Positions 1 through 64,000 of a stretch of DNA of 64,000 nucleotides are shown one piece after another. Source of the stretch: Roseivirga sp. (GTDB taxonomy: Bacteria; Bacteroidota; Bacteroidia; Cytophagales; Cyclobacteriaceae); the NCBI GenBank assembly GCA_021404565.1, contig JAAWWF010000006.1:248001-312000 (forward strand), written 5' to 3'. A program made the position numbers and the translations under genes. Below the pieces are notes generated by a model. It ran no database searches. It was not told the origin of the DNA and saw nothing but the letters and a program-made list of their open reading frames with translations. Position 1 is the stretch's first letter. Each line of letters opens with the position of its first letter.

Positions 1-71
1 CCTTTGAAACCGGAAAGTTGCGCGAGCTCTCACGAATCGATCTGGAAGATATCCAGGTAAGCGTCAAGTAA
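1..71 (+). CDS. 3' end of an unidentified protein (partial)
   Basis: The reading frame starting at base 3 is open and ends at the TAA at 69-71. It encodes a charged tail (FETGKLRELSRI, then DLEDIQVSVK). The frame enters from outside the window, so the product cannot be named. It converges with the minus-strand gene whose stop is at 75, leaving only three bases between the two stops. Such tight convergence supports this being a real gene end, but only 22 codons are visible and the open frame could be chance. Confidence 0.45.
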   Translation, partial: FETGKLRELSRIDLEDIQVSVK

Positions 72-74
72 TAT

Positions 75-1094
75 TCAATTCCCTTCTTTAAGGTTATCCA
101 GTCTGGCTTCAACTTCCTTAATGGCTGCAGTATAATCATGCACTGTGGCTATAGATTGTGCTTTGTGAAAATACTCTGCCGCTCTTTCGGTATTTTCCTT
201 TGCTAAATAGATGTCGCCTATTTTCAATAAAGGATAATACTCATACCTGATGAATCCGATTTCTGTGGCCAATGCCTGAGCTTCGGAATAGATTTTAATA
301 GCCATCTCGTAGTTTCCCATGGCCAGATAAACATCAGCAATCGAAGAGTAAGAAGCTGGTATAAAGGGCTTAAAACCAATTTCCTGTCTGGCTGCTAAGG
401 ATGCCTGAAAGAGCTCAAGTGCCTTGCCGAATTCCCTTGTTTGTCTGCGATAAACCTGTGCGAGATGCCGCGTATTATAAGCCAGTGCATAAGTACTATG
501 CTGCCTGCTTGATTCTACCAGTTGACGATAAGTAGGTATGAGAGAAAGAATCTCTTCTCTTTTACCTTCAGCAAGAAATTGATTATGCTTTCTCGAAATT
601 TCATTGGCATCGAGTTTGGCCAATTCATCAAGCTTTTTTTCATCGGTATAGAGACCCCTGGCCTTGTTGGCAAAAAGGAGTGCGGAATCTTTTTTTCCAA
701 CACTGCGATATGTCGAGGAAAGGGTCAGAAAATAATCAGCTCTTATGTCTGGATTTTCAGTGGTCGTAGCTGGTATATAAAACTTTTTAAGCCGATAAAG
801 GCGGTCAGTAGCATTATTCTCAAGCCTTAGTAGTATACTTTGAAACCCCTTTATTCTCAGCTCCTGTATCAGTAATTGTACTCTGTGTATGTCACTGAAC
901 TGTTCGGATTTTTCAAACTTAGTTGGAGCAATCAGAACCAGTGCCTTATCAAAATCTGCCTCAAAGAGAGATTGCTCCGATTGGTAAATCGCAGACTCAA
1001 CTGCTTTATCAATAGCCTTGATGTCGGGAGTCTGAGAGCAGGCCTGCAAAATCAAAATTAAGCATATGCTGAGACTGAGTATGGTGTTTCTCAT
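75..1094 (-). CDS. TPR-repeat lipoprotein
   Basis: A 339-residue protein with a lipoprotein signal: a hydrophobic stretch (residues 4-17) ends in LQAC, placing the lipidated cysteine at 19. From about residue 125 to the end it is built of helical pairs with the TPR pattern, clearest near 250-320 (IADVYLAMGNYEMAIKIYSE and IGDIYLAKENTERAAEYFHK). TPR lipoproteins are usually protein-protein scaffolds on a membrane face. No enzymatic or HTH domain is visible, although similar repeat arrays form the N-terminus of some Bacteroidota sensor kinases. The nearest downstream minus-strand gene is absent, so it is probably monocistronic. The function is unknown. Confidence 0.85.
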   Translation of the reverse strand: MRNTILSLSICLILILQACSQTPDIKAIDKAVESAIYQSEQSLFEADFDKALVLIAPTKFEKSEQFSDIHRVQLLIQELRIKGFQSILLRLENNATDRLYRLKKFYIPATTTENPDIRADYFLTLSSTYRSVGKKDSALLFANKARGLYTDEKKLDELAKLDANEISRKHNQFLAEGKREEILSLIPTYRQLVESSRQHSTYALAYNTRHLAQVYRRQTREFGKALELFQASLAARQEIGFKPFIPASYSSIADVYLAMGNYEMAIKIYSEAQALATEIGFIRYEYYPLLKIGDIYLAKENTERAAEYFHKAQSIATVHDYTAAIKEVEARLDNLKEGN

Positions 1095-1194
1095 AAGACT
1101 GAAGGTGGTGCCTGCTCTAACGAAAATTCAGATGATCAGTTGAGAAATGAGAATGTCCGCAGGAGCTTGTGGGTAAAAGAGGTTTCCAGGGAGC

Positions 1195-1893
1195 CTATCC
1201 AAAAAGTGTAAAGTTGCCAAACTGATCGGCTGGGGGTACATTCTTCAAAAGCTCTGGAGTATCAAAATTGCTGTCTCCCAGTTTGGGGTTTACCGTGTAG
1301 CGGTCCAGTATCTTTTCTGAGTAAGGCTTTAGAAGAGATATTGTGCTCTCTTCCGTATTGGAATCATTCAACCATTCTATAATCAGGTCTTTTTCCAGAA
1401 TTGCAGGCATGCGTGCGGTAATATCCGCTACCTCCTTGTTAGCAGGGGTGGTAATCATCATAAAGGTGTGAATGGTTTCACCCTGATCATTATCAAAGGA
1501 ATCCCAGAGGCCGGCAATAGCAAAGGGCTCATTGTCGGGCAGGAAGAAGCGATAAGGAGTGCGACCTTTCTTGGAAAGGGTCTTCCAGTCATAGAATCCA
1601 TCGGCAATAATAGCGCAGCGCTGCGTGCGTATGTAACGCCTTAGGGCAGGTCTGTCGGGGATTTGCTCTACCGGAGCCATGGTAAGCTTATCGCTTACCC
1701 TCTTGCCTTTGGCAAAGGCTGGTGTAGTACCCCAGTAAAAGAAAGAAAGCCCATCGGGATTGTCACTGGTAATTACCGGAAGCAGCTGGGTAGGGCAGGC
1801 ATTGTACCTGGGCTGAAAAGCTTCTGTCACATCTACGTTAAAAGTCTCATCAATGAGTGCTGGTGCAGAAGAGATAGAGTAGTTCAGCGGCAT
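1195..1893 (-). CDS. SRAP (YedK/HMCES-like) fold protein lacking catalytic residues
   Basis: A 232-residue protein that aligns along its length with SRAP proteins, which crosslink to abasic sites in single-stranded DNA. Family landmarks are present: FQPRYNACPTQ (26-36), FFYWG (51-55), CAIIADGFYDWK (93-104) and ARMPAIL (160-166). The four functional residues of E. coli YedK (Cys2, Asn75, Glu105, His160) are replaced by Pro2, about Ser67, Asp102 and Thr159. The N-terminus reads MPLNYS rather than MCGR. I checked the bases just upstream of this start and found no alternative codon giving an N-terminal cysteine. It may be a catalytically dead DNA-binding paralogue. It stands alone and is divergent from the E2 gene. 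Confidence 0.8.
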   Translation of the reverse strand: MPLNYSISSAPALIDETFNVDVTEAFQPRYNACPTQLLPVITSDNPDGLSFFYWGTTPAFAKGKRVSDKLTMAPVEQIPDRPALRRYIRTQRCAIIADGFYDWKTLSKKGRTPYRFFLPDNEPFAIAGLWDSFDNDQGETIHTFMMITTPANKEVADITARMPAILEKDLIIEWLNDSNTEESTISLLKPYSEKILDRYTVNPKLGDSNFDTPELLKNVPPADQFGNFTLFG

Positions 1894-2051
1894 ATCAAAC
1901 TTTTTTGAAATTTAAGGCTTGTCGGGCATAAAAACTAATCACTTTTTCAGGCCATTTTATATAATCTTAATTGTCTGGACAACTTAATAAAAGGCCTTAT
2001 TTGAGTATTTAGAGGCTATTTTCTGTGCTGACTCCAATTCATTTCTAATTA

Positions 2052-2083
2052 TTTGAATATCGGTTGATTAAAAACTATTTTTG
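2052..2083 (+). promoter_or_regulatory. Bacteroidota-type promoter of the E2 gene
   Basis: TATTTTTG at 2076-2083 matches the Bacteroidota -7 consensus TAnnTTTG exactly. TTTG at 2052-2055 lies 20 bases upstream, within the usual spacing for the -33 element. Transcription would begin near 2090, leaving a leader of under 20 bases before the ATG at 2107. The match is by eye only. Confidence 0.5.
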
Positions 2084-2106
2084 GTCCTCAAATTTTCACA
2101 GAAAGA

Positions 2107-3750
2107 ATGGCTGAAATCGTAAGAATGCCCAAGATGAGTGACACCATGGAAGAAGGTGTAATCGCTCAGTGGCATAAAAAAGTAGGAGATACCGTAGAGT
2201 CTGGTGAGCTGATGGCTGAGATAGAAACAGACAAGGCTACCATGGACTATGAATCATATAATGACGGAACGGTGCTCTACCTTGGTGCTGCTGAAGGAGA
2301 CGCTGTTCAGGTTGAAGGAATACTGGCGATTGTAGGTGAAGCAGGAGAGGATTACAAAGCGCTACTGGAAGGAGGGGCGTCTGATGGTGCTGCCACTAAT
2401 GAGGCTCCGGCAGAGGAAGCTGCACCAGTTGCTGCGGAGTCTGTTGATACGAGTTCGGTTAATGCTGAGATTGTGAGAATGCCTAAAATGAGCGACACCA
2501 TGGAAGAAGGTGTGATCGCTCAGTGGCATAAGAAAGTAGGAGATAAAGTGGAGTCCGGTGAGCTTATCGCTGAGGTAGAAACCGATAAGGCTACCATGGA
2601 TTACGAATCATATAATGACGGAACCGTTCTCTATCTGGGTGCCGCTGAAGGCGAAGCCGTAAAGGTTGAAGGCATTCTGGCGATTGTTGGAGAAGAAGGG
2701 GCTGATTATAAATTACTGCTGAAGGCTGAAGCTGCTGGTGGAAGTACTGCTCCTGTGGAGGAGGCAGCCACTACTGAAGCACCTGCTCCTGCGGCAAACA
2801 CTCCGGCACCTGCTGAGAGTCCTGCCGCACCCTTGGTCTCTGAAAATGGCCGTCTTAAAGCTTCTCCGTTGGCTAAAAAATTAGCCGCGGATAAAGGAAT
2901 TGATATCAGACAAGTGACAGGCACGGGTGATGGTGGCCGGATTGTTAAGAAGGACATTGAGAACTTTGTGCCTGCTGCAACGGTTGCGCCTGTTGTAGCT
3001 GCAGCTCCTGCCAAAACCGAGGCCGCTTCGGTACCTGCTCCGATTGCGTTACCAACAGTGGTAGGTGAGGAAAGCTTCGAGGAGGTGCGTGTTTCTCAAA
3101 TGAGAAAGACTATAGCCAAGCGATTGGCCGGCAGCAAGTTTCAGGCCCCGCATTTCTACCTTACCATGGAAATTAATATGGATAAGGCGATTGAGGCCCG
3201 TAAGAGCATGAATGAAGTTTCACCTGTGAAGATTTCATTCAATGACATGGTGATTAAAGCAGCTGCGGCTGCCTTGAAACAACACCCCGCTGTCAATTCT
3301 TCCTGGCTGGATGACAAAATTCGTATCAATCACCATATCCACATTGGTGTAGCAGTAGCTGTAGAGGAGGGACTGTTGGTGCCTGTAGTGAGATTTGCCG
3401 ATAACAAACAGCTTTCTCATATCTCTGCTGAGGTAAAAGAGCTGGGAGGTAAGGCGAAAAGTAAGAAATTACAGCCGGATGAGATGACAGGAAATACCTT
3501 TACCATTTCCAACCTTGGTATGTTCGGTATAGAGGAGTTTACAGCTATCATCAATCCACCAGATGCCTGTATCATGGCTGTGGGTGGTATAAAGCAAACG
3601 GCCATTGTGAAGGACGGTCAGCTGGCCATCGGCAATATGATGAAAGTGACGCTTTCCTGCGACCACAGGGCCGTAGATGGTGCAGTAGGTTCGGCCTTCC
3701 TGAAAACCTTCAAAGGCTTGCTGGAAGAGCCTGTGAGACTGCTGGTGTAA
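2107..3750 (+). CDS. pdhC: Pyruvate dehydrogenase complex E2, dihydrolipoyl acetyltransferase
   Basis: E2 transfers the acetyl group from E1 to coenzyme A in the cytoplasmic pyruvate dehydrogenase complex. The 547 residues contain two lipoyl domains (about 2-78 and 120-196), each with the lipoylation motif ETDKATMDYE, so the lysines are 43 and 161. Ala/Pro-rich linkers follow, then the E1/E3-binding domain (about 250-287, KASPLAKKLAADKGID) and the catalytic domain from about 320. The active-site motif DHRAVDG carries His520 and Asp524. The two lipoyl domains are almost identical in protein but differ at many silent positions. No E1 or E3 gene is adjacent. The gene has its own promoter upstream and a clear terminator downstream. 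Confidence 0.95.
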   Translation: MAEIVRMPKMSDTMEEGVIAQWHKKVGDTVESGELMAEIETDKATMDYESYNDGTVLYLGAAEGDAVQVEGILAIVGEAGEDYKALLEGGASDGAATNEAPAEEAAPVAAESVDTSSVNAEIVRMPKMSDTMEEGVIAQWHKKVGDKVESGELIAEVETDKATMDYESYNDGTVLYLGAAEGEAVKVEGILAIVGEEGADYKLLLKAEAAGGSTAPVEEAATTEAPAPAANTPAPAESPAAPLVSENGRLKASPLAKKLAADKGIDIRQVTGTGDGGRIVKKDIENFVPAATVAPVVAAAPAKTEAASVPAPIALPTVVGEESFEEVRVSQMRKTIAKRLAGSKFQAPHFYLTMEINMDKAIEARKSMNEVSPVKISFNDMVIKAAAAALKQHPAVNSSWLDDKIRINHHIHIGVAVAVEEGLLVPVVRFADNKQLSHISAEVKELGGKAKSKKLQPDEMTGNTFTISNLGMFGIEEFTAIINPPDACIMAVGGIKQTAIVKDGQLAIGNMMKVTLSCDHRAVDGAVGSAFLKTFKGLLEEPVRLLV

Positions 3751-3774
3751 GCTGGTTGTATCAAGATAAGATAG

Positions 3775-3803
3775 AGTCCTGTTGTGAAACAGGACTTTTT
3801 TTT
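3775..3803 (+). terminator. Intrinsic terminator of the E2 gene
   Basis: A perfect 9-bp stem (AGTCCTGTT / AACAGGACT) closes on the four-base loop GTGA and runs directly into eight T residues. It begins 25 bases after the E2 stop codon and should isolate hslV from upstream transcription. Confidence 0.9.
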
Positions 3804-3955
3804 GTCCTTCAGGTCAGTCTGGTGCCTTCAAAAACGTCCATTTATGACTATTTGTCAGCATTAGGCTAACTGGCAGTTTTTTAGCTATTCCACTCTCAAA
3901 TAATTGAAAGGAAAAGCTTTGTCTATATTGGCAGGCTTGATTTGAAAATAATTAT

Positions 3956-4495
3956 ATGACAAAGATCAGATCTACTACCGTATTGGCGGTAAAACATAAT
4001 GGTAGCGTATCAATAGGCGCAGACGGACAGGCAACTATGGGTAATACTGTAGCCAAGAGTAATGTTAAGAAAATAAGAAAGCTTCAGGATGGTAAGATTG
4101 TAACCGGCTTTGCCGGGTCTACAGCCGATGCCTTTACTTTATTGGAGCGTTTTGATGAAAAGCTCAACGCCCACGGGGGAAATATGGAAAGAGCAGCGAT
4201 TGAGCTGGCAAAAGACTGGCGTATGGATCGCTATCTCAGAAAGCTGGAGGCGATGCTCATTGTTGCGAATAAGGATGATATCCTGATTTTGTCAGGTACA
4301 GGAGATGTACTCAAGCCTGATAATGGTATTGCAGCCATCGGTTCAGGAAGCATGTATGCACAGGCAGCGGCCCAGGCTTTGGTTGGTCACGCCTCCGACC
4401 TGGATAGCTATAAAATTGTAGAAGAAAGCCTTAATATCGCTGCTGATATCTGTATATACACCAACCACAATTTGATTATCGAGAAAATATCCTAA
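3956..4495 (+). CDS. hslV: ATP-dependent protease subunit HslV
   Basis: HslV is the dodecameric threonine-peptidase core of the HslUV (ClpYQ) protease. The 179-residue sequence matches the family over its full length: [12 protein letters not shown] (21-32), [37 protein letters not shown] and CIYTNHN near the end. By alignment to the E. coli mature N-terminus (TTIVSV), the catalytic threonine is Thr7 in the stretch STTVLAV. A six-residue propeptide must therefore be removed, unlike in E. coli. The ATPase partner hslU is not adjacent in this window. Confidence 0.95.
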
Positions 4496-4612
4496 TTTTG
4501 TTTAGGACAATTTCGGTTGTCTTATTTCGCTGCACCTGTCATTTCTTAATACTCTGGGCTGTACCTTGACAAGGTATACGGTGTTTATATCTTGTCTCAG
4601 ATAACCAAGACA

Positions 4613-5140
4613 ATGAACCAAGGAATACTAAAATTTGGTCTGTTTGTGGGCATTATATGTCTCGTAAACTCCTGCGTAGATCCAAACATAAACGTTTATA
4701 ACGACCCCACCGAAGGCAAACTGCTTTTGGGTGCTACAGTGCATCTGGGGGATGGTGACGTAATAGAAAATGCAGCAATTGGTGTAAAGGACGGCTATGT
4801 TACCTTGCTGGCAGATGCTAAAGTAAGTAAGCTGGACTTAAAGAAATTTCAGGTAGAACGCCTGGGGCCGGAATATCATATTTACCCATTCAGAAAGACT
4901 CAGTTAGGTAATTCAGGCATTGTGCTGGCAAGAGCCCAGGGAGACCCCATCAACATCACAATTCGTGACCGGGAACTGGAAAAGTGTGTAACTATTGGCT
5001 GTGAGGCCATGTTGCTTATCTGCCATGGCAGCATTCAGGACAGGAATAAGTTCAGAGTGGACTATGTATTCCTGGGAAGCGAAAAGGTTAAAATCCTGAA
5101 GCAGAGTGATTACTCGGTGTCTATTATACCTAACGAATAG
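4613..5140 (+). CDS. Lipoprotein of unknown function
   Basis: The ATG at 4613 gives a 175-residue protein beginning MNQGILKFG, with a signal segment ending in LVNSC, a lipobox-like cysteine at about 23. A longer frame starts at a TTG (4592), but the ATG gives the more typical signal peptide. The mature part is beta-rich with no recognised motif (KLLLGATVHLGDGDVIENAA). Several cysteines follow near residues 136-150. I do not recognise the family. The gene lies downstream of hslV on the same strand but more than 100 bases away. Confidence 0.7.
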   Translation: MNQGILKFGLFVGIICLVNSCVDPNINVYNDPTEGKLLLGATVHLGDGDVIENAAIGVKDGYVTLLADAKVSKLDLKKFQVERLGPEYHIYPFRKTQLGNSGIVLARAQGDPINITIRDRELEKCVTIGCEAMLLICHGSIQDRNKFRVDYVFLGSEKVKILKQSDYSVSIIPNE

Positions 5141-5168
5141 AGATAGATAAAACATAGAAATTATAGAG

Positions 5169-5194
5169 AAGGCCGTTCCGAAAGGGATGGCCTT
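5169..5194 (+). terminator. Hairpin after the lipoprotein gene
   Basis: An 11-bp stem with two G-U pairs (AAGGCCGTTCC / GGGATGGCCTT) closes on a GAAA tetraloop. It sits 28 bases after the stop codon at 5140. There is no strong T run behind it, so it may be a weak or bidirectional terminator. Confidence 0.5.
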
Positions 5195-5340
5195 CCTTAT
5201 GAGCTGACCTCACACAGTCGTCTTGCAGTTAGATTGGTCTTTGGTTATTTAAGTTTCTTTTCCATTAATTACTTTTATAGTTGACCTCATGCACATAGTT
5301 TTCAAAACCTAATTTGTCGCCTTTTGAGGTCAAAGAGGAC

Positions 5341-5476
5341 CAAAAAACCTTTCCGCTAACACCAAATTCAAGGTTGGTTTTTGCCCGCAGAGCCCACGCG
5401 TACCAAATCCAACCACCTTGTATTTCGCGCAGTTATCGGCTTTGCCACCCACCTTTGTGTATAAGTTTGTAGGTGG
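5341..5476 (+). repeat. Dispersed structured intergenic repeat, copy 1
   Basis: The 495-base gap between 5140 and 5636 holds copy 1 of a family seen again at 50486-50637 and 57533-57685. Shared features, in order: CCTTTCCG, an outer arm (here CCGCTAACA, pairing imperfectly with AGTTATCGG), inner arms CAAGG-TTGG / CCAACCACCTTG, the block TTGTATTTCGCGC, and a 3' hairpin. That hairpin is CCACCT (5449-5454) / AGGTGG (5471-5476). Just upstream an unrelated 9-bp inverted repeat, TTGACCTCA / TGAGGTCAA (5281-5289, 5325-5333), takes the place of the ACTTTTTG hairpin of the other copies. I see no protein-coding signal in the gap. Confidence 0.85.
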
Positions 5477-5635
5477 TACGGAATTACATGATTTTAAAAC
5501 AAACAGCTCATCTCAATCTTATATATTGATCGGTCATTCCCTGGTCAGGGTATGGCACAGGCTTGATTTGTATCGCGTAATCTCAACTTCGGTGCTTGGA
5601 ATTTTGAAGAGTGAAGAAATGGCTTTTTTGTTTAG

Positions 5636-6823
5636 CTAGGCATTCCTTTCAATGGCCAGGCGAATGACTTCACAGCCCTTTCTCAGGTCAGTTTCTGAGA
5701 TGTTGAGGGGAGGGGCGAGTCTGAAGCTTTCAGGACAGGAAAGAAACCAGAAGGTGATGACACCATCGGCTATGCAAGCTTCTACAATCTTTTGCACACG
5801 TTCCGCACTGTCAAACTCGATGGCGAACATCAGTCCCTTTCTCCTTATTTCTTTGATAGAGGGATGGGTGATCAGTTGCTGGATGAGTCGCCCTTTTTCC
5901 TCTACCTCCTCAATCAGTCCATCATCCAGAATTACTTCCAGATTAGCCAAAGCTGCCGCACAATTGACCGGATGGCCTCCGAAAGTGGTAATATGGCCAA
6001 GTACCGGATCATGCGTTAACAGGGTCATATGCTCTTTGGAAGAGATAAAGGCACCAATCGGCATTCCACCACCCATGGCTTTGGCAATGGTGAGAATGTC
6101 AGGCACCACCTCAAAATGTTCAAAGGCAAAGAGCTTACCGGTACGCCCAAAGCCCGTCTGGACTTCATCAAAGATGAGCATGGCGCCTTTTTCAGTGCAG
6201 CGCTTGCGTAAAGCCTTAAGGTAGCCCAGAGCAGGTATGCGAACCCCGGCATCACCCTGGATGGGTTCTATGATCACGCAGGCGGTCTCTTCTGTAATCA
6301 TGGCCAGGTCGGATATTCGATTGAAGTCGATAAACTGAACATCTGGCAGCAAGGGCCTGAATGCATATTTCTTGACCTCGTTTCCCGATATGCTCAACGA
6401 GCCATGGGTGCTGCCATGGTAAGACTTTCTGCAGGATATAATACCTGTACGGCCAGTAATACGCTTGGCCAGCTTCAGTGCGCCTTCATTGGCTTCTGTA
6501 CCTGAATTGACAAAGTAGGAAGTGCTTAGAGAAGGAGGCAATATTGAAGCCAGTTTTTCGGCAAGCTTGTTCTGAGGGCTCTGGATAAACTCTCCATAGG
6601 CCATTACATGCAGATAGTCGTCTAACTGAGATTTGATGGCCTTTACGACAAGGGGATGTCTATGCCCGATATTGGTTACGGCAATGCCGGAAATGAAGTC
6701 GAGATAATCTTTTCCTTGCTTATCGTAAATGTGACTGCCCTCTGCTTTGGCCACTTCTATCTTAAGTGGGAAAGGGGAGGTTTGAGCAACATGGTCCAGG
6801 AAAATATTCTCTGCTGAAGGCAT
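5636..6823 (-). CDS. Class III aminotransferase (acetylornithine/ornithine type)
   Basis: A PLP-dependent aminotransferase of 395 residues from the start MPSAENIF at 6823. The longer open frame adds 18 residues that do not match the family. Motifs: VNSGTEANEGALKLAK (105-120), IFDEVQTGFGRTG (217-229, PLP-binding Asp219) and TIAKAMGGGMPIGAF (245-259) with the Schiff-base Lys248. Length and motifs fit the acetylornithine/ornithine/GABA aminotransferase group. The substrate cannot be settled because no arginine or proline genes are beside it. Its 3' end faces repeat copy 1. Confidence 0.9.
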   Translation of the reverse strand: MPSAENIFLDHVAQTSPFPLKIEVAKAEGSHIYDKQGKDYLDFISGIAVTNIGHRHPLVVKAIKSQLDDYLHVMAYGEFIQSPQNKLAEKLASILPPSLSTSYFVNSGTEANEGALKLAKRITGRTGIISCRKSYHGSTHGSLSISGNEVKKYAFRPLLPDVQFIDFNRISDLAMITEETACVIIEPIQGDAGVRIPALGYLKALRKRCTEKGAMLIFDEVQTGFGRTGKLFAFEHFEVVPDILTIAKAMGGGMPIGAFISSKEHMTLLTHDPVLGHITTFGGHPVNCAAALANLEVILDDGLIEEVEEKGRLIQQLITHPSIKEIRRKGLMFAIEFDSAERVQKIVEACIADGVITFWFLSCPESFRLAPPLNISETDLRKGCEVIRLAIERNA

Positions 6824-6899
6824 GCGCGAAATTAAGCAGTAAATGACGAATGTAAAACCTCTCTTAGCCTGGAACACAAACCAGTTCAGTTCTGCGCTT

Positions 6900-7925
6900 T
6901 TATGATCCGGCTTCTACCAGCAACGATTTACGGTAAGCCGAGGGGGTGGTGCCTGTGATCTTCTTAAAGGCCTGATTGAACGAAGAGAGTGTGTTGAAAC
7001 CACAATCATAAGCAATGGCGGATACGGTAATATTGGGTTTATCTCTCAAAAGGTCCTGTGCCATCCTTATTCTGTGAGAGTTAAGAAATTCCGTGAAATT
7101 CATTTCAAACTGCTCGCTGAAAATGGGGGAGAGCAGGTGTTTTGGGATTTTGGTTTCCTCCGAGAGCTTTGCCAGTGTATAGTCGTTTTGAAGGTAAGGA
7201 GCATTTGACTCAAAATGCACAGTAATCTTTGCCTTGTATTCTGAGAAGCGGCTTTTGCTCAGTTTAATGTTTTTGTATTTCGTCTTTTTATCAGTCGTAA
7301 GCTTTTGAAAGTTTTTGAGCAGGAAGAAGCTGAAAATATAGGTGACACCTGCATAAAGAGCGGGACCATAAGTATATGAGCTGATGCCTAAAACCCAGTT
7401 GGAGAAGTAAGCGATCATGACGAGACTAACACCCACGGAAAGAAGAATAAGCCAGATCGACTGGATACGCGTAAAATTACTGCGGTACTTCCAGCCGGCA
7501 TATACAATCAGGGGAAGATAAGCAACTGATTGGAAGAGCAGGGCAGTATAACCTCCGACATACCAAAAGCTGTTGAGCGTCAACCAGGGAGAAAGCAGGG
7601 TGACCAGAAAAGCGGGAACCATTTGCAACCAGAAAAGCGCAGGAAGACGTTCATCCTTATGCACTGAATAGAGGTAGTAGAGTAGCAAGGGCCCAACGGC
7701 CAGGTGTGCTGCAAAGCCAAGGTTGATAAATACCATGGACATTTCTTCGCTGAACAAATAGTAGGTAGACTTAAGCACTCTTAGCGACAATGCGGCAAAG
7801 AGTCCGCCCAGAAGAATATTAGGGCGTGTTTTCTTTTCACTGAAGAGCATAAGATATAGCGCCCACAGCAAGCTCTGAATTCCTCCAAAGCTGCAGGCAA
7901 TCAATAAAAAGTCACGGCTGTTCAT
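6900..7925 (-). CDS. AraC-family regulator with seven-helix membrane N-terminus
   Basis: 341 residues. About seven hydrophobic segments fill residues 5-210 (for example FLLIACSFGGIQSLLWALYL), and a cytoplasmic AraC-type double HTH occupies about 235-335. The HTH signature is visible in VSAIAYDCGFNTLSSFNQAF, followed by KKITGTTPSAYRKS. This architecture is common in Bacteroidota and couples a membrane sensor directly to DNA binding, though the signal is unknown. The gene precedes the aminotransferase on the same strand with a gap of about 75 bases, so the two may be co-transcribed. Confidence 0.88.
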   Translation of the reverse strand: MNSRDFLLIACSFGGIQSLLWALYLMLFSEKKTRPNILLGGLFAALSLRVLKSTYYLFSEEMSMVFINLGFAAHLAVGPLLLYYLYSVHKDERLPALFWLQMVPAFLVTLLSPWLTLNSFWYVGGYTALLFQSVAYLPLIVYAGWKYRSNFTRIQSIWLILLSVGVSLVMIAYFSNWVLGISSYTYGPALYAGVTYIFSFFLLKNFQKLTTDKKTKYKNIKLSKSRFSEYKAKITVHFESNAPYLQNDYTLAKLSEETKIPKHLLSPIFSEQFEMNFTEFLNSHRIRMAQDLLRDKPNITVSAIAYDCGFNTLSSFNQAFKKITGTTPSAYRKSLLVEAGS

Positions 7926-8131
7926 TCAGGGGTTTTCAAAAAAATAAGGTTAATGATTTACTACGAGTTTCAATACATTGAGGTCTGGATTTTCTGATTT
8001 TCTCTTGCTTTTATATCTAGCTTTTAATTAATCCGTCAGAAATATATGGAGTTTTGAGGCCTGTTCCGTGAATGGCCTGACACTTATTCTATTTTATAGA
8101 ACAAGTATTGGGTTTGTTCGTATGAGGGAAT

Positions 8132-8464
8132 ATGACCACAATATCCAGAACCGAAGAAATCTTACTATTGATGGTTTGCAAGCTGGGGGATGAGGCCTTT
8201 GCTATGCAGATCAGGGAAGAGGTAAAAGCACTAACAGGAAAACTCTATTCTATCGGGGGAATTTATGTGCCTCTCGATCGTCTGACTGCCAAAGGACTGT
8301 TGAAAATGGAAGATATGGCCTCTGATGAGGAACGAATGGGCAGGCCGAGAAGAAGGTTCGCCATAACCTCACAAGGAATAATGGCCCTTAAAGAAACACG
8401 TGAGATAGAGCAGGCCATGTGGGATATTTCTCCTGATGTGCTTCAAAAAATGGGACTAGGATGA
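8132..8464 (+). CDS. PadR-family transcriptional regulator
   Basis: A 110-residue winged-helix protein. The helix-turn-helix covers roughly residues 5-50 (EEILLLMVCKLGDEAFAMQI), and the wing carries RRRFAITSQG. Its stop overlaps the start of the next gene in ATGA (8461-8464), so the two are translationally coupled. PadR regulators of this size placed directly before FtsX-type permeases are frequent in Bacteroidota and probably regulate their own operon. Confidence 0.9.
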   Translation: MTTISRTEEILLLMVCKLGDEAFAMQIREEVKALTGKLYSIGGIYVPLDRLTAKGLLKMEDMASDEERMGRPRRRFAITSQGIMALKETREIEQAMWDISPDVLQKMGLG

Positions 8465-11115
8465 AAAGGGCTTCAGAAAATAAGAGGAGGAACAACATCC
8501 CGGCATTGGGAGAAAGGTTATTGTCATTTCTGTTGCCGGATGACAAGGAAGATATTCTATTGGGCGATTTCATAGAATGCTATCGGAACAAGCTAAAGTC
8601 AACAGGAAAGCTTGTGGCCTTGCTTTGGTTCTGGACCCAGGTATGTGCTTCAGTGCCTTCCTTTGTTCGTTACCGTACCCGTTTTGCTGGTATTATGCTT
8701 AGGAGTTATGTTACCCTGGCGCTAAGAAATCTGTACAAACAAGCCGGTTATTCATTTTTGAATCTGTCCGGGCTGGCCGTAGGAATTGCCTGCTTCGTAG
8801 TGATTTTGTTGTATGTAAAGGATGAGCAATCCTTCGATACTTTTCATCAATACTCAAAGCAGACGTATCGGCTCCTTGACTTCCGTAAGATTGATGGAAT
8901 AGGGGAAGAGTCTGCCAGTGCACCCATTCTCCTGGGAGAGGCCATGAAAGCCGATTATTCGGATGAGATTCGTGCAAGCGTTCGATTCTTCAATTTTCAG
9001 GCACCAACCTTGGCCATGGCCTATACACCTGCGAATGGGGAAGTTCGTCAATTCAATGAGAGGAAGCTGTTTTTTACGGATCCGGACTTTTTTGAGGTTT
9101 TCGATTTTCGATTGTCAGCCGGAGACGAAGGCACGGCCCTGACAGAGCCTAATCAGGTACTGATTACTCGGGAGATGGCAAATAAGTACTTTGGTGAAAC
9201 AATCCCGTTGGGAAAGGTGCTTCGCTTTGAGGATAAACACAATTTGGTGGTCTCCGGTGTATTTGACGAATTACCTTCCAATACCCATCTGGACTTCGAT
9301 TTCCTGGTTTCCTTTTCCACCCTCGAGAATCCTGAGGTGCTGAGAACACGGCTGAAAGAGAGCTGGATTTGGAACCCTGCCTGGACCTACCTGGTGCTGA
9401 ATGAAAATGTGAATCCGGCAGATATGGAAGCCAAATTTCCGGACTTCGTAAAGAGTCATTTTGATAAATCACGACATGATCGAGTGAAATTGTACTTGCA
9501 ACCACTGGAAGATATCCATTTGGAGTCAAGGCTGGATTACGAGATGGGGCCGAACAGTGACAAGGCCTACGTTTATGTTTTTACCACCATAGCCATATTT
9601 ATCCTGCTCATTTCCTGCTTCAACTTTATCAACCTCACCACGGCACGCTCTACCAGACGCGCCAGAGAGATTGGGATGAGGAAAATTCTCGGAGGCTATC
9701 GCACCCAGCTGATAGGGCAGTTTTTGAGTGAATCAGTGATAACCAGTCTCGTGTCTCTGGCATTGGCCTTTCCGGTAATTTGGTTACTGCTCAAAGTCAT
9801 GAATAACTTCTCTGGTAAAAACCTCTCCCTGAACTGGACGGAGCAGCCTATGCTCTTACCGGACTTACTTGGATTGACCATGTTAATCGGGCTTATCTCC
9901 GGTATTTATCCTGCTTTTTTTCTGTCTTCTTACAGGCCGGCCCAGGCGGTAAAGGGAGGGCGATATGTAGAAGCGTCTCGGGGTATTATTTTCAGAAAGG
10001 TATTGGTAGTAGGGCAGTTCAGCCTTTCGGTGATCCTCATTGTGGGTACTACCATTGCACTGAAGCAACTGGACTTTTTGCAAAAGAGAAGTCTGGGCTT
10101 TGATCAGGAGAAGGTTTTGTTGTTACCAACACTGAGATCCCCCCTGATGGAGCAGTATGCCAGCTTTAAGGGGCGTTTGTTAGATAATCCAAATGTATTA
10201 TCACTCACAACGGTAGAGGATATTCCCGGTGTTAAACACCAGACAGGAGGTTACAGACCTGATGGAAAAGGAGAGGAGCAGCAATTTCCAAGGTTGGTGG
10301 TTCATGACGATTTTGCCAAAACCATGGGGATCGAGTTGGCAGCTGGAAGAGGTTTTAGTGCTGAATTCAAAACGGACCCGGGAGAAACCGCGATTATTAA
10401 CCGCGCTATGCTGGACTTGCTTGGCTGGGGCAGTCCGGAAGAGGCAATAGGCAAATCTTTTGACAGTGAAACGGTGGTAGGAGTGACAGAAAACTTTCAT
10501 TTCACCTCTCTCCACAGGCCAGTAGGGCCATTTGTATTGACCCGGATAGGTGATGGTGCCAGCAACATGGCTTTCTCAGCCAGGTATATTGCTGTGAGGG
10601 TGAATACCGAACAGATCGATGAGACTCTCGAATACATTCAGGATCAGTGGTTCAGCTTCACACCCAACCGCCCCTTTGAGTACCTGTTTTTAGGAGATTT
10701 GCTGGGAGCTCAATATGAGGCTGAGGCGACACTGGGTAAAGTAGCAGGAGCATTTGCCGGCTTGTCGGTTCTGATCGCCTGCCTTGGGCTATTTGGTCTG
10801 GCTTCTTTTACTACAGAGCGGAGAATCAAAGAGATCGGTATTCGTAAAGTAATGGGCGCTACAGTGACCAGACTGGTAGTGATGCTCTCATCTTCTTTTG
10901 TAAAACTGGTGCTACTGTCTATCGTTATTGCCAGTCCGGTGGCTTATCTGGCACTTAACAGTTGGCTTAGTGACTTTGCCTATCGTACTTCGATTGGTGT
11001 GTGGCCCTTTGTTAGCTCCGGAGCCATTGCTGTGCTTATCGTACTGCTCACGGTGAGCTATCAGACCATAAGGGCGGCTTCGACTAACCCGGTAAACAGT
11101 CTGCGGTATGAATAG
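8461..11115 (+). CDS. PadR-linked FtsX/MacB-type ABC transporter permease
   Basis: 884 residues. A short N-terminal segment (about 15-75, LLPDDKEDILLGDFIECYR) resembles the prefix domain found on permeases encoded next to PadR regulators. A MacB-type periplasmic domain and FtsX module follow (ARSTRRAREIGMRKILGGYR near 395-415), then a second periplasmic domain and FtsX module (ERRIKEIGIRKVMGATVTR near 783-801). About eight transmembrane segments are visible, with GLAVGIACFVVILLYV as the first of the core. Such permeases usually act with a separate MacB-like ATPase, which is not encoded here. The substrate is unknown; peptide or lipoprotein export is typical of the family. Confidence 0.92.
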   Translation: MKRASENKRRNNIPALGERLLSFLLPDDKEDILLGDFIECYRNKLKSTGKLVALLWFWTQVCASVPSFVRYRTRFAGIMLRSYVTLALRNLYKQAGYSFLNLSGLAVGIACFVVILLYVKDEQSFDTFHQYSKQTYRLLDFRKIDGIGEESASAPILLGEAMKADYSDEIRASVRFFNFQAPTLAMAYTPANGEVRQFNERKLFFTDPDFFEVFDFRLSAGDEGTALTEPNQVLITREMANKYFGETIPLGKVLRFEDKHNLVVSGVFDELPSNTHLDFDFLVSFSTLENPEVLRTRLKESWIWNPAWTYLVLNENVNPADMEAKFPDFVKSHFDKSRHDRVKLYLQPLEDIHLESRLDYEMGPNSDKAYVYVFTTIAIFILLISCFNFINLTTARSTRRAREIGMRKILGGYRTQLIGQFLSESVITSLVSLALAFPVIWLLLKVMNNFSGKNLSLNWTEQPMLLPDLLGLTMLIGLISGIYPAFFLSSYRPAQAVKGGRYVEASRGIIFRKVLVVGQFSLSVILIVGTTIALKQLDFLQKRSLGFDQEKVLLLPTLRSPLMEQYASFKGRLLDNPNVLSLTTVEDIPGVKHQTGGYRPDGKGEEQQFPRLVVHDDFAKTMGIELAAGRGFSAEFKTDPGETAIINRAMLDLLGWGSPEEAIGKSFDSETVVGVTENFHFTSLHRPVGPFVLTRIGDGASNMAFSARYIAVRVNTEQIDETLEYIQDQWFSFTPNRPFEYLFLGDLLGAQYEAEATLGKVAGAFAGLSVLIACLGLFGLASFTTERRIKEIGIRKVMGATVTRLVVMLSSSFVKLVLLSIVIASPVAYLALNSWLSDFAYRTSIGVWPFVSSGAIAVLIVLLTVSYQTIRAASTNPVNSLRYE

Positions 11116-11123
11116 CCGGTTGG

Positions 11124-11182
11124 TTTAAGTGTTTGAGTGTTGAAGTGTTCAAGTATTGGGGTATTGACGTGTTTGGTGTGGT
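11124..11182. repeat. Decayed short-period GT-rich repeat
   Basis: The 81-base gap between convergent stops at 11115 and 11197 is largely made of variants of a 7-10 base unit (GTGTTTGA, GTGTTGAA, GTGTTCAA, GTATTGGG, GTATTGAC, GTGTTTGG). The look is that of an old slippage tract, similar to the cleaner arrays at 42070 and 48141. No hairpin terminator is visible here. Confidence 0.5.
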
Positions 11183-11196
11183 TTTGTCTTGTCAGG

Positions 11197-11952
11197 TCAG
11201 AAAAACCAAATCTTCACCAGTGTTACCACGATCATAATGATGGTTATATTCCTCGCCCAGTAAGCTGCTGATTTATTTTTACCAATAAAAACAGCTGCAA
11301 GATAGGCTCCGAAAATTTGACCGGCTGACAAAAGCAGGGCGGGTTTCCAGAGAATACTATCGTTCAGTGCAAAGTAAATCGTGGTAGGAATCGTATAAAT
11401 GAGAATTAAGGCCAGTTTATAGGCGTTGGATTGGGCGTATGGCATTTTGAGAACGTCCAGCAGGAGGGTCAACACCAGTATGCCAATGCCTATTTGGATA
11501 AAGCCTCCATAAAAGCCGGTAAGGAAAAAGAGGATCAATCCGAGAAAACCGGAAGTGTTAAACCTCTTAAGCTGAAGGGATTTGAAAAGCCTGTTTGGGA
11601 AGAGATACTGAATCAGCAAGATCAGCATCACAACCGAAGCGATCAGGTTGAAGTTGCCACCAGAGACCAGTGTAGCACAAACAGCGCCCAGCATAGCTCC
11701 AATACAACAGAGTATGGCAGGCCATAAAGGAATGTCTTTAACACTTAATTTGTAGTACTTCCTCAGCACGACAATGCCGGTAATGTTCTGGAAAAAGACT
11801 CCCGGGCGAGAAGCAATATTGGCTGCTACCAGCGGTATGCCTGCCCAAACCATCACTCCAATACTGAAAAGGGATCCGCTGCCGGAAATGGTGTTGACTA
11901 TGCCGGCCAGAATGCCACCGACAATGAATAAAATCTCATCGGTCCACTCCAT
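11197..11952 (-). CDS. TauE/SafE (TSUP) family membrane exporter
   Basis: 251 residues from the ATG at 11952; the open frame extends one codon to a TTG. About eight hydrophobic helices run through the protein, and the family's Gly/Ser-rich repeat motifs are visible (GGILAGIVNTISGSGSLFSI near 11-31, FFLTGFYGGFIQIGIGI near 137-153). TSUP proteins move sulfite, sulfoacetate or other small organic anions across the inner membrane. The start lies 17 bases inside the preceding endonuclease-family gene, implying translational coupling. Its position after a locus containing a sulfatase makes an anion-export role attractive, but that is inference. Confidence 0.82.
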   Translation of the reverse strand: MEWTDEILFIVGGILAGIVNTISGSGSLFSIGVMVWAGIPLVAANIASRPGVFFQNITGIVVLRKYYKLSVKDIPLWPAILCCIGAMLGAVCATLVSGGNFNLIASVVMLILLIQYLFPNRLFKSLQLKRFNTSGFLGLILFFLTGFYGGFIQIGIGILVLTLLLDVLKMPYAQSNAYKLALILIYTIPTTIYFALNDSILWKPALLLSAGQIFGAYLAAVFIGKNKSAAYWARNITIIMIVVTLVKIWFF

Positions 11953-12790
11953 CAAATTTTAAATCAACCACCACCGGAAAGTGATCGGAAGGGTAACGCA
12001 TCTCGTTAGAATCTGAAAGTGTGGCGTAACGTAACGTTTTCCATGCGCCTTTGGTAAATACATAATCAATTCTGCGGGCTGGCAGCCGGTCAAAGCGAAA
12101 TGAATTAAAGGTAGCTTCTGGGCCATAGGCAGGTGTCTGACTGTTTAAATAACTATCTTTCATGGTTTTGGTGATGACCTCATAGGGAGTAGCCGTAGAC
12201 TGGAAATTGAAATCGCCCATAACGATGACCGGCTTTCCTTCCGCGATCTCCTCAGTTTTTTTCATAATGACTCTGGCACTTTCCTCACGGGCTTTCACCC
12301 CTCTGTGGTCAAAGTGGGCATTGAATACAAAAAACTTCTTGCCCGAGGCTTTGTGTAGCATTTCTCCCCAGGTACAGATGCGGGGCAGCGCAGCATCCCA
12401 GCTTTTCGAAGGTTTGTCAGGAGTTTCTGAGAGCCAAAAGGTACCTGACTGTAAGACTGAGAATGTATTGGTGTCATAAAAGAAAGCGCTGTATTCTCCC
12501 TTTTGCTTGCCATCATCACGGGCGACACCCACATATTCGAAGCCGGGCAGGCTTGCCTTCATTTGCTCCAGTTGGTGATGCAGGCCTTCCTGGGTACCGA
12601 AAAGTTGAAATTGATGATACTTTATCAGGCCTGTTACCTCTGACTTTCTGCGCGACCAGTTGTTTATAGTATCGCGGGTGTCGTCATATTTAATATTGTA
12701 AGTGGCCACCCTGATGGTTTGGGCTGAGACAGGGCCTGCATAGTTGTACTGGATGATAACGGCCAGTAAGAGCGGTTTGAGGAATTTCAT
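11936..12790 (-). CDS. Secreted endonuclease/exonuclease/phosphatase-family protein
   Basis: 284 residues with a signal peptide (about 1-23, ending VSAQ). The metallophosphoesterase core motifs are clear: ATYNIKYDD, GTQEG (Mg-binding Glu), FNAHFDHRG, VMGDFNFQ (the DFN motif) and SDHFPVVVDL (catalytic Asp-His) at the end. Members include sphingomyelinases, inositol phosphatases and DNases, so the substrate is open; signal peptide and length fit a periplasmic or outer-face phosphodiesterase. It follows the sulfatase after a terminator and overlaps the TSUP gene. Its upstream region is duplicated at 12901-12980. Confidence 0.88.
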   Translation of the reverse strand: MKFLKPLLLAVIIQYNYAGPVSAQTIRVATYNIKYDDTRDTINNWSRRKSEVTGLIKYHQFQLFGTQEGLHHQLEQMKASLPGFEYVGVARDDGKQKGEYSAFFYDTNTFSVLQSGTFWLSETPDKPSKSWDAALPRICTWGEMLHKASGKKFFVFNAHFDHRGVKAREESARVIMKKTEEIAEGKPVIVMGDFNFQSTATPYEVITKTMKDSYLNSQTPAYGPEATFNSFRFDRLPARRIDYVFTKGAWKTLRYATLSDSNEMRYPSDHFPVVVDLKFDGVDR

Positions 12791-12980
12791 AAAGTGAATT
12801 GAAGCATAAATTATAAAAATATCTCATTACAGGTGGTTAATAGTCTTTATCAGCCTGATGAATACTAAGAGTCTTATTGTGTAATGACTCTGAGCGCGGA
12901 GAAATTTCATAAAGTTAATTGAAGTATAAATTAAATAATTATCAATTTGTAAGCAGTTATTAAATCTTTATCAGAATGTC
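12781..12980 (-). repeat. Direct duplication of the endonuclease gene's 5' region
   Basis: Bases 12782-12853 and 12902-12973 are related copies offset by exactly 120 bases. Both begin AATTTCATAAAG and end TCTTTATCAG, with roughly three quarters of positions shared. The left copy contains the start codon of the endonuclease-family gene (12788-12790); the right copy keeps the same CAT at 12908-12910 but has no reading frame beyond it. It is a duplicated promoter/leader or the stub of a lost second gene. Confidence 0.7.
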
Positions 12981-12990
12981 GCCTCTTAGA

Positions 12991-13012
12991 AAAACTTCGG
13001 GACAATCCCGAG
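12991..13012 (-). terminator. Terminator of the glucan-utilisation operon
   Basis: Read on the minus strand this is TCGGGA-TTG-TCCCGA followed closely by TTTTT, about 70 bases past the sulfatase stop. An outer pair, GCCTC at 12981-12985 and GAGGC at 13016-13020, can extend the stem. It probably ends the operon beginning at susC. Confidence 0.7.
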
Positions 13013-13079
13013 TATGAGGCTGGTACATTTTCTCATTCTATGAACAGAATCCTATAGCGGTGCTGGGGAAACCAGCTGG

Positions 13080-14591
13080 TTAATAGGTTCCTCTGTAACC
13101 GTAGTCATGGCGGGCTCCTTTCCCGTCTGTTTTTAGAGGAATGGCCAAACCACCCGTCTTATCCAGCCAGGTGAAAAGGTCGGCTCTCAGTTGCTTGATC
13201 AGGTCCTGATGCTCCGGGCTTCTGATCAGGTTGTTCATTTCCATAGGATCATTTTCCAGGTCGTAAAGCTCGTTAATGTCCCAAATGCCATAGTAGCGGA
13301 TAAACTTGTATTTGTCGGTACGAACAGCATGGACGGTTGGTGTTTGTGGAAAAGGCCTTTCCCAGAAATACTCGTAGTAAATTCGCTCCCGCCATTCAGG
13401 GGTTTCTCCCTTGAGCATGGGGTAGAAGGACTCTCCATCCATGTTCTTTGGTTTTTTGAGACCTGCCATATCCAGAATGGTCGGGCCAATGTCTATATTC
13501 TGAATCATCTGCTTCACTTTGGCAGATTTAATCACGTCTTTTCCGCCATAAACCAGCAGAGGAACCCTGATAGACTCTTCATAGGCATGTCGTTTATCGA
13601 TCAAACCATGTTCCCCAAAGGAAAAACCATTATCCCCCATATAGAAGACCAGTGTGTTGTCCAATTGACCACTCTCTTCCAACCGGGCCAGCACTTTGCC
13701 AATGCTCTCATCAATGGAGAGCAGAGTTTCTGTATAGCGCTGGTAAAATTCATCGAATTTAATGGTGTTGTGGTACATGTAATCCACTCCATGCCAGCTA
13801 TAGCGTTGGTTTTTTACCCAATTGGGTACATCTTCATAGTTGTAATCGGGGTTCTTATTTTCAGGAAACATCGTGAGCGGATAGCTCGGCTCATTGGTTT
13901 CATATTCTCCCTGGTGGCGTTTGGCCGGGTAAAACTCAGCATGCACTCCTTTATGCGACAAATAGGCAAAAAAGGGCTTGTCAGGGTCTCTTTGCCCAAG
14001 CCAGTCCGTAGCTTCTTCAGTGAGCAAGTCTGTCACATAGGTGCTGTCATGGTAGGCTATTTCTTTGCCGTTGATGTTGAGGGTGGGGTTATAGTATTGA
14101 CCTTGCCCCCGAAAACTTACCCAATGGTCAAAACCCGGTCGCGGATCGGCATGATGTTCACCCATATGCCATTTGCCGAAAAAGGCTGTTTCGTAACCTG
14201 CTGCCTGCAGGTATTCTGGAAAGAATGTAGAAGTGTCTGAGACCAAGGATTGATTGTCGATGACCTGATGACGGTGCGAGAACTGTCCGGTAAGAATGGA
14301 AGCACGGCTTGGAGAACAAAGTGAGGTGGTAACAAAAGCATTTTGAATATGAGAGCCCTCCAGGGCCATTTTATCCATATTCGGAGTTTTAAGAAAGGGC
14401 ACCTTACCCGTAAAACCCATAAAATCATACCGATGGTCATCGCTGAGTATGAAAACCACATTCATGGGTTTGGCATCAGCCTTTTTTTCCAGGACCAGTC
14501 TGGTGGTTGCATCATCTGTCTGCTCAGCGAGTGTACAACCGAGGGCTGAAAGTGAGAGGAGTATCAGCAGTTTGAGGTTAATTTTATTCAT
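13080..14591 (-). CDS. Class I (S1) sulfatase, exported
   Basis: A 503-residue formylglycine-dependent sulfatase. The maturation motif CSPSRASILTG places the residue converted to formylglycine at Cys92. Metal-binding Asp51-Asp52 (ILSDDHRYDF) and the later GDNGFSFGEHG motif are present. The N-terminus is a signal peptide ending SALGC, a likely lipobox (Cys19). Such enzymes remove sulfate esters from polysaccharides in the periplasm or on the surface. It follows the GH3 gene by 13 bases and ends the operon before a terminator. No sulfatase-maturing enzyme is encoded in the window. Its presence suggests the target glycan is sulfated. Confidence 0.92.
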   Translation of the reverse strand: MNKINLKLLILLSLSALGCTLAEQTDDATTRLVLEKKADAKPMNVVFILSDDHRYDFMGFTGKVPFLKTPNMDKMALEGSHIQNAFVTTSLCSPSRASILTGQFSHRHQVIDNQSLVSDTSTFFPEYLQAAGYETAFFGKWHMGEHHADPRPGFDHWVSFRGQGQYYNPTLNINGKEIAYHDSTYVTDLLTEEATDWLGQRDPDKPFFAYLSHKGVHAEFYPAKRHQGEYETNEPSYPLTMFPENKNPDYNYEDVPNWVKNQRYSWHGVDYMYHNTIKFDEFYQRYTETLLSIDESIGKVLARLEESGQLDNTLVFYMGDNGFSFGEHGLIDKRHAYEESIRVPLLVYGGKDVIKSAKVKQMIQNIDIGPTILDMAGLKKPKNMDGESFYPMLKGETPEWRERIYYEYFWERPFPQTPTVHAVRTDKYKFIRYYGIWDINELYDLENDPMEMNNLIRSPEHQDLIKQLRADLFTWLDKTGGLAIPLKTDGKGARHDYGYRGTY

Positions 14592-14604
14592 TTATTTCTG
14601 TTGT

Positions 14605-16857
14605 TTATTTGAGCGAAAACTTAGCAGATACTCCTTTTGCTGAACTGGTACCTACAAATACTTCGAATGCTCCCGGTTCAGCCTTATGAGACATATCCCG
14701 GGTATAGAATGCCAAATCATTGGAAGAAATACTGAAAGTCACTTTTCGGCTTTCTCCGGCCTTGATGGCGACCTTCTGAAAGCCCTTGAGCTCTTTGACC
14801 GGTCGGGTAACGCTGCCTACCAAATCTCTTATGTAGAGCTGTACAATCTCTTTCCCATCGTGCTTGCCCCTGTTTTTGATATTGACAGAAAGACTAAGTG
14901 TCTCATTTTGAGTCATTTCTTTCTTGTTCATACTTATCTCTGAATAGGAAAAATCACTATAACCAAGGCCGTGGCCAAAGGGATATAATGGTTCGTTGGC
15001 CACATCGATATATTTGCTTGTGTACTTGTTTTTAGCGTCAAAAGGCCTGCCGGTATTTTTCATATTGTAGTAAATGGGAATCTGGCCTGCATTTCTCGGA
15101 AAGGTCATGGTGAGCTTACCAGATGGGTTATGATCTCCAAAGAGTACCTCAGCTATCGCTTTTCCGGCCATCGTGCCGAGGTGCCAGGTATTGAGAATAG
15201 CGGGAATGTTTTGATCTGACCACTCTAGCGTGATAGGTCTGCCTGCCATTACCAAAAGTACCACGGGTTTTCCAAGCGCATGGATTTGCCTGAGCAATTC
15301 CAGTTGATTGGCAGGTAAACCTATTTCCGATCGACTGGCAGCTTCTCCGCTTTGCTGGTAATTTTCACCCAAGGCCATGACTACCACATCTGACTTTCTG
15401 GCGGCCTGGAGTGCTTTTGCAAAGCCAGAGCTTCCACTACCCTGAAAGGACACACCGCGCGCGTAATTGATGCTGACATCGGGAGCAACTTCCTGAATGC
15501 CTTTAAGCAGGGTGATGGCTTTGGATTCATCTCCGGCCACATGCCAGGTACCCAACATATCCTTTTGGTTATCGGCTAATGGACCGATGAGGGCAATGGA
15601 TTTCGTTGATTTGGAGAGAGGGAGGACAGGGCCTCCTTTTATGTTTTCATTTTTTAGCAATACGATGGATTCTTTAGCCAGTTCCAAAGCATGGTCCATC
15701 AATTCTTTGGAAAAGAGCGTTTCTTTTTCCCGATCGGCATTGAGGTAGCGATAGGGGTCTTCAAATAATCCAAGGCGGTATTTCATTTCCAGTACGCGTC
15801 TTACATAAGCATCAAGTCTGGATTCTTCGATTTGGCCCTCTTTGATGAGTTCGGGAATGTACTTACTGTAAACACCTCCCTGCATGTCCATTTCCACTCC
15901 GGCATTAAAGGCGAGGGCTGCCGCTTCCTTGTTATTGGCGACTACACCATGCGGTACCATTTCATTGATGGCAGTGTAGTCTGTTACTACAAAGCCATCA
16001 AAGCCCCATTCGTCTCTTAGAATTTCAGTCATCAGGTAGTGGTTTCCAGAGGCAGGCAGGCCATCCAACTCGTTAAAAGAAGTCATAACGGTAGTGGCCC
16101 CGGCATCCAGTGCTGCCTTAAAGGGAGGTAGATAGGTTTCCCTTAAAACGCGGTCTGACAGGTCTACCGTATGATAGTCACGACCAGCCTGGGCTGCTCC
16201 ATAAGCAGCAAAGTGCTTGACGCATGCCATAACGGTGGCATGATGTGAAAGATCTGTTCCCTGGTAGCCTCTTACTTTGGCAGCAGCCATAAGACTGCCC
16301 AGGTATACGTCTTCACCGGTTCCCTCAGCTACCCGACCCCAGCGAGGGTCACGGGCTATATCGACCATGGGATTATACGTCCAGTTGATGCCGGCAGAAG
16401 ATGCTTCTTTGGCAGAGAGCCTTGCTGTTTTTTCGATCAGTGCCAAATCCCAGCTGGCAGCTTCTGCCAGTGGAATAGGGAAGGTAGTTTTATAACCATG
16501 AATTACATCCAGCCCAAAGAGCAATGGGATACCAAGGCGTGTTTCTTCTACGGCTATTTTCTGAAGTTTGATCGCGTAATCGACTGTATGCGCGTTGAAC
16601 AGGTTGCCGGCCCTGCCAGCTTTTAATTCCTCCACATAGTCATCGCGAAGCTGAGGGCCTGTAACCGTCCATCCGCTGGTATAGAGTGTCAGTTGCCCCG
16701 CTTTTTCCTCAATGGTCATTTCATTGATCAATGAATCAATGAAGACACCCATTTCGTCATTCACAGTTTTTTTATCATTGCTACTGGCAGCGAGCGTAAG
16801 AGCCAGTAGTAAAATGAAGAGGGAGTAGCCTGCGTATTTTAGCCTGTTTTTTTTCAT
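14605..16857 (-). CDS. GH3 family beta-glucosidase
   Basis: 750 residues with a signal peptide (about 1-25). The GH3 N-terminal barrel carries KHFAAYG (214-220) and the nucleophile Asp293 in GFVVTDYTA. The second domain runs to about 600, and a fibronectin III-like domain ends the protein (about 665-740, REVFVG-type strands GAFEVFVGTSSA). GH3 enzymes of this layout release glucose from beta-linked gluco-oligosaccharides in the periplasm. In the operon it follows the esterase by 11 bases and precedes the sulfatase by 13. With the two upstream PF10091 enzymes it would complete breakdown of imported glucan fragments. Confidence 0.93.
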   Translation of the reverse strand: MKKNRLKYAGYSLFILLLALTLAASSNDKKTVNDEMGVFIDSLINEMTIEEKAGQLTLYTSGWTVTGPQLRDDYVEELKAGRAGNLFNAHTVDYAIKLQKIAVEETRLGIPLLFGLDVIHGYKTTFPIPLAEAASWDLALIEKTARLSAKEASSAGINWTYNPMVDIARDPRWGRVAEGTGEDVYLGSLMAAAKVRGYQGTDLSHHATVMACVKHFAAYGAAQAGRDYHTVDLSDRVLRETYLPPFKAALDAGATTVMTSFNELDGLPASGNHYLMTEILRDEWGFDGFVVTDYTAINEMVPHGVVANNKEAAALAFNAGVEMDMQGGVYSKYIPELIKEGQIEESRLDAYVRRVLEMKYRLGLFEDPYRYLNADREKETLFSKELMDHALELAKESIVLLKNENIKGGPVLPLSKSTKSIALIGPLADNQKDMLGTWHVAGDESKAITLLKGIQEVAPDVSINYARGVSFQGSGSSGFAKALQAARKSDVVVMALGENYQQSGEAASRSEIGLPANQLELLRQIHALGKPVVLLVMAGRPITLEWSDQNIPAILNTWHLGTMAGKAIAEVLFGDHNPSGKLTMTFPRNAGQIPIYYNMKNTGRPFDAKNKYTSKYIDVANEPLYPFGHGLGYSDFSYSEISMNKKEMTQNETLSLSVNIKNRGKHDGKEIVQLYIRDLVGSVTRPVKELKGFQKVAIKAGESRKVTFSISSNDLAFYTRDMSHKAEPGAFEVFVGTSSAKGVSAKFSLK

Positions 16858-16868
16858 TGTGCGGACCT

Positions 16869-17657
16869 TTATTTGCTTTGTGAGAATAGCCAGGAAAGGA
16901 ACTCCGGCTCGGCAAAGGCTTTGTCCCAGCTGTTGTGGTTTGCGTTGGGATACAATGAGAACTTCGCATTTCCACCCTGAGCCTTGATCGCTTCTACCAT
17001 TTGCTCAGAAAATTTCGAAGGGACCACATTATCCCTGGCACCATGAAAAACCCAGAAGGGCAATCTCGTGGCATAGATTCCTGCACTTTTAGGGTTATCT
17101 CCACCGCAAATGGGCATGGCTGCAGCAAAGGTCTTTGGCCTTCGACTTACCAGTTCAAAGGTACCCATGCCTCCCATAGAAAGCCCCGATATATAGATGC
17201 GATTGTTATCAACATAGGTGAGATCGACCAGTGAATCGATGAGAGAAAGAGCTCCTTTCATTGCTTTAGTAGGCTTTCCCTTCTTGGCAAAGATGAAATC
17301 TCTTTTACCTGTAAGTTCATTTACCTCACGGCTCACATTGGCCCAATAATCACCGGGCGGACATTGGGGGAAAACGACTATGGCAGGATACTTCTGACGG
17401 TTTTCGGTATCAAGAAATAGCTTGCTCCCATGGATCAGTTGCTTTGCATTGTCGGTACCCCGTTCACCTGCCCCGTGCAGAAAATAGACAAGGGGATATT
17501 TCTGGCTCCTGTCAAAGTTTTCCGGATAAAGTACCCTGTATAGAAGCGTTCCTTGTTTGAAAGTGTGCTCCCTTTTTTCGAAAGCAGATTTATCCTGTGC
17601 GTTAAGCTGATCTGTGGTGAAAAATATGACCAGGGAAAGGGCAATGAGTCTATTCAT
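16869..17657 (-). CDS. Secreted alpha/beta-hydrolase esterase (CE1/dienelactone-hydrolase-like)
   Basis: 262 residues with a signal peptide ending LNAQ (about 1-21). The catalytic triad can be placed: Ser160 in GLSMGG, Asp209 in HGARDN and His241 in NANHNSWD. The N-terminal strand YFLHGAGERG supplies the oxyanion hole. The layout matches predicted feruloyl/acetyl esterases and small prolyl-oligopeptidase relatives in polysaccharide loci. Its start overlaps the preceding glucanase stop by 8 bases, so translation is coupled. A role in removing ester substituents from the glycan is likely but not proven. Confidence 0.87.
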   Translation of the reverse strand: MNRLIALSLVIFFTTDQLNAQDKSAFEKREHTFKQGTLLYRVLYPENFDRSQKYPLVYFLHGAGERGTDNAKQLIHGSKLFLDTENRQKYPAIVVFPQCPPGDYWANVSREVNELTGKRDFIFAKKGKPTKAMKGALSLIDSLVDLTYVDNNRIYISGLSMGGMGTFELVSRRPKTFAAAMPICGGDNPKSAGIYATRLPFWVFHGARDNVVPSKFSEQMVEAIKAQGGNAKFSLYPNANHNSWDKAFAEPEFLSWLFSQSK

Positions 17658-18996
17658 AGCTGAATCCGAGTTTTTTCAGGCCTTTCTGAATTTCGGGAGC
17701 TGACATAAAAAGCTCCCAGATGAGGCCGGTACGATAATTTTCGATCATGACCGGGATGGGCCCCTGGTCAATGGCCAGGTAACGTGGGAGTAGCCAATTG
17801 TTTTCGTGACTGAAAGCATCATAGGGGCCATATTTGCCTACCAGGCTATCCGCTTCGGTATAGAGATATTTGAGCATGGCCATGCTTTCTTCAGGCGTAT
17901 AAGGAAAGGAAGAGAGTGCTGCGGTAGGTGAGATTACCCCCAGATCACGGTCAGGTCTGTGGCCTGCATAACCTCTCATAGAGTAGCTGGAGGTAAGCCC
18001 CCAGGTTTTCGGGCCGTAACCCTTGTAGTTGTTCGGGTTTTCTACACTGTGTTTGTAGTGGATTCTGGCGTGATTCTGATTCAGCTTCCAATAGTCCGCA
18101 TACTTGTCTTTAAGTCCTTGAGGATTAAGACCGAGGTATGAATAGTGAGCCCAGAAAAGCGGACCTACCGGGGAGTCATCAGTTTCAAAGTGATTGACCA
18201 CGGTTTCCAAACCATAATAGGTAGTGTCTTCGGCAATGATGCCTCCACGTGCCCAACCTTTATCGTACACTGACGGTTCGATGGAATGAGTAGGGGAGGA
18301 AGCGGCCAGCACATACATGATCAGACATTCATTGTAACCCCTGACATCAAAGTTCATTTCCCAGCCATAATTAGGCGACCAGTGCCAATAAAGTACATCC
18401 TGACCTTGTGTATGCCAATCAAACTCTATGTTTTGCCAGAGTGTGTTGATGCGCTCTGCCAGGGCTTTTTCCTCTGAATTGCTTTTATTCAGGTACTGTC
18501 GAACTGTGAGAAGGCCGGCTGCCATGAAGGAGGTTTCCACCAGGTCACCCCCATCGTCTTTCTGACTGAATGCCTGTACTTTGGCGGTAGGACCAAACCA
18601 CCAGTGAGGCCATACACCGTGGAAGGTATCTGCTTTTTCCAGGAAGCTTACGATTTTCTCCAGGCGTTGTATTCCTTGTTTTCTGGTGATAAAACCTCTT
18701 TCAATACCAACTATCAGGGCCATAACTCCAAAACCACTACCACCGGAGGTAACAATGTCTTTGTCATGAGATGGATAGATATCGTCAGTATGAAAGCGCT
18801 CGCGGGCCATGCCGCTGGTCGGTTCGGCACCGTCCCAGAAGTACTGGAAAGTCTGGTATTGTACCAGGTTCAACAAGGAGTCTTCAGAAATCTGTTGTTG
18901 ACTTCCTTGTTTGCTGGTTGATCCTTCTGACTGACTACATGAGCTGGTTATGTAGCAAATCAGGAGTAATTGAATCAGTAATGTTGTTGTTCTCAT
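17650..18996 (-). CDS. PF10091 glucanase lipoprotein (GH144-like)
   Basis: 448 residues from the ATG at 18996; the open frame extends to a GTG at 19020 that gives a poorer signal peptide. Lipobox ITSSC lies near residue 19. The protein matches the glycoamylase-like (PF10091) alpha/alpha-barrel family, with the conserved blocks YFWDGAEPTSGMARER, TSGGSGFGVMAL, FHGVWPHWW, DDGGDLVETSFMAAGLL and PFLAIDQGPIPVMIENYRTG-like IDQGPIPVMIENYRTG. Known Bacteroidota members classed as GH144 are endo-beta-1,2-glucanases. The conserved acidic residues around DGGDLVET are present. It is the second of two such enzymes in the operon. Confidence 0.85.
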   Translation of the reverse strand: MRTTTLLIQLLLICYITSSCSQSEGSTSKQGSQQQISEDSLLNLVQYQTFQYFWDGAEPTSGMARERFHTDDIYPSHDKDIVTSGGSGFGVMALIVGIERGFITRKQGIQRLEKIVSFLEKADTFHGVWPHWWFGPTAKVQAFSQKDDGGDLVETSFMAAGLLTVRQYLNKSNSEEKALAERINTLWQNIEFDWHTQGQDVLYWHWSPNYGWEMNFDVRGYNECLIMYVLAASSPTHSIEPSVYDKGWARGGIIAEDTTYYGLETVVNHFETDDSPVGPLFWAHYSYLGLNPQGLKDKYADYWKLNQNHARIHYKHSVENPNNYKGYGPKTWGLTSSYSMRGYAGHRPDRDLGVISPTAALSSFPYTPEESMAMLKYLYTEADSLVGKYGPYDAFSHENNWLLPRYLAIDQGPIPVMIENYRTGLIWELFMSAPEIQKGLKKLGFSYE

Positions 18997-19091
18997 CGCT
19001 TTATTTCTGTTTGGTCCCACTGTTTCTGTCCTAAAAAGGGAGAGATACGGGATTTAATGTCGTTTAGGTCAATTTCTCAGTTTTCGTTTTA

Positions 19092-21080
19092 TTAGTAGGA
19101 AGTGAATCCTAGTTTATCAAGCCCATCGGTTACTTCGGTATTCTGCATAAAAAGGTCCCAAAGCAAGGCTGTCCTGTGATTTTCAATCATAAGAATGATG
19201 GGGCCCTGGTCTATGGCCAGGTATGAACCGGCTACCCATTCCTCAGTCAGATTAAAGGCATCGTAAAATCCATAGTCTCCCCAGAGCTTATCTCCCAGAA
19301 GATAGTAAAAGTGCTTTATAGCATTCATAGACTCTTCGGGTGTATAGGGGATAGAAGAGATGGCAGCCGTTGGGGTAATGACCCCTAAATCGTTATTGGG
19401 AGAGTGTGCTGAGTAGCCAAGGTGGTTATCACTGGCGGTAAGGCCCCAGCAGTCACCGGTATAACCTACATAGTTGAGCGGGTTGGCCTGGCAATAAGAC
19501 TGATTGATGGTACTATGTGCTGTGTTTTGAGTCCAGTAGGAGGCATATTGATCAACAAGATCGCGTGGATCGAGGCCAAGAAAAGAGTAATGGCTAAAGA
19601 ACAGGGGGCCTCCGCGGTCTGAGCCTAGGGGCAATGCTGTATTGTAGAAGCTTCCTCCATTAGTCATGGCACCATCCCTGGCCCAGCCTTCATGATATAC
19701 AGCAGGTGAGATGGGGTGGGTGGGAGAAGCCGCTGCCAGCGCGTAAACAATCAAAGACTCGTTCCATCCTCTGATTTTCAGGCTGATTTGCCAGCCAAGG
19801 TCAGGAGACCAGTGCCAGTAGAGTACATTTTCGCCACCTTTGGTATACCAGTCCCATTCCACTTCTTGCCAAAGTTGGGTGATGTTGGAAATAATGGAGG
19901 CTTCCTGCGGATTGCTGTTGTCGAGATACTGTCTCACAGTGAGCAGTCCCTGAACCATGAATGCGGTTTCGACCAAATCTCCACCATTGTCGCTCGCGCT
20001 AAAAGGGATCACCTCACCGGTACTGCCATTGATCCAATGAGGCCAGACTCCATGAAAACGATCTGCACTTTTAAGGAAGTTGACAATGGTTTGCATACGT
20101 TCCATGCCTTGTACACGGGTGATAAATCCTCTTTCTATGCCCACCAGAATGCTCATTATCCCAAAGCCGGATCCGCCCGTGGTAACAGTTTCATTTGAGG
20201 TATTGCGTTCGCGGGCCATGCCACTGATGGGGTGAGCGAAGTCCCAGAAGTACTTAAAGGTTTGCTCCTGAATTTTCGTCAGCAAAGCTTCTTCAGAGAT
20301 TTCGGGAAATTTAGGAGTGGGATCAATTTCAGTATAGAATTCCAGAGAATAGCCATCAAAACTGCCCCCCTCTGTGCTTTTCAAGGCATTGGAAAGATCC
20401 AGGGTGTATTTTTTGATAAATGCCAGGTTCGTGGTGGATCTGGCCAAAATGGTTCTGTTGTTGTCTGAAGGCGTGATGCTGAAACTAACACCCGGTAGGC
20501 TCAACGCCTGCTCAAAGGAGGAAATATCAACGGATGTCGAAAAACTGAATGTTGCGGCAAAATCTGTTGCAATGTTCTGAGCCCGGCTACCGTTGGTGAC
20601 ATCCTGGTCTCCAATGGTAACAGAGAGAATCTCCAACTCATTGGCCTGAGTTTTGAAATTAAAAGAAAAGGGGAGGAGCACGGATCCTGCAGCACTTTTG
20701 AGAACCTCGTTGAGAACAATGGTATAAGTAGTGTTTTCCAAGAGTGTGCCTGCCGTGGAAATGGAGGCAGTAGTGTTTTGGGCTGAGAGCGAGATGGATG
20801 CATTCACCACCTGACTGTTGGCCCGAAGTGTAATCCCTGTTTCGACTGTGCCGGCATCCAGGGCCTCAGAGAATATCAGGTTGATCGTGCGGTCTACGGG
20901 AATGTCCTCCGTATCAGCACCTTCCAGGTTGAGTTGAATGGAGCCTGCAAAGGCACTTTTAAGTTCGAAAGTATCTATACCCGGGTCATCTGAACCACAG
21001 GCTGAGAGCATAAAGAGTAAAAAGACCAGGGGCGCTTTCCAGATCACGAATCTGTCGGTTTTATTTTGAAGGATAGTCAC
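19092..21080 (-). CDS. PF10091 glucanase with two N-terminal Ig-like (Big_5) domains
   Basis: 662 residues starting at a GTG; no in-frame ATG gives a signal peptide. Lipobox MLSAC lies near residue 28. Residues about 40-150 and 155-255 look like two Ig-like Big_5 domains (PVDRTINLIFSEALDAGTVE is typical). The catalytic PF10091 domain fills about 265-660 with the same blocks as its neighbour (FAHPISGMARER, FHGVWPHW, DNGGDLVETAFMVQGLL). The Ig-like spacer probably holds the enzyme away from the outer membrane, making it the surface endo-acting partner, while the shorter neighbour may work in the periplasm. That division is inference. Confidence 0.86.
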   Translation of the reverse strand: MTILQNKTDRFVIWKAPLVFLLFMLSACGSDDPGIDTFELKSAFAGSIQLNLEGADTEDIPVDRTINLIFSEALDAGTVETGITLRANSQVVNASISLSAQNTTASISTAGTLLENTTYTIVLNEVLKSAAGSVLLPFSFNFKTQANELEILSVTIGDQDVTNGSRAQNIATDFAATFSFSTSVDISSFEQALSLPGVSFSITPSDNNRTILARSTTNLAFIKKYTLDLSNALKSTEGGSFDGYSLEFYTEIDPTPKFPEISEEALLTKIQEQTFKYFWDFAHPISGMARERNTSNETVTTGGSGFGIMSILVGIERGFITRVQGMERMQTIVNFLKSADRFHGVWPHWINGSTGEVIPFSASDNGGDLVETAFMVQGLLTVRQYLDNSNPQEASIISNITQLWQEVEWDWYTKGGENVLYWHWSPDLGWQISLKIRGWNESLIVYALAAASPTHPISPAVYHEGWARDGAMTNGGSFYNTALPLGSDRGGPLFFSHYSFLGLDPRDLVDQYASYWTQNTAHSTINQSYCQANPLNYVGYTGDCWGLTASDNHLGYSAHSPNNDLGVITPTAAISSIPYTPEESMNAIKHFYYLLGDKLWGDYGFYDAFNLTEEWVAGSYLAIDQGPIILMIENHRTALLWDLFMQNTEVTDGLDKLGFTSY

Positions 21081-21171
21081 CGGTAATGATATTCCTGAAT
21101 TTGAAATGGAACCCCTCAGTGCTCTGAATGAGACACCGAGGGGAATAAGAGTATGAAGAAATATTACTGAT

Positions 21172-22944
21172 TTATCTGGCTGCTTTAATTGCCTGTACCT
21201 CAGTGAGGGTTAAGGCCTTATCAAAGATGCGTAGTTCGTCTATGAAACTATTGTCAGATTTATGATTCCAACCTGTAAATCGCGGGGCTCCGGAGCCAAT
21301 AGAAATGATATCGCAATCGGTCCAGTCAACTCCCGGAAAGGTATTGGTTGAAACGACTGCCCCATCAATGTAGACAGTAGCTTCAGTGCCGGAAATAGCG
21401 ATGGTCATATGTACCCAATCTGTAGCTGTGGCAGGATCGAGATCGGCTGCAGCTCCCCCGTCAAACCAGTTGTCACCGGCACCATTGCCCACATTGAGTT
21501 TGAACCTTTGGTTGCCTCCTGCATTTTCGCGAAAAAAACGGAAGCCGCTGGTACGAACGTTTTGTGCATCGGGGTTAGCGCCATCCGGTGGCCCTATGAC
21601 CAGGATACCTGCCCGATCGGGATCGTTGTCCATTTTGTACCAGAAAGAGGCACTGAACTCGTTGTTTTCCAGAGCAGATGAAGGGAAGGTGAGGTATGAA
21701 TCAGAAGCACCCGAATAAGCATTTGCACCTCTGAGACCTTCACCGGCAAAACCGGGTGTGCCGACCTGTGTGGCACTTGCTCCTGAAGATTGTTCTGTAT
21801 AATCGCCATCAAAGGGCATATAGAAGATCTCACCGAATTCGGGCTGGAAACCTACGGTACCGCCCTCATCTACAATAATGTTGCGCACCTCCTGTTGGGT
21901 AAGGGCTTTATTGAAAAGTCTCAGCTCATCCATAAAGCTCTCGTCAGATCGGTGATTCCAGCCAAAAAAGCGAGGTTCACCAGACATGATAGAAATGATA
22001 TCGCAATTGGTCCAGTCTACCCCGGGAAAATCGCCTTGCCTTACTATGTCACCATTGATATAGACGGTGGCCTGCGTACCGGAAATGGTGAAAGACATGT
22101 GTACCCATTCATCCTGAGTCGGGTCAACATCTGCCAGAGCTCCACCGTCAAACCAGTTATCTCCGCCTCCATTGCCCACGTTGAGTTTAAAGCGTTGCAT
22201 ACCACCGGCATTTTCACGGAAGAATCTGAAACCACTCGTTCTGTTGTTTTGGCTATCAGGGTTTGCTACATCCGGAGGTCCTATTACCAATGTGCCCGCA
22301 CGGTCAGGAGTGGCATTGACTTTCATCCAAAAAGCGGCACTGAATTCTGTTCCCAACAAACCAGTGGTGGGAAAAGTGAGGTATGAGCCATTTGCTCCAG
22401 CATAAGCGTTACCCCCCACTTTGCCTTCGCCTGCATAACCAGGACTGCCGACTACGGTAGGACGGGTAACACTTACTAATTCAATGTTATCACCGTCAAA
22501 GGGCATATAGAATATCTCACCATCGTACTTCTTGACATAGGGGGGCGTCTTCGAGAAGTTCACACTTTCCGAAGTTGTTTTACCCTCAATATCCGTAGCA
22601 TTAATGGTCAGTATATGATCGCCATCGGTTAGGCCATCATATTCATATTCTTCTACAGCTCTGCGGTAATCCTTGAAATTGCTGAAGTTGGTCAACTCTG
22701 ACCCATCGAGTATCAGAGAGATCGATTGCACTTCAATGTCATCTGTAACCTCGAATTTAATATTGATTGTAGTAACTGTTTCAAATACCTGGATGGCAGT
22801 GCCCTCCACAGGATAGATGATGGTGACCACGGGGGAAGAAGCATCTGCCCCCGGATCGACCGCTGTAATCTCGTCTATATATCCTTCATCGCAACCGACT
22901 GCAATCAGAAAGGTGAAGGCTACTAATAATCTTAATATTTTCAT
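21172..22944 (-). CDS. Surface lipoprotein with tandem LamG/concanavalin-like domains
   Basis: 590 residues; lipobox IAVGC gives Cys18. An Ig-like domain (about 40-130, PVVTIIYPVEGTAI) is followed by two LamG domains (about 140-360 and 370-590), each starting EIFYMPFDGD and containing GFRFFRENAGG, RFKLNVGNG and a C-terminal SFxDELRxFxKALT strand. The two LamG copies are close duplicates. Placed directly after SusD, it fits the slot of a surface glycan-binding protein (SusE/F-like). No catalytic residues are evident, although LamG folds can be enzymes. Confidence 0.85.
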   Translation of the reverse strand: MKILRLLVAFTFLIAVGCDEGYIDEITAVDPGADASSPVVTIIYPVEGTAIQVFETVTTINIKFEVTDDIEVQSISLILDGSELTNFSNFKDYRRAVEEYEYDGLTDGDHILTINATDIEGKTTSESVNFSKTPPYVKKYDGEIFYMPFDGDNIELVSVTRPTVVGSPGYAGEGKVGGNAYAGANGSYLTFPTTGLLGTEFSAAFWMKVNATPDRAGTLVIGPPDVANPDSQNNRTSGFRFFRENAGGMQRFKLNVGNGGGDNWFDGGALADVDPTQDEWVHMSFTISGTQATVYINGDIVRQGDFPGVDWTNCDIISIMSGEPRFFGWNHRSDESFMDELRLFNKALTQQEVRNIIVDEGGTVGFQPEFGEIFYMPFDGDYTEQSSGASATQVGTPGFAGEGLRGANAYSGASDSYLTFPSSALENNEFSASFWYKMDNDPDRAGILVIGPPDGANPDAQNVRTSGFRFFRENAGGNQRFKLNVGNGAGDNWFDGGAAADLDPATATDWVHMTIAISGTEATVYIDGAVVSTNTFPGVDWTDCDIISIGSGAPRFTGWNHKSDNSFIDELRIFDKALTLTEVQAIKAAR

Positions 22945-22955
22945 TTTGCTGTCTG

Positions 22956-24506
22956 TTAATTGTTAGTACCTAGTTGGGGCAGGATGTCTATCTGAGCAAG
23001 CGGATAGGGGATAAAGCGATCTTCCGCTGCATAGCTTCTGCCTCCGTAATTCAATTCTGAGCCACGATCGTATCGTACGAGGTCATAGAACCGGATGCCC
23101 CATTCCATACCAAACTCGGCAAACTTCTCATCGAGCACATTGTCGAGACTGACACCGTTGAGTGGTGCCATACCGGCCCTTGCTCGCACCTCATTCACTG
23201 CCTGATCGGCTGTCATGGCAGCACTATTGGCTCCATTGGCCAGAGCCTCAGCATGCATAAGTAAAACCTCTGCATAGCGGATGACTATGAAGTTTTTATT
23301 GGTGCCATAGGCTGTCCTGCCGGGAGTCAGCTGATTGGAAGGCAGATAATGCTTACCGCTGGAAAAAACAGCTCTTGGATTAGGTTCATCATCAGTACGG
23401 CCAATAATATCTCCGTCACGAGTGGTATTAGAGACAAAGGCCGGCAGTGTAGCATAAGCAGGGTCTGATTGAATCAGCTCAATACCTTGCCTGGTGAACA
23501 ACACACTCGTCTCCAGGCGAACCGTTTCACTGCGATCGAGCATAAACTTGATAAACTTCATGCTGGGTTCCCAAAAACCCCATCCGCCACTGGAGCCCGC
23601 TACCACGGGTGTCCAGTTATTGGGGCCAAAAAAGGCATGCAGATAGGCCTCGTTTTCACCAGAACTTTGACCGAAATCTGAGTACTGAAGCTCCAACAGG
23701 TTTTCGCTGCTGAGCTTGCCGGGAATCTTAAAGAGTTCGTAAAAGTCTGATTCCAGGGTAAAGGCTCCTGAACCGATGATTTCTCCGGTGGCATCAGCTA
23801 CTTTCTGGAAGTCTTTCAAATCGAGATTGGCTTGAGCTTTTACAGCTAATGCGGTATAGCGGGTAATACCGCCTTTGATATCCGTTCTTTGGTTGGGCCT
23901 TACAGTAGGTAAAAAAGCCAAAGCTTCATCCATTTGATCAGAAATGTGTTGTAGCACTTCTTCCCTCGTAGAAACAGGAGTGTTATAGAGTTCCTGGGTC
24001 TGTGAGCTGGAAGGAATGAGGACAGCCCCCCAAAGCTTTGCCAGTTGTAGCATTTCAAAGGCCCTCATTACCTTGATTTCAGCGATATACTGATCGGCTT
24101 CAGCAGGGTTGGGTGCAAACTCTTTGTATCGCTCCAGCTCTTCCATAGAGGCGTGAAACTTGATGATATCATCATAGAAGTTTAGCCAGGTGGAGTTGTA
24201 CATCCAGAAAGAACGATCATAGCGATATTCATCAGTTTCGGTCAATGGAAACTGATCTCCTGCTGCATTCACATCATCACCTCTCACTGATACCACAGGG
24301 AAGGTTTCCCATTGCAATGCATAGAGTAGTTCGTAGGCTCCTGTAAGTAAGGGGTACATGTTTTCACTGAGGGTGTAGTCGGTATCTTCTACCAATACCT
24401 CATTTTCCAGGGGCTCATCAAGTGCGTTGTCACATGATACTGGAAAGATAGCTACCAGTATCAGGGCCATTAAGCTTGCAAAAAACTTTATTGGTTTCTT
24501 CGTCAT
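22956..24506 (-). CDS. SusD/RagB-family starch-binding-like outer membrane lipoprotein
   Basis: 516 residues starting MTKKPIKFF; an ATG four codons upstream (24518), one base after the susC stop, is an alternative. Lipobox PVSC lies near residue 25. SusD features: TPR-like helices throughout, FEMLQLAKLWGAVLIP, YTALAVKAQANLDLKDFQK, NKNFIVIRYAEVLLMHAEAL and the C-terminal EFGMEWGIRFYDLVR. SusD proteins cap the SusC channel and bind the target glycan at the cell surface. It is in the usual SusC-SusD order and translationally close to susC. Confidence 0.95.
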   Translation of the reverse strand: MTKKPIKFFASLMALILVAIFPVSCDNALDEPLENEVLVEDTDYTLSENMYPLLTGAYELLYALQWETFPVVSVRGDDVNAAGDQFPLTETDEYRYDRSFWMYNSTWLNFYDDIIKFHASMEELERYKEFAPNPAEADQYIAEIKVMRAFEMLQLAKLWGAVLIPSSSQTQELYNTPVSTREEVLQHISDQMDEALAFLPTVRPNQRTDIKGGITRYTALAVKAQANLDLKDFQKVADATGEIIGSGAFTLESDFYELFKIPGKLSSENLLELQYSDFGQSSGENEAYLHAFFGPNNWTPVVAGSSGGWGFWEPSMKFIKFMLDRSETVRLETSVLFTRQGIELIQSDPAYATLPAFVSNTTRDGDIIGRTDDEPNPRAVFSSGKHYLPSNQLTPGRTAYGTNKNFIVIRYAEVLLMHAEALANGANSAAMTADQAVNEVRARAGMAPLNGVSLDNVLDEKFAEFGMEWGIRFYDLVRYDRGSELNYGGRSYAAEDRFIPYPLAQIDILPQLGTNN

Positions 24507-24519
24507 GACATTTATCATC

Positions 24520-27500
24520 TTAAAACTTCATATTTAAACCGAGTGTGTATACTGCAGGAATCGGGTAGGTCTGCCTGTCTATTCCGCTGGCTACTTCTGG
24601 CGTAAAGCCATTGTAATTGAAGAAGGTGAGCGGTCTTTCTGCGGTGAACGTGATCCTGGTGTCTGGCATCTTTGTACCGAGTATTTCCTTATCTGTGAGA
24701 TTGTAGGAAATGCGTATGTTCTGTACCCTGAAATAAGAACCGTCTTCCACGAAATAATCGCTCATGCTCTGATTCCAGCCTTTTCTGAGGCCTGCTGCTG
24801 AAGGGTACTTGTTAGAGGTACCTTCGCCAGTCCAGAGATTGGTGGCCAGTTCAGCGTCAAGGTTCGTGTCTGTTGTGAAAATAATCTCACCTCTTTTTCT
24901 GTTGAGAATGCTATGTCCTTTCTGTCCCTGAAAGTTGGCTGAAAAGTCGATATTTTTGTAGCTCACATTCAGATTGAATCCATAAGTCACATCAGGAAGG
25001 TATGAGCCGAGTACGACCCGATCCTGGTCGTCAATTACGCCATCACCATTCTGATCTTTGTATATGAAATCTCCCGGTTCAATGCCCGCATCAGTGATAA
25101 ACTCTGAGGTATAGCCACTGTTGGTGATTTCCGCCTGGTTTTGGAAAACACCCTGGGTCTCATAGCCAAAAAAGGCTTGTAAAGGCTGTCCGACAATGGA
25201 ACGCTGACGGAATTCAGCGGAGCCACCATCGAGGTACTGTGGTCCGCCAAGGCTTAGCACTTCATTATTGAGTGTACCAAAGTTGCCACCTACGCTGTAT
25301 GACCAGTTACTGTCGATATTGTCTGACCAGTCAAGGGCCATTTCAAAACCTGAATTTCTGATACCTGCTACTGAGCGTCTTACATTGTTTCTGATCAGTG
25401 GAAGAATGATGGTGACGGCTGCGTTTTCGGTATCTCTCACGAAATAATCTGCTTCCATGGAGAGTCTGTTGTCAAACATTCTGGAGCTCATCCCAACATT
25501 AACCTCTTCGGTGGTTTCCCAACGGTCTACAAAGTCGAAAGTCGGAATAACAACACTACCGGGCACGCGTTGATTGTCAATGGCTAAAAACCTCTGATCT
25601 ATGGTGGGTGCTCCGACTGCAGCCCTTACGCCATCATTGCCCAATTGTCCCCAACCGCCCCTGATTTTAAGGAAATCGACATTGGGAAGGTTAAAGAAGC
25701 TCTCCTGGGACAATACCCATCCGGCACCCAGTGTAAAAAAGTTACCCCATTTTTCCTGGAACTTATTCGTGCCATCTCTTCTGAAAGTACCATAAAGGAG
25801 GTAGCGGTCATCGTAGTTATAGGCCAGACGTGTGAAATAAGAGCTTCCGAAAATTTCACTACCGTAATCTCCTGTGGCACCTTCATCGATACCACCACTG
25901 GCCAGGGCAATGTACCAGAGCTCTTCCATGCCTCGGTCCGGGGCCGGAAATAGCTCCGTTCCTCTGGCAAAAAGGCCCTCATTAGTTTCACTGCGATAGG
26001 AGTAACCCAAAACAGCGGTGAGACTATGCAGTCCCATGCTCTCTGTGTAGGTCAGGTAGTTATCCCAGATCTGATCATAGGAGGTGGCGTGATTTCTGCT
26101 CACAGATGACTGGAAGTCAGTGATGCCATCACTGTATTCGAAATCTACATTGCGCTGATTGAAGCTTGAGAAAGAATAGTTGTATGCTGATTTGAACTTG
26201 AGTTTCTGAGGGATGAGGTCATACTCGAAATGGAAATTTGCGAGGAACTTGCCGATTTTGTTTCGATTGTCATCATACAACAGGTCATAAAAAGGGTTTT
26301 GAGAACCTCTATAGCCTAATACCTGGGCATTGGAGAGTCCGAAAGGGATGGCTGCTGTGTTCTGATCGTCATAAACAGGCAGAATAGGTACAGCAAAGTA
26401 GGTTTTGAACCATACTGCATTCTCTGCGCTGAACTGTGTTGCATTACTGATATTGATATTGCCACCTATGGTGAGGAGATCAGAAATGTCAAAGTCCAGT
26501 TTAGTCCTGAAATTCAGTCGTTCGTACTCGTTGCGGGTTTCTTTCAAAAGACCATCCTGTTTGAAATAGCTCACACCGACAGAGTAGCGGGTGTCACTAT
26601 TGCCACCCTGCACTGAGATGGAGTGGTTTTGCATAGGTCCTGTTTGCAGCACCTGATCGTACCAGTCGGTATTTACATTGGGTATATTGGGATCAACCCT
26701 GCTTCTGCCAAAACGCTGAAATGCATTTTGAATAAAAGAGGCATCAGCGGCTGAACCTGTAGCCAGGGCGTACTCGGTAAACTGTTGTGAATTAGCAAGC
26801 TTGAGTACGTTTTGAGCCACCTGAACACCATAGTAGCCATCATAAATGACTTTTGGGGCCTGGTTGTATCCACCTTGTTTGGTTTGAATCAGGACCACAC
26901 CGTTTGAGGCACGTACTCCGTAAATGGCTGCTGCAGCTGCGTCTTTGAGGATAGAAATACTTTCGATATCGGAAGTATTTAAAAAATCGATATTATCAAA
27001 GAACATACCGTCTACGACATAAAGGGGGGATACATTTCCTTCCAACGAGCCAACTCCCCGGATGCGGACGGTAGGGGCGGCACCTGGTGCTCCGCTGCTT
27101 ACAATCTGCACTCCCGGTACCTTGCCCTGAAGCGATTGCATGGCTTGTGCTGCAGGTGTTTTTACTATGTCTTCAGATTTGACAGTGGCGATAGCAGAGG
27201 TCAGGTCCTTCTGCTGCTGTGTTCCATAACCAATTACCACGACCTCCCCCAGAAGGCTGACATCCGGTGCCATAGTGATATTGATAATGCCCCGGTTACC
27301 AACCTGGGTTTCTTGCGTGACATATCCCACAAAGGAGAATGCCAATACTATATCGCCTGCTGGTATTTCCAGTCGATAGGTACCATCGGCTCCTGTAGAG
27401 GTTCCCTGGAGTGTACTCTTTATAAGAATACTCACCCCGGGCAGTGGTTGACCATCGTCCGATGATCGGACGGTACCCGTCACTACAGTTTGCGCACTTG

Positions 27501-27570
27501 CACTGACGGCAAGTACACATAAAAGCAGAACGGACAGTACAGTAAAGTACGAACGTAGAGTTTTTTTCAT
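24520..27570 (-). CDS. SusC/RagA-family TonB-dependent outer membrane transporter
   Basis: 1016 residues with a signal peptide (about 1-27, ending ASAQ), a carboxypeptidase-D-regulatory-like domain (about 28-105, VTGTVRSSDDGQPLPGVSIL), a plug domain (about 110-230, beginning EVVVIGYGTQQQKDLTSAI) and a beta-barrel running to the final aromatic residue (MKF). It imports oligosaccharides across the outer membrane with TonB energy. It is the first gene of the operon that continues through SusD, the LamG protein, two glucanases, esterase, GH3 and sulfatase. The 271 bases upstream separate it from the 7TM regulator on the same strand. Confidence 0.96.
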   Translation of the reverse strand: MKKTLRSYFTVLSVLLLCVLAVSASAQTVVTGTVRSSDDGQPLPGVSILIKSTLQGTSTGADGTYRLEIPAGDIVLAFSFVGYVTQETQVGNRGIINITMAPDVSLLGEVVVIGYGTQQQKDLTSAIATVKSEDIVKTPAAQAMQSLQGKVPGVQIVSSGAPGAAPTVRIRGVGSLEGNVSPLYVVDGMFFDNIDFLNTSDIESISILKDAAAAAIYGVRASNGVVLIQTKQGGYNQAPKVIYDGYYGVQVAQNVLKLANSQQFTEYALATGSAADASFIQNAFQRFGRSRVDPNIPNVNTDWYDQVLQTGPMQNHSISVQGGNSDTRYSVGVSYFKQDGLLKETRNEYERLNFRTKLDFDISDLLTIGGNINISNATQFSAENAVWFKTYFAVPILPVYDDQNTAAIPFGLSNAQVLGYRGSQNPFYDLLYDDNRNKIGKFLANFHFEYDLIPQKLKFKSAYNYSFSSFNQRNVDFEYSDGITDFQSSVSRNHATSYDQIWDNYLTYTESMGLHSLTAVLGYSYRSETNEGLFARGTELFPAPDRGMEELWYIALASGGIDEGATGDYGSEIFGSSYFTRLAYNYDDRYLLYGTFRRDGTNKFQEKWGNFFTLGAGWVLSQESFFNLPNVDFLKIRGGWGQLGNDGVRAAVGAPTIDQRFLAIDNQRVPGSVVIPTFDFVDRWETTEEVNVGMSSRMFDNRLSMEADYFVRDTENAAVTIILPLIRNNVRRSVAGIRNSGFEMALDWSDNIDSNWSYSVGGNFGTLNNEVLSLGGPQYLDGGSAEFRQRSIVGQPLQAFFGYETQGVFQNQAEITNSGYTSEFITDAGIEPGDFIYKDQNGDGVIDDQDRVVLGSYLPDVTYGFNLNVSYKNIDFSANFQGQKGHSILNRKRGEIIFTTDTNLDAELATNLWTGEGTSNKYPSAAGLRKGWNQSMSDYFVEDGSYFRVQNIRISYNLTDKEILGTKMPDTRITFTAERPLTFFNYNGFTPEVASGIDRQTYPIPAVYTLGLNMKF

Positions 27571-27641
27571 GCCTTATTCATATTTGGTTTTCAATTGAGA
27601 TAATGTTGCTCTTGAGCATTTGCAATCTGTGAGTAATGGTA

Positions 27642-27772
27642 ATTGATGTATTATTGATGAAACAAATTTTGAAGTGGTTTTTCGCGATTTTTAGGCTGGA
27701 AACGCAATGTGAGAGAGTCTCTATTTTGCGCATTAATATCAAGGTAATTTGCCCAAATTGGCCGTTTTGGGC
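27642..27772 (-). promoter_or_regulatory. Candidate operator region upstream of susC
   Basis: The susC upstream gap holds two direct copies of ATTGATG (27642-27648 and 27653-27659) with an 11-base period, about one helix turn. It also holds a perfect 7-bp inverted repeat, GCCCAAA (27751-27757) / TTTGGGC (27766-27772), with an 8-base spacer. No T run follows the inverted repeat on the minus strand, so it is unlikely to be a terminator. I found no exact TAnnTTTG on the minus strand. Binding by the adjacent regulator is a guess. Confidence 0.35.
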
Positions 27773-27841
27773 TTGGTATCGTTTGCATATCCCTTTTTAA
27801 TAACAAGGGAAGGAAGATCGTGTGGATTTACGAGAAATTGG

Positions 27842-29692
27842 TCAGTTTAAATGACCACTAAAGAGGTTGTGAATGAGCACTGTAGATGAGCCGCCTTTTT
27901 CAGTATCGTATACCTTCTCAATTTTCTTTTTAAAATTCCAGACCGTATTTCTTCTCATATCCAACATTTCGGATAACTGATCCAGGGTATATTTTTTTTG
28001 ACGATTGTTGGTGATGTACAGAATGAAAAAGGCTTTCTCAATGGGGAACTTAATACCATGAAAAATAGTGTTGCTGGTTACTGATTCGTCATAGCCGCAC
28101 TTTGAGCACCTGCGATGGAATTTGACTCGTCCTTCGAGATACTTGTTGTTATGGCATTTCACACAGTGATAACCATTTCCCCATTTAACCTTCTCCAGAA
28201 ACAGGTAGCAAGTAGCCTGGTCAGGGAATATTTTGATGAACTGCTCAAGGCTCAGGTTCTTGTTGATAAGGCGGTCTTGAAGAATCTCTTTTACATTATT
28301 CTTCAGCTTCCAGTTGTCTAAGTCCAGCTTGGTGTTGATGCGATTAACCTCTTTCTTCTGCTCAATCAGCTGCAGGTTGGCTTCTGCCAGTTCCAGGTTT
28401 TTCTCTTCTATCTGTTTGGTGCGTTCCTTGATCTTTTCTTCAAGTTCCTTGTTCACCTTGTCTTTAAGCTCCGCGTTCTCCTGATGCTGATTAATAATCC
28501 GTTTCAGAGCACGATCCCGGTTATCCTTTAGGATTCGAACACGATCGCTCAGTGCAAAGGTCAGGAAGAGCATTTCAAGGATAAAACAGATGTGCAGACT
28601 GTAGTAAGAGAGTGTTACAAAAGGAATGATTGACAAATAGAGCAGGGCTTTTAACAAAAAGCCAAGAAAGAGAATGCCATAGGCTAAAACGAAGAATCGG
28701 GCAGGTTTGTATCCTTTCAGCCAGGTGTAGATACTTGTATAGAAAATCAGCGTTAGCGGCAGGATTTCGATATTCCGGTATTCGAACAGCTGATGGTCGA
28801 ACAGGAGGGTATAAACAAACAAGGCTGATCGAATGACGATCACAGCATCCAGCAGTTTGTCAAGTCGGGGAGCTTTGGTACCGGTGTTAAGAAAACGCTT
28901 TGAGAAAAGCAGCGACCAGAAGATCAGGAAAAAGAGTGCAATGCCATAGGCATACTGATTCCATTCAGGCCAGCCGGGCCAGAGATACTGAAATGCAGTA
29001 CCGTCTACGCACATGGCATATACACCGACACTGATGATGTAAAAGGTATAGAACAAATACTTCTGCTCCCTGATCGCGAAAAAGATAAGGATGTTGTAAA
29101 CCGAGATCACGAAGATCATTCCATAGAAGATGCCATATAAAAAATACTCGCTTAGCGCATAGCCGATAAACTCATTGACTGTGCGAATGGCGATTCGGAT
29201 GTCTGCATATGAGTGCGATTTGACCTTGAAGTAAAGGTTTTGTTGCCCGATGATTTCTGAATCTATCATCCATTCAAAGTTCTTGTGGACGAAGGGTTTT
29301 TGTCTGAAGTCGTAGGAGTCGCCTACCTGCTGAACCTCATAATCTCCATCTGAACTTGGAAAATAGGCCGTTATTTCATCAATGGTCTGGTCATAAAATT
29401 CGAGCATCCATTCTTTTTCCAGGTCACGGCCCACTAGTAAAGGCACTTTGACCCAATAGGTACACTTGACGCAATAGTCTTTGGGCTTATAGCTGGGATG
29501 TATGGAAAATCTCTTTTGGGATCCAACCACATCATGAAACTCCAATACTCCCGCGCTATCCACCAGAATGGGCAGGTCATGGAGAAAGAGCTCCACATCT
29601 TTGGCATCATCATCTATGAATACGCGCTCTCTTTCAGTTTGAAAAAGCACGGGGATCAACATAAAAAAAGCTATTGCCAGAGAGCGAATCAT
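27842..29692 (-). CDS. 7TM-DISM receptor fused to an IS1595-type zinc ribbon and HTH
   Basis: 616 residues. A signal peptide (about 1-18) is followed by an exported beta-rich domain of the 7TMR-DISMED2 type (about 25-170), then seven membrane helices (about 180-390, starting LYGIFYGMIFVISVYNILIF) and a long coiled coil (about 395-470, KELEEKIKERTKQIEEKNLE). There is no histidine kinase, GGDEF or LytTR domain. Instead residues 482-616 match the N-terminus of IS1595-family transposases: FPDQATCYLFLEKVKWGNGY, zinc-ribbon cysteines 510/513 and 529/532, TSNTIFHGIKFPIEKAF, and an HTH near 570-592 (LDQLSEMLDMRRNTVWNFKK). The DDE nuclease is absent. Its position directly upstream of susC, same strand, suggests it is the locus-specific transcription regulator acting from the membrane. 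Confidence 0.85.
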   Translation of the reverse strand: MIRSLAIAFFMLIPVLFQTERERVFIDDDAKDVELFLHDLPILVDSAGVLEFHDVVGSQKRFSIHPSYKPKDYCVKCTYWVKVPLLVGRDLEKEWMLEFYDQTIDEITAYFPSSDGDYEVQQVGDSYDFRQKPFVHKNFEWMIDSEIIGQQNLYFKVKSHSYADIRIAIRTVNEFIGYALSEYFLYGIFYGMIFVISVYNILIFFAIREQKYLFYTFYIISVGVYAMCVDGTAFQYLWPGWPEWNQYAYGIALFFLIFWSLLFSKRFLNTGTKAPRLDKLLDAVIVIRSALFVYTLLFDHQLFEYRNIEILPLTLIFYTSIYTWLKGYKPARFFVLAYGILFLGFLLKALLYLSIIPFVTLSYYSLHICFILEMLFLTFALSDRVRILKDNRDRALKRIINQHQENAELKDKVNKELEEKIKERTKQIEEKNLELAEANLQLIEQKKEVNRINTKLDLDNWKLKNNVKEILQDRLINKNLSLEQFIKIFPDQATCYLFLEKVKWGNGYHCVKCHNNKYLEGRVKFHRRCSKCGYDESVTSNTIFHGIKFPIEKAFFILYITNNRQKKYTLDQLSEMLDMRRNTVWNFKKKIEKVYDTEKGGSSTVLIHNLFSGHLN

Positions 29693-29806
29693 AAGCTTAA
29701 CAGAGGACCTGAGCTAATTTAGACATTAAGGAATAACTACACCAAAGCTTTGTTGTCTGAGGTTAAGCCTGCCCAACGGTTTCCACATCCGAAAGGGTTG
29801 TCGGAC

Positions 29807-30499
29807 TTAATTGTCGGCCAAAGCCCTGGCGATGGCTTTTTTGGCCAGGGGTTCCATGATGTCGTAGCCAGTTTTGTTAGGGTGCACACCATCGTCCCCA
29901 AGAGATTTTTTAAGGCCATCTCTGCTGTCTGCCATGGGGCTGAAGTAATCAAGATAGATCATACCCTGCTCATTAGCATAGTCCTTAATCATGACATTAA
30001 GCCTTACGATTTTTTGAGCAGGTTTAAGTCCGGGCTTCCAGGGATAGTCGAAAACCGGAAGTACGGAGGACAACACTACTTTGATGCCATTGGCCCTGGC
30101 CAGTTCTGCCATAGATTTGAGGTTGCCGAAGATCATTTCCAGGGTCATTGGACCTGTATTACCAGCTATGTCGTTGGTGCCGGCCAGTATGACCACTACT
30201 TTGGGCTGTAGGTCAATCACATCTGCGCGGAACCGGACCAGCATTTGAGGGGTGGTCTGGCCACTAATACCACGACCTATATAAGGATTGCTTTTGAAGA
30301 AATCGGGGCTGATGGATACCCAGGCTTCGGTAATGGAGTTGCCCATAAAAACTGCCCGTGGCTCACTTGCCTTAGGAGCATTCAGTTGGGCATTGTCAGT
30401 TTTGTAGCGATTAAGGTTGGCCCAGTCCTGGGCGTTGGTGAGGTTGGTCATAAGACAAATGAGTAGAAGGAGATAGGAGATACCCTTTATAAACTTCAT
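29807..30499 (-). CDS. Secreted SGNH/GDSL-type esterase
   Basis: 230 residues with a signal peptide ending TNAQ (about 1-24). All four SGNH blocks are present: block I as MGNSITEAW (nucleophile Ser55; Asn replaces the usual Asp of GDS), block II GRGISGQT (oxyanion Gly), block III GTNDIAG (Asn) and block V DDGVHPNKTGY (Asp and His). Members deacetylate carbohydrates or act as lipases. It lies upstream of the regulator on the same strand with a gap of about 110 bases and probably belongs to the glucan locus as a de-esterifying enzyme. Confidence 0.9.
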   Translation of the reverse strand: MKFIKGISYLLLLICLMTNLTNAQDWANLNRYKTDNAQLNAPKASEPRAVFMGNSITEAWVSISPDFFKSNPYIGRGISGQTTPQMLVRFRADVIDLQPKVVVILAGTNDIAGNTGPMTLEMIFGNLKSMAELARANGIKVVLSSVLPVFDYPWKPGLKPAQKIVRLNVMIKDYANEQGMIYLDYFSPMADSRDGLKKSLGDDGVHPNKTGYDIMEPLAKKAIARALADN

Positions 30500-30568
30500 A
30501 GTATTGCGCGTTTAGACCGAAGATAGCAAAATGTAAGAGATGGTAGGTGTTAAAGCCTCCGAGTACCA

Positions 30569-30616
30569 TTCCGAGACTTCGGGACAAGCGCCTTGTATAT
30601 CGCGCAGTTTTCGGAA
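30569..30616 (+). repeat. Decayed relative of the dispersed intergenic repeat
   Basis: The string CCTTGTATATCGCGCAGTTT with TCGGAA behind it matches the right half of the family seen at 5341, 50486 and 57533. The left half has changed but a closing pair, TTCCGA (30569-30574) / TCGGAA (30611-30616), and an inner hairpin, ACAAG-CGC-CTTGT (30584-30596), are kept. As with the full copies it lies just past the 3' end of a minus-strand gene (stop at 30685). Confidence 0.55.
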
Positions 30617-30684
30617 CATTCACTCTCACGAGAGCAAAGGGGAGAGTATATTGTCGTGAAGAGCTTTACGAATTTGTGTAGGTG

Positions 30685-33348
30685 CTACTTAAAGAAGCGA
30701 TAGGTGATTTTGATAAGAAAGGTGTTTTCCGGACGCTTGTTGAATATTTGCTCCCGGAAGTTATCCCTCAGGCTGCCGTTGGCCATTGCCGTATTGGTAA
30801 TGCCCTGAGACCAGACCAGGAAAATTTCAGAGCCTGGTTTGTACTCATATCGCAGTACCAGGTTGGACCTGAATTGAGCAAAGGAGAAATCGGGATTGGC
30901 AAAGGAGTAATCTTCAAAACTATCCCCATTTTCGTCCACCGAATAAGTACTGGATTCTTCTGTGATACTGAGCTGATCGGGTGTGTAAAAACTGAGCTGT
31001 TTCTGCTGGTTTGTGGCCAGGGGATTGGAAACAAAATTGAAGTCGGAATATCTGCCAACAGATATATAGGGCTGGCCATAGTACTGGATGGATAGATTGG
31101 AGTTTACAGAGTAATTAAGCCTGATGGCCAGGCTGAGCGTTTCCTGATCTAAAATGGAGGTGATGTAGCGTTTTTGATTATTGAAGTTAAGCTGGGTATT
31201 GTATTGCAGGCGATTGCTGATGGTGGTATAGGTAGGATTGACCGAAATACTGAATTGATTGATAGGCTGCCAGGTGATTTGAATACCATTTTCCAATAGG
31301 TAGTACGCTGACTCATTTCCCGTCTTGGTCCAACCGTTGAGGGAGGCAGAAAGCTTCTTGCGACCATCTGTACCCAAAGCCCACCAGAGCCCTGATTGAT
31401 CCGGAAGAAAGAGCCTCGGCCCACCACGCAGCAAGGACTTGGAATAGATATGAGGTTGAGAGAAATAGCCGAAAGTGCCTGTCCAGTTATTCTTGAAGGT
31501 GCCATTTAATTCTATGTCCCAATCGAAGTAGTTGTGGTTACCTTCAAAGTCCCATACAAGCCAGTGTTTATAACCAATGGAAGCATCGCGGAAGATACCA
31601 AAGGGCTTTAGCGACTGGTAAGTAATACCGAGGTAATTCTGAATATCATCTGCTTCCCTCAAAAAACCAATGTCGTTGAGTTCGAGACTGGGTGATCGCC
31701 AGGTAAGGCCGGTTTCGAATTTCACATGCCCTTTTCCGGCTTTGCCGAACTTCAGGTCTCCACCATGTCCTGCCAGCGAAGTTTTGTCAGGGTCAACCGC
31801 TACATGGGAGGCATCAATTCTCTGAAACAAGTGTCTGATCGAGGTTTGAGTATTTTGAATGGCCTCAGCACTGCCTTTCACCTGGCTGGCAACAAAGCTC
31901 CCGGCCAGGTACCAGGATCGGTTGTTCCACTGGTGCTTGAAGTCAATCCCCACTGTAACTGCGGATTTATGAAGAAAATCGAGCTCTTCGGTCAGGTTCC
32001 GGTTGGTGGAGGTGAAAATACCTCCAATATAGCTGTTGCGGCTGTTGAAATCCTTTTGGACGCGCCCCACAAAGTAGTTGGTAAGCGGTTCGATCGGTAC
32101 TCTGCTGATAGAGCCTTCCTTGCTGATTTCTGCATATTCCGTGGCCGTTATACTTTCTATAATGCCCAGAGAGAGGCCATTTTTGGTTTTGCCGCTAAAC
32201 TTGGCTGCCCCGAGAATCGTGGTTCTCTCAGCCATGTTCAGGTATTCGCCCGGTTCCGTGCTCACCTGGCCTTGTGGGCTTCTTCCAATCCTTCTGGAGT
32301 AAAAGAGGTTATCGGTACTGAATGAGCCTCCGATCACAGGGGAGGAGAAGCGATAATCGAAAATTTCCTTATTGGTCACGAAGAAGGGACGTTGCTCTTC
32401 GAAAAAGAGCTGAAAACCATCAAGGGCAATGGCTGCCGGATCTGCCTCTACCTGTCCGAAATCAGGATTGATGGTGAAGTCAAGTGCCAGGTTGTTGGTG
32501 ATGCCTACTTTGCCGTCAAGGCCTATGGTGGTATTGGTGAGGTTTGTGTTACGAAAGGGGTTTTTAGGAGATTTCTCGAATGTTTTCAATGAGCTGACGA
32601 TAAAGGGTTGGATTTCAAGCTGCCTTTGGGATTTAATACCATTCAACCCACGAAGTTCTCCAAACTCGCTCACCCAGCCAGGCGCATCCAATGGGATTCT
32701 CTGCCATACGGATTTCTCTTCGTTTCTGAAGAATCTCCTCGTCAGTTGAAGGCCCCAGGTCTGCTGCTCATCCTTGCCAAAACGAAGCTGTGTGAGAGGG
32801 ATTTTCATTTCAGCAGTCCAGCCGTTTTGGTTGATGGCACTTTTGACATACCACACCGGGTTCCAACTGGCATCTTCATTTGCCCCATTTTGTGTGATGA
32901 CCTTGTCACCTTTAACTCCAGCTGCTGTTACGGTAAATGAAAAAGCCGAACTCAGATCATGGTCTGTGTCGAAAGCCACTTCTACCCAATCCCCGTCATT
33001 GCCATCCCTTCTTGACATGCGACTGTTAATGGCCTCCGGGCTTGAATCAAGGCACTTAATACCAACATAAATATACTTCGTGTCATACAGAATGCTGAAC
33101 AGTGTTTGCTGAGATGGAGCTGTATTCTCAGCCGGAGTGCGCTGAATGAAATCCCCTCCCCAGAGGTTTGCAGAATCTATCTTCCATATGTTTTCATTGA
33201 GCTTTCCGTCAATAAGGGGAATCTCTGCTTCCGTAATTTTTATAGCTGTGGAGTTTTTTTTGAGAATTGTATTCTGTTCTTGATGAGCAATGACCTGAAA
33301 GGTCAGAAGCACTAGAATGAAGGACAGTTTGATGCGGAACGAGAGCAT
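30685..33348 (-). CDS. DUF5916 outer-membrane protein with CBM9-like N-terminal domain
   Basis: 887 residues from the ATG at 33348 (MLSFRIKLSF); the open frame extends 36 residues upstream that do not look like a signal peptide. After the signal (about 1-21) comes a CBM9-like domain (about 35-230, PLIDGKLNENIWKID, then DDWVEVAFDTDHD-like WVEVAFDTDHD). The DUF5916 beta-barrel region follows, with FFEEQRPFFVTNKEIFDYRF, and the chain ends on aromatic residues (TYRFFK), the hallmark of an outer-membrane barrel. The function of the family is not established. It is divergent from a LysR regulator. Confidence 0.87.
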   Translation of the reverse strand: MLSFRIKLSFILVLLTFQVIAHQEQNTILKKNSTAIKITEAEIPLIDGKLNENIWKIDSANLWGGDFIQRTPAENTAPSQQTLFSILYDTKYIYVGIKCLDSSPEAINSRMSRRDGNDGDWVEVAFDTDHDLSSAFSFTVTAAGVKGDKVITQNGANEDASWNPVWYVKSAINQNGWTAEMKIPLTQLRFGKDEQQTWGLQLTRRFFRNEEKSVWQRIPLDAPGWVSEFGELRGLNGIKSQRQLEIQPFIVSSLKTFEKSPKNPFRNTNLTNTTIGLDGKVGITNNLALDFTINPDFGQVEADPAAIALDGFQLFFEEQRPFFVTNKEIFDYRFSSPVIGGSFSTDNLFYSRRIGRSPQGQVSTEPGEYLNMAERTTILGAAKFSGKTKNGLSLGIIESITATEYAEISKEGSISRVPIEPLTNYFVGRVQKDFNSRNSYIGGIFTSTNRNLTEELDFLHKSAVTVGIDFKHQWNNRSWYLAGSFVASQVKGSAEAIQNTQTSIRHLFQRIDASHVAVDPDKTSLAGHGGDLKFGKAGKGHVKFETGLTWRSPSLELNDIGFLREADDIQNYLGITYQSLKPFGIFRDASIGYKHWLVWDFEGNHNYFDWDIELNGTFKNNWTGTFGYFSQPHIYSKSLLRGGPRLFLPDQSGLWWALGTDGRKKLSASLNGWTKTGNESAYYLLENGIQITWQPINQFSISVNPTYTTISNRLQYNTQLNFNNQKRYITSILDQETLSLAIRLNYSVNSNLSIQYYGQPYISVGRYSDFNFVSNPLATNQQKQLSFYTPDQLSITEESSTYSVDENGDSFEDYSFANPDFSFAQFRSNLVLRYEYKPGSEIFLVWSQGITNTAMANGSLRDNFREQIFNKRPENTFLIKITYRFFK

Positions 33349-33355
33349 AAGAAAT

Positions 33356-33387
33356 CCGGTTTTGTGAAAATGATTTGACAAAACTGG
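33356..33387. promoter_or_regulatory. Candidate LysR operator
   Basis: A 10-base inverted repeat with one mismatch, CCGGTTTTGT (33356-33365) / ACAAAACTGG (33378-33387), has a 12-base spacer. It lies 8 bases upstream of the DUF5916 start in the 142-base divergent gap shared with the LysR gene. Size and dyad character fit a LysR-type site. Binding is not shown by the sequence. Confidence 0.4.
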
Positions 33388-33490
33388 AGCAAGCTTTTCT
33401 ACATTGCCAGTATGCTGATTGAATGGTTTTGAGGGGCTTAGCTGAAATTTTTTCAAAACGGCATATCCGATTGTTGTCTACCTTTGGGAC

Positions 33491-34378
33491 ATGGAATTGA
33501 AGTATTTCAGGTTGATAAAAACCATAGCAGAGGAGGGTAACATTGCCAATTCCTCCGAGCGGCTTTTCCTTACCCAATCGGCCCTGAGTCATCAGTTGAG
33601 AGACCTGGAGGAAAGGTTGGGCTTTAAGGTTTTTCACCGTACGCGTAACAAGTGGAATTTGACAGAGGAGGGGGAGGAATTGCACAAACTGGCAAATACC
33701 TTGCTCAAATCAATCGAAGAAGGTTTTCAGACAATCCAGCAAATCAAAGAAGGCTCAAAGGGTACGATCAGGCTGAGTGCTGAATGCCATTCTTTCTTTC
33801 ATGGTCTGCCGGCTTTTGTGCAGAAGATGGCGGTGCTTTATCCTGAGATACAGATCGATCTGAGTCTCGGAGCTACCCATCAAACCATCTCGCAAATACT
33901 TTCCGATGAACTTGATATAGCGATCGTTACTACGGAACCTGCTACTGAAGTACTGACCAGTATGAAAGTGTTTAAGGATGAGATTTTTGTGCTAATGCAT
34001 AAGGAGCATTTCCTACATGAGTTGGATTATATAGATGCCAGCCACTTCTCTGATGCTCATCTGATTATCAATTCCTTTCCTATGGAAAATGTATCGGTTT
34101 ACGAGCATTTTCTGAAGCCAAATCGCATTACACCCCGAAAGATTTCAGCAATACCTTTTACAGAGGTATCGCTGCAAATGGTTAAGGCGAATATGGGGCT
34201 GATGTGCCTGCCCAAGTGGACTTTGAATTCCTTTAAGCTGCCTGAGGACCTCATCTTTAAGAGAATTGGTAAGTATGGCTTGAAACGAACTCATTATCTG
34301 GTAGTGAAGGAAGAGAATCGAAACAAAAAGCACTTTGAGGCCTTTATTGCTAATTTTCAGGAAGAGTTTGTTGGGTAG
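33491..34378 (+). CDS. LysR-family transcriptional regulator
   Basis: 295 residues. The winged HTH is at residues 2-62 (NIANSSERLFLTQSALSHQL, then FKVFHRTRNKWNLTEEGEEL). The effector domain of the periplasmic-binding fold follows from about 90. LysR proteins usually control the divergently transcribed neighbour, here the DUF5916 outer-membrane gene, and an inverted repeat sits between them. The effector is unknown. Confidence 0.93.
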   Translation: MELKYFRLIKTIAEEGNIANSSERLFLTQSALSHQLRDLEERLGFKVFHRTRNKWNLTEEGEELHKLANTLLKSIEEGFQTIQQIKEGSKGTIRLSAECHSFFHGLPAFVQKMAVLYPEIQIDLSLGATHQTISQILSDELDIAIVTTEPATEVLTSMKVFKDEIFVLMHKEHFLHELDYIDASHFSDAHLIINSFPMENVSVYEHFLKPNRITPRKISAIPFTEVSLQMVKANMGLMCLPKWTLNSFKLPEDLIFKRIGKYGLKRTHYLVVKEENRNKKHFEAFIANFQEEFVG

Positions 34379-34413
34379 TTTCTGGTTTTGAGTTTAAAAA
34401 GTTTGAGGGTTTA

Positions 34414-34755
34414 CTAATAACTGTTTCTCTTCAAATGTTGGATGTAGTTATCCAGCAGTCCCCGGATTTGTTCTGCAGCGACAGGGTTAGCTGAATGAAC
34501 GTGAAATTGAAGATTTCTCAGGTCGAGTCCTGATTCATAAACCAACCATTTGGCGGCAGCATAGCCATCTGGTGCAAGGTTATCATCGTTGTCAAGCCCC
34601 AGATCATTGTCAAAGCTGATGAATTCAGGGAGACCATTTTTTTGAATGTAGCTGAGAAAGGCATCGTAAGACCGTACGAGGTCGAATTCATGGGCTCGTT
34701 CAGAAGGGTAGACCATGTCAACCGTGCGAATATCGTCAAGGAAGAGTTTTTTCAT
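34414..34755 (-). CDS. cREC-type (cyclic-phosphate processing) receiver-domain protein
   Basis: 113 residues from the ATG at 34755; an upstream TTG gives seven extra residues. It matches the stand-alone receiver-like cREC family: KLFLDDIR (3-10), FISFDNDLG (45-53), DGYAAAKWLV (63-72) and VHSANPVAAEQI (86-97). The conserved acidic residues Asp7, Asp8 and Asp51 and the HSANP motif are kept. Family members are predicted, not shown, to handle cyclic phosphates. It directly follows the 207-residue unknown gene (21-base gap), so the two form one unit. Confidence 0.8.
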   Translation of the reverse strand: MKKLFLDDIRTVDMVYPSERAHEFDLVRSYDAFLSYIQKNGLPEFISFDNDLGLDNDDNLAPDGYAAAKWLVYESGLDLRNLQFHVHSANPVAAEQIRGLLDNYIQHLKRNSY

Positions 34756-34776
34756 AGTCGACCCGTTATTGTTCAA

Positions 34777-35400
34777 TTACTTAATGATTATGTGGTTGTC
34801 AACCAGCTCCAATGGCTCATTCAAAAGTTCTCTGATTATTTTAGGGAGTCCGGCTGCCCTGTTTTCGTATGCGGTGGTTTGTATCTGGTTTAACAATACA
34901 TTGAAATACTCATCTGAATAGAAAATGTCTCTCAATAAATAACTTCCGTTTACCTCGTATAAAGAAACGGACAGGTAGGTTTCGACCAAAGTAAGTTGCT
35001 TTTCATGATAGAAGTGAGTCCGCTCACGAGTGATATCTACGTTTAATGGATAAATGCATAACTCTTTCAACTCAGGGAGACTTTTTAAAATATACCTGAT
35101 CAAGTGAAAATCAGTAATGGTTTGACCTCTGGAACTCCATCCATAATTGGCAAGAGAGTAGACAAATGAATCTTTGAATTTGTGCACCGTTACATGAGCT
35201 CCAGGATCAGATATTTGGAAGTGATTATTGTCGAAAAATCGTATTTCGTCCTGAGGTCGGAAAGCTTCAAGAACCCTTTCAACGACTCGTTTATTAATTG
35301 CTTCTGCCGGAATGAAATAGGCATTTGAGCCTTCATAAGCCATGTAGGGAATATCAGCAAGCTCAGTTTTGTAATACTCTAATGGATGGGTGGAAGACAT
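34777..35400 (-). CDS. Unknown protein co-transcribed with the cREC gene
   Basis: 207 residues, no signal peptide or membrane segment, with alternating strands and helices. I do not recognise the family. Visible features are SLANYGWSSRGQT near 82-94, a run of aromatic and acidic residues, and a leucine-rich stretch LPELKELCIYPLNVD near 109-123. The start at 35400 opens MSSTHPLEYYK. It lies 21 bases before the cREC gene on the same strand, so the two are probably co-expressed. It may be the substrate-specific or binding partner of the cREC protein. Confidence 0.72.
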   Translation of the reverse strand: MSSTHPLEYYKTELADIPYMAYEGSNAYFIPAEAINKRVVERVLEAFRPQDEIRFFDNNHFQISDPGAHVTVHKFKDSFVYSLANYGWSSRGQTITDFHLIRYILKSLPELKELCIYPLNVDITRERTHFYHEKQLTLVETYLSVSLYEVNGSYLLRDIFYSDEYFNVLLNQIQTTAYENRAAGLPKIIRELLNEPLELVDNHIIIK

Positions 35401-35430
35401 AATCAGATGTTAGCTTAATGAGGTATTGCG

Positions 35431-35817
35431 CTAGTCGCTTCCTAATCCTCCTAAAATCTTTAACTCTTTACCCTTCTGCGGAGGTCCGTCCAGCAGGGGC
35501 ATAGCGGTGCCAATTAAAGCACGTACTTCCGGCTTTTTCAAAGATTCGTCATGATCAGATTTGCTGTCCCATACTTCAGTGATCCAAAGTAAATTACCGT
35601 CTTCTGCATCCAGACTTACCACATAAGAGATGCATCCTTTAGAGGTGGAAACAAGTTCTGAGGCTTTGAGCAGGATCTGACCTAGTTCTTTGGCTTTGCC
35701 TTCTTTGGCTTTCAAGCTGGCAATCAGCCCATATTTGTGAGTTGTCATTTCTGAGGTTTGTGCTTGTGTAATTGAACCTACGAAAAGAAACAGAGTGAGT
35801 ATGATGGAGGTCTTCAT
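35431..35817 (-). CDS. Exported antibiotic-biosynthesis-monooxygenase (ABM) domain protein
   Basis: 128 residues from MKTSIILTL; an ATG four codons upstream is also possible. The signal peptide ends ITQAQ. The mature part is a ferredoxin-like ABM domain (GLIASLKAKEGKAKELGQIL, GCISYVVSLDAEDGNLLWIT, EVWDSKSDHDESL). These small dimeric proteins include quinol monooxygenases and heme-degrading enzymes. No substrate can be assigned. Its 5' side is a gap of about 570 bases. Confidence 0.85.
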   Translation of the reverse strand: MKTSIILTLFLFVGSITQAQTSEMTTHKYGLIASLKAKEGKAKELGQILLKASELVSTSKGCISYVVSLDAEDGNLLWITEVWDSKSDHDESLKKPEVRALIGTAMPLLDGPPQKGKELKILGGLGSD

Positions 35818-35993
35818 CTTGGAGAACATTATATTGCAATATGCAGAATATCCATGATCCGGACCGGAACAGTTTTATTGCTGAATGACTGCCGCATTTT
35901 ATTCAGCCTGAATAGGCTTAAATTTTACTTGGTGATGTTTTTTGGATAAAAGCCATTTTTGATACCTGTATATGGCGTTTTTGACTAATCGAT

Positions 35994-36009
35994 CTTGTCC
36001 GCGGACAAG
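35994..36009. promoter_or_regulatory. 16-bp perfect palindrome (possible operator)
   Basis: CTTGTCCGCGGACAAG is a perfect 16-base palindrome in the 581-base AT-rich gap between 35817 and 36399. A further half-site, CGGACAA, follows at about 36013. It has the form of a dimeric regulator's site. I saw nothing else in this gap: no hairpin terminator and no convincing reading frame. Confidence 0.4.
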
Positions 36010-36398
36010 AAACGGACAAAAACATGTTGGCTTCTCAGTGTTTTCTCATTTCAGATAGGCAATGCTTCCTGTCTTTAAAAAAACTATGAGATGGATGAGA
36101 AAAAAGAACTGTTTTATGAAGTTTTAGTGAAGGTCAATATAACTCAAGTTGTTTCGTCCAACTGATAGCTCATGGCCTATTCATTAGGGGCTAATTTTCT
36201 GATAAGCTTTCTTTTCAATTCAATAAAACCCAGGGATATAACCATTCTCTGGATAGATTGATGCAGGTTAATTTTGAGTAGGCAGAAGTAAGTGACAAAG
36301 GGTCTATTCTGAATAGGCCTTTTTTCATTTCCGCTTCCATAACATTACGTTTATTACTTCATTTGCAACAATTGGGCAAACAACAGATATATAAGAAA

Positions 36399-37439
36399 AT
36401 GCATGTGGCTAATAAAAACGGGCTGACCGTTTTTATGCATGTAGGTTTTTGGTCTCTGGTGTTTTTATGGCCGCTGCTTTCCTTAGATGATAACGTACAA
36501 AGACAGCATATCGTCAACCGAAATTGGCTATCTACTCTAAGCCTCTTTGCCGTTTTTTATATCAACTATTTCATTTTAGTTAATCAATACTTTTTCAAAT
36601 CGAAGAAGGTCCTGTTTTACTTCTTGAATATCGTCTTGATTGTTGGTATTATATTTTCGGCCAAATACTTTCGTGAATTGGATGTCTTCAGCCCTTCCTT
36701 AAATGGAGTCAGACAAAGAGAGATTAACACAGGCACAATGCCTTATATGCAAATGGTCTTGTCCATGGTCTTAAGTATAGGCATGTGTGTCGGTTTAAAA
36801 ACCAGTAAGGAAAGGAATAGGAACGAGTTAATCTTGCAGGAGGTAAAGCAAACCCAATTGAATGCTGAAATCAAATATCTCAGGTATCAAATTCAACCTC
36901 ATTTCCTGTTCAATACTTTAAACAATATCTACTCCCTAATTGATAGCGCCCCCGCTACAGCCAAAACGTCTATCCACAGCCTGAGTAAAATGATGCGCTA
37001 TTTGCTTCATGATGCTGGTACAAACAAAGTACCTCTTGTGAAAGAAATCGACTTTCTAGAACGTTATATCGAGCTGATGCAACTAAGAGTATCGGTCAAT
37101 TTAAGCTTGGAAAAAAGCTTCCCCATTATTAACCAGCCCATCCAGATAGCACCTCTTCTGCTCGTTTCGTTTATTGAAAATGCCTTTAAGCACGGAATTG
37201 ATGCAGTACAGCCAAGTCATATAAAGGTCAAGCTGACGATTGAAAATGATGCCATTTATTATAGGGTGGTCAACTCCTCCTTTTCACAAAATGAGACCAA
37301 CACAGATTCTGGCATTGGATCGGAAAATTTAAGAAAGAGACTTGAATTGTTGTACCCGGATAGATTTGAACTGAAAGAGCAAGAGCAAGACAATCGCTAT
37401 ACCGCCACCTTAATACTTAAATTAATAGATAATGATTAG
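36399..37439 (+). CDS. LytS-type sensor histidine kinase
   Basis: 346 residues from the ATG at 36399; the open frame starts 12 codons earlier at a TTG. Four hydrophobic helices fill about residues 10-140, then the His_kinase domain (PF06580) with the phosphoacceptor motif QPHFLFNTLNNIYS and a C-terminal ATPase domain containing the N box FIENAFKHG and the glycine motif GIGSENLRKRLELLY. Its stop overlaps the response regulator start by 8 bases. These genes form a LytS/LytR pair; the signal is unknown. The region is lower in GC than the flanks. Confidence 0.93.
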   Translation: MHVANKNGLTVFMHVGFWSLVFLWPLLSLDDNVQRQHIVNRNWLSTLSLFAVFYINYFILVNQYFFKSKKVLFYFLNIVLIVGIIFSAKYFRELDVFSPSLNGVRQREINTGTMPYMQMVLSMVLSIGMCVGLKTSKERNRNELILQEVKQTQLNAEIKYLRYQIQPHFLFNTLNNIYSLIDSAPATAKTSIHSLSKMMRYLLHDAGTNKVPLVKEIDFLERYIELMQLRVSVNLSLEKSFPIINQPIQIAPLLLVSFIENAFKHGIDAVQPSHIKVKLTIENDAIYYRVVNSSFSQNETNTDSGIGSENLRKRLELLYPDRFELKEQEQDNRYTATLILKLIDND

Positions 37440-38151
37440 ATGCTTGCTGGTTGATGATGAACCTTTGGCCCTTGATCTATTGGAGGGTTATGTAAACGAT
37501 ACTCCTTTTTTAACGTTGGTGGCAAAATGTAGCAATGCGATTTCGGCCATTGAGAAAATGGACGAAGAGGATGTTGACCTGATTTTTACGGACATCCAAA
37601 TGCCCAACTTATCGGGGATGGAATTTTCGAAAATGATTTTGAATCAGGGAGCAAAAATCATTTTCACTACTGCCTTTGAAGGGTTTGCCTTGGAAAGCTA
37701 TAAAGTGAATGCAGTAGACTATTTGGTCAAGCCCATCAGTTATCCCGAGTTCTTTTCCGCTGCGAATAAAGCAAAAAAGCAAATTTCAAGTCAGTCAACA
37801 CCTACAAAGGGGACAAGCCAGGATGAAGATTACATCTTTGTCAAATCCGAATACAAGTTGATCAAAATAGTGCTGAAAGACCTGATCTACGTTGAAGGCC
37901 TAAAAGACTATTTAAAGTTTTACACTGTCAATTCAGAAAAGCCAATCATGTCTTTAAAAAGTATGAAATCTTTAGAAGAAGAACTTCCTGGCAAAGACTT
38001 TATGAGGGTGCATCGTTCATTTATGGTGAACTTGAAAAAAGTAACCACCATAGATCGTAGTCGCATTGTATTTGGCAATAAGTACATTCCTGTTTCAGAA
38101 AAACATAAAGATGCTTTTCAGAAATTTATCGATTCTGATTTTTCGAAATAG
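37432..38151 (+). CDS. LytTR-family response regulator
   Basis: 239 residues. The receiver domain (2-120) carries the acidic pocket Asp8-Asp9, phosphoacceptor Asp54 (FTDIQMPNLSG) and the conserved Lys in VKPISY. A LytTR DNA-binding domain follows from about 140 (FVKSEYKLIKIVLKDLIYVE, then FMRVHRSFMVNLKKV). It is translationally coupled to the kinase by an 8-base overlap. The likely target is the serine hydrolase gene 119 bases downstream or its own operon, as inference from position. Confidence 0.94.
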   Translation: MIRCLLVDDEPLALDLLEGYVNDTPFLTLVAKCSNAISAIEKMDEEDVDLIFTDIQMPNLSGMEFSKMILNQGAKIIFTTAFEGFALESYKVNAVDYLVKPISYPEFFSAANKAKKQISSQSTPTKGTSQDEDYIFVKSEYKLIKIVLKDLIYVEGLKDYLKFYTVNSEKPIMSLKSMKSLEEELPGKDFMRVHRSFMVNLKKVTTIDRSRIVFGNKYIPVSEKHKDAFQKFIDSDFSK

Positions 38152-38270
38152 ACAAAATCTATCAAAACGTCTATAACATCTCCCTGTACATCCATTTCTT
38201 TTTAGTCAGCACTTAGTCCTATGCAAGTTTGTGGCTCAACAACTAGCAATAACGCTTTAATCAAAAAGAC

Positions 38271-39941
38271 ATGATGAAAAAAACTTTGATAGTACTGAGT
38301 TTTATCCTTTGCGCCTCCAGCGCCAATGCTCAACTCGGTAAAACAGAATATGAAAAGATTGACAGTCTGTTTTTGGACTGGAACAAACCCAATAATCCAG
38401 GAGGTTCCATAGGCATTGTCAAAGAGGGGGAGGTAGTTTTTTCCAAGGCATATGGACTGGCAAGTTTAGAGTACTTGGTACCAAATACGAGAGAGACAAT
38501 ATTCAATATTGGATCCATTTCTAAACAATTCACTGCTATAGGAATTATAAAACTGGCTTTAGAAGGAAAACTCTCAATAGAGGACGATATCCGAAAGTAC
38601 ATGCCTGATCTGCCTGACTTAGGAGAAACAGTAACCATTCGTCATATGCTGCACCATACCAGTGGTTTAAGGAGTTTTCATGCGTTGTTGGACCTTGCAG
38701 GTTGGAGGTTTGACGACTCAAGAGACAATGAAGACCTCTATCGATTTATGCTAAAGCAACGAGGATTAAATTTCAAACCAGGAAGCGAGTTTGGTTATAG
38801 CAATACCAACTATATGTTGATGGTCAATATCATTGAAAAGGTGACAAGTGAAAAATTTCCGGAATGGATGAAAAAGGAAATATTTCAACCTCTGGGAATG
38901 ATAAACACCTATATCGAAGAAGATTATATGAGTGTTGCCTCAAATAATGCTACTTCTTACTATACCAATCGAAGCAATGACCTTTTTAGGGCTGCCCCGC
39001 ATTGGGGGTATGTCGGTTCAGCAAACGTGCATTCTACGACTACTGATTTACTGAAGTGGTTAGGGAATTTCAATAACCCTCAAACTGGCTGGGAGACTCA
39101 TTTTGAAATGTTGATCACCCAAGATCAACTGACTGACGGAGGTATAAACAACTACGCTTTTGGCGTATTAGTGAATGATAATAAAGGCATTAAAAGTATT
39201 GAACACAGTGGAGCTACGGGCGGCTATATCTCAAACATGGCAACTTATCCGGAAGAGAATTTAAGCTTTGTTATTCTAACTAATTTCCAAAGTTCAAATG
39301 TGCGTCAAAAATCTGCTGACCTCTTTAATATTCTCTTGGGCGACCAGGTGAAAAGCAAAAAAGCACTTGACCAGCAGAATTTTAAAGCAGTCAATCTTTC
39401 AGAAAAAGACTTGAAAAAATTTGAGGGGTCTTACTGGGATGATATACGAAATTTTGAACGCCAAATTTTACTCAAGAATGACACCTTGAGATACTCTATT
39501 CCCGGTCGCAGAGATTATGCAATGGTGCCAGTTGGTAATAATGAATTCCAAAGATTGGGTGGCCGTGAGGAAACTAATATTAGATTTGACATATCTGGAA
39601 AAACGTCCAATATGATCATCACATGGAGCAATGGAGATGTTTATAAATCTCAACGCTTTGAGCCTGTCGTTTCCAGCAAGGAAGAATTGAAAGCTTATGC
39701 AGGGACATTTTACAGCCCTGAAGTTGAAAGCGCATATACCATATCTTTTGATGGAGAGAAATTAACTGGCTATCATTCTCGACATGGAGATTTCTCAATG
39801 AAAAGGGTCCGAAAAGATATTTTGGAAGGGCGTGGGCCACTGCGAAATGTTAAGTTCCAAAAAAATAAAAAAGGAGAAATAACGGGGATCTTCGTTTCTA
39901 ATGGAAGGGTTAGAAATCTTTGGTTTAAAAAACAGGAATAG
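38271..39941 (+). CDS. Serine beta-lactamase-fold hydrolase (class C/esterase type)
   Basis: 556 residues with a signal peptide ending ANAQ (about 1-21). The penicillin-binding fold motifs are the SxxK tetrad SISK (Ser82, Lys85), YSN in FGYSNTNY and HSG in EHSGATGGY. A C-terminal extension of about 190 residues is beta-rich (lipocalin-like). Such proteins are more often D-amino-acid peptidases or esterases than drug-resistance enzymes. It follows the LytTR regulator on the same strand, and the AT-rich base use matches that pair. Confidence 0.9.
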   Translation: MMKKTLIVLSFILCASSANAQLGKTEYEKIDSLFLDWNKPNNPGGSIGIVKEGEVVFSKAYGLASLEYLVPNTRETIFNIGSISKQFTAIGIIKLALEGKLSIEDDIRKYMPDLPDLGETVTIRHMLHHTSGLRSFHALLDLAGWRFDDSRDNEDLYRFMLKQRGLNFKPGSEFGYSNTNYMLMVNIIEKVTSEKFPEWMKKEIFQPLGMINTYIEEDYMSVASNNATSYYTNRSNDLFRAAPHWGYVGSANVHSTTTDLLKWLGNFNNPQTGWETHFEMLITQDQLTDGGINNYAFGVLVNDNKGIKSIEHSGATGGYISNMATYPEENLSFVILTNFQSSNVRQKSADLFNILLGDQVKSKKALDQQNFKAVNLSEKDLKKFEGSYWDDIRNFERQILLKNDTLRYSIPGRRDYAMVPVGNNEFQRLGGREETNIRFDISGKTSNMIITWSNGDVYKSQRFEPVVSSKEELKAYAGTFYSPEVESAYTISFDGEKLTGYHSRHGDFSMKRVRKDILEGRGPLRNVKFQKNKKGEITGIFVSNGRVRNLWFKKQE

Positions 39942-40179
39942 ATTCATTGTCTGTTTTTAAGAATTTCTTAATTATTTCCCTTCGGGATATGAAGTCTGTT
40001 TGAAATCAACTAGTACAAATCAATGCAGAAGAATAGATAATGAGTGGTGAATTTTTTTAAAGTGAAACTGAGACTTACTTATGTTTAGTAAAAAAAGAGC
40101 TATCATGAGATAGAGCCAAAAAATGAACAAAGATTCGGATAAATCATTGCCTTAGCTCTAATGAATTCACGCATTCCAC

Positions 40180-40818
40180 ATGAGATATCTTGCAGTACTC
40201 GTTCTATCCTTTCTCACTATGACCTGTAGCAGTCAGAAGAAGGCTTTGCTCAATCCTGCTTCGCCAGAATGGACCAAGTCGGCTCCTGATAGTTTTGTAG
40301 TGAAAGTGGAAACGAGCAAGGGAGATTTTGAACTTACTATAACAAGAGATTTTGCGCCCATTGGGGCAGATCGTTTCTACAACCTAGTAAGGCTTGGTTA
40401 TTATGATAATGCTCGTTTTCATCGGGTAGTGCCGGGCTTTATTGTTCAGTTTGGCCTGGCAGGGAAGCCGGAGGTTAGTCAGATATGGATGAACGAACCT
40501 ATTACCGATGATGTGAATAAAATCAGTAACGAGAGAGGCACTATTGCCTTTGCCTTTACAGAATCGGGCACTCGTACCACCCAGCTTTATATCAATACGG
40601 TAGATAATTCACGACTCGATGCCCAGGGCTTTGCACCCTTAGGGAGGGTGACCAGGGGAATGGAGGTAGTGGACCAACTGTACTCTGGTTATGGCGAAAA
40701 TTCAGGTGGAGGAGTACGCAGAGGTGATCAAAGTAAGATTGTGGCCGAGGGGAATGTTTATCTGGACAGGGAGTTCCCCAGGCTAGATCGAATTATCAGG
40801 GCCTATATTGTAAAGTAG
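40180..40818 (+). CDS. Cyclophilin-type peptidyl-prolyl isomerase lipoprotein
   Basis: 212 residues; signal peptide with lipobox TMTCSS (Cys near 16). The cyclophilin domain spans about 45-210: VVKVETSKGDFELTITRDFA, FYNLVRLGYYDNARFHRVVP (with the catalytic Arg), IAFAFTESGTRTTQLYINT and LDAQGFAPLGRV. It catalyses cis-trans isomerisation of proline bonds during envelope protein folding. It lies alone, with the next gene 64 bases downstream on the same strand. Confidence 0.93.
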   Translation: MRYLAVLVLSFLTMTCSSQKKALLNPASPEWTKSAPDSFVVKVETSKGDFELTITRDFAPIGADRFYNLVRLGYYDNARFHRVVPGFIVQFGLAGKPEVSQIWMNEPITDDVNKISNERGTIAFAFTESGTRTTQLYINTVDNSRLDAQGFAPLGRVTRGMEVVDQLYSGYGENSGGGVRRGDQSKIVAEGNVYLDREFPRLDRIIRAYIVK

Positions 40819-40882
40819 TTAAGCAGGGCTGTTGATCTCTGCCTGATATTTCTGTACTTAGAAAATCGATCGAATTGCAATC

Positions 40883-41311
40883 ATGAAAAACACACTTTCC
40901 CCTTTAAAAACACTTTTTTCACTCTGTCTCATGTCGTTCACTCTAGTTAGCGCCTGCGATCATGGCGAAGGACATTCAGATAATGATTCAGAAAAAGCAA
41001 TGCCTGAAAAACAATTGAGACATGTAGTACTCTTTAAATTTAAAGAAGGTGCCGACCCTGCAGCTATCAAAAAGGCAGAGGATGCTTTTATGGCATTGCC
41101 AGCTAAGATTCCGGAGATCAAGGGCTTTGAGTGGGGACTGAACAACAGCCCGGAGGGCCTGGAAAAAGGCTTTACTCATTGTTACTTCCTTACCTTCAAT
41201 AGCGAAGAAGACAGGGCCATCTACTTGCCGCACCCTGACCATCAGGCTTTTGGTAAGCTATTGGGTGATATTCTTGATGATGTGCTGGTGGTAGATTACT
41301 GGAATAAATAG
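40883..41311 (+). CDS. Dabb (stress-responsive alpha/beta barrel) lipoprotein
   Basis: 142 residues; signal peptide with lipobox LVSAC (Cys near 24) and a short acidic linker. The Dabb domain begins RHVVLFKFKEGADPAAIKKA and contains FEWGLNNSPEG and YLPHPDHQAFGKLL. Dabb proteins form dimeric ferredoxin-like barrels of poorly known function. An outer-membrane or periplasmic lipid-anchored location is predicted from the lipobox. Confidence 0.9.
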   Translation: MKNTLSPLKTLFSLCLMSFTLVSACDHGEGHSDNDSEKAMPEKQLRHVVLFKFKEGADPAAIKKAEDAFMALPAKIPEIKGFEWGLNNSPEGLEKGFTHCYFLTFNSEEDRAIYLPHPDHQAFGKLLGDILDDVLVVDYWNK

Positions 41312-41332
41312 CGTTTACCAATTTCTGACTTG

Positions 41333-42049
41333 ATGAAATCCGAAGAATTACGTCTTTCCGACAATCAGGATAAGGTACTGATTCTAAAGGCCCAAATAAA
41401 GGGACTGCAGGAGGAATTGCGGGCTGTTGAGCAAAAAACAGTGACTTTTGAGAACATTCTCAGAACGGAATTAGGTAGCATGTTGATAGAAGTTCAGGAA
41501 CTGACCGTTTTGTACAAGCAGCAAAAGCAGGCGAAGAAGACAAAGCGTCAGGAGCAAAAGAAAAGAGGGAAGAACTACAAAGCCCCTGTAGGATTAAAAT
41601 CTATTTCACAACAGCCCGAAATACAGTCTCAGAAAGTTGAAGATAAAGAAATGAAGCGCCTGTACCGGGAGGCCATGCTGCATGTACATCCGGATAAATT
41701 TTCTATGCAGGAAGAGAAAATGGACCTGGCCACCGAAGTGACTACCCGGTTAATTGATATCTATCAGTCAGGAGATTTGAAGGCACTGGCCTCTTATCAC
41801 CGATATATCTTTAGCGGTAATGCACTGGAAGGAGTGGAGCATGAAACTGTATCAGGAGATATGCTCGGCCCAAAAGACGATTACCTGGAAAAGGAGATTG
41901 AGCGATTAGAGCAGGAATTGGCTGATGCCAAAAAACAACAAACCTATAAGGTGCTTACTGAGTACGATGACCCATTGACTTTTCTGGAGGAGTTAAGGGT
42001 TTATTACAGAGATCGAATCGCTAAACTAAGAAGGCGGACAAGGACATGA
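41333..42049 (+). CDS. Coiled-coil protein with J-like domain
   Basis: 238 residues from the ATG at 41333, which is preceded by a TTG. An N-terminal coiled coil (about 10-60) and a basic KKTKRQEQKKRG segment precede a divergent J domain (about 105-165) with RLYREAMLHVHPDKF, so the HPD motif needed to stimulate Hsp70 ATPase is intact. A second coiled coil (DDYLEKEIERLEQELADAKK) lies near 182-204. It may recruit DnaK to a specific client. No dnaK or grpE gene is nearby. Confidence 0.82.
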   Translation: MKSEELRLSDNQDKVLILKAQIKGLQEELRAVEQKTVTFENILRTELGSMLIEVQELTVLYKQQKQAKKTKRQEQKKRGKNYKAPVGLKSISQQPEIQSQKVEDKEMKRLYREAMLHVHPDKFSMQEEKMDLATEVTTRLIDIYQSGDLKALASYHRYIFSGNALEGVEHETVSGDMLGPKDDYLEKEIERLEQELADAKKQQTYKVLTEYDDPLTFLEELRVYYRDRIAKLRRRTRT

Positions 42050-42069
42050 AGAGGGGAACTGGTAAATTG

Positions 42070-42104
42070 TATTGGGTATTGGGTATTGGGTATTGGGTAT
42101 TGGG
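42070..42104. repeat. TATTGGG tandem repeat
   Basis: Five perfect copies of the 7-mer TATTGGG run from 42070 to 42104. Decayed copies continue to about 42140 (TATTGCG, TATCAGG). The array fills the gap between convergent stops at 42049 and 42148. The five GGG tracts on the plus strand could form a G-quadruplex. Confidence 0.9.
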
Positions 42105-42147
42105 TATGGAGTAATTAGTATTGCGTATCAGGTACTGGGATGGGGGA

Positions 42148-42381
42148 TTAGGCATTTGGCTTTTTCCAGAGTTGTCCCTCTTTTTTGATCAGACAATGAT
42201 AACATCCACTGTATTTACCGTCAATATTGTACCAGACATGTGAAGCGCCCACATTTTCACAGTTTGATTTTTTCCCGGCCAGACCCAGATTGATCAAGAA
42301 CCAAGGCAAGCTGCCCCTTATATGCGTTCTCCAGGCATATGGATGCTTTTCGCCATTCCAGGTATTTATTTTCTTATCCAT
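42148..42381 (-). CDS. Small Cys-containing protein next to phosphatase gene
   Basis: 77 residues, basic, no signal peptide. It contains PWFLINLGLAGKKSNCENVG and, near the end, YSGCYHC with a CxxC pair; together with Cys41 and His residues a metal site is possible but not shown. The start overlaps the phosphatase stop by 8 bases, supporting translation. I do not recognise the family. Confidence 0.65.
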   Translation of the reverse strand: MDKKINTWNGEKHPYAWRTHIRGSLPWFLINLGLAGKKSNCENVGASHVWYNIDGKYSGCYHCLIKKEGQLWKKPNA

Positions 42382-42805
42382 TTCTTTTCATAAAATCGGT
42401 CCAGATGTAATTGGGCTGCCAGATTTCTTCCATCGCTCTTCGGGCTTCTGCCTTATCATGACCCAGTACTTTGGTTCGGTACATAAATACAAAGCTGGAA
42501 ACGCGCCAGTTGAGCGCACAATGGATGTGAACACCTTTTTTTTGAGCATGCAGGTCCATTAGGGAAGAAAAGAGTGCAAACTGTTCATCTTTGGGGTCTT
42601 CCCACACTACAGGAATATGCACGTAGTTCATATCGTTCTCAGAAACCAGTTGCCCCTCATTGGCAAGGGCTCCCTTTGAGTCAGGCATGGCCAGGTTAAT
42701 CACCGTTTCAACTCCCAGGGCTTTAATCTGAGAAAATTCTTCTTCTTTTGGCTGGCCTGAAGTATGGATATGGTTGGTGATTTTTCTATAGTTGATTATG
42801 CTCAT
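42374..42805 (-). CDS. Cysteine-based protein phosphatase family protein
   Basis: 143 residues of the dual-specificity/beta-lactamase-hydrolase-like phosphatase fold: IHTSGQPKEEEFSQIKALGV (13-32), ETVINLAMPDS and the P-loop VHIHCALNWRVSSFV. The loop holds Cys96 and Arg101 with four residues between, one fewer than the classic CX5R. Glu69-Asp70 in VVWEDP could serve as the general acid. The substrate is unknown. It overlaps the small protein that follows. Confidence 0.8.
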   Translation of the reverse strand: MSIINYRKITNHIHTSGQPKEEEFSQIKALGVETVINLAMPDSKGALANEGQLVSENDMNYVHIPVVWEDPKDEQFALFSSLMDLHAQKKGVHIHCALNWRVSSFVFMYRTKVLGHDKAEARRAMEEIWQPNYIWTDFMKRNG

Positions 42806-42833
42806 TGTGGGAGTTGATTTAAGAGTTGAGGGT

Positions 42834-43292
42834 TTACTTTTTACAACCTTCTCTTTTTACGGAATAAGTGAGCGAAGTGATTTTCCAATCTGCCTTTTCT
42901 TTGATCAAAGTAAAGGTTTCATAACCACAGTGAGAAAACTTATCGTTGATCCAGAAATCGTACGGGCCGCTGACTTGAGCAATGTGGTCTGTAACAGTAA
43001 TGGATATCTGGCCTTCCCGAAAGCGTTCTTTGAGCCTGTCTTTTCCAAAGTTTCCTTTAAGTGGTGATGAACCGGTGGTGGTCGAGTCGCCTGTTACAAC
43101 AATACGGTAAGAGTAGGCGTTTTGTGTCATCAGGGCATCAAAAGCCGCAGCGTTCCGGTCGTCTATCGCTTGCATAAAGGCATCGATCACTGTCATCACC
43201 TCCTTTTGGGGAGTGGTGGCCTCTTGAGCAAAAGTGTTTGAACAGAATAGTAATGAGCTAAGTATTATAAGGGATTTGTATTGCAGGTCCAT
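42834..43292 (-). CDS. Exported NTF2-like (SnoaL-type) protein
   Basis: 152 residues with a signal peptide ending TFAQ (about 1-22). The rest is one NTF2-like cone fold: VIDAFMQAIDDRNAAAFDAL, then repeated strands ending with GYETFTLIKEKADWKITSL. Such domains bind small ligands or act as isomerases, and no active site can be assigned. It is 28 bases upstream of the phosphatase gene on the same strand. Confidence 0.83.
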   Translation of the reverse strand: MDLQYKSLIILSSLLFCSNTFAQEATTPQKEVMTVIDAFMQAIDDRNAAAFDALMTQNAYSYRIVVTGDSTTTGSSPLKGNFGKDRLKERFREGQISITVTDHIAQVSGPYDFWINDKFSHCGYETFTLIKEKADWKITSLTYSVKREGCKK

Positions 43293-43417
43293 GGACTAAA
43301 GATATCCATCTATGGCATAACATCAGCCTTTCTTGAGTTTTCTGATGGGCGGATCAACCTCAACTCTTAGGTTCCGTTACTCAATGCGCGATGATTTATT
43401 TCCGCTAACTTTCTCTC

Positions 43418-44575
43418 ATGTCAGAAATTTCGGTTGATATCTGGTCTCTGCTATTGGCGGCAAGTGCTGTTCAGGGCATAGTCATGGGGGTATTATTGCT
43501 AAGCAACAGAACCCAGCAACAGGCGAATCGCATGCTTACATGCCTGCTGCTGCTGATTATCTGGGTTCAGATTGAGTTTTTAATGGTGCGTTCTGCCAGG
43601 GAGGTAGACTTCAACCTGTTTTATGGTACGCGACATGGTGTCTGGCTGGCACTGGGCCCTTTGTTATATCTCTATATCAGCTCCTTTACATCCGATCGTT
43701 TCAGGTTCAGGCCCGGTTATCTTCTGCATTTTATTCCCTTCACTGTGTTTACCATGCTGTTGCCGCTGTTATTTGCCGAGGCCATTCCCGAGCAGGGTAA
43801 ATATTACGGTATGCTGAGCGTGATGAGAAGCTCACCTGAGGGGCTCACACCATTGCAGATGTTTTATGGCTTCTTGTTCTTTCTACAGTTTATCCATGCT
43901 GGATTCTATGCCTTTTTTGGGATTAGAGCCCTGAGGAACTTTACCATTAACCAGGGTGCTGGCATTATGATTAAAACAGCCCGCCTGCGCTGGATGAAAA
44001 GGTATACCATCATCTTTGGCTCGATTTTACTGATGTGTCTGGTCTATTTTTCCGTATTGTTCTATTCCAGTATTTATGAGCGCTGGATGGATTATTTGTT
44101 GATTCTGCCCACGACCATCTGGATGTATATGTTGGCTTTTAATGCCTATAAAAATCCGTTTCTATTCAGAGACGATCTGAAATATGCCTTAAGTCAAAAG
44201 AAGTACGCAAAATCGACATTGGATGGAGGCCTGGCGGATAGGTACGAACAAATTATCATCAGATACCTGGAGGAGGAAAAAGCCTATCGTAACCCAGGAA
44301 TGAAGCTGTCTGATTTATCCGCTGCATTGGAGGTAGCTCCCCACGATTTATCACAGGTGATCAATCAGCGTTTTGAATGCAACTTTAACGAACTCATCAA
44401 TCGCTATCGGGTGAAGGAGGCACGGGAGCTGTTGGCTGATCACTCGAATGATCTCAATATGCTTGAGGTAGCCTATGCCGTGGGCTTTAACAACAAGGCT
44501 TCGTTTAACAATTATTTTAAGAAAATCACAGGCTCCACGCCTTCACACTATCGTAAGAATGGCAAGAATAAGTAA
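43418..44575 (+). CDS. AraC-family regulator with membrane-spanning N-terminus
   Basis: 385 residues. Seven hydrophobic helices lie in about 8-245 (LLLAASAVQGIVMGVLLLSN is the first), and the AraC HTH pair in about 280-380 has LEVAYAVGFNNKASFNNYFK followed by ITGSTPSHYRK. This is the second regulator of this architecture in the window. It immediately precedes the YceI-TPR gene on the same strand (72 bases), the most likely target by position. Confidence 0.9.
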   Translation: MSEISVDIWSLLLAASAVQGIVMGVLLLSNRTQQQANRMLTCLLLLIIWVQIEFLMVRSAREVDFNLFYGTRHGVWLALGPLLYLYISSFTSDRFRFRPGYLLHFIPFTVFTMLLPLLFAEAIPEQGKYYGMLSVMRSSPEGLTPLQMFYGFLFFLQFIHAGFYAFFGIRALRNFTINQGAGIMIKTARLRWMKRYTIIFGSILLMCLVYFSVLFYSSIYERWMDYLLILPTTIWMYMLAFNAYKNPFLFRDDLKYALSQKKYAKSTLDGGLADRYEQIIIRYLEEEKAYRNPGMKLSDLSAALEVAPHDLSQVINQRFECNFNELINRYRVKEARELLADHSNDLNMLEVAYAVGFNNKASFNNYFKKITGSTPSHYRKNGKNK

Positions 44576-44647
44576 ATCTTTATAAGAATAGGCGATTTTA
44601 CTTAGCCATTGATCCTTTTTGTCCTCAGTTCAAAAACAAAAAAGATC

Positions 44648-45589
44648 ATGATTCGAAAGACAATTACACTACTTACCTGTTTACTACTTCCCGCATTCGC
44701 TCAGGCCCAGGTTAAAGCCTATCCGGTAGATTCCTGGCATTCCAGCATTTCATTCAGTGCCCGATTTGGTGGGCTGGTACCAGTGCGTGGTAGCTTCGAT
44801 CAATTTTCCGGTACGGTACTGCTCGATGAAAGCGACCTTACCAAAACCTCCGCTACCATTTTTATTGCTGCTGCCAGTATCGATACGGGTCTGGGTATGA
44901 GAGATAACCACCTTAAAAGCGATGACTTTTTTGATGTAGAGAAACACCCTCAGCTCAGTTTTTCCAGCACGCGGGTGATCATAGAAAATAATGCATTGGT
45001 AATGGAAGGAATACTGAGAATGCATGGTGTGGCTAAGGAGGTGAGGATACCCTTTGTACTGGCCCACGGTGAGCAGCCTGATCCATGGAAGAATTTCAGA
45101 ATTACCCTGCAGGGAACGTTGGAGCTCAATCGCCTGGACTTTGGCATAGGAGAAGGTCAGGATACCATAGGGGAGACGATCACTATCGACCTGGTCATTT
45201 CCGCCCGGATTTTTAATACTGAGACCATCGCCCTTTTTAATCGCCCTTTTGGTATAGAGATGATGAAGGCTTTTAAGGAGGGAGGCACAGAAGCAGGAAG
45301 AAAGGCATATGAAAAGCTTAAGGCATCAGGAGATAAAGATGCTGTGAAACCCGGGAGCTTTGAGTTCCTGCATCTGAAACTAAAGCAGACGGGGCACATT
45401 CGGGAAAGCCTGCTGGCCGCTGAATTCTTTGTGGAGATTTTCCCAGAGGATGCTGAAGCTCAGAGCTTACTAGGTTATGCGTATTATGAGCATAAGGACC
45501 TGGAAAAGGCAGGGAATACCTTTCAAAAAGCATTAGCGCTGGATGAAAAGGAAAGCCTGGCCCTGGAAATGCTTAAGGTGCTGAAATAA
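44648..45589 (+). CDS. YceI-like lipid-binding domain fused to TPR segment
   Basis: 313 residues from the ATG at 44648; the open frame extends 13 codons upstream. The signal peptide ends FAQAQ. The YceI domain (about 20-185) shows VDSWHSSISFSARFGGLVPV, FDVEKHPQLSFSSTRV and an MHGVAKEVRIPF strand; it is a beta barrel that binds isoprenoid or fatty lipids. From about 225 the chain becomes helical with TPR-like repeats (LLGYAYYEHKDLEKAGNTFQ). The typical family member stops at about 190 residues, so the C-terminal extension is unusual. Confidence 0.85.
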   Translation: MIRKTITLLTCLLLPAFAQAQVKAYPVDSWHSSISFSARFGGLVPVRGSFDQFSGTVLLDESDLTKTSATIFIAAASIDTGLGMRDNHLKSDDFFDVEKHPQLSFSSTRVIIENNALVMEGILRMHGVAKEVRIPFVLAHGEQPDPWKNFRITLQGTLELNRLDFGIGEGQDTIGETITIDLVISARIFNTETIALFNRPFGIEMMKAFKEGGTEAGRKAYEKLKASGDKDAVKPGSFEFLHLKLKQTGHIRESLLAAEFFVEIFPEDAEAQSLLGYAYYEHKDLEKAGNTFQKALALDEKESLALEMLKVLK

Positions 45590-45633
45590 AATTCCCTTGT
45601 TGAAGCTAGATGTCGAGTGGGCTGGTAGAAGAT

Positions 45634-46344
45634 TTATCTGGCTCCTTTCGATAAAGCGACCATGGCAGCGCGTGCTTCTACGGCATTGCTGATAGGACTG
45701 TCAAAATTGAAGCGCACTTTCTCATCATTGACGAATACATCGAAACCGAGGGCATCTATACCCACCATACGGACTTTGTCTTCCGAACCAATATTCATTT
45801 GCTTATAATGTCTACAATAGAGATGCAGGTCTTTCATATGGTCTTCATTCATATGCTCAACTACGCGGTCTTCACCTTTTCCCTGAAAAGGATTGCCGAT
45901 CAGAAAGTCTGAGGGTTCAAACCAATAAATGGCCCCGAAGCCTCCTATATACCTGACGGATATGGGCCTGATTCTGTAAAAGGAGAAATTGTGCGTATTG
46001 TGATAACCTCTTGAGTTAGGGAAATGCCTGTAGTATCGTTCTTTGGCAAGTTCCTGGTTATCCGGAAGCGGCTCGGCATGCCCGATGATACAAAGACGAC
46101 CATTGGACTGCACATCGTTGCTGTCTTTGAGAATGGTAATGGAGCAGCGATCGTCTTGCTGAATGTTTTTAGTGTGCTGCGCAATGGTAGAAATAAGAAT
46201 CACGGGCATTCCCTCACCATCCAGACTATAAGGTACCACAGAGCCAAAAGGGAAACCTTCCAGCTTGGCCGAAAGGGTAGAGAGTACTCCAAAATCTTTG
46301 GCATTATAGAGCGCTCTGGCATTCGCTATCGATTCTGTGGTCAT
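45634..46344 (-). CDS. HugZ-family heme oxygenase-like protein
   Basis: 236 residues. The split-barrel PNPOx-like domain (about 1-150) begins ALYNAKDFGVLSTLSAKLEG and includes CSITILKDSNDVQSNGRLCI. The C-terminal DUF2470 domain (about 160-235) shows EHMNEDHMKDLHLYCRHY. This two-domain layout is that of HugZ/HutZ heme-utilisation proteins and of relatives with other flavin or heme roles. No heme transporter is adjacent, so the role is provisional. Confidence 0.84.
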   Translation of the reverse strand: MTTESIANARALYNAKDFGVLSTLSAKLEGFPFGSVVPYSLDGEGMPVILISTIAQHTKNIQQDDRCSITILKDSNDVQSNGRLCIIGHAEPLPDNQELAKERYYRHFPNSRGYHNTHNFSFYRIRPISVRYIGGFGAIYWFEPSDFLIGNPFQGKGEDRVVEHMNEDHMKDLHLYCRHYKQMNIGSEDKVRMVGIDALGFDVFVNDEKVRFNFDSPISNAVEARAAMVALSKGAR

Positions 46345-46436
46345 TTGTCTGTGCTTTCTGTAAAACTGGCTAAAATTATGGAAGTGTTGAGTCTTCTTCC
46401 GAAAGAATTTTGGCAGTGAATTTTTTCAGGAACACT

Positions 46437-47024
46437 CTACTCACCATTCTTAGTACCTGGGTTTTCTGATGCATCCAGATCCATTGCAGAAGGTATTACT
46501 CTTTCATTTTTATTCGTGATGGGCCATTCATAGCTTTTGGTTGTTTTTAAACTTCTCAGTGCTACGAAGAATAGCATTATAAGTAATAGCTCTCTTGCGA
46601 AATATAATATCGATGAGAAGAGCTGATGGCGTGCTAAGGTGGGGCCAAGCCCTACTTCATTGTTTTGTATGTATTCTTCCATGCTGTCAGAAAAGAATCC
46701 GCTGCTCACAATTTGAATAAATATGTTTCCTATGAAAATAACCAGGAAGGAAATTCCGAGTATTCTAAAATGCTTGTATCCGAGGCGATCAAATGGAAGC
46801 AGTAGTGGTTTCTTTAATTGAAGAATTATTAAGGCAACCAGCCCTGCGATTATGAGCAGATCTAAGAATTGAGCGAAGTAGATTGCCGAGGTTAACGAGG
46901 ATGGAAAAAATAGAAAGAAAATTCTGTCAAGGAATGATTCGAGGATTGGAAGCCCTTTGTAAATCAATATGCCGCTGATAATCAATACCAGAGAATGGCT
47001 GGCGACCGTACTAGTTTTTGTCAT
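46437..47024 (-). CDS. Four-helix membrane protein of unknown function
   Basis: 195 residues with four hydrophobic segments (about 10-30, 45-68, 85-108 and 135-155). Topology and length recall DUF2975 proteins, which usually precede an XRE regulator, but no such regulator is present. The tail is polar (NKNERVIPSAMDLDASENPG). The family is not confirmed. Confidence 0.65.
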   Translation of the reverse strand: MTKTSTVASHSLVLIISGILIYKGLPILESFLDRIFFLFFPSSLTSAIYFAQFLDLLIIAGLVALIILQLKKPLLLPFDRLGYKHFRILGISFLVIFIGNIFIQIVSSGFFSDSMEEYIQNNEVGLGPTLARHQLFSSILYFARELLLIMLFFVALRSLKTTKSYEWPITNKNERVIPSAMDLDASENPGTKNGE

Positions 47025-47119
47025 ATAAAGATTAAACTAGTCTTTCTTACCCATATTTACGAACTCCTCAGGTCCAAATATCATCCTAACCATTCGTGTC
47101 AGATGGTTTGGAGCCTTTC

Positions 47120-48094
47120 CTACTCTTTATTTTTAATCCTCTCACCTTTAATAGGGGAGTAGTCTTCCTTCACCTTACCATTGACCAGGATCTCTTCAAA
47201 GAAAGCTTTGGCTGTAGTGGCCTGACTCATGTTTTCTACATTCTGGATTTGAAAATGGAGGTGTGGTTCCGAAGAATTGCCCGAGTTACCACAAAGCCCC
47301 AACAAGTCACCTTGCTGAACCTGCTGGCCTTGCTTTACCACGATGCTGGCCTGCTTGAAATGGGCGAAGAACAGGTATTCATCGTTGGCGGTTTTGATAA
47401 TCACGGTGTTGCCCGGAACGTATAACGTATTCATTACTCCGGGTACATTGTCTTTGACACCGTCTACCACCTGCACCACTTCACCGCCAGTCGGGGCTAT
47501 AATCTCCTGACCAAATACGTAGTAGTCGTCATTGGTTTGTCCGGTGGTCTTATACGAGAGGTTTTTCTCGTTGGTCATCACCAGGTCGAAGGCAGTCTTT
47601 TGTTGCTTATAGTCCACATGGTAGTTGAGTTCACGAGTATCTCCTCCCCAAAGTACCGTCCATTCACCGTTAAAGGGAAGGATCATTTTTGAACTGTTTC
47701 GCTCCAATTCGGGAGCGGGACTCTCTTCGACATATTCCTTTACCAACATGCCGTTAATCTGTCCTTTGATATCAGCAGCGATATAAAGTCCCAGGGTACC
47801 GTTTTCAAAGTCTGTTTTGTACAAGGCTACGGTGCCATTTTCGTATTTGATAAATTCACGTTTGTTGATTTTACCGGCTTGTGCTTTGAGGTTGGTCAGA
47901 AACTGAGTGGTATTGCTGAGGGGCAGTGCTTCTTTCATCTGACTGGAAAACATACCGAAAATGGAATCATACGAGGCGGCATTGTAGAACTCTTCAAAGC
48001 TAGCCACTGCTTGTTTTGAATGAGCGGTTTCATTTTGTGCACTGAGTGTAGTGACCAGGCAGATAAGGAAAAGGGTGCATATAAGTTTTTTCAT
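47120..48094 (-). CDS. Secreted M23-family peptidase with DUF3887-like N-terminus
   Basis: 324 residues with a signal peptide ending LSAQ. An NTF2-like DUF3887-type domain (about 25-120) precedes an LytM/M23 fold (about 150-315). The metal ligands are visible: His in NYHVDYKQQKTAFD with its Asp, and the SEPHLHFQIQN motif. The glycine-rich loop LLGLCGNSGNS is intact. M23 enzymes cleave peptidoglycan crosslinks or act on secreted peptides. Its 5' side carries the tandem repeats at 48141 and 48221. Confidence 0.88.
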   Translation of the reverse strand: MKKLICTLFLICLVTTLSAQNETAHSKQAVASFEEFYNAASYDSIFGMFSSQMKEALPLSNTTQFLTNLKAQAGKINKREFIKYENGTVALYKTDFENGTLGLYIAADIKGQINGMLVKEYVEESPAPELERNSSKMILPFNGEWTVLWGGDTRELNYHVDYKQQKTAFDLVMTNEKNLSYKTTGQTNDDYYVFGQEIIAPTGGEVVQVVDGVKDNVPGVMNTLYVPGNTVIIKTANDEYLFFAHFKQASIVVKQGQQVQQGDLLGLCGNSGNSSEPHLHFQIQNVENMSQATTAKAFFEEILVNGKVKEDYSPIKGERIKNKE

Positions 48095-48140
48095 GGTTTC
48101 TTGAATAATGAGTAATGAGTATAATGTATTGCGTATCCTG

Positions 48141-48217
48141 TATAGGGTATAGGGTATAGGGTATAGGGTATAGGGTATAGGGTATAGGGTATAGGGTATA
48201 GGGTATAGGGTATAGGG
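48141..48217. repeat. TATAGGG 7-bp tandem array
   Basis: Eleven perfect, uninterrupted copies of TATAGGG. The lack of divergence indicates recent expansion and ongoing slippage. GGG tracts every seven bases on the plus strand could fold into G-quadruplexes. It begins 47 bases upstream of the M23 peptidase start and could affect its promoter. Confidence 0.95.
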
Positions 48218-48220
48218 TAT

Positions 48221-48317
48221 GACAATCTACGCTAGGGCTTCGATGTCTGAGAGGACAATCTTTGCTAAAGCTTCGATGTCTGAAATGACAATCTTGGTTA
48301 AAGCTTTAATTTATGGG
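48221..48317. repeat. 33-bp minisatellite, about three units
   Basis: Units begin at 48221, 48254 and 48287 with GACAATCT and keep an exact 33-base period; the first two share the core GCTTCGATGTCTGA, while the third is more diverged. The period is a multiple of three, so the plus-strand frame reads as an 11-residue repeat (TIFAKASMSE), but I treat this as non-coding. Confidence 0.85.
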
Positions 48318-48320
48318 AGG

Positions 48321-48959
48321 TTAGTCTGTACTGTCCAGTTGCTGCTGAACCCTTTCAATGTCTGCAATCAGTGGGTTGAGAGTTTTCTTTACAGCTCTTT
48401 TGTTGAGCCATACGATAAAGGCATTGAAAACAGCCAGAGCTATGGTAAATCCAATCTTATTGGACGTATCCATGGGCAGGTGATTTATTAAACTTCCCGA
48501 CCATTCTATATTGGATGGGTAACCGAGACTCCAGACAAAGACCAGGTTGAGAATATAGGGAGGCAATACATACCAGTACAATACCGTGTTGAGCAGCTGG
48601 TGCTGGTCCAGCATATTTGTTTTCTGATTTTCAAGCTGTTGCTTAAAAGGAAGTGACAGGTTTTCCCTGATCCTTCTCTTTTGTACAGACCTGAATTTGT
48701 AAATGACATAGAGTGCCCAAACGACAGTAAGCAGACTGGCGATACGGGTGATAGGATAGGGGATTTCATAAGCGAGATATCCGAAAATTGGCAGCACAAT
48801 CAAGGCTCCTACAATTTCTCTGAAATCTCTCTTACGAATGACCTTTTCGATCCGGTTCATTCTGGCATTGAGGTCAATCATCAGCCTGGACAAATCAAAC
48901 TTGATCCGCTCTATTTCAGACGAACCTTTCCATATATCTTTGAGTTCTTTTTCTAACAT
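48321..48959 (-). CDS. Membrane protein, probable anti-sigma partner
   Basis: 212 residues. A polar N-terminal part with helical character (about 1-45, ELKDIWKGSSEIERIKFDLS) is followed by four hydrophobic segments (about 48-68, 70-88, 125-145 and 170-190) and a helical tail. The ATG lies one base after the sigma factor's stop, so they are translationally coupled. Such coupled membrane proteins usually act as anti-sigma factors, though no zinc-finger HxxxCxxC motif is present. Confidence 0.75.
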   Translation of the reverse strand: MLEKELKDIWKGSSEIERIKFDLSRLMIDLNARMNRIEKVIRKRDFREIVGALIVLPIFGYLAYEIPYPITRIASLLTVVWALYVIYKFRSVQKRRIRENLSLPFKQQLENQKTNMLDQHQLLNTVLYWYVLPPYILNLVFVWSLGYPSNIEWSGSLINHLPMDTSNKIGFTIALAVFNAFIVWLNKRAVKKTLNPLIADIERVQQQLDSTD

Positions 48960-48960
48960 C

Positions 48961-49464
48961 TCATCCTAGTTTTGGGGTGATACAATCGAAGAGCATTTTT
49001 CTGATCCTCTTCATCTTGACAGCCACATGATTTTCCGTAAGCCCTGTCACCTGGGCTATTTCTTTATAGGGTAGTTCTTCCAGGTACAGAATGACGAGCG
49101 ACTGATCGCTTTCATTCAGGCTGGCAATACAATCGCGCAGGGCCTGATACCTTTCTTCCCGAACCTCGTCAGGTCCGCTTTGTACAGGCATAAACTGAAT
49201 AGATTCCAGGCGTACGTTTTTGCTGTCGACCTTTTCGAGTTTCATTTTGGCTCTGAGGCAAACATTCAGTGCAATTTTGTAAAGCCAGGTACCTTCTCCC
49301 GATTGGCCTTTGAAGCCGGGAAACGACTTCCATGCATGATAGACTACTTCCTGAAAGAGGTCCTGCGGTTCTACGGGCGCTATGGCGTAGATGCGACAAA
49401 TCCGGTAGATCTTGTTCTTATTGTCTTCCAGTACCTGCTCAAAGGTTTTTTTCGGTTGCTGCAT
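48961..49464 (-). CDS. ECF-type RNA polymerase sigma factor
   Basis: 167 residues from the ATG at 49464; the open frame extends to a TTG at 49500. Region 2 includes KIYRICRIYAIAPVEPQDLF and a DLFQEVVYHAWKSFPGFKG segment; region 4 has LYLEELPYKEIAQVTGLTEN, the -35 recognition HTH. The length is normal for ECF sigma factors. It precedes the membrane anti-sigma gene and follows, at 105 bases, the ExbD-like secreted protein. Confidence 0.92.
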   Translation of the reverse strand: MQQPKKTFEQVLEDNKNKIYRICRIYAIAPVEPQDLFQEVVYHAWKSFPGFKGQSGEGTWLYKIALNVCLRAKMKLEKVDSKNVRLESIQFMPVQSGPDEVREERYQALRDCIASLNESDQSLVILYLEELPYKEIAQVTGLTENHVAVKMKRIRKMLFDCITPKLG

Positions 49465-49569
49465 TTCAGTTTTTCGACTGTCTACTAATATTAGTGACAA
49501 GCCTGATGGAAATATGACAGCAAAGGAGAAAAATATTTTCAGGAATAGATAAAAGAGAGGTAATGGGCC

Positions 49570-50217
49570 CTAATCATAGGGGCTATAGTTGATTTTGCGG
49601 ATACCTTTATTCCGGAGGGCGGTCTGAATATCCACAATGATCCCCATTTTTGTTTCAGGGTGTACGTGCATTGAGAGCCAGATTTCTTCCCTGATCACTC
49701 CGCTGTCAAGAAGTTTTTTTATGGCCTTGTCGAGCTCTGAATCAAAATCTTCAAAGACGATTTCCTCGCCTTCCATTTTGAGTTTGTGATTCTCAGCCAC
49801 CTCATGGTGAACGGTGGCATGTTGATGTCTGGCTACAATTACATAGACTGATAGTAACATACCATATTTGAGAGGGGTACCCTTTAACTTGAGAATGTTG
49901 ACTGGGTCAATACAACTTCTGAAGGAGGTTTCGCTGATATATTTGTAACGAGTAATGTCAATTTTATCCAGTACATCAGGTTTGAGGTCGGCACGAACCT
50001 CGTTCAACAGATTGATGTAATCATTGCCTGAGTTGTTAGGGGGCACTATTTTCAGCGCTACTATCTCTCTTTCCAGCTTATCCAGCTCTGCATAAAAATC
50101 AAAGTTCTTTCCAAAAGCCTGAATCCAGCAATCCAGCAATTCATTTTGATCATGCTGTGCCTGTAGAAAGGAGATGGATATAAATATCACCATCAGGGTG
50201 CAAAAGAGTCGTTTCAT
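49570..50217 (-). CDS. Secreted protein with ExbD/TolR-like C-terminal domain
   Basis: 215 residues with a signal peptide ending LQAQ (about 1-21). The middle is unrecognised (RYKYISETSFRSCIDPVNIL). The C-terminus (about 140-210) resembles the periplasmic domain of ExbD/TolR: WLSMHVHPETKMGIIVDIQT followed by ALRNKGIRKINY. A real ExbD is anchored by one N-terminal helix and works with ExbB; here a cleavable signal replaces the anchor and no exbB is nearby. It lies upstream of the sigma/anti-sigma pair on the same strand. Confidence 0.68.
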   Translation of the reverse strand: MKRLFCTLMVIFISISFLQAQHDQNELLDCWIQAFGKNFDFYAELDKLEREIVALKIVPPNNSGNDYINLLNEVRADLKPDVLDKIDITRYKYISETSFRSCIDPVNILKLKGTPLKYGMLLSVYVIVARHQHATVHHEVAENHKLKMEGEEIVFEDFDSELDKAIKKLLDSGVIREEIWLSMHVHPETKMGIIVDIQTALRNKGIRKINYSPYD

Positions 50218-50485
50218 GATCTGGTTACCTGTCCGGAATTACTCGTACAAATCAAACCCAAAGAGAAAAAAAACCGACCAGTTTTGCTACCTGCCTCTTT
50301 TTTTCAATGAGAAGGGGTGGGTTATATCATTCAGGTTGAAGGCTATGTATCCGTTTGCCTGCCGTAATTATAATAATTGGCTTAATTAATCAGTCAGTGT
50401 TTCCGAGGAGTTCTATATTCAAACTTCTTTCAATTGACTATTGATAGAAGCTTGGCATACATGCCAGTTGCCCTAACCTCTTTTG

Positions 50486-50637
50486 TTACTTTTTGCGGCC
50501 AAAAAGTAATCCAAAACCCTTTCCGATAACACCAAATTCAAGCTTGGTTTTTACCCGCAAGGCCTGCGCGTACCTAATCCAACCAACTTGTATTTCGCGC
50601 TGTTATCGGCCTTGCCACCCTCCTGTACGTATGGAGG
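50486..50637 (+). repeat. Dispersed structured intergenic repeat, copy 2
   Basis: The best preserved copy, filling much of the 555-base gap between 50217 and 50773. It opens with a 10-bp hairpin TTACTTTTTG / CAAAAAGTAA (50486-50509, loop CGGC), then CCCTTTCCG. The outer arms CCGATAACA / TGTTATCGG pair perfectly, and inner CAAGC-TTGG faces CCAACCAACTTG. The 3' hairpin is CCTCC (50619-50623) / GGAGG (50633-50637). It lies 136 bases beyond the stop of the FtsX permease. I see no coding signal in the rest of the gap. Confidence 0.9.
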
Positions 50638-50672
50638 ATTGAAAGGAATACAGGTTGTTCCTTTCAATCCTC
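50634..50672. other. 15-bp perfect inverted repeat beside repeat copy 2
   Basis: GAGGATTGAAAGGAA (50634-50648) pairs perfectly with TTCCTTTCAATCCTC (50658-50672) around a 9-base loop. Its left arm shares the GGAGG that closes the 3' hairpin of repeat copy 2, so the two hairpins exclude each other. No T run follows on either strand. It may be a bidirectional terminator or a folding switch. Confidence 0.75.
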
Positions 50673-50772
50673 TGACCTATGACCTGGAGGCTTGATCTAA
50701 CTTTGAGCTAATCATGCTAACCTTATAACCTCTTTTCCTAACTCTGTGAAAAGGTCAATTTTGACAAAAAAT

Positions 50773-53181
50773 CTATTCTTCCTTCAGAACATCCACAGGA
50801 TTTGACCGGGCAGCTTTCATGGTTTGGAAACTGGTCATGGCCAGGGCCAGCCCTACCAGCAGTACAGCTGAGAAGGCATATTCCAAAGGCCCCTGTTCTG
50901 TATGGTAAGCAAAAGTTTCCAGCCATTTGTCGATACCAAAAACGGACAGAGGAATGGCTACCAAAATGGCGGCAAGGATCAATTTGCCGAAGTAAAGATT
51001 AACGAGTTGTAAAATTGATTTTTCAGAGGCTCCATAGACTTTTCTGATCCCCATTTCTTTCTTTCTCTGCTCGTTGGTATAGCGCACCAGGCCGATGAGC
51101 CCAAGACAAGCCACAATGATGGACACTACCGTATAGGTAGAGATCATTTTACTGAGCTTGGTTTCTTTCTCAACCATACCCATAAATGAGGTTTCCAGAA
51201 ACTGAGGTTCAAAGGGGACTCCGGAAGCAATCTCATTCCATTTTTCTTCAACGCGTCTGAGTCCTTCTCCGGCATTTTGCTCTGATAGTTTGATCATCAG
51301 GTTTTTATGGTAATAATTACCCGGGTTTTTATAGATGATCAGGGGTGGGATCTCCTTCATAAATGACTGGAAATGAAAGTCTTTGACCACACCCACAATC
51401 CTTGGTGTAAAGCCCATGATTTTGTAGGTAAAGCTTTTTCCTGCTACTTCAGTAAGTCCTAACTGTCTTTTGGCAGCTTCATTTATAATCACAGCTGCTG
51501 AGTCGCTGGCAATATCATCCGAAAAATTACGCCCTTCTACAATCTGCAAATCGAGTGTAGGAATGATTCCCGGGCCCATAAAATTGGATTGTCCCCGTAC
51601 CGATAACGTGTCTCCTTCATGCTCGATAGAGATTGCACCGGCATTGTAATCGCCCAGGAAGCTATACAACATATAGCCGGAGCTTACAACACTGCTCTCA
51701 CTTTCGAGAGACTCTCTGAATACCTCGAGGAGGGCAGGGGTGATGTTGGAAGGCCTGACTATATTGATGAGTGCCGTGCGTTCATAGCCTACATCTTTCT
51801 GCTTGACATAGTTTACCTGCTTCATAAACATGAAACTCGCTGTGATCAAAACGCTTGTCAACACAAATTGAAAGATGATGAGCAGATTGCGGGTACCGAA
51901 AAATGCTCCTCGTTGGGTTTTAAGCCTTCCTCTCAGAATTTGCGAAGAATTAAAGAAGGCTGTTTTGGAAGCCACATAGAGTCCTGAAACAACACCAACT
52001 ACCAATCCTGCAACAAGAACGATAACAACGACCTGCGGAGTTGAGAATATGCTGAGATCGGCCTGATAAAGATGTTGTTTGACGACCGATTTTAAGAGTA
52101 CATCTGCCGTACCAATGGCCAGCAATGTACAGGTAACGCTCAAAAGGCATGATTCAGCCAGTAACCGGGCACTGATGGCCCAGTGTGAGGAACCCAATGT
52201 CTTTCTGATACCTATCTCTTTGGCTCTGGCCAGGGATTTTGAAGTATACAGTATGGAAAAATTGATGGATGCAATGACGATGATCACCAGGCCTACCGCC
52301 ATCAGAATATGGGTGAAAAGCAGGTTGCCGGTTGCTCCGGCCTCGAACAGATTTTCAGCATTGAAGTGTATGTCATGAAAACGCTGAGCAGGGAAGGAGA
52401 AGCCCCTGGGGTCTCCGTTTGAGTTGACATATACCTTGTCAGCTGCGGCCTGAATTTTTTCATCGAGGGTTTCAATATCATAAGCAACCTTGGTTTTGAA
52501 ATAGACATGTACAGGAAAACCTCCGCTGGTGGTACTCATTCTTTCCCACCGGGGAGAAGTATTTCCTGAAATGAGCATATCAAACTGAAGGTGGGAATTG
52601 GAAGGAATCCTTTCCAAAACAGCCGTGATTTTATAGGCTGTTCTTGATTTATCGGAGTTCTCGACTTCAATGGTTTCTCCCACAATATCAGTCCTGTTGA
52701 AAAAACGCTCTGCATACTTTTGACTGAGCACCATTGAGTTGGGATCTGCCAATGCCGTCTCGGAATCTCCATGTAAAAGTGGATAGTCCAGCACTTTAAA
52801 GAAGTCGGCATCGGTATAAAACCCCTGTCTTTCCGGAATATCAAATTTGTTATCGTCCACAACGATCACCTGGCTGGCCTGTATCGTCTGAAACTTGATG
52901 GCCTCTTCGATCTCCGGTATTTTATCTTCCATCATTACCGGAAGATGACCGTTGGTAATGGCCCATTTTACCTCCTGGTCTCCACGTTTAAAATAGGTGG
53001 TTGACCGGTAAATACGATCTCCATCCGGCATAAAGCGATCGTAGGAAATTTCATGATGGTAAATGGTACTGATAATGGCAAAACTGGAGATGCCTACAAT
53101 AAGCAGGAGAAAGTACAGAAAGGTGCTGTACTTATCGCGCCTTAAGTTTCGGAAAGCAAGAATTATAAAAGATTTGAACAT
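50773..53181 (-). CDS. FtsX/MacB-type ABC transporter permease
   Basis: 802 residues from the ATG at 53181 (MFKSFIILAFRNLRRDKYST); a longer open frame adds 50 residues that do not match the family. Two MacB periplasmic domains and two FtsX modules are present, with signature helices SLARAKEIGIRKTLGSSHW near 365-383 and EQRKKEMGIRKVYGASEKS near 690-708. About eight membrane helices are visible. Unlike the permease at 8461 it lacks the PadR-linked N-terminal prefix. No ATPase is adjacent. The 330 bases between its start and the broken creatininase gene hold nothing I can identify. Confidence 0.9.
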   Translation of the reverse strand: MFKSFIILAFRNLRRDKYSTFLYFLLLIVGISSFAIISTIYHHEISYDRFMPDGDRIYRSTTYFKRGDQEVKWAITNGHLPVMMEDKIPEIEEAIKFQTIQASQVIVVDDNKFDIPERQGFYTDADFFKVLDYPLLHGDSETALADPNSMVLSQKYAERFFNRTDIVGETIEVENSDKSRTAYKITAVLERIPSNSHLQFDMLISGNTSPRWERMSTTSGGFPVHVYFKTKVAYDIETLDEKIQAAADKVYVNSNGDPRGFSFPAQRFHDIHFNAENLFEAGATGNLLFTHILMAVGLVIIVIASINFSILYTSKSLARAKEIGIRKTLGSSHWAISARLLAESCLLSVTCTLLAIGTADVLLKSVVKQHLYQADLSIFSTPQVVVIVLVAGLVVGVVSGLYVASKTAFFNSSQILRGRLKTQRGAFFGTRNLLIIFQFVLTSVLITASFMFMKQVNYVKQKDVGYERTALINIVRPSNITPALLEVFRESLESESSVVSSGYMLYSFLGDYNAGAISIEHEGDTLSVRGQSNFMGPGIIPTLDLQIVEGRNFSDDIASDSAAVIINEAAKRQLGLTEVAGKSFTYKIMGFTPRIVGVVKDFHFQSFMKEIPPLIIYKNPGNYYHKNLMIKLSEQNAGEGLRRVEEKWNEIASGVPFEPQFLETSFMGMVEKETKLSKMISTYTVVSIIVACLGLIGLVRYTNEQRKKEMGIRKVYGASEKSILQLVNLYFGKLILAAILVAIPLSVFGIDKWLETFAYHTEQGPLEYAFSAVLLVGLALAMTSFQTMKAARSNPVDVLKEE

Positions 53182-53511
53182 GACCTTGAGTTGTTTGAGT
53201 TTGCTCAATTTGTTGTGCAGAAAGCCATGCTCAAAGCCTAAACTTGCTAAAAGCTGATTTTTAACAAGTATTAACCATTGAATGGAAATAATAGAGGTTT
53301 GCAATAGAGCAAATGGCTTCGGGGACATCAACGCTGGATGGATATGAAGGTCGCTCTTAGATTGATAAACAGTAAGAATTGTGACGAATGCTCAGATCAT
53401 TGGACTCTTTGGTCTCTGGCCAATGTCAATGTCCTTGCGTCCCGCTGAAATGATTGGTAGCCTGTCTTGAGTAGGGCCTTTTTTAGCTAAAAGCTTTGTT
53501 AAGAGATGCAG

Positions 53512-54273
53512 CTACTGATACAAGCTTTCAACATCGGCTTTCGTGAGTTCTATTATAACCTTCCCCATTTTCAGGGTAATAGCCTTAAAGAATCTGACCC
53601 CTTTGTCTGCGGTAGCTTCCCGTGGGTCGCCTACACCGGTGTCTTCCGATATTTTTGACCAGGGCCTTTCTGTCCAGAGTCAGCCTTCGGAGAAGGCCTT
53701 GATCTTGCTTTTCTTTTCAGCTCCGGTCCCCCATTGCTCCTTTGGCAAAACCAGGTCTGGCTGTAGGTGCAGCAGCAGGCTGGTCTCCATTTCATCGGCA
53801 TGATCACCATCATGAGTGAAGAACTTGCTTTTGTCCAGGGCTCTGAACCAGTTGCTGGTACAGAGAAACATGTCAGGATATTGCAGGCCCAATTCTCTGA
53901 GCATCTGCTTAAAGTCATTACCTCCATGACTATTCAGAATCATTAGTTTGTGAATTCCCTGTCGGTTGAGCACTTCTATCACATCCTTTAAAATGGCCAT
54001 CTGAGTGCTTGGATTCAGATTCATATCCAGCAGAATGTCTTGCTGGCCGGTATTGACCCCAAAGGGAATGGTGGGTAGCACAATGACCTTGCTGCCAGCC
54101 TCCCAGGCAATGCGGGCTGACTCGGCAGCGATATGATCGGCTTCAATGATATCCGTGGCATAGGGGAGGTGATAGTTGTGTGCTTCGGTAGCTCCCCAGG
54201 GTAATATCGCCAGATCAAAAGAGGTGGTTTTCAATGCTTGCCAATTGGTTTCTGCGAGTATATAAGGTCTCAT
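53512..54273 (-). pseudogene. Creatininase-family protein interrupted by an in-frame TGA
   Basis: The frame from 54273 encodes residues 1-197 of a creatininase-family amidohydrolase (LPWGATEAHNYHLPYATD metal-binding region, LNSHGGNDFK, DGDHADEMETS) and meets TGA at 53680-53682 after KAFSEG. Reading through, the same frame continues for 55 more codons (LWTERPWSKISEDTGVGDPR and onward, to TAG at 53512-53514). This restores the normal C-terminus and a total near 253 residues, the usual family length. The stop most simply replaces a tryptophan codon. It may be a recent nonsense mutation or a sequencing error. Confidence 0.8.
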
Positions 54274-54492
54274 GGCTGGTATAGGTTTGAGAACTTAAGG
54301 TAAGGATTTAGGCCTGAGCGGGAAAGTAGTGAAGTAGAGAATTGGCGACCGTGGTTTACATGTCATTCTCCGCCAAGCAATTAGAAAGACTCGAGCATGG
54401 GTAGCGTCAGGTTACTGGGGTTAGAAAAGTGGCCGTTTTATCCTTAAGTGACTATGGCAATGCTAAAACCAGGCGTCAATCAATTTGTCATT

Positions 54493-54957
54493 TCAACGAA
54501 TCCTATACACTATTTTGTAAAGTTCCTGCAAGGGTGAGGGAGCCTTAAGTCCGTAGTCATTTATAACATAATTCTTAAGTCGCGTATGGATAACTGTTTT
54601 TGAGCTCGGTTGGTCAGTCCAATTTGATGAGTAACTTTCTTTGAGAATTTCCAGGTCCGAAATTTTAAGAAGGCTTAAGATATCAGCCATTTGTTGCTCG
54701 GTGAGTCTATATGTAGAACCTTTAATTGAAGGGTTAGTAAATGATTTCTTGCAAATGCTGTACTCTTTGTAAAAATCGATTTTAACCTTAATGGAAGGAA
54801 ACGAGTCCGACTCAACACCGAAAGCGCTAAGGTTCATATCAATTCTTATAATTGAGTCTGTTTTGACTTTTTCATTTACATCTACAGCCTGGCCTCTGGC
54901 TATATTCGATATTCCCAAGAGCAAGATTAACGAACACAACAGGTGTAGTTTTTTCAT
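54493..54957 (-). CDS. Exported protein of unknown function
   Basis: 154 residues from the ATG at 54957, with a signal peptide ending NIARGQ (about 1-22). The open frame reaches 12 codons further upstream. The mature chain is polar, with KVKIDFYKEYSICKKSF and a C-terminal LYKIVYRIR. No motif is recognised. It stands alone between the broken creatininase and the serine hydrolase genes. Confidence 0.6.
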   Translation of the reverse strand: MKKLHLLCSLILLLGISNIARGQAVDVNEKVKTDSIIRIDMNLSAFGVESDSFPSIKVKIDFYKEYSICKKSFTNPSIKGSTYRLTEQQMADILSLLKISDLEILKESYSSNWTDQPSSKTVIHTRLKNYVINDYGLKAPSPLQELYKIVYRIR

Positions 54958-55213
54958 AGTGCTTGTTGTAGAAATAACGATAGCCACCAGCATTGGATAC
55001 CAATATGATATAACTGTTGAAGGCTGCTAATTATTTAACTCAATTAGTTGAATATTTCTCTGCGCGTCAAGTGGTAAGTAGTTAACAGGCTCTTGCAGGT
55101 AAAAGGGAGTATTTGACTAGAGTCCGTTACAAACCAATCTGCCGAAAGACAGATGCAAGACTTTACCTGCTTATTTCAAAGGACAAGGAGGTACTGTGGT
55201 TTGCGGTCTGCGC

Positions 55214-56584
55214 TCAATTATTGTTGGAAATGGTACGAGTTGCTTTTCTGTTTACGATGCGAGCGGTCACAAAAGCTTCAACACTCTCTTCATTGTGTTG
55301 AAATTTCACATAGGTGAATGTATTTTCCAGGATAAAATGATCTGAAGATATGGCCAGAAGCTTGAATTTCTTACGACCCGGCCGGTACCAATAGAGTTGA
55401 TGATTGATAAGTTCCACGATACGGGTACTACCATCTTCATAATCATAATTCCCCACCCATGGTAAGAGCGCTTCGTCTGATGGCTGGATTATGGCTTCAG
55501 GGGCAGGGTAGGGCTTACCAATAGCCAGGGCCGCCATTCTGGTAGAAACGGGCCTGGGATCAGTGGCATCACAGTTTGAGAACACTGCTACAAAGACGTC
55601 TTCCTGTGGTAAGTAGATGACATTGGTTTGAAAACCTGAAATGCCCCCGGCATGCTCAATGGTATGACTTCCATTGATTTCATTCACAAACCAGCCATAT
55701 CCATAGTTGATCTTCTTACCACTGTTAAGATCGTAATTACTCCAAGCCAACTGCAGTGATTTTTTAGAGATCAACTTGTTGTTGATAAGGGCACTGTTCC
55801 AGATGAGCAGGTCCTGCACTGTGGACATGAGAGCGCCAGCGGCATAGACTTGAGAGAGATTGACATACTCTGCATTTTTAAAACCGTCATTCCTGGTGTA
55901 TCCATAGGCGCGATTAGGAATATTATCAACGTGGCTGCCATAGCGCGAATTTTTCATGCCCAAGGGTTCAAAAATATTGGTCCGTACAAAGTCATCATAC
56001 CGCTGCCCGGAGACTTTCTCTATGATATACCCCAATATATGATAGCCGAAATTATTGTAACGATAACGCTCTCCCGGGACTGACCTCATTGCTTCATTTT
56101 TGAAGTAATTGACCAATTCTTCAGGTTCAAAATCACGCTTACGCACATCGGCATCCCACGGCACCAGCCTGACCGAGTTGGCAATACCAGAGGTATGGGT
56201 CAGTAGATGATGAATAGTGATGTGATGGCCATGTGCAGGGTAGTCAGGTAGGTATTTGGTGATATCATCGTTGAGATTGAGCTTGCCTTGTTCCATTAGC
56301 ATCAATACAGACACTGCTGTAAACTGCTTGGTTACAGAGCCAATCATAAACTTCATATCGGCTTTCATGTCAACACCCAATTCCAGATTTGCTTTGCCAA
56401 AGGCCTTATAGTAGACGATCTGTCCATTAACAGCAACAAGTGCCGTTGCTCCGGGGCCACTATCAGAAAATTGAGCAGACAGGAGCTCGGTGTAGCTTTG
56501 GTTGAGGTCTTGAGCCCTGCCTGTATGTGGTTGGCTTATGAAGAAAGCGATCAGGAGAATAGAGGTTCTCAAATTAACTGGCAT
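55214..56584 (-). CDS. Serine beta-lactamase-fold hydrolase
   Basis: 456 residues with a signal peptide ending GRAQ. Active-site motifs: SxxK as SVTK (Ser83, Lys86), YNN in YRYNNFGYHILGYI and HAGG in EHAGGISGFQTN. A C-terminal beta-rich domain of about 110 residues resembles that of the enzyme at 38271, although the two proteins are otherwise diverged. It is likely an exported peptidase or esterase. Resistance function is not implied. Confidence 0.9.
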   Translation of the reverse strand: MPVNLRTSILLIAFFISQPHTGRAQDLNQSYTELLSAQFSDSGPGATALVAVNGQIVYYKAFGKANLELGVDMKADMKFMIGSVTKQFTAVSVLMLMEQGKLNLNDDITKYLPDYPAHGHHITIHHLLTHTSGIANSVRLVPWDADVRKRDFEPEELVNYFKNEAMRSVPGERYRYNNFGYHILGYIIEKVSGQRYDDFVRTNIFEPLGMKNSRYGSHVDNIPNRAYGYTRNDGFKNAEYVNLSQVYAAGALMSTVQDLLIWNSALINNKLISKKSLQLAWSNYDLNSGKKINYGYGWFVNEINGSHTIEHAGGISGFQTNVIYLPQEDVFVAVFSNCDATDPRPVSTRMAALAIGKPYPAPEAIIQPSDEALLPWVGNYDYEDGSTRIVELINHQLYWYRPGRKKFKLLAISSDHFILENTFTYVKFQHNEESVEAFVTARIVNRKATRTISNNN

Positions 56585-56782
56585 AGGAGATGGATGACTT
56601 TGGTTGTTTGATTATGGCTGAATAATTACCTAAAAATATAGTTGTAAAACTAATAATAATTTAGTTTATGAGAGGGCAGGTAAACAAATGGTGTCAATTG
56701 TGAAGATTCAAATTCGGGATTGGAGGCTCGGGCCTTCTGCTCCAAACGAGAAGGAGGTTCTGTCCATGAGTTCTCTGATCTG

Positions 56783-57331
56783 TTATCGGATCTGCTGAGA
56801 CAAGCTTTTAGCAAATTCAGATTCGGTATAAACCATATGTCCTTTATGAGAGATTAACTCAAGTGCTATTCCCAATTCATCAAACCATATATCAGAGGGC
56901 TTGAAAGGGTCATTTTCGCCAAAGTATAGCTTGGTTTCTGCTTCTGGTTTTGCGGTTTCATATCTTAGCCGAGTAGAAGAGATGGCATAAAGTGATTTTA
57001 CGCTGCCCGTTTTAAGGGCAAATTGCCAGGCTATGGTGCCACCAATGCTAAAGGCCAAAACATGCACCGGCTCTTTCTCCAGTTCTGTCAATTTGTTGAG
57101 GGCTTTCTCAATACCTCCATTCACAAATTGTTGGTGAAGTGCCTCCTGGCGATAGTCTGTTTTGTTCACAGAGCCCAGTTCACAGCAATCGTAGTATTGG
57201 AGTTCGAAACTCTCGTTCAGCGGTTCAGTATAGTGTTCGAGCCAATCTGATTTTTCTTTCCCCCATAAATCAGAGAGAATAAGCAGTTTGCTTTTTGTAC
57301 GAATGTTGGGCGGGGTCTTCCTGGATTCCAA
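56783..57331 (-). CDS. Small alpha/beta-hydrolase-like protein
   Basis: 182 residues if translation starts at the TTG at 57331; no in-frame ATG precedes the conserved core, and a stop (TAA) lies 9 codons upstream of the TTG. The core LLILSDLWGKEKSDWLEHY leads into the nucleophile elbow VLAFSIGGTIAWQ (Ser near 95) and a terminal HKGHMVY His. The chain is short for the fold and may have lost its natural start. Function unknown; possibly a pseudogene. Confidence 0.6.
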   Translation of the reverse strand: MESRKTPPNIRTKSKLLILSDLWGKEKSDWLEHYTEPLNESFELQYYDCCELGSVNKTDYRQEALHQQFVNGGIEKALNKLTELEKEPVHVLAFSIGGTIAWQFALKTGSVKSLYAISSTRLRYETAKPEAETKLYFGENDPFKPSDIWFDELGIALELISHKGHMVYTESEFAKSLSQQIR

Positions 57332-57532
57332 GTCTGAAAGTTGCTCAAAAGACTCGGTTTAACCAATAGTGGGGCTGAGGGTTTGGCTTCCAAAAGCACA
57401 CCAGTGCTTGTACTAGTTTAAAAGATTGTTAGCGCAGTCTTTACTTCTGGGGAATAGTACATTTAGGTTTATTTTTTATTAATACTGTTAAAAGTCAGGT
57501 ACAATTTCTTCGTTTCTAAAATCTTTTTTGCC

Positions 57533-57685
57533 ACTTTTTGCGGCCAAAAAGTAGCGAAAAACCCTTTCCGATAACACCAAATCCAAGGCTGGTTTTTACG
57601 CGCAAGACCCACGCCTACCAAATCCAACCACCTTGTATTTCGCGCTGTGATCGGCTTTGCTGCCCTCCTGGATGTATAGAGGAGG
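57533..57685 (+). repeat. Dispersed structured intergenic repeat, copy 3
   Basis: It lies in the 387-base gap between 57331 and 57719. It opens with the hairpin ACTTTTTG-CGGC-CAAAAAGT (57533-57552), then CCCTTTCCG. The outer arms CCGATAACA / TGTGATCGG pair with one mismatch, and inner CAAGG pairs with CCTTG. The 3' hairpin is CCTCCT (57664-57669) / AGGAGG (57680-57685). It ends 33 bases from the stop of the DUF5694 gene on the minus strand. Confidence 0.9.
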
Positions 57686-57718
57686 CATATGTCATAAGAG
57701 TACAGCGTATGTAAAAAA

Positions 57719-58630
57719 TTAGTCGCCTTTAACTTTACTGATTGATCCTTCGTCTTTCAGAAGGTCCCAACTGGATGCCAACTCAAAATCGGGTGTGTTT
57801 TCAATCAATATGTCCAGGGTCCATTTGTGATTGTCTCCTACAATAACGAGTATCCGGTCCTCCTCATCTGCCATCTTCAGAAGATTGGAAGTCATTCTGA
57901 TGTTTCTTCGGTACCATCTGCCAAGCCAGTCGGGTCCAACCCAATTTTTCTGAATCCCTACCCTCATCTCATACATATGCATACGGGTGATATTGGTTTT
58001 TTGCGCCTGAGGAGAGTTCCGTAGAGCGATTTGATCGTAAATGCTCTGGTTTTGGAAAACCTGTTGATTCTGTTGGAACTTTTCAATCAATGTTTTTTCA
58101 TGCTGATCAAAAAAACCAGAGTCATTTTCCCGGGCATATTCACTGAAAGCATCGAAAGAAAAGGGATCTGAACCTCTGGAGAAATCGCTGAGAGAACCTA
58201 TAAACTCAGTCTTGTCATCGAACAGGTAGAGGCTGTCTTGTCTCAGCTCCTGTGCAAGACGAAAACCTAACTGGTACACCTCATTTGGTTTGTCTGCTAT
58301 ATCGAAATCTCCTGCCAGGTATGATCGATAATCATCGTTGATCTCAGTCAGCCTTGAGGGCACCCATTCAAGGACGATTTTGGTTGGTTTGTAGCCGGAG
58401 AGCTTTGAAACCAGCTGCGATATGCTGTTTTGATTTTCGGGTTCAAGTACATCAGTCCTGAAGTGGAAAGTACCCACCACCATGATTTCTGCCCGAGGTG
58501 GTACTTCATAGTTTACGAGTTTTTCCGCCTCCGCCTCCAGGGGAGTTAGTGCTTTTTTCTTGTCCGTTTGGCAGCTCTGAGCCAACAAACATACTATGAG
58601 TAGGGGAGCAATTTTTGAAATAATGTTCAT
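57719..58630 (-). CDS. DUF5694-family lipoprotein
   Basis: 303 residues; lipobox LAQSC gives Cys20. The mature part begins EIMVVGTFHFRTD (48-60) and contains KIVLEWVPSRL, LFDDKTEFIGSLSDF and, late, RILVIVGDNHKW. These resemble the DUF5694 group and, more remotely, TraB/GumN-type folds with a conserved GTFH and GDNH motif. Some relatives are metal-dependent proteases; for this group I know of no proven activity. Confidence 0.82.
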   Translation of the reverse strand: MNIISKIAPLLIVCLLAQSCQTDKKKALTPLEAEAEKLVNYEVPPRAEIMVVGTFHFRTDVLEPENQNSISQLVSKLSGYKPTKIVLEWVPSRLTEINDDYRSYLAGDFDIADKPNEVYQLGFRLAQELRQDSLYLFDDKTEFIGSLSDFSRGSDPFSFDAFSEYARENDSGFFDQHEKTLIEKFQQNQQVFQNQSIYDQIALRNSPQAQKTNITRMHMYEMRVGIQKNWVGPDWLGRWYRRNIRMTSNLLKMADEEDRILVIVGDNHKWTLDILIENTPDFELASSWDLLKDEGSISKVKGD

Positions 58631-58810
58631 GCTTCAATTTGTCGCGATAAGTCAGGAAAGTGCCAATAAGAGCTGGCGATATCAAGCCGGTAATTAGTGA
58701 AATGACTTAAACTAAAAGTGAAACGCACTTAAGTTATGTGTGAGGCGTATCTTATCGGCAGTTAAAAATCAGTCCGCGGATGCTGCGTAAACTACATATG
58801 ATGAGGGGAA

Positions 58811-59260
58811 TTAGGTCAATCCCTTTTTTCTCAACTCCCATGAAGCACCACTCCCCATTTCGAAATCCCAATCGCTGATCTGACTATTAATTTCACCGAT
58901 GATTTCTTCTACTTCCGTGTAAACAGTTCCTAAATTCTTAAAATGGGCTAATACGTCTTTGTTGTCGGGGTCTAAATGATGATCCCTGCTCCACTCCAAA
59001 TAATCGTCAGATTGAGCGAACCACTCCAGCTCCCTCAAAACGAGACAGAGATTCAACAAAGGGTAATTATATCGAATGTCAGCGTATTCGTCCTCGACAT
59101 AAAAATTAAAGGTCTTTCCCTCCAATTTAAAATTTACAGCACAATAGTCTTTAGCTCCGGCAAGCAAATCAGTAGTAGAAAAGCGGATTTCAACCTTGTG
59201 CTTTATGAATATTTCATTGAGGGCCTCTATTTCCGGGTAACTGCTCATTTCCTGAGGCAT
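58811..59260 (-). CDS. Unknown acidic protein
   Basis: 149 residues from the ATG at 59260 (MPQEMSSYPEIEAL); an ATG at 59248 and an upstream TTG are alternatives. No signal peptide or membrane segment. It has conserved-looking blocks VNFKLEGKTFNFYVEDEYAD and LNLCLVLRELEWFAQSDDYL. It looks like a stand-alone cytoplasmic protein. Family not recognised. Confidence 0.62.
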   Translation of the reverse strand: MPQEMSSYPEIEALNEIFIKHKVEIRFSTTDLLAGAKDYCAVNFKLEGKTFNFYVEDEYADIRYNYPLLNLCLVLRELEWFAQSDDYLEWSRDHHLDPDNKDVLAHFKNLGTVYTEVEEIIGEINSQISDWDFEMGSGASWELRKKGLT

Positions 59261-59384
59261 TAAGTTAGTCAATTCACTTGAGGACAAGTAATCCCCCTGT
59301 TACAAGTGAATAGGAGGAGGGAGATACCCATTAGTCGGTCTGTTTCAACTTTTTCCGTCTAATTCATGTCTTTTTATCTGCCAA

Positions 59385-59912
59385 TCACTGTTTATATCCC
59401 AGCAACCGTGCAAAATTGGCTCCCTGAGCAAAGACAAATTGCTGGAGTTTCCATGGAATAAAGCTAAAGTACGAATCGAAATACTTCATCAATATCAAGG
59501 TATAGAAAGGGTTATGGGGTATGTTTTTTTTATTGATTTTACCTTCCTCAGATAGCTTGTAGGTTAGCCTGAGGCCTCTCTCAATATTTTTGGGTGGATA
59601 AATTTCAGCGATAAACCTGGTCTCACTGTCTTGTTCGTTCCAGAAGGAGTGGAGCACGAATTTGTTGACTATCACTTTATCGTCATCAGGGCCCAGAAGT
59701 AAGTGTTTATCTCCAACCCTTAGATTAAGTTCTCCGGAAATGACCTTAAAGGTTTCCGTTTGATAGGGGTGAAAGTGTCTCGGGCTTTTGGCCCAGGAAG
59801 ACTTCGGAGCCAATGTCATGATGAATTCTGAAATGCGCCCATTGGTACCTTCATCTGTCTGAAGAAATTCTATCCGATCTCCGGTTGCAAAATTTTTGAT
59901 CTCTTCATTCAT
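59385..59912 (-). CDS. Cupin-domain protein
   Basis: 175 residues with a single cupin barrel in about 10-115. Cupin motif 1 appears as RHFHPYQTETFKVISGELNL (metal-ligand His and Glu), and motif 2 near VNKFVLHSFWNEQ. A C-terminal helical part (about 120-175) is unlike simple cupins. The substrate is unknown. It is 31 bases downstream of the GrpB-family gene on the same strand. Confidence 0.83.
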   Translation of the reverse strand: MNEEIKNFATGDRIEFLQTDEGTNGRISEFIMTLAPKSSWAKSPRHFHPYQTETFKVISGELNLRVGDKHLLLGPDDDKVIVNKFVLHSFWNEQDSETRFIAEIYPPKNIERGLRLTYKLSEEGKINKKNIPHNPFYTLILMKYFDSYFSFIPWKLQQFVFAQGANFARLLGYKQ

Positions 59913-59943
59913 AAGCGTTACTTTTTGCCAAACCTGTGACTAT

Positions 59944-60471
59944 TTACAAATTTCCCTCTATCTGAATGATGTCATCGATGAAATCGTTGACATGTAGTTC
60001 TTTGAGAGCCGCATATTGCTTTCGGTCTTGTTCCGCCTTTTCAGCAAGCTTATATTTCATTGCTTCATATGTAAGCAGGGCGGCCTGATTTTTTCGCAGG
60101 TGATTCCGAAACAGCAAATGCCTTTTGAGTGCCGGGCAACCGGCCAGGCAAACATACAGGTGGTGCTCGATCTTGTCCAGCACTTCGTTGTTCAACATGC
60201 CGGTGCGTTTAAATGCTTCTCGGTAGGGAATGCCCTGGTCACCATTGTGGAAGTAGCCAATGGCTTGCAAATGAGATTTTATTCTGAGAAAATCGGCATC
60301 TGTTTCATAAATGATGTCAATGTCAATAATGGCCTTAGCCGCCAAATCAGGTACTGAGGTGCTTCCAACATGCTCTATTCTATAGTCGTGTCCGTTAAGT
60401 GCTGCGTCCAGTTCAAGCCTGATTTTATTGTAGTCTTCAATCCAATCTGAAGTGTAAGGAACAATGAGCAT
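59944..60471 (-). CDS. GrpB family (UPF0157) nucleotidyltransferase-like protein
   Basis: 175 residues with the family signature YRIEHVGSTSVPDLAAKAII followed by DIDIIYE, which resembles the catalytic GS(x)DxD region of nucleotidyltransferases, and a C-terminal helical half (VCLAGCPALKRHLLFRNHLR). GrpB proteins are minimal NTase-fold proteins of uncertain substrate. It lies between the cupin and oxygenase genes, all on the minus strand with short gaps of 18-31 bases, and so is probably in an operon. Confidence 0.88.
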   Translation of the reverse strand: MLIVPYTSDWIEDYNKIRLELDAALNGHDYRIEHVGSTSVPDLAAKAIIDIDIIYETDADFLRIKSHLQAIGYFHNGDQGIPYREAFKRTGMLNNEVLDKIEHHLYVCLAGCPALKRHLLFRNHLRKNQAALLTYEAMKYKLAEKAEQDRKQYAALKELHVNDFIDDIIQIEGNL

Positions 60472-60489
60472 AAGAAATTAGCCAGGAGG

Positions 60490-61137
60490 TTAAATAGACA
60501 GAAACTCTTTGATTCCCTTAGTCGGATAGAACCAACCGGCCAGGGTTATTCTGGGATGCTCACCTGTTACCCTGGTCACCATATGCTCCAGGTTTTTGTC
60601 AATCCTGAAGATATGGGCTGAGCCCCATTCTTTATATGAAATTTCTTTATAGACTTTCTTTGTGTTTTTGTCCCGGATAAGAAAATGCCCTCCTTCATAG
60701 ACAGATCTGCTTAAATTCAGACTGAATCCAATAATTCTGTCCTTGACATTTGAGTCATCGTGCCAGGTAAGAAAACCATTTTTCGATTCATTGAGTTGGT
60801 AAATGCGCCCATTGAATGATTGTATCTCTGGTTTGCCTGTGATGTGGCGGATAGTATTGATGAATGTGTCTCTGTTGATCATAAGGGAAAGGGCAGGAGT
60901 AAGAAAATCCGATTTCCCTGACATGGTTTCTTCTTTCCCAAAGGTACTTCCACTCGGAGCATAGTGGGTAGTTTCCTGAAAGGAGGCCTTGCTCAATTGT
61001 CTTTCTGAAAGAAGAGATAAGTCAGGGGTCAACAAGTGATCCAATACCACGCAGTGCTCTTGGATAAATTCGCGTTTTAACTCGTTCAGTACTTTTTCAG
61101 AGTGAACAATGGTCTTATCTCTTTTGAGTTCTATCAA
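60490..61137 (-). CDS. 2-oxoglutarate/Fe(II)-dependent oxygenase
   Basis: 215 residues starting at a TTG at 61137; no in-frame ATG occurs between the upstream stop and the conserved core. The iron-binding facial triad is HxD in LTWHDDSNVK and the distal His in NLEHMVTRVTGE; the 2OG-binding arginine follows in HPRITLAGW. GFSLNLSRSVYEGGHFLIRD is a typical P4H-type strand pair. These enzymes hydroxylate proteins or small molecules. It begins the oxygenase-GrpB-cupin gene run. Confidence 0.86.
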   Translation of the reverse strand: MIELKRDKTIVHSEKVLNELKREFIQEHCVVLDHLLTPDLSLLSERQLSKASFQETTHYAPSGSTFGKEETMSGKSDFLTPALSLMINRDTFINTIRHITGKPEIQSFNGRIYQLNESKNGFLTWHDDSNVKDRIIGFSLNLSRSVYEGGHFLIRDKNTKKVYKEISYKEWGSAHIFRIDKNLEHMVTRVTGEHPRITLAGWFYPTKGIKEFLSI

Positions 61138-61225
61138 ATCGCGTTCTTATGGTGTTGCCAGAGTGGACTGACCTGATGCTAAACTTACGAATTATGATGG
61201 ATAGCACTGCAGGATTTAAACAATG

Positions 61226-61681
61226 TCAAATCCAACCAGGGCCGATTTTTTCAATCACTTCATTGTTGATTGTAAGCGTATCGTTGTTTTCTGCCTCAAT
61301 TTCAAAGTCGGGTGGTGTTTGCCGGTGTTGTTCATAAAACTCATGCAAGCGCTCAGGATTTAAATTCGAATAGCTTATATCGGCTTGATCTATTTTGGTA
61401 TTGCCAGCCTCCAGCGCTTTCCAAAACAGGTCACGATTGGTTTGTGTGAGTCCTCTGAGGTCCAGAGTCCTCTGAATCATTTCGCCCCGATTGTTATGGA
61501 AAACAGCATCTCCTCTGTGCTCACCTTCTGCTGGTATCCTGGTTTTCAACCACTTGGCCAGCTCACAATGCTGGTTCATGGCCTCCAACTCTTTGATGAT
61601 GATTTCGATAATCATATCATAACCCGTCCATCGGGTAAAAAAGTCCTTCCCGTTTTCCAGTGTGATAAATCCTTTGGCCAT
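61226..61681 (-). CDS. Unknown protein beside the C39-like peptidase
   Basis: 151 residues, acidic, without signal peptide. Visible stretches are GFITLENGKDFFTRWTGYD, GEMIQRTLDLRGLTQTNRDL and a C-terminal LTINNEVIEKIGPGWI. I do not recognise the family. Its start is 63 bases downstream of the C39-like peptidase stop, on the same strand. An inhibitor or partner role for the peptidase is possible but rests only on position. Confidence 0.62.
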   Translation of the reverse strand: MAKGFITLENGKDFFTRWTGYDMIIEIIIKELEAMNQHCELAKWLKTRIPAEGEHRGDAVFHNNRGEMIQRTLDLRGLTQTNRDLFWKALEAGNTKIDQADISYSNLNPERLHEFYEQHRQTPPDFEIEAENNDTLTINNEVIEKIGPGWI

Positions 61682-61744
61682 GGTTAATTAGTTGCTGATG
61701 CTTGATTTGGAAAATCTTCTGATTTCTGATGACTGGGACGGCTC

Positions 61745-62788
61745 CTAATCAGCACTGGCAGGCACGGCTCTGAAAAATACCTTTTGATCAGAAGTAATGG
61801 GGAAAGTAAACGTAAAGGAATCACCTTCGGTAATGTTGATGTGGTGCTTCTTTTTCGCGTTAGCCGCTTGTGTATTGAATTTGGCAGCCGGAACTTTTGA
61901 CTCATGATCGTATTCATAGAGGTTATAGGCGATATTCGCTTGCAGCCCAGACACGCTAACTGTGAGCCCGAGGTTCATAGTTTCAGGCCTTGTATTCGAA
62001 TCATGGCCTATGGCCGGTATCTCGTAGTTGATGTCGGTGGTAATTCTTACCGGCAAAGTGACATTGTCCGTGTCTGCCACTCCCGTAATGGCGATGGCAA
62101 AGTTACGATGGTGGGTACTGTCAGCAGTTGCAAGGTCCAACACTGAATAAACATTTCCATCGGCTTTGTTAGCATCCTTGCGATCGCCCAGGAATGGGTA
62201 AGCGGGTACCACAGCGTTATCAGGTTGCATTCTGAACTGATGGTAAAATGGAATCGAGTTTCCAGGTGTATACAAACCATTGTCGCTGAATACAATGATG
62301 TCGTTATCGTCATACTGCGCGGGGCTTGTGGTGCCATAACCGAGCACCGGCACGATGTGATCATACTGGCTGTCGCCTGGAAGGGAAGACTCTTCACCCA
62401 AAAGGCGGAAATTGTTGAAAACGCCTATGATCACGGGGTGTCCGTTCAGAGCATGCTCTTTTATCCATTGCATAAATGCTTTGGTATCCTTCAGGTCTTT
62501 GCGAGGCCATTCATCATAGGCAAGCCTAAGTTGTTGGGCACTGTAGGTATCATTCACTCCTAGCAGCAACTGATCTCCATAGACACCGTCTGCTCCCTTT
62601 TCGTTTTGCTTTTTACCATCTGATGCTATGCTTCGCACATCGTACTGTGAGAGGTATTGGCCATAATACAGCCCGGATGCGATAAACGAGGTTTCTCCGC
62701 AATAGCCTCCGTTATGGTTCCACTGAAAGCGGGGAGGGATAGGGTTTTCATAAACATCCTTAGAGAAAAGGGGAAGGTAATCAGCCAT
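61745..62788 (-). CDS. C39-like papain-fold cysteine peptidase, no signal peptide
   Basis: 347 residues. A cysteine-peptidase domain fills about 15-225: QWNHNGGYCGETSF gives the catalytic Cys30 with the usual preceding Gln, QYDHIVPVLGYG gives His144, and IIVFSDNG gives Asp169. A beta-sandwich-like C-terminal domain follows (about 230-345, VTLPVRITTDINYEIPAIG). There is no signal peptide or leader-binding ABC module, unlike bacteriocin-processing C39 peptidases. It may be a cytoplasmic or non-classically exported effector. The family is inferred from motifs only. Confidence 0.75.
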   Translation of the reverse strand: MADYLPLFSKDVYENPIPPRFQWNHNGGYCGETSFIASGLYYGQYLSQYDVRSIASDGKKQNEKGADGVYGDQLLLGVNDTYSAQQLRLAYDEWPRKDLKDTKAFMQWIKEHALNGHPVIIGVFNNFRLLGEESSLPGDSQYDHIVPVLGYGTTSPAQYDDNDIIVFSDNGLYTPGNSIPFYHQFRMQPDNAVVPAYPFLGDRKDANKADGNVYSVLDLATADSTHHRNFAIAITGVADTDNVTLPVRITTDINYEIPAIGHDSNTRPETMNLGLTVSVSGLQANIAYNLYEYDHESKVPAAKFNTQAANAKKKHHINITEGDSFTFTFPITSDQKVFFRAVPASAD

Positions 62789-62957
62789 TGGTTTTCGTTT
62801 AAAATCCTGACTTAAGATATGCTAAAGAAATGGCAAAACCGGAATAGGACATACACAGTTTTGGAAAATGCAGAATTCGTATTCTGGTGTTTTAAATAAT
62901 TGACATGCGTTTATGGAATTGGTCACAAACAGCACTGCTATCTCAACAACTCGTCTA

Positions 62958-63395
62958 TTACCTGTGTCTTTTCAGGTCCCAAACATGTTTGTTTTGTCCC
63001 TTCAGGCTTGTCGAATCGAACAGCATTTTGAAATCAACTTCGTTTTTGATCACAATAGGGTAGATGATGCCCATGATCCCTTCATCCTCTCTGCCATGCC
63101 CAAATGAAAAGACAGTTTTCCCTTTAAATTCTTTGATCTCCCAGGCTGATTCAGAAACACTTACAGTACCATTTTTAAGGCTGTCTACAAGTCTGGCTTT
63201 TCCATTATCATATAAATAAAGGTATTGGTCATGATCTGTGAAAGAATCAGTGAACTCATTGCCGGGCGTTTTCATAACAATCAGATCTGATTTCCAAATC
63301 TCAACCGTTGTCAGCTCTGCCTTTTGTCCTTCTTGTTGGCAGGAGAAAAGGATGAGACAACCCAGAATCAGAGATTTATATTGTATGTTTTTCAT
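62958..63395 (-). CDS. Small lipoprotein of unknown function
   Basis: 145 residues from the ATG at 63395; the open frame extends eight codons upstream. Signal peptide with lipobox LFSCQ (Cys near 19). The rest is beta-rich, resembling lipocalin-like proteins (LYLYDNGKARLVDSLKNGTV and VSESAWEIKEFKGKTVFSFG). Function unknown. Confidence 0.7.
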   Translation of the reverse strand: MKNIQYKSLILGCLILFSCQQEGQKAELTTVEIWKSDLIVMKTPGNEFTDSFTDHDQYLYLYDNGKARLVDSLKNGTVSVSESAWEIKEFKGKTVFSFGHGREDEGIMGIIYPIVIKNEVDFKMLFDSTSLKGQNKHVWDLKRHR

Positions 63396-63542
63396 TGTAA
63401 AGTGCCCCGAGGTTTGCATTTGCAGAGAAGTTCAGGAAAAGCCGTTCAACAATCAACCCTGCGGGCTGATAAGTGAGATTTTAGTAAATGAAGCGATGCT
63501 CAAACCGGAGCTCTCGGTGGTCTGTCGTTCCAGCTGTGATAT

Positions 63543-64000
63543 TCACTTTTTCAAACCTGCTATTCTTATACTGGCATGTTGGTTGCCGGGGTTGAGCTCC
63601 AGTGATTTTTGGTAGCTGTCGATTGCTTTTGTTTTTTCTCCCAAAGCTTCATAGGCCTCCCCCAGGCTGTCGAAGGCATTGTATGAGTCAGGATAGTTTT
63701 CTGTGTTGAGTTTAAAGAATTCCAGGGCCTGTGATCTTTCTTCTTCATTTCTGCTTCTCAGCTTCCTGTAGCCTACGCTGTTTACCAGTGGTTCGGGTGG
63801 GTTAAAACTATAGGAAAGCCTTTCCGAAATTGATTGGAAGTGTTGTACTAAACTGGCTTTGCTCTCAACATCCCTATCGGAAATACCATAGCCGTCAAAG
63901 ATTGCAGAAATGCCATGGTAAAAGGCTATGGGGGGGACTGAACCATGGTTTTCATTTTCAAAATACTCCAGTTTTGCCGGAAATTCGCCCACAGATTTAC
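63543..64000 (-). CDS. C-terminal part of an esterase-like protein with TPR tail (5' cut by window)
   Basis: The frame is open to the window edge and continues beyond it. The visible part begins in EYFENENHGSVPPIAFYHGI, typical of the end of the Esterase D / PF00756 alpha/beta-hydrolase fold with the catalytic His in NHGSVP. A TPR-like tail follows (about the last 60 residues, SLGEAYEALGEKTKAIDSYQ, then KSLELNPGNQ). Such fusions are frequent in Bacteroidota. Substrate unknown. Confidence 0.8.
   Translation of the reverse strand, partial: KSVGEFPAKLEYFENENHGSVPPIAFYHGISAIFDGYGISDRDVESKASLVQHFQSISERLSYSFNPPEPLVNSVGYRKLRSRNEEERSQALEFFKLNTENYPDSYNAFDSLGEAYEALGEKTKAIDSYQKSLELNPGNQHASIRIAGLKK

Follow-up and report, generated by a model that had tools for sequence, protein, structure and literature searches.

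What does a membrane receptor that ends in the DNA-binding part of a transposase do directly ahead of a susC gene? The question is raised by a 616-residue protein encoded in the window, by which we mean the whole 64,000-nucleotide stretch of Roseivirga sp. DNA analysed here. The original prediction took this protein for a one-component membrane regulator of a glycan locus, built around a captured IS1595-type transposase end. Comparative analysis of sequences supports that view, with DNA binding as its presumed mode of action: the protein is most likely a one-component regulator that sits in the membrane and controls a beta-1,2-glucan locus through a tandem operator. The case is built on the observed architecture of the protein, its kinship to transposases, the family-wide linkage to susC and GH144-type genes, a tandem element ahead of susC and the co-occurrence of that element with the receptor; from these we infer the DNA binding, the ligand, the dimerisation and the activation described below. 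The receptor gene and the segments it encodes are arranged as follows.

27842..29692, minus strand: receptor gene, 616 aa (signal peptide, DISMED2, 7TM, coiled coil, IS1595 zinc ribbon and HTH)
29186..29572, minus strand: DISMED2 sensor domain, residues 41-169 (Pfam E 6e-19)
28541..29149, minus strand: 7TMR-DISM_7TM membrane domain, residues 182-384 (Pfam E 2e-46)
28268..28540, minus strand: coiled coil continuing from TM7, residues 385-475 (model helix 365-453, then 461-476)
28091..28225, minus strand: IS1595-type zinc ribbon, residues 490-534, with Cys510/513/529/532 (PF12760)
27899..28051, minus strand: IS1595-type HTH, residues 548-598 (NF033547 partial match, profile-profile comparison and model)

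The open reading frame (27842-29692) starts with ATG, runs through 616 codons without a single internal stop and yields a protein that can be aligned over its full length with 54 relatives encoded in other genomes, so the union of its two halves results from neither a frameshift nor an assembly join, a reservation that the original prediction had attached to it. All three Pfam domains score above their curated cut-offs: PF07696 (DISMED2) with 68.8 bits (cut-off 22), PF07695 (the DISM seven-helix domain) with 159 bits (cut-off 29), and the zinc ribbon PF12760 at residues 490-534 with 29.1 bits (cut-off 25.4; E 1e-6). The AlphaFold2 model (mean pLDDT 81.6 for the full-length receptor and 78.5 for the tail) shows a beta-domain sensor and seven membrane helices, the last of which continues into the coiled coil, followed by the ribbon and HTH. 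The sensor, seven helices and coiled coil first read from the letters were thereby recovered. In the model, the sensor domain resembles the periplasmic domain of RetS (3jyb, 2xbz; Foldseek E 1.4e-5), and a Foldseek search with the tail gave no significant match among solved structures. Clusters of basic residues, read from the sequence, occupy the loops after helices 1, 3, 5 and 7, and this charge pattern would place the tail inside the cell, in the cytoplasm.

The receptor thus joins membrane helices and a DNA-binding-type domain in one chain, with neither kinase nor receiver. Pfam searches at E up to 1 returned no histidine kinase or receiver domain, and no sigma-70, FecR or AraC-type domain was matched. 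The regulators known from polysaccharide utilization loci (PULs), namely hybrid two-component systems, SusR and sigma/anti-sigma pairs, control a susCD locus by its glycan. They are marked by kinase, receiver, AraC-type, sigma or FecR domains, none of which occurs in the receptor, in line with its proposed distinctness from these three types. A hybrid two-component system was ruled out on the missing kinase and receiver, and an ECF sigma/anti-sigma pair on the missing sigma-70 and FecR domains.

RetS, LadS and SagS exemplify the 7TMR-DISM receptors. DISMED2 and the DISM seven helices are common to such receptors of the RetS type and to the protein studied here, but their output is a kinase, a cyclase or the like, whereas here it is a zinc ribbon and HTH. 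Transmembrane regulators such as CadC and ToxR likewise combine a membrane sensor with a DNA-binding domain of their own, and ChiS concerns chitin use. The closest published parallel, described from proteobacterial genomes, combines a 7TMR-DISM architecture and a C-terminal ChiS-family DNA-binding domain (PMC8092284); the general idea of a membrane receptor with a C-terminal DNA-binding domain thus exists, but that domain is by its description different from the tail studied here, and a transposase origin is not stated in the part of the paper available to us. In a survey of transmembrane regulators (PMC10269533), the main text, as far as it was available, contains neither ‘zinc’ nor ‘transposase’. 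The parts are hence known, and their combination, a DISM receptor with an IS1595-type tail, is a variant of transmembrane one-component regulators that we did not find in the full texts of open PMC papers.

The transposase kinship of the tail was supported from several sides. In addition to the PF12760 ribbon, the NCBIfam profile NF033547 (IS1595) matches residues 548-598 with its positions 3-54 of 215 (E 7e-4), placing an HTH directly after the ribbon; this match is partial, its 19.6 bits being far under the whole-protein cut-off of 75. Profile-profile comparison of 68 tails with nine IS1595-type proteins gave a probability of 100 and an E value of 5e-40, with an alignment that covers ribbon and HTH and stops ahead of the DDE domain; the nine proteins had themselves been found via the tail, and the Pfam and NF033547 matches are independent of that choice. 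The tail accordingly consists, as first proposed, of an IS1595 zinc ribbon and HTH without the DDE nuclease, PF12762 being absent by Pfam from all 616 residues. IS1595-family transposases (PF12760 plus PF12762) share the ribbon and HTH across the ordered part of the tail; the receptor differs from them in lacking the DDE domain and in being fused to a membrane receptor. A transposase identity was ruled out, as the tail terminates before PF12762 would begin.

We then asked how widely the tail occurs. It was matched in 44 of 99 related genomes; most strong matches fall in frames of ~600-700 aa, and most weak ones in frames of ~320 aa, among which Pfam identifies several transposases. A contig scan returned 365 stretches encoding a tail relative; among culturable Roseivirga, R. 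pacifica and R. spongicola have homologues. The best 80 of these 365 are all Bacteroidota by title, mostly Cytophagales, and every one (80/80) carries the DISM head. Pooling yielded 123 distinct receptors, two short frames of 421 aa (L084) and 412 aa (L085) included. Across an even sample of the phylum, the tail lies within a frame of 620-718 aa in 11 of 395 genomes, the head having been checked in 10 of the 11 (all but G479). The transposase-derived tail might invite the reading that the protein is a chance fusion or a decayed transposon remnant without function. We regard this as almost certainly wrong: there are 123 distinct receptors with intact frames, a conserved linkage, conservation across genera, and four ribbon cysteines (Cys510/513/529/532) that are invariant in 55 aligned full-length proteins.

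A tree of the tails, built from 90 of the 123 receptors and 18 tails of other proteins with the L110-L175 rows randomly thinned, unites the 90 receptor tails and one soluble protein in a single group (support 99/84), which joins the IS1595-type proteins (98/89). With its few columns (118) and midpoint root, the tree is consistent with, and does not prove, a single capture of an IS1595-type tail. One member of the receptor clade, L086 (9307-10017), has 236 aa and no membrane part, with its tail at residues 99-212; it is perhaps a truncated receptor. Separately, the related genome G258 holds 11 tail matches of near-equal score in frames of 306-339 aa. Four of these copies (L186-L189) have diverged to 71-84% where compared, and in the two that were aligned (L187 and L188) the first two Asp residues usual in a DDE domain are missing; the G258 copies may be domesticated transposase paralogues.

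A soluble clade member also bears on how the tail reaches DNA. With the same receptor and operator, the tail could be released by regulated proteolysis and act as a soluble factor, to which both L086 and the low model confidence just before the tail (452-469) would be congenial. Yet L086 may represent a truncated gene, and the alignment shows conserved residues in the coiled coil and just N-terminal to the ribbon; we therefore consider release unlikely and keep to a regulator that acts from the membrane.

The gene neighbourhood indicates what such a regulator might control. As the original prediction had noted, susC begins 271 bases past the receptor gene on the same strand of the window, and a run of glycan-utilization genes follows.

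24520..27570, minus strand: susC (Pfam)
22956..24518, minus strand: susD (Pfam)
21172..22944, minus strand: Big_7 + LamG protein (Pfam), probable surface glycan-binding protein by inferred role
19092..21080, minus strand: GH144-type enzyme (PF10091), matching the solved endo-beta-1,2-glucanase 5gzh (E 3e-154)
17650..19020, minus strand: GH144-type enzyme (PF10091), matching the same solved endo-beta-1,2-glucanase 5gzh (E 1.5e-183)
14605..16857, minus strand: GH3 glycosidase
13080..14591, minus strand: sulfatase, part of the same gene run, after GH3

The two GH144-type enzymes and the GH3 enzyme point to beta-1,2-glucan as the substrate of this locus. The sulfatase (13080-14591) is an observation of its own; in the part of PMC6499787 available to us, marine GH144 loci with an added sulfatase are linked to an unknown sulfated marine polysaccharide, and the gene fits that paper’s idea of a sulfated marine beta-1,2-glucan.

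The search for further fusions of 7TM-DISM and PF12760 beside susC, the obvious extension of the first reading, was productive. The next same-strand gene is susC in 77 of the 123 receptors (gap median 262 bp, range 106-488), a figure that gives no estimate of prevalence because 80 of the loci had been selected as the best among 365 tail relatives; for receptors taken from the relatives’ genomes only, susC is directly next in 18 of 46. Tail-less DISM proteins of the own genome and six related ones, in sharp contrast, are followed by susC in none of 33 cases. In the 8.57 Mb of the own genome there are only 7 SusD. Where at least 7.5 kb of downstream DNA was available, 68 of 71 receptor-susC loci contain PF10091 (GH144-type) genes. 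Within the genus, strong PF10091 matches occur in 6 of 19 genomes, exactly the six that carry the receptor; a seventh, G008, has one weak match in a 2915-aa frame. For 18 of the 123 receptors the next frame is convergent (in L145 and L140 only via short frames).

If the receptor controls susC from this position, the DNA between the two genes may carry its binding site. For four further receptors, susC lies no more than 600 bp away; a small frame intervenes in three of these cases, and the fourth is at a contig end. This brings the number of gaps to 81. Motif discovery in these gaps returned an 18-bp motif, M2 (about TGTTtTTaAagcGnaAAA), and a second motif, M1 (about GCAAACGTTTGC). In the window they lie as follows.

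27788..27805, minus strand: candidate operator copy 1 (M2), starting 235 bp ahead of the susC start
27775..27786, minus strand: M1 palindrome beside copy 1 (motif discovery)
27724..27741, minus strand: candidate operator copy 2 (M2), 64 bp from copy 1 and starting 171 bp ahead of the susC start

Counted with a model that had these very gaps as its training set, M2 has two or more plus-strand copies of at least 8 bits in 52 of the 81 gaps, one in 22 and no site in 7. Neighbouring copies are 64, 65 or 66 bp apart in 49 of 54 spacings, and sites of at least 9 bits point toward susC in 122 cases and the opposite way in 6. Models trained on one half of the gaps, with a seed taken from the whole set, found 20 pairs with the 64-66-bp spacing in 41 held-out gaps and 18 in 40 (4 and 3 at other spacings), and on 20-fold shuffles they found zero such pairs. 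When training started freely, the result was 17 pairs in 41 gaps for one half; for the other half the model settled on M1 and found no pair. A repeat test that uses no motif peaked at 64-66 bp as well (~26 of 81 gaps), the next spacing, 80 bp, occurring in 4.

The doublet is confined in its position. A doublet comes after the receptor at 49 of the 123 loci, and only 5 further doublets were found elsewhere in 2.13 Mb of receptor loci. None occurred in 632 kb of control DNA, which included the six other SusD loci of the own genome, and a strong M2 site lies upstream of the receptor gene in only 3 of 122 cases. In L140, where frames intervene between receptor and susC, the doublet sits at the susC frame. 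One of the five, a stray doublet (63 bp) in L072 that lies 6067 bp past the receptor, is without explanation.

The distance between the beginning of copy 2 and the susC start codon is 117-209 bp in 49 of the 50 doublets and 460 bp in the other. Such a position is more usual for activators. It speaks against a receptor that represses and is released by its ligand, and although a computational analysis does not decide between the two directions, we judge repression improbable and retain activation as the favoured direction.

M1 is a palindrome, which we take to be of the LacI-operator type. It often stands at fixed offsets to M2 copies and is also found upstream of susC in receptor-free loci (L205, L246, L260). 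It is probably the site of another regulator.

We next examined whether the element follows the receptor or the glucan locus. The comparison set comprised 20 stretches surrounding PF10091 genes outside the receptor-adjacent loci. Thirteen have susC but no adjacent receptor of this clade, 11 from receptor-free genomes and two from genomes with receptors of other clades (L256 and L258 among the thirteen are near-copies); two are an unlinked (G054) and a divergent (G021) case; and five (L245, L247, L249, L254 and L255) show no susC and were left out of the count. A doublet precedes susC in 43 of 69 receptor-adjacent GH144 loci, in sharp contrast to 0 of the 13 (Fisher p 1.8e-5), where the best single site reaches 11.4 bits (L248). 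At least one strong site (at least 12 bits) is found in 61 of the 69; by the chosen cut-off the full doublet is missing in 26, and 8 have no site of at least 12 bits.

The two exceptional arrangements are informative. In G054 the sole receptor is encoded ~0.5 Mb from the locus, and the doublet is still present (65 bp; 14.2 and 21.8 bits), with copy 2 ~150 bp ahead of the likely susC start as counted by hand. In G021 receptor and susC diverge, and the doublet that faces susC is weaker (10.0 and 10.9 bits).

Kinship among the loci was taken into account with a SusD tree of 60 of the 69 receptor-adjacent GH144 loci (L108, L131, L133, L138, L151, L153, L161, L198 and L200 omitted), the 13 loci without the clade, and the unlinked and divergent cases, the doublet of the latter (L257) being entered by hand. 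Loci without the receptor are interspersed with those that have it. Over 8 independent pairs on supported branches, a site of at least 12 bits tracks the receptor in 7.3 on average and the reverse in 0 (median p 0.016); for the stricter doublet trait the figures are 5.1 of 8 and 0 (median p 0.0625). Two SusD lineages that separate deep in the tree both include loci with the receptor and loci with doublets, as if receptor and operator had moved as a unit. One receptor-free GH144 locus, L241 (1943-4009), has sigma-factor and FecR genes just before susC, that is, a regulator of a known kind in the receptor’s place; this suggests regulator replacement in otherwise similar loci.

These comparisons also bear on a reading in which another transcription factor of the locus binds the doublet and the tail binds elsewhere or acts indirectly. 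The presence of M1 means that other factors could be at work at these promoters, and binding of the doublet by the receptor is our own deduction. But receptor-free GH144 loci lack the doublet, and it occurs where the receptor is unlinked or divergent, so that another factor would need to have been gained and lost together with the receptor, and we rate this reading as quite improbable, below both proteolytic release and repression.

The receptor itself thus remains the favoured partner of the doublet, a choice founded on susC adjacency set against the tail-less control, the tandem 18-bp element, the 0 of 13 doublets, their persistence with unlinked and divergent receptors, and the single tail clade. 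In the mechanism that we propose, the periplasmic DISMED2 domain would sense a breakdown product of beta-1,2-glucan, probably sophorose or a sulfated relative. The signal would pass through the seven helices and the coiled coil of TM7 to the cytoplasmic ribbon and HTH derived from an IS1595-type transposase. Receptors, presumably dimeric, would bind the two directly repeated 18-bp sites, whose 64-66-bp spacing would correspond to about six helical turns, with the nearer site starting ~120-210 bp upstream of susC. From the membrane, the receptor would most likely activate the susCD-GH144-GH3 operon.

Among receptors without susC within 600 bp, only 1 of 42 has a doublet. Together with the 18 convergent cases among the 123, this means that the model describes the GH144-linked clade but cannot yet be extended to the family as a whole. 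A wider scenario, to which we give somewhat better than an even chance, is that a 7TMR-DISM receptor acquired an IS1595-type DNA-binding end in a single event, which founded a class of transmembrane regulators of transcription. The receptor and its 64-66-bp operator would then have combined with different SusC/D lineages, while other clades gained other targets and perhaps other spacings; the two sites may be held together much as a transposase pairs the ends of its element.

The best-known examples of transposases domesticated into regulators are eukaryotic. Here, in a bacterial case, the DNA-binding end of a mobile element appears wired to a membrane receptor together with a candidate operator, which makes origin, ligand and mechanism testable. 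It gives beta-1,2-glucan loci a named probable regulator, and receptor and promoter would form a compact receptor-to-promoter module.

Two further observations concern the surroundings of the family. In L064 and L070, which belong to another receptor clade, direct repeats 80 bp apart follow the gene, perhaps another operator spacing. The own genome (G000) and G009 have assemblies of ~8.2-8.6 Mb with 13 and 11 DISM matches, respectively; the other listed congeners measure 2.1-5.8 Mb, with 0-6 DISM matches where searched.
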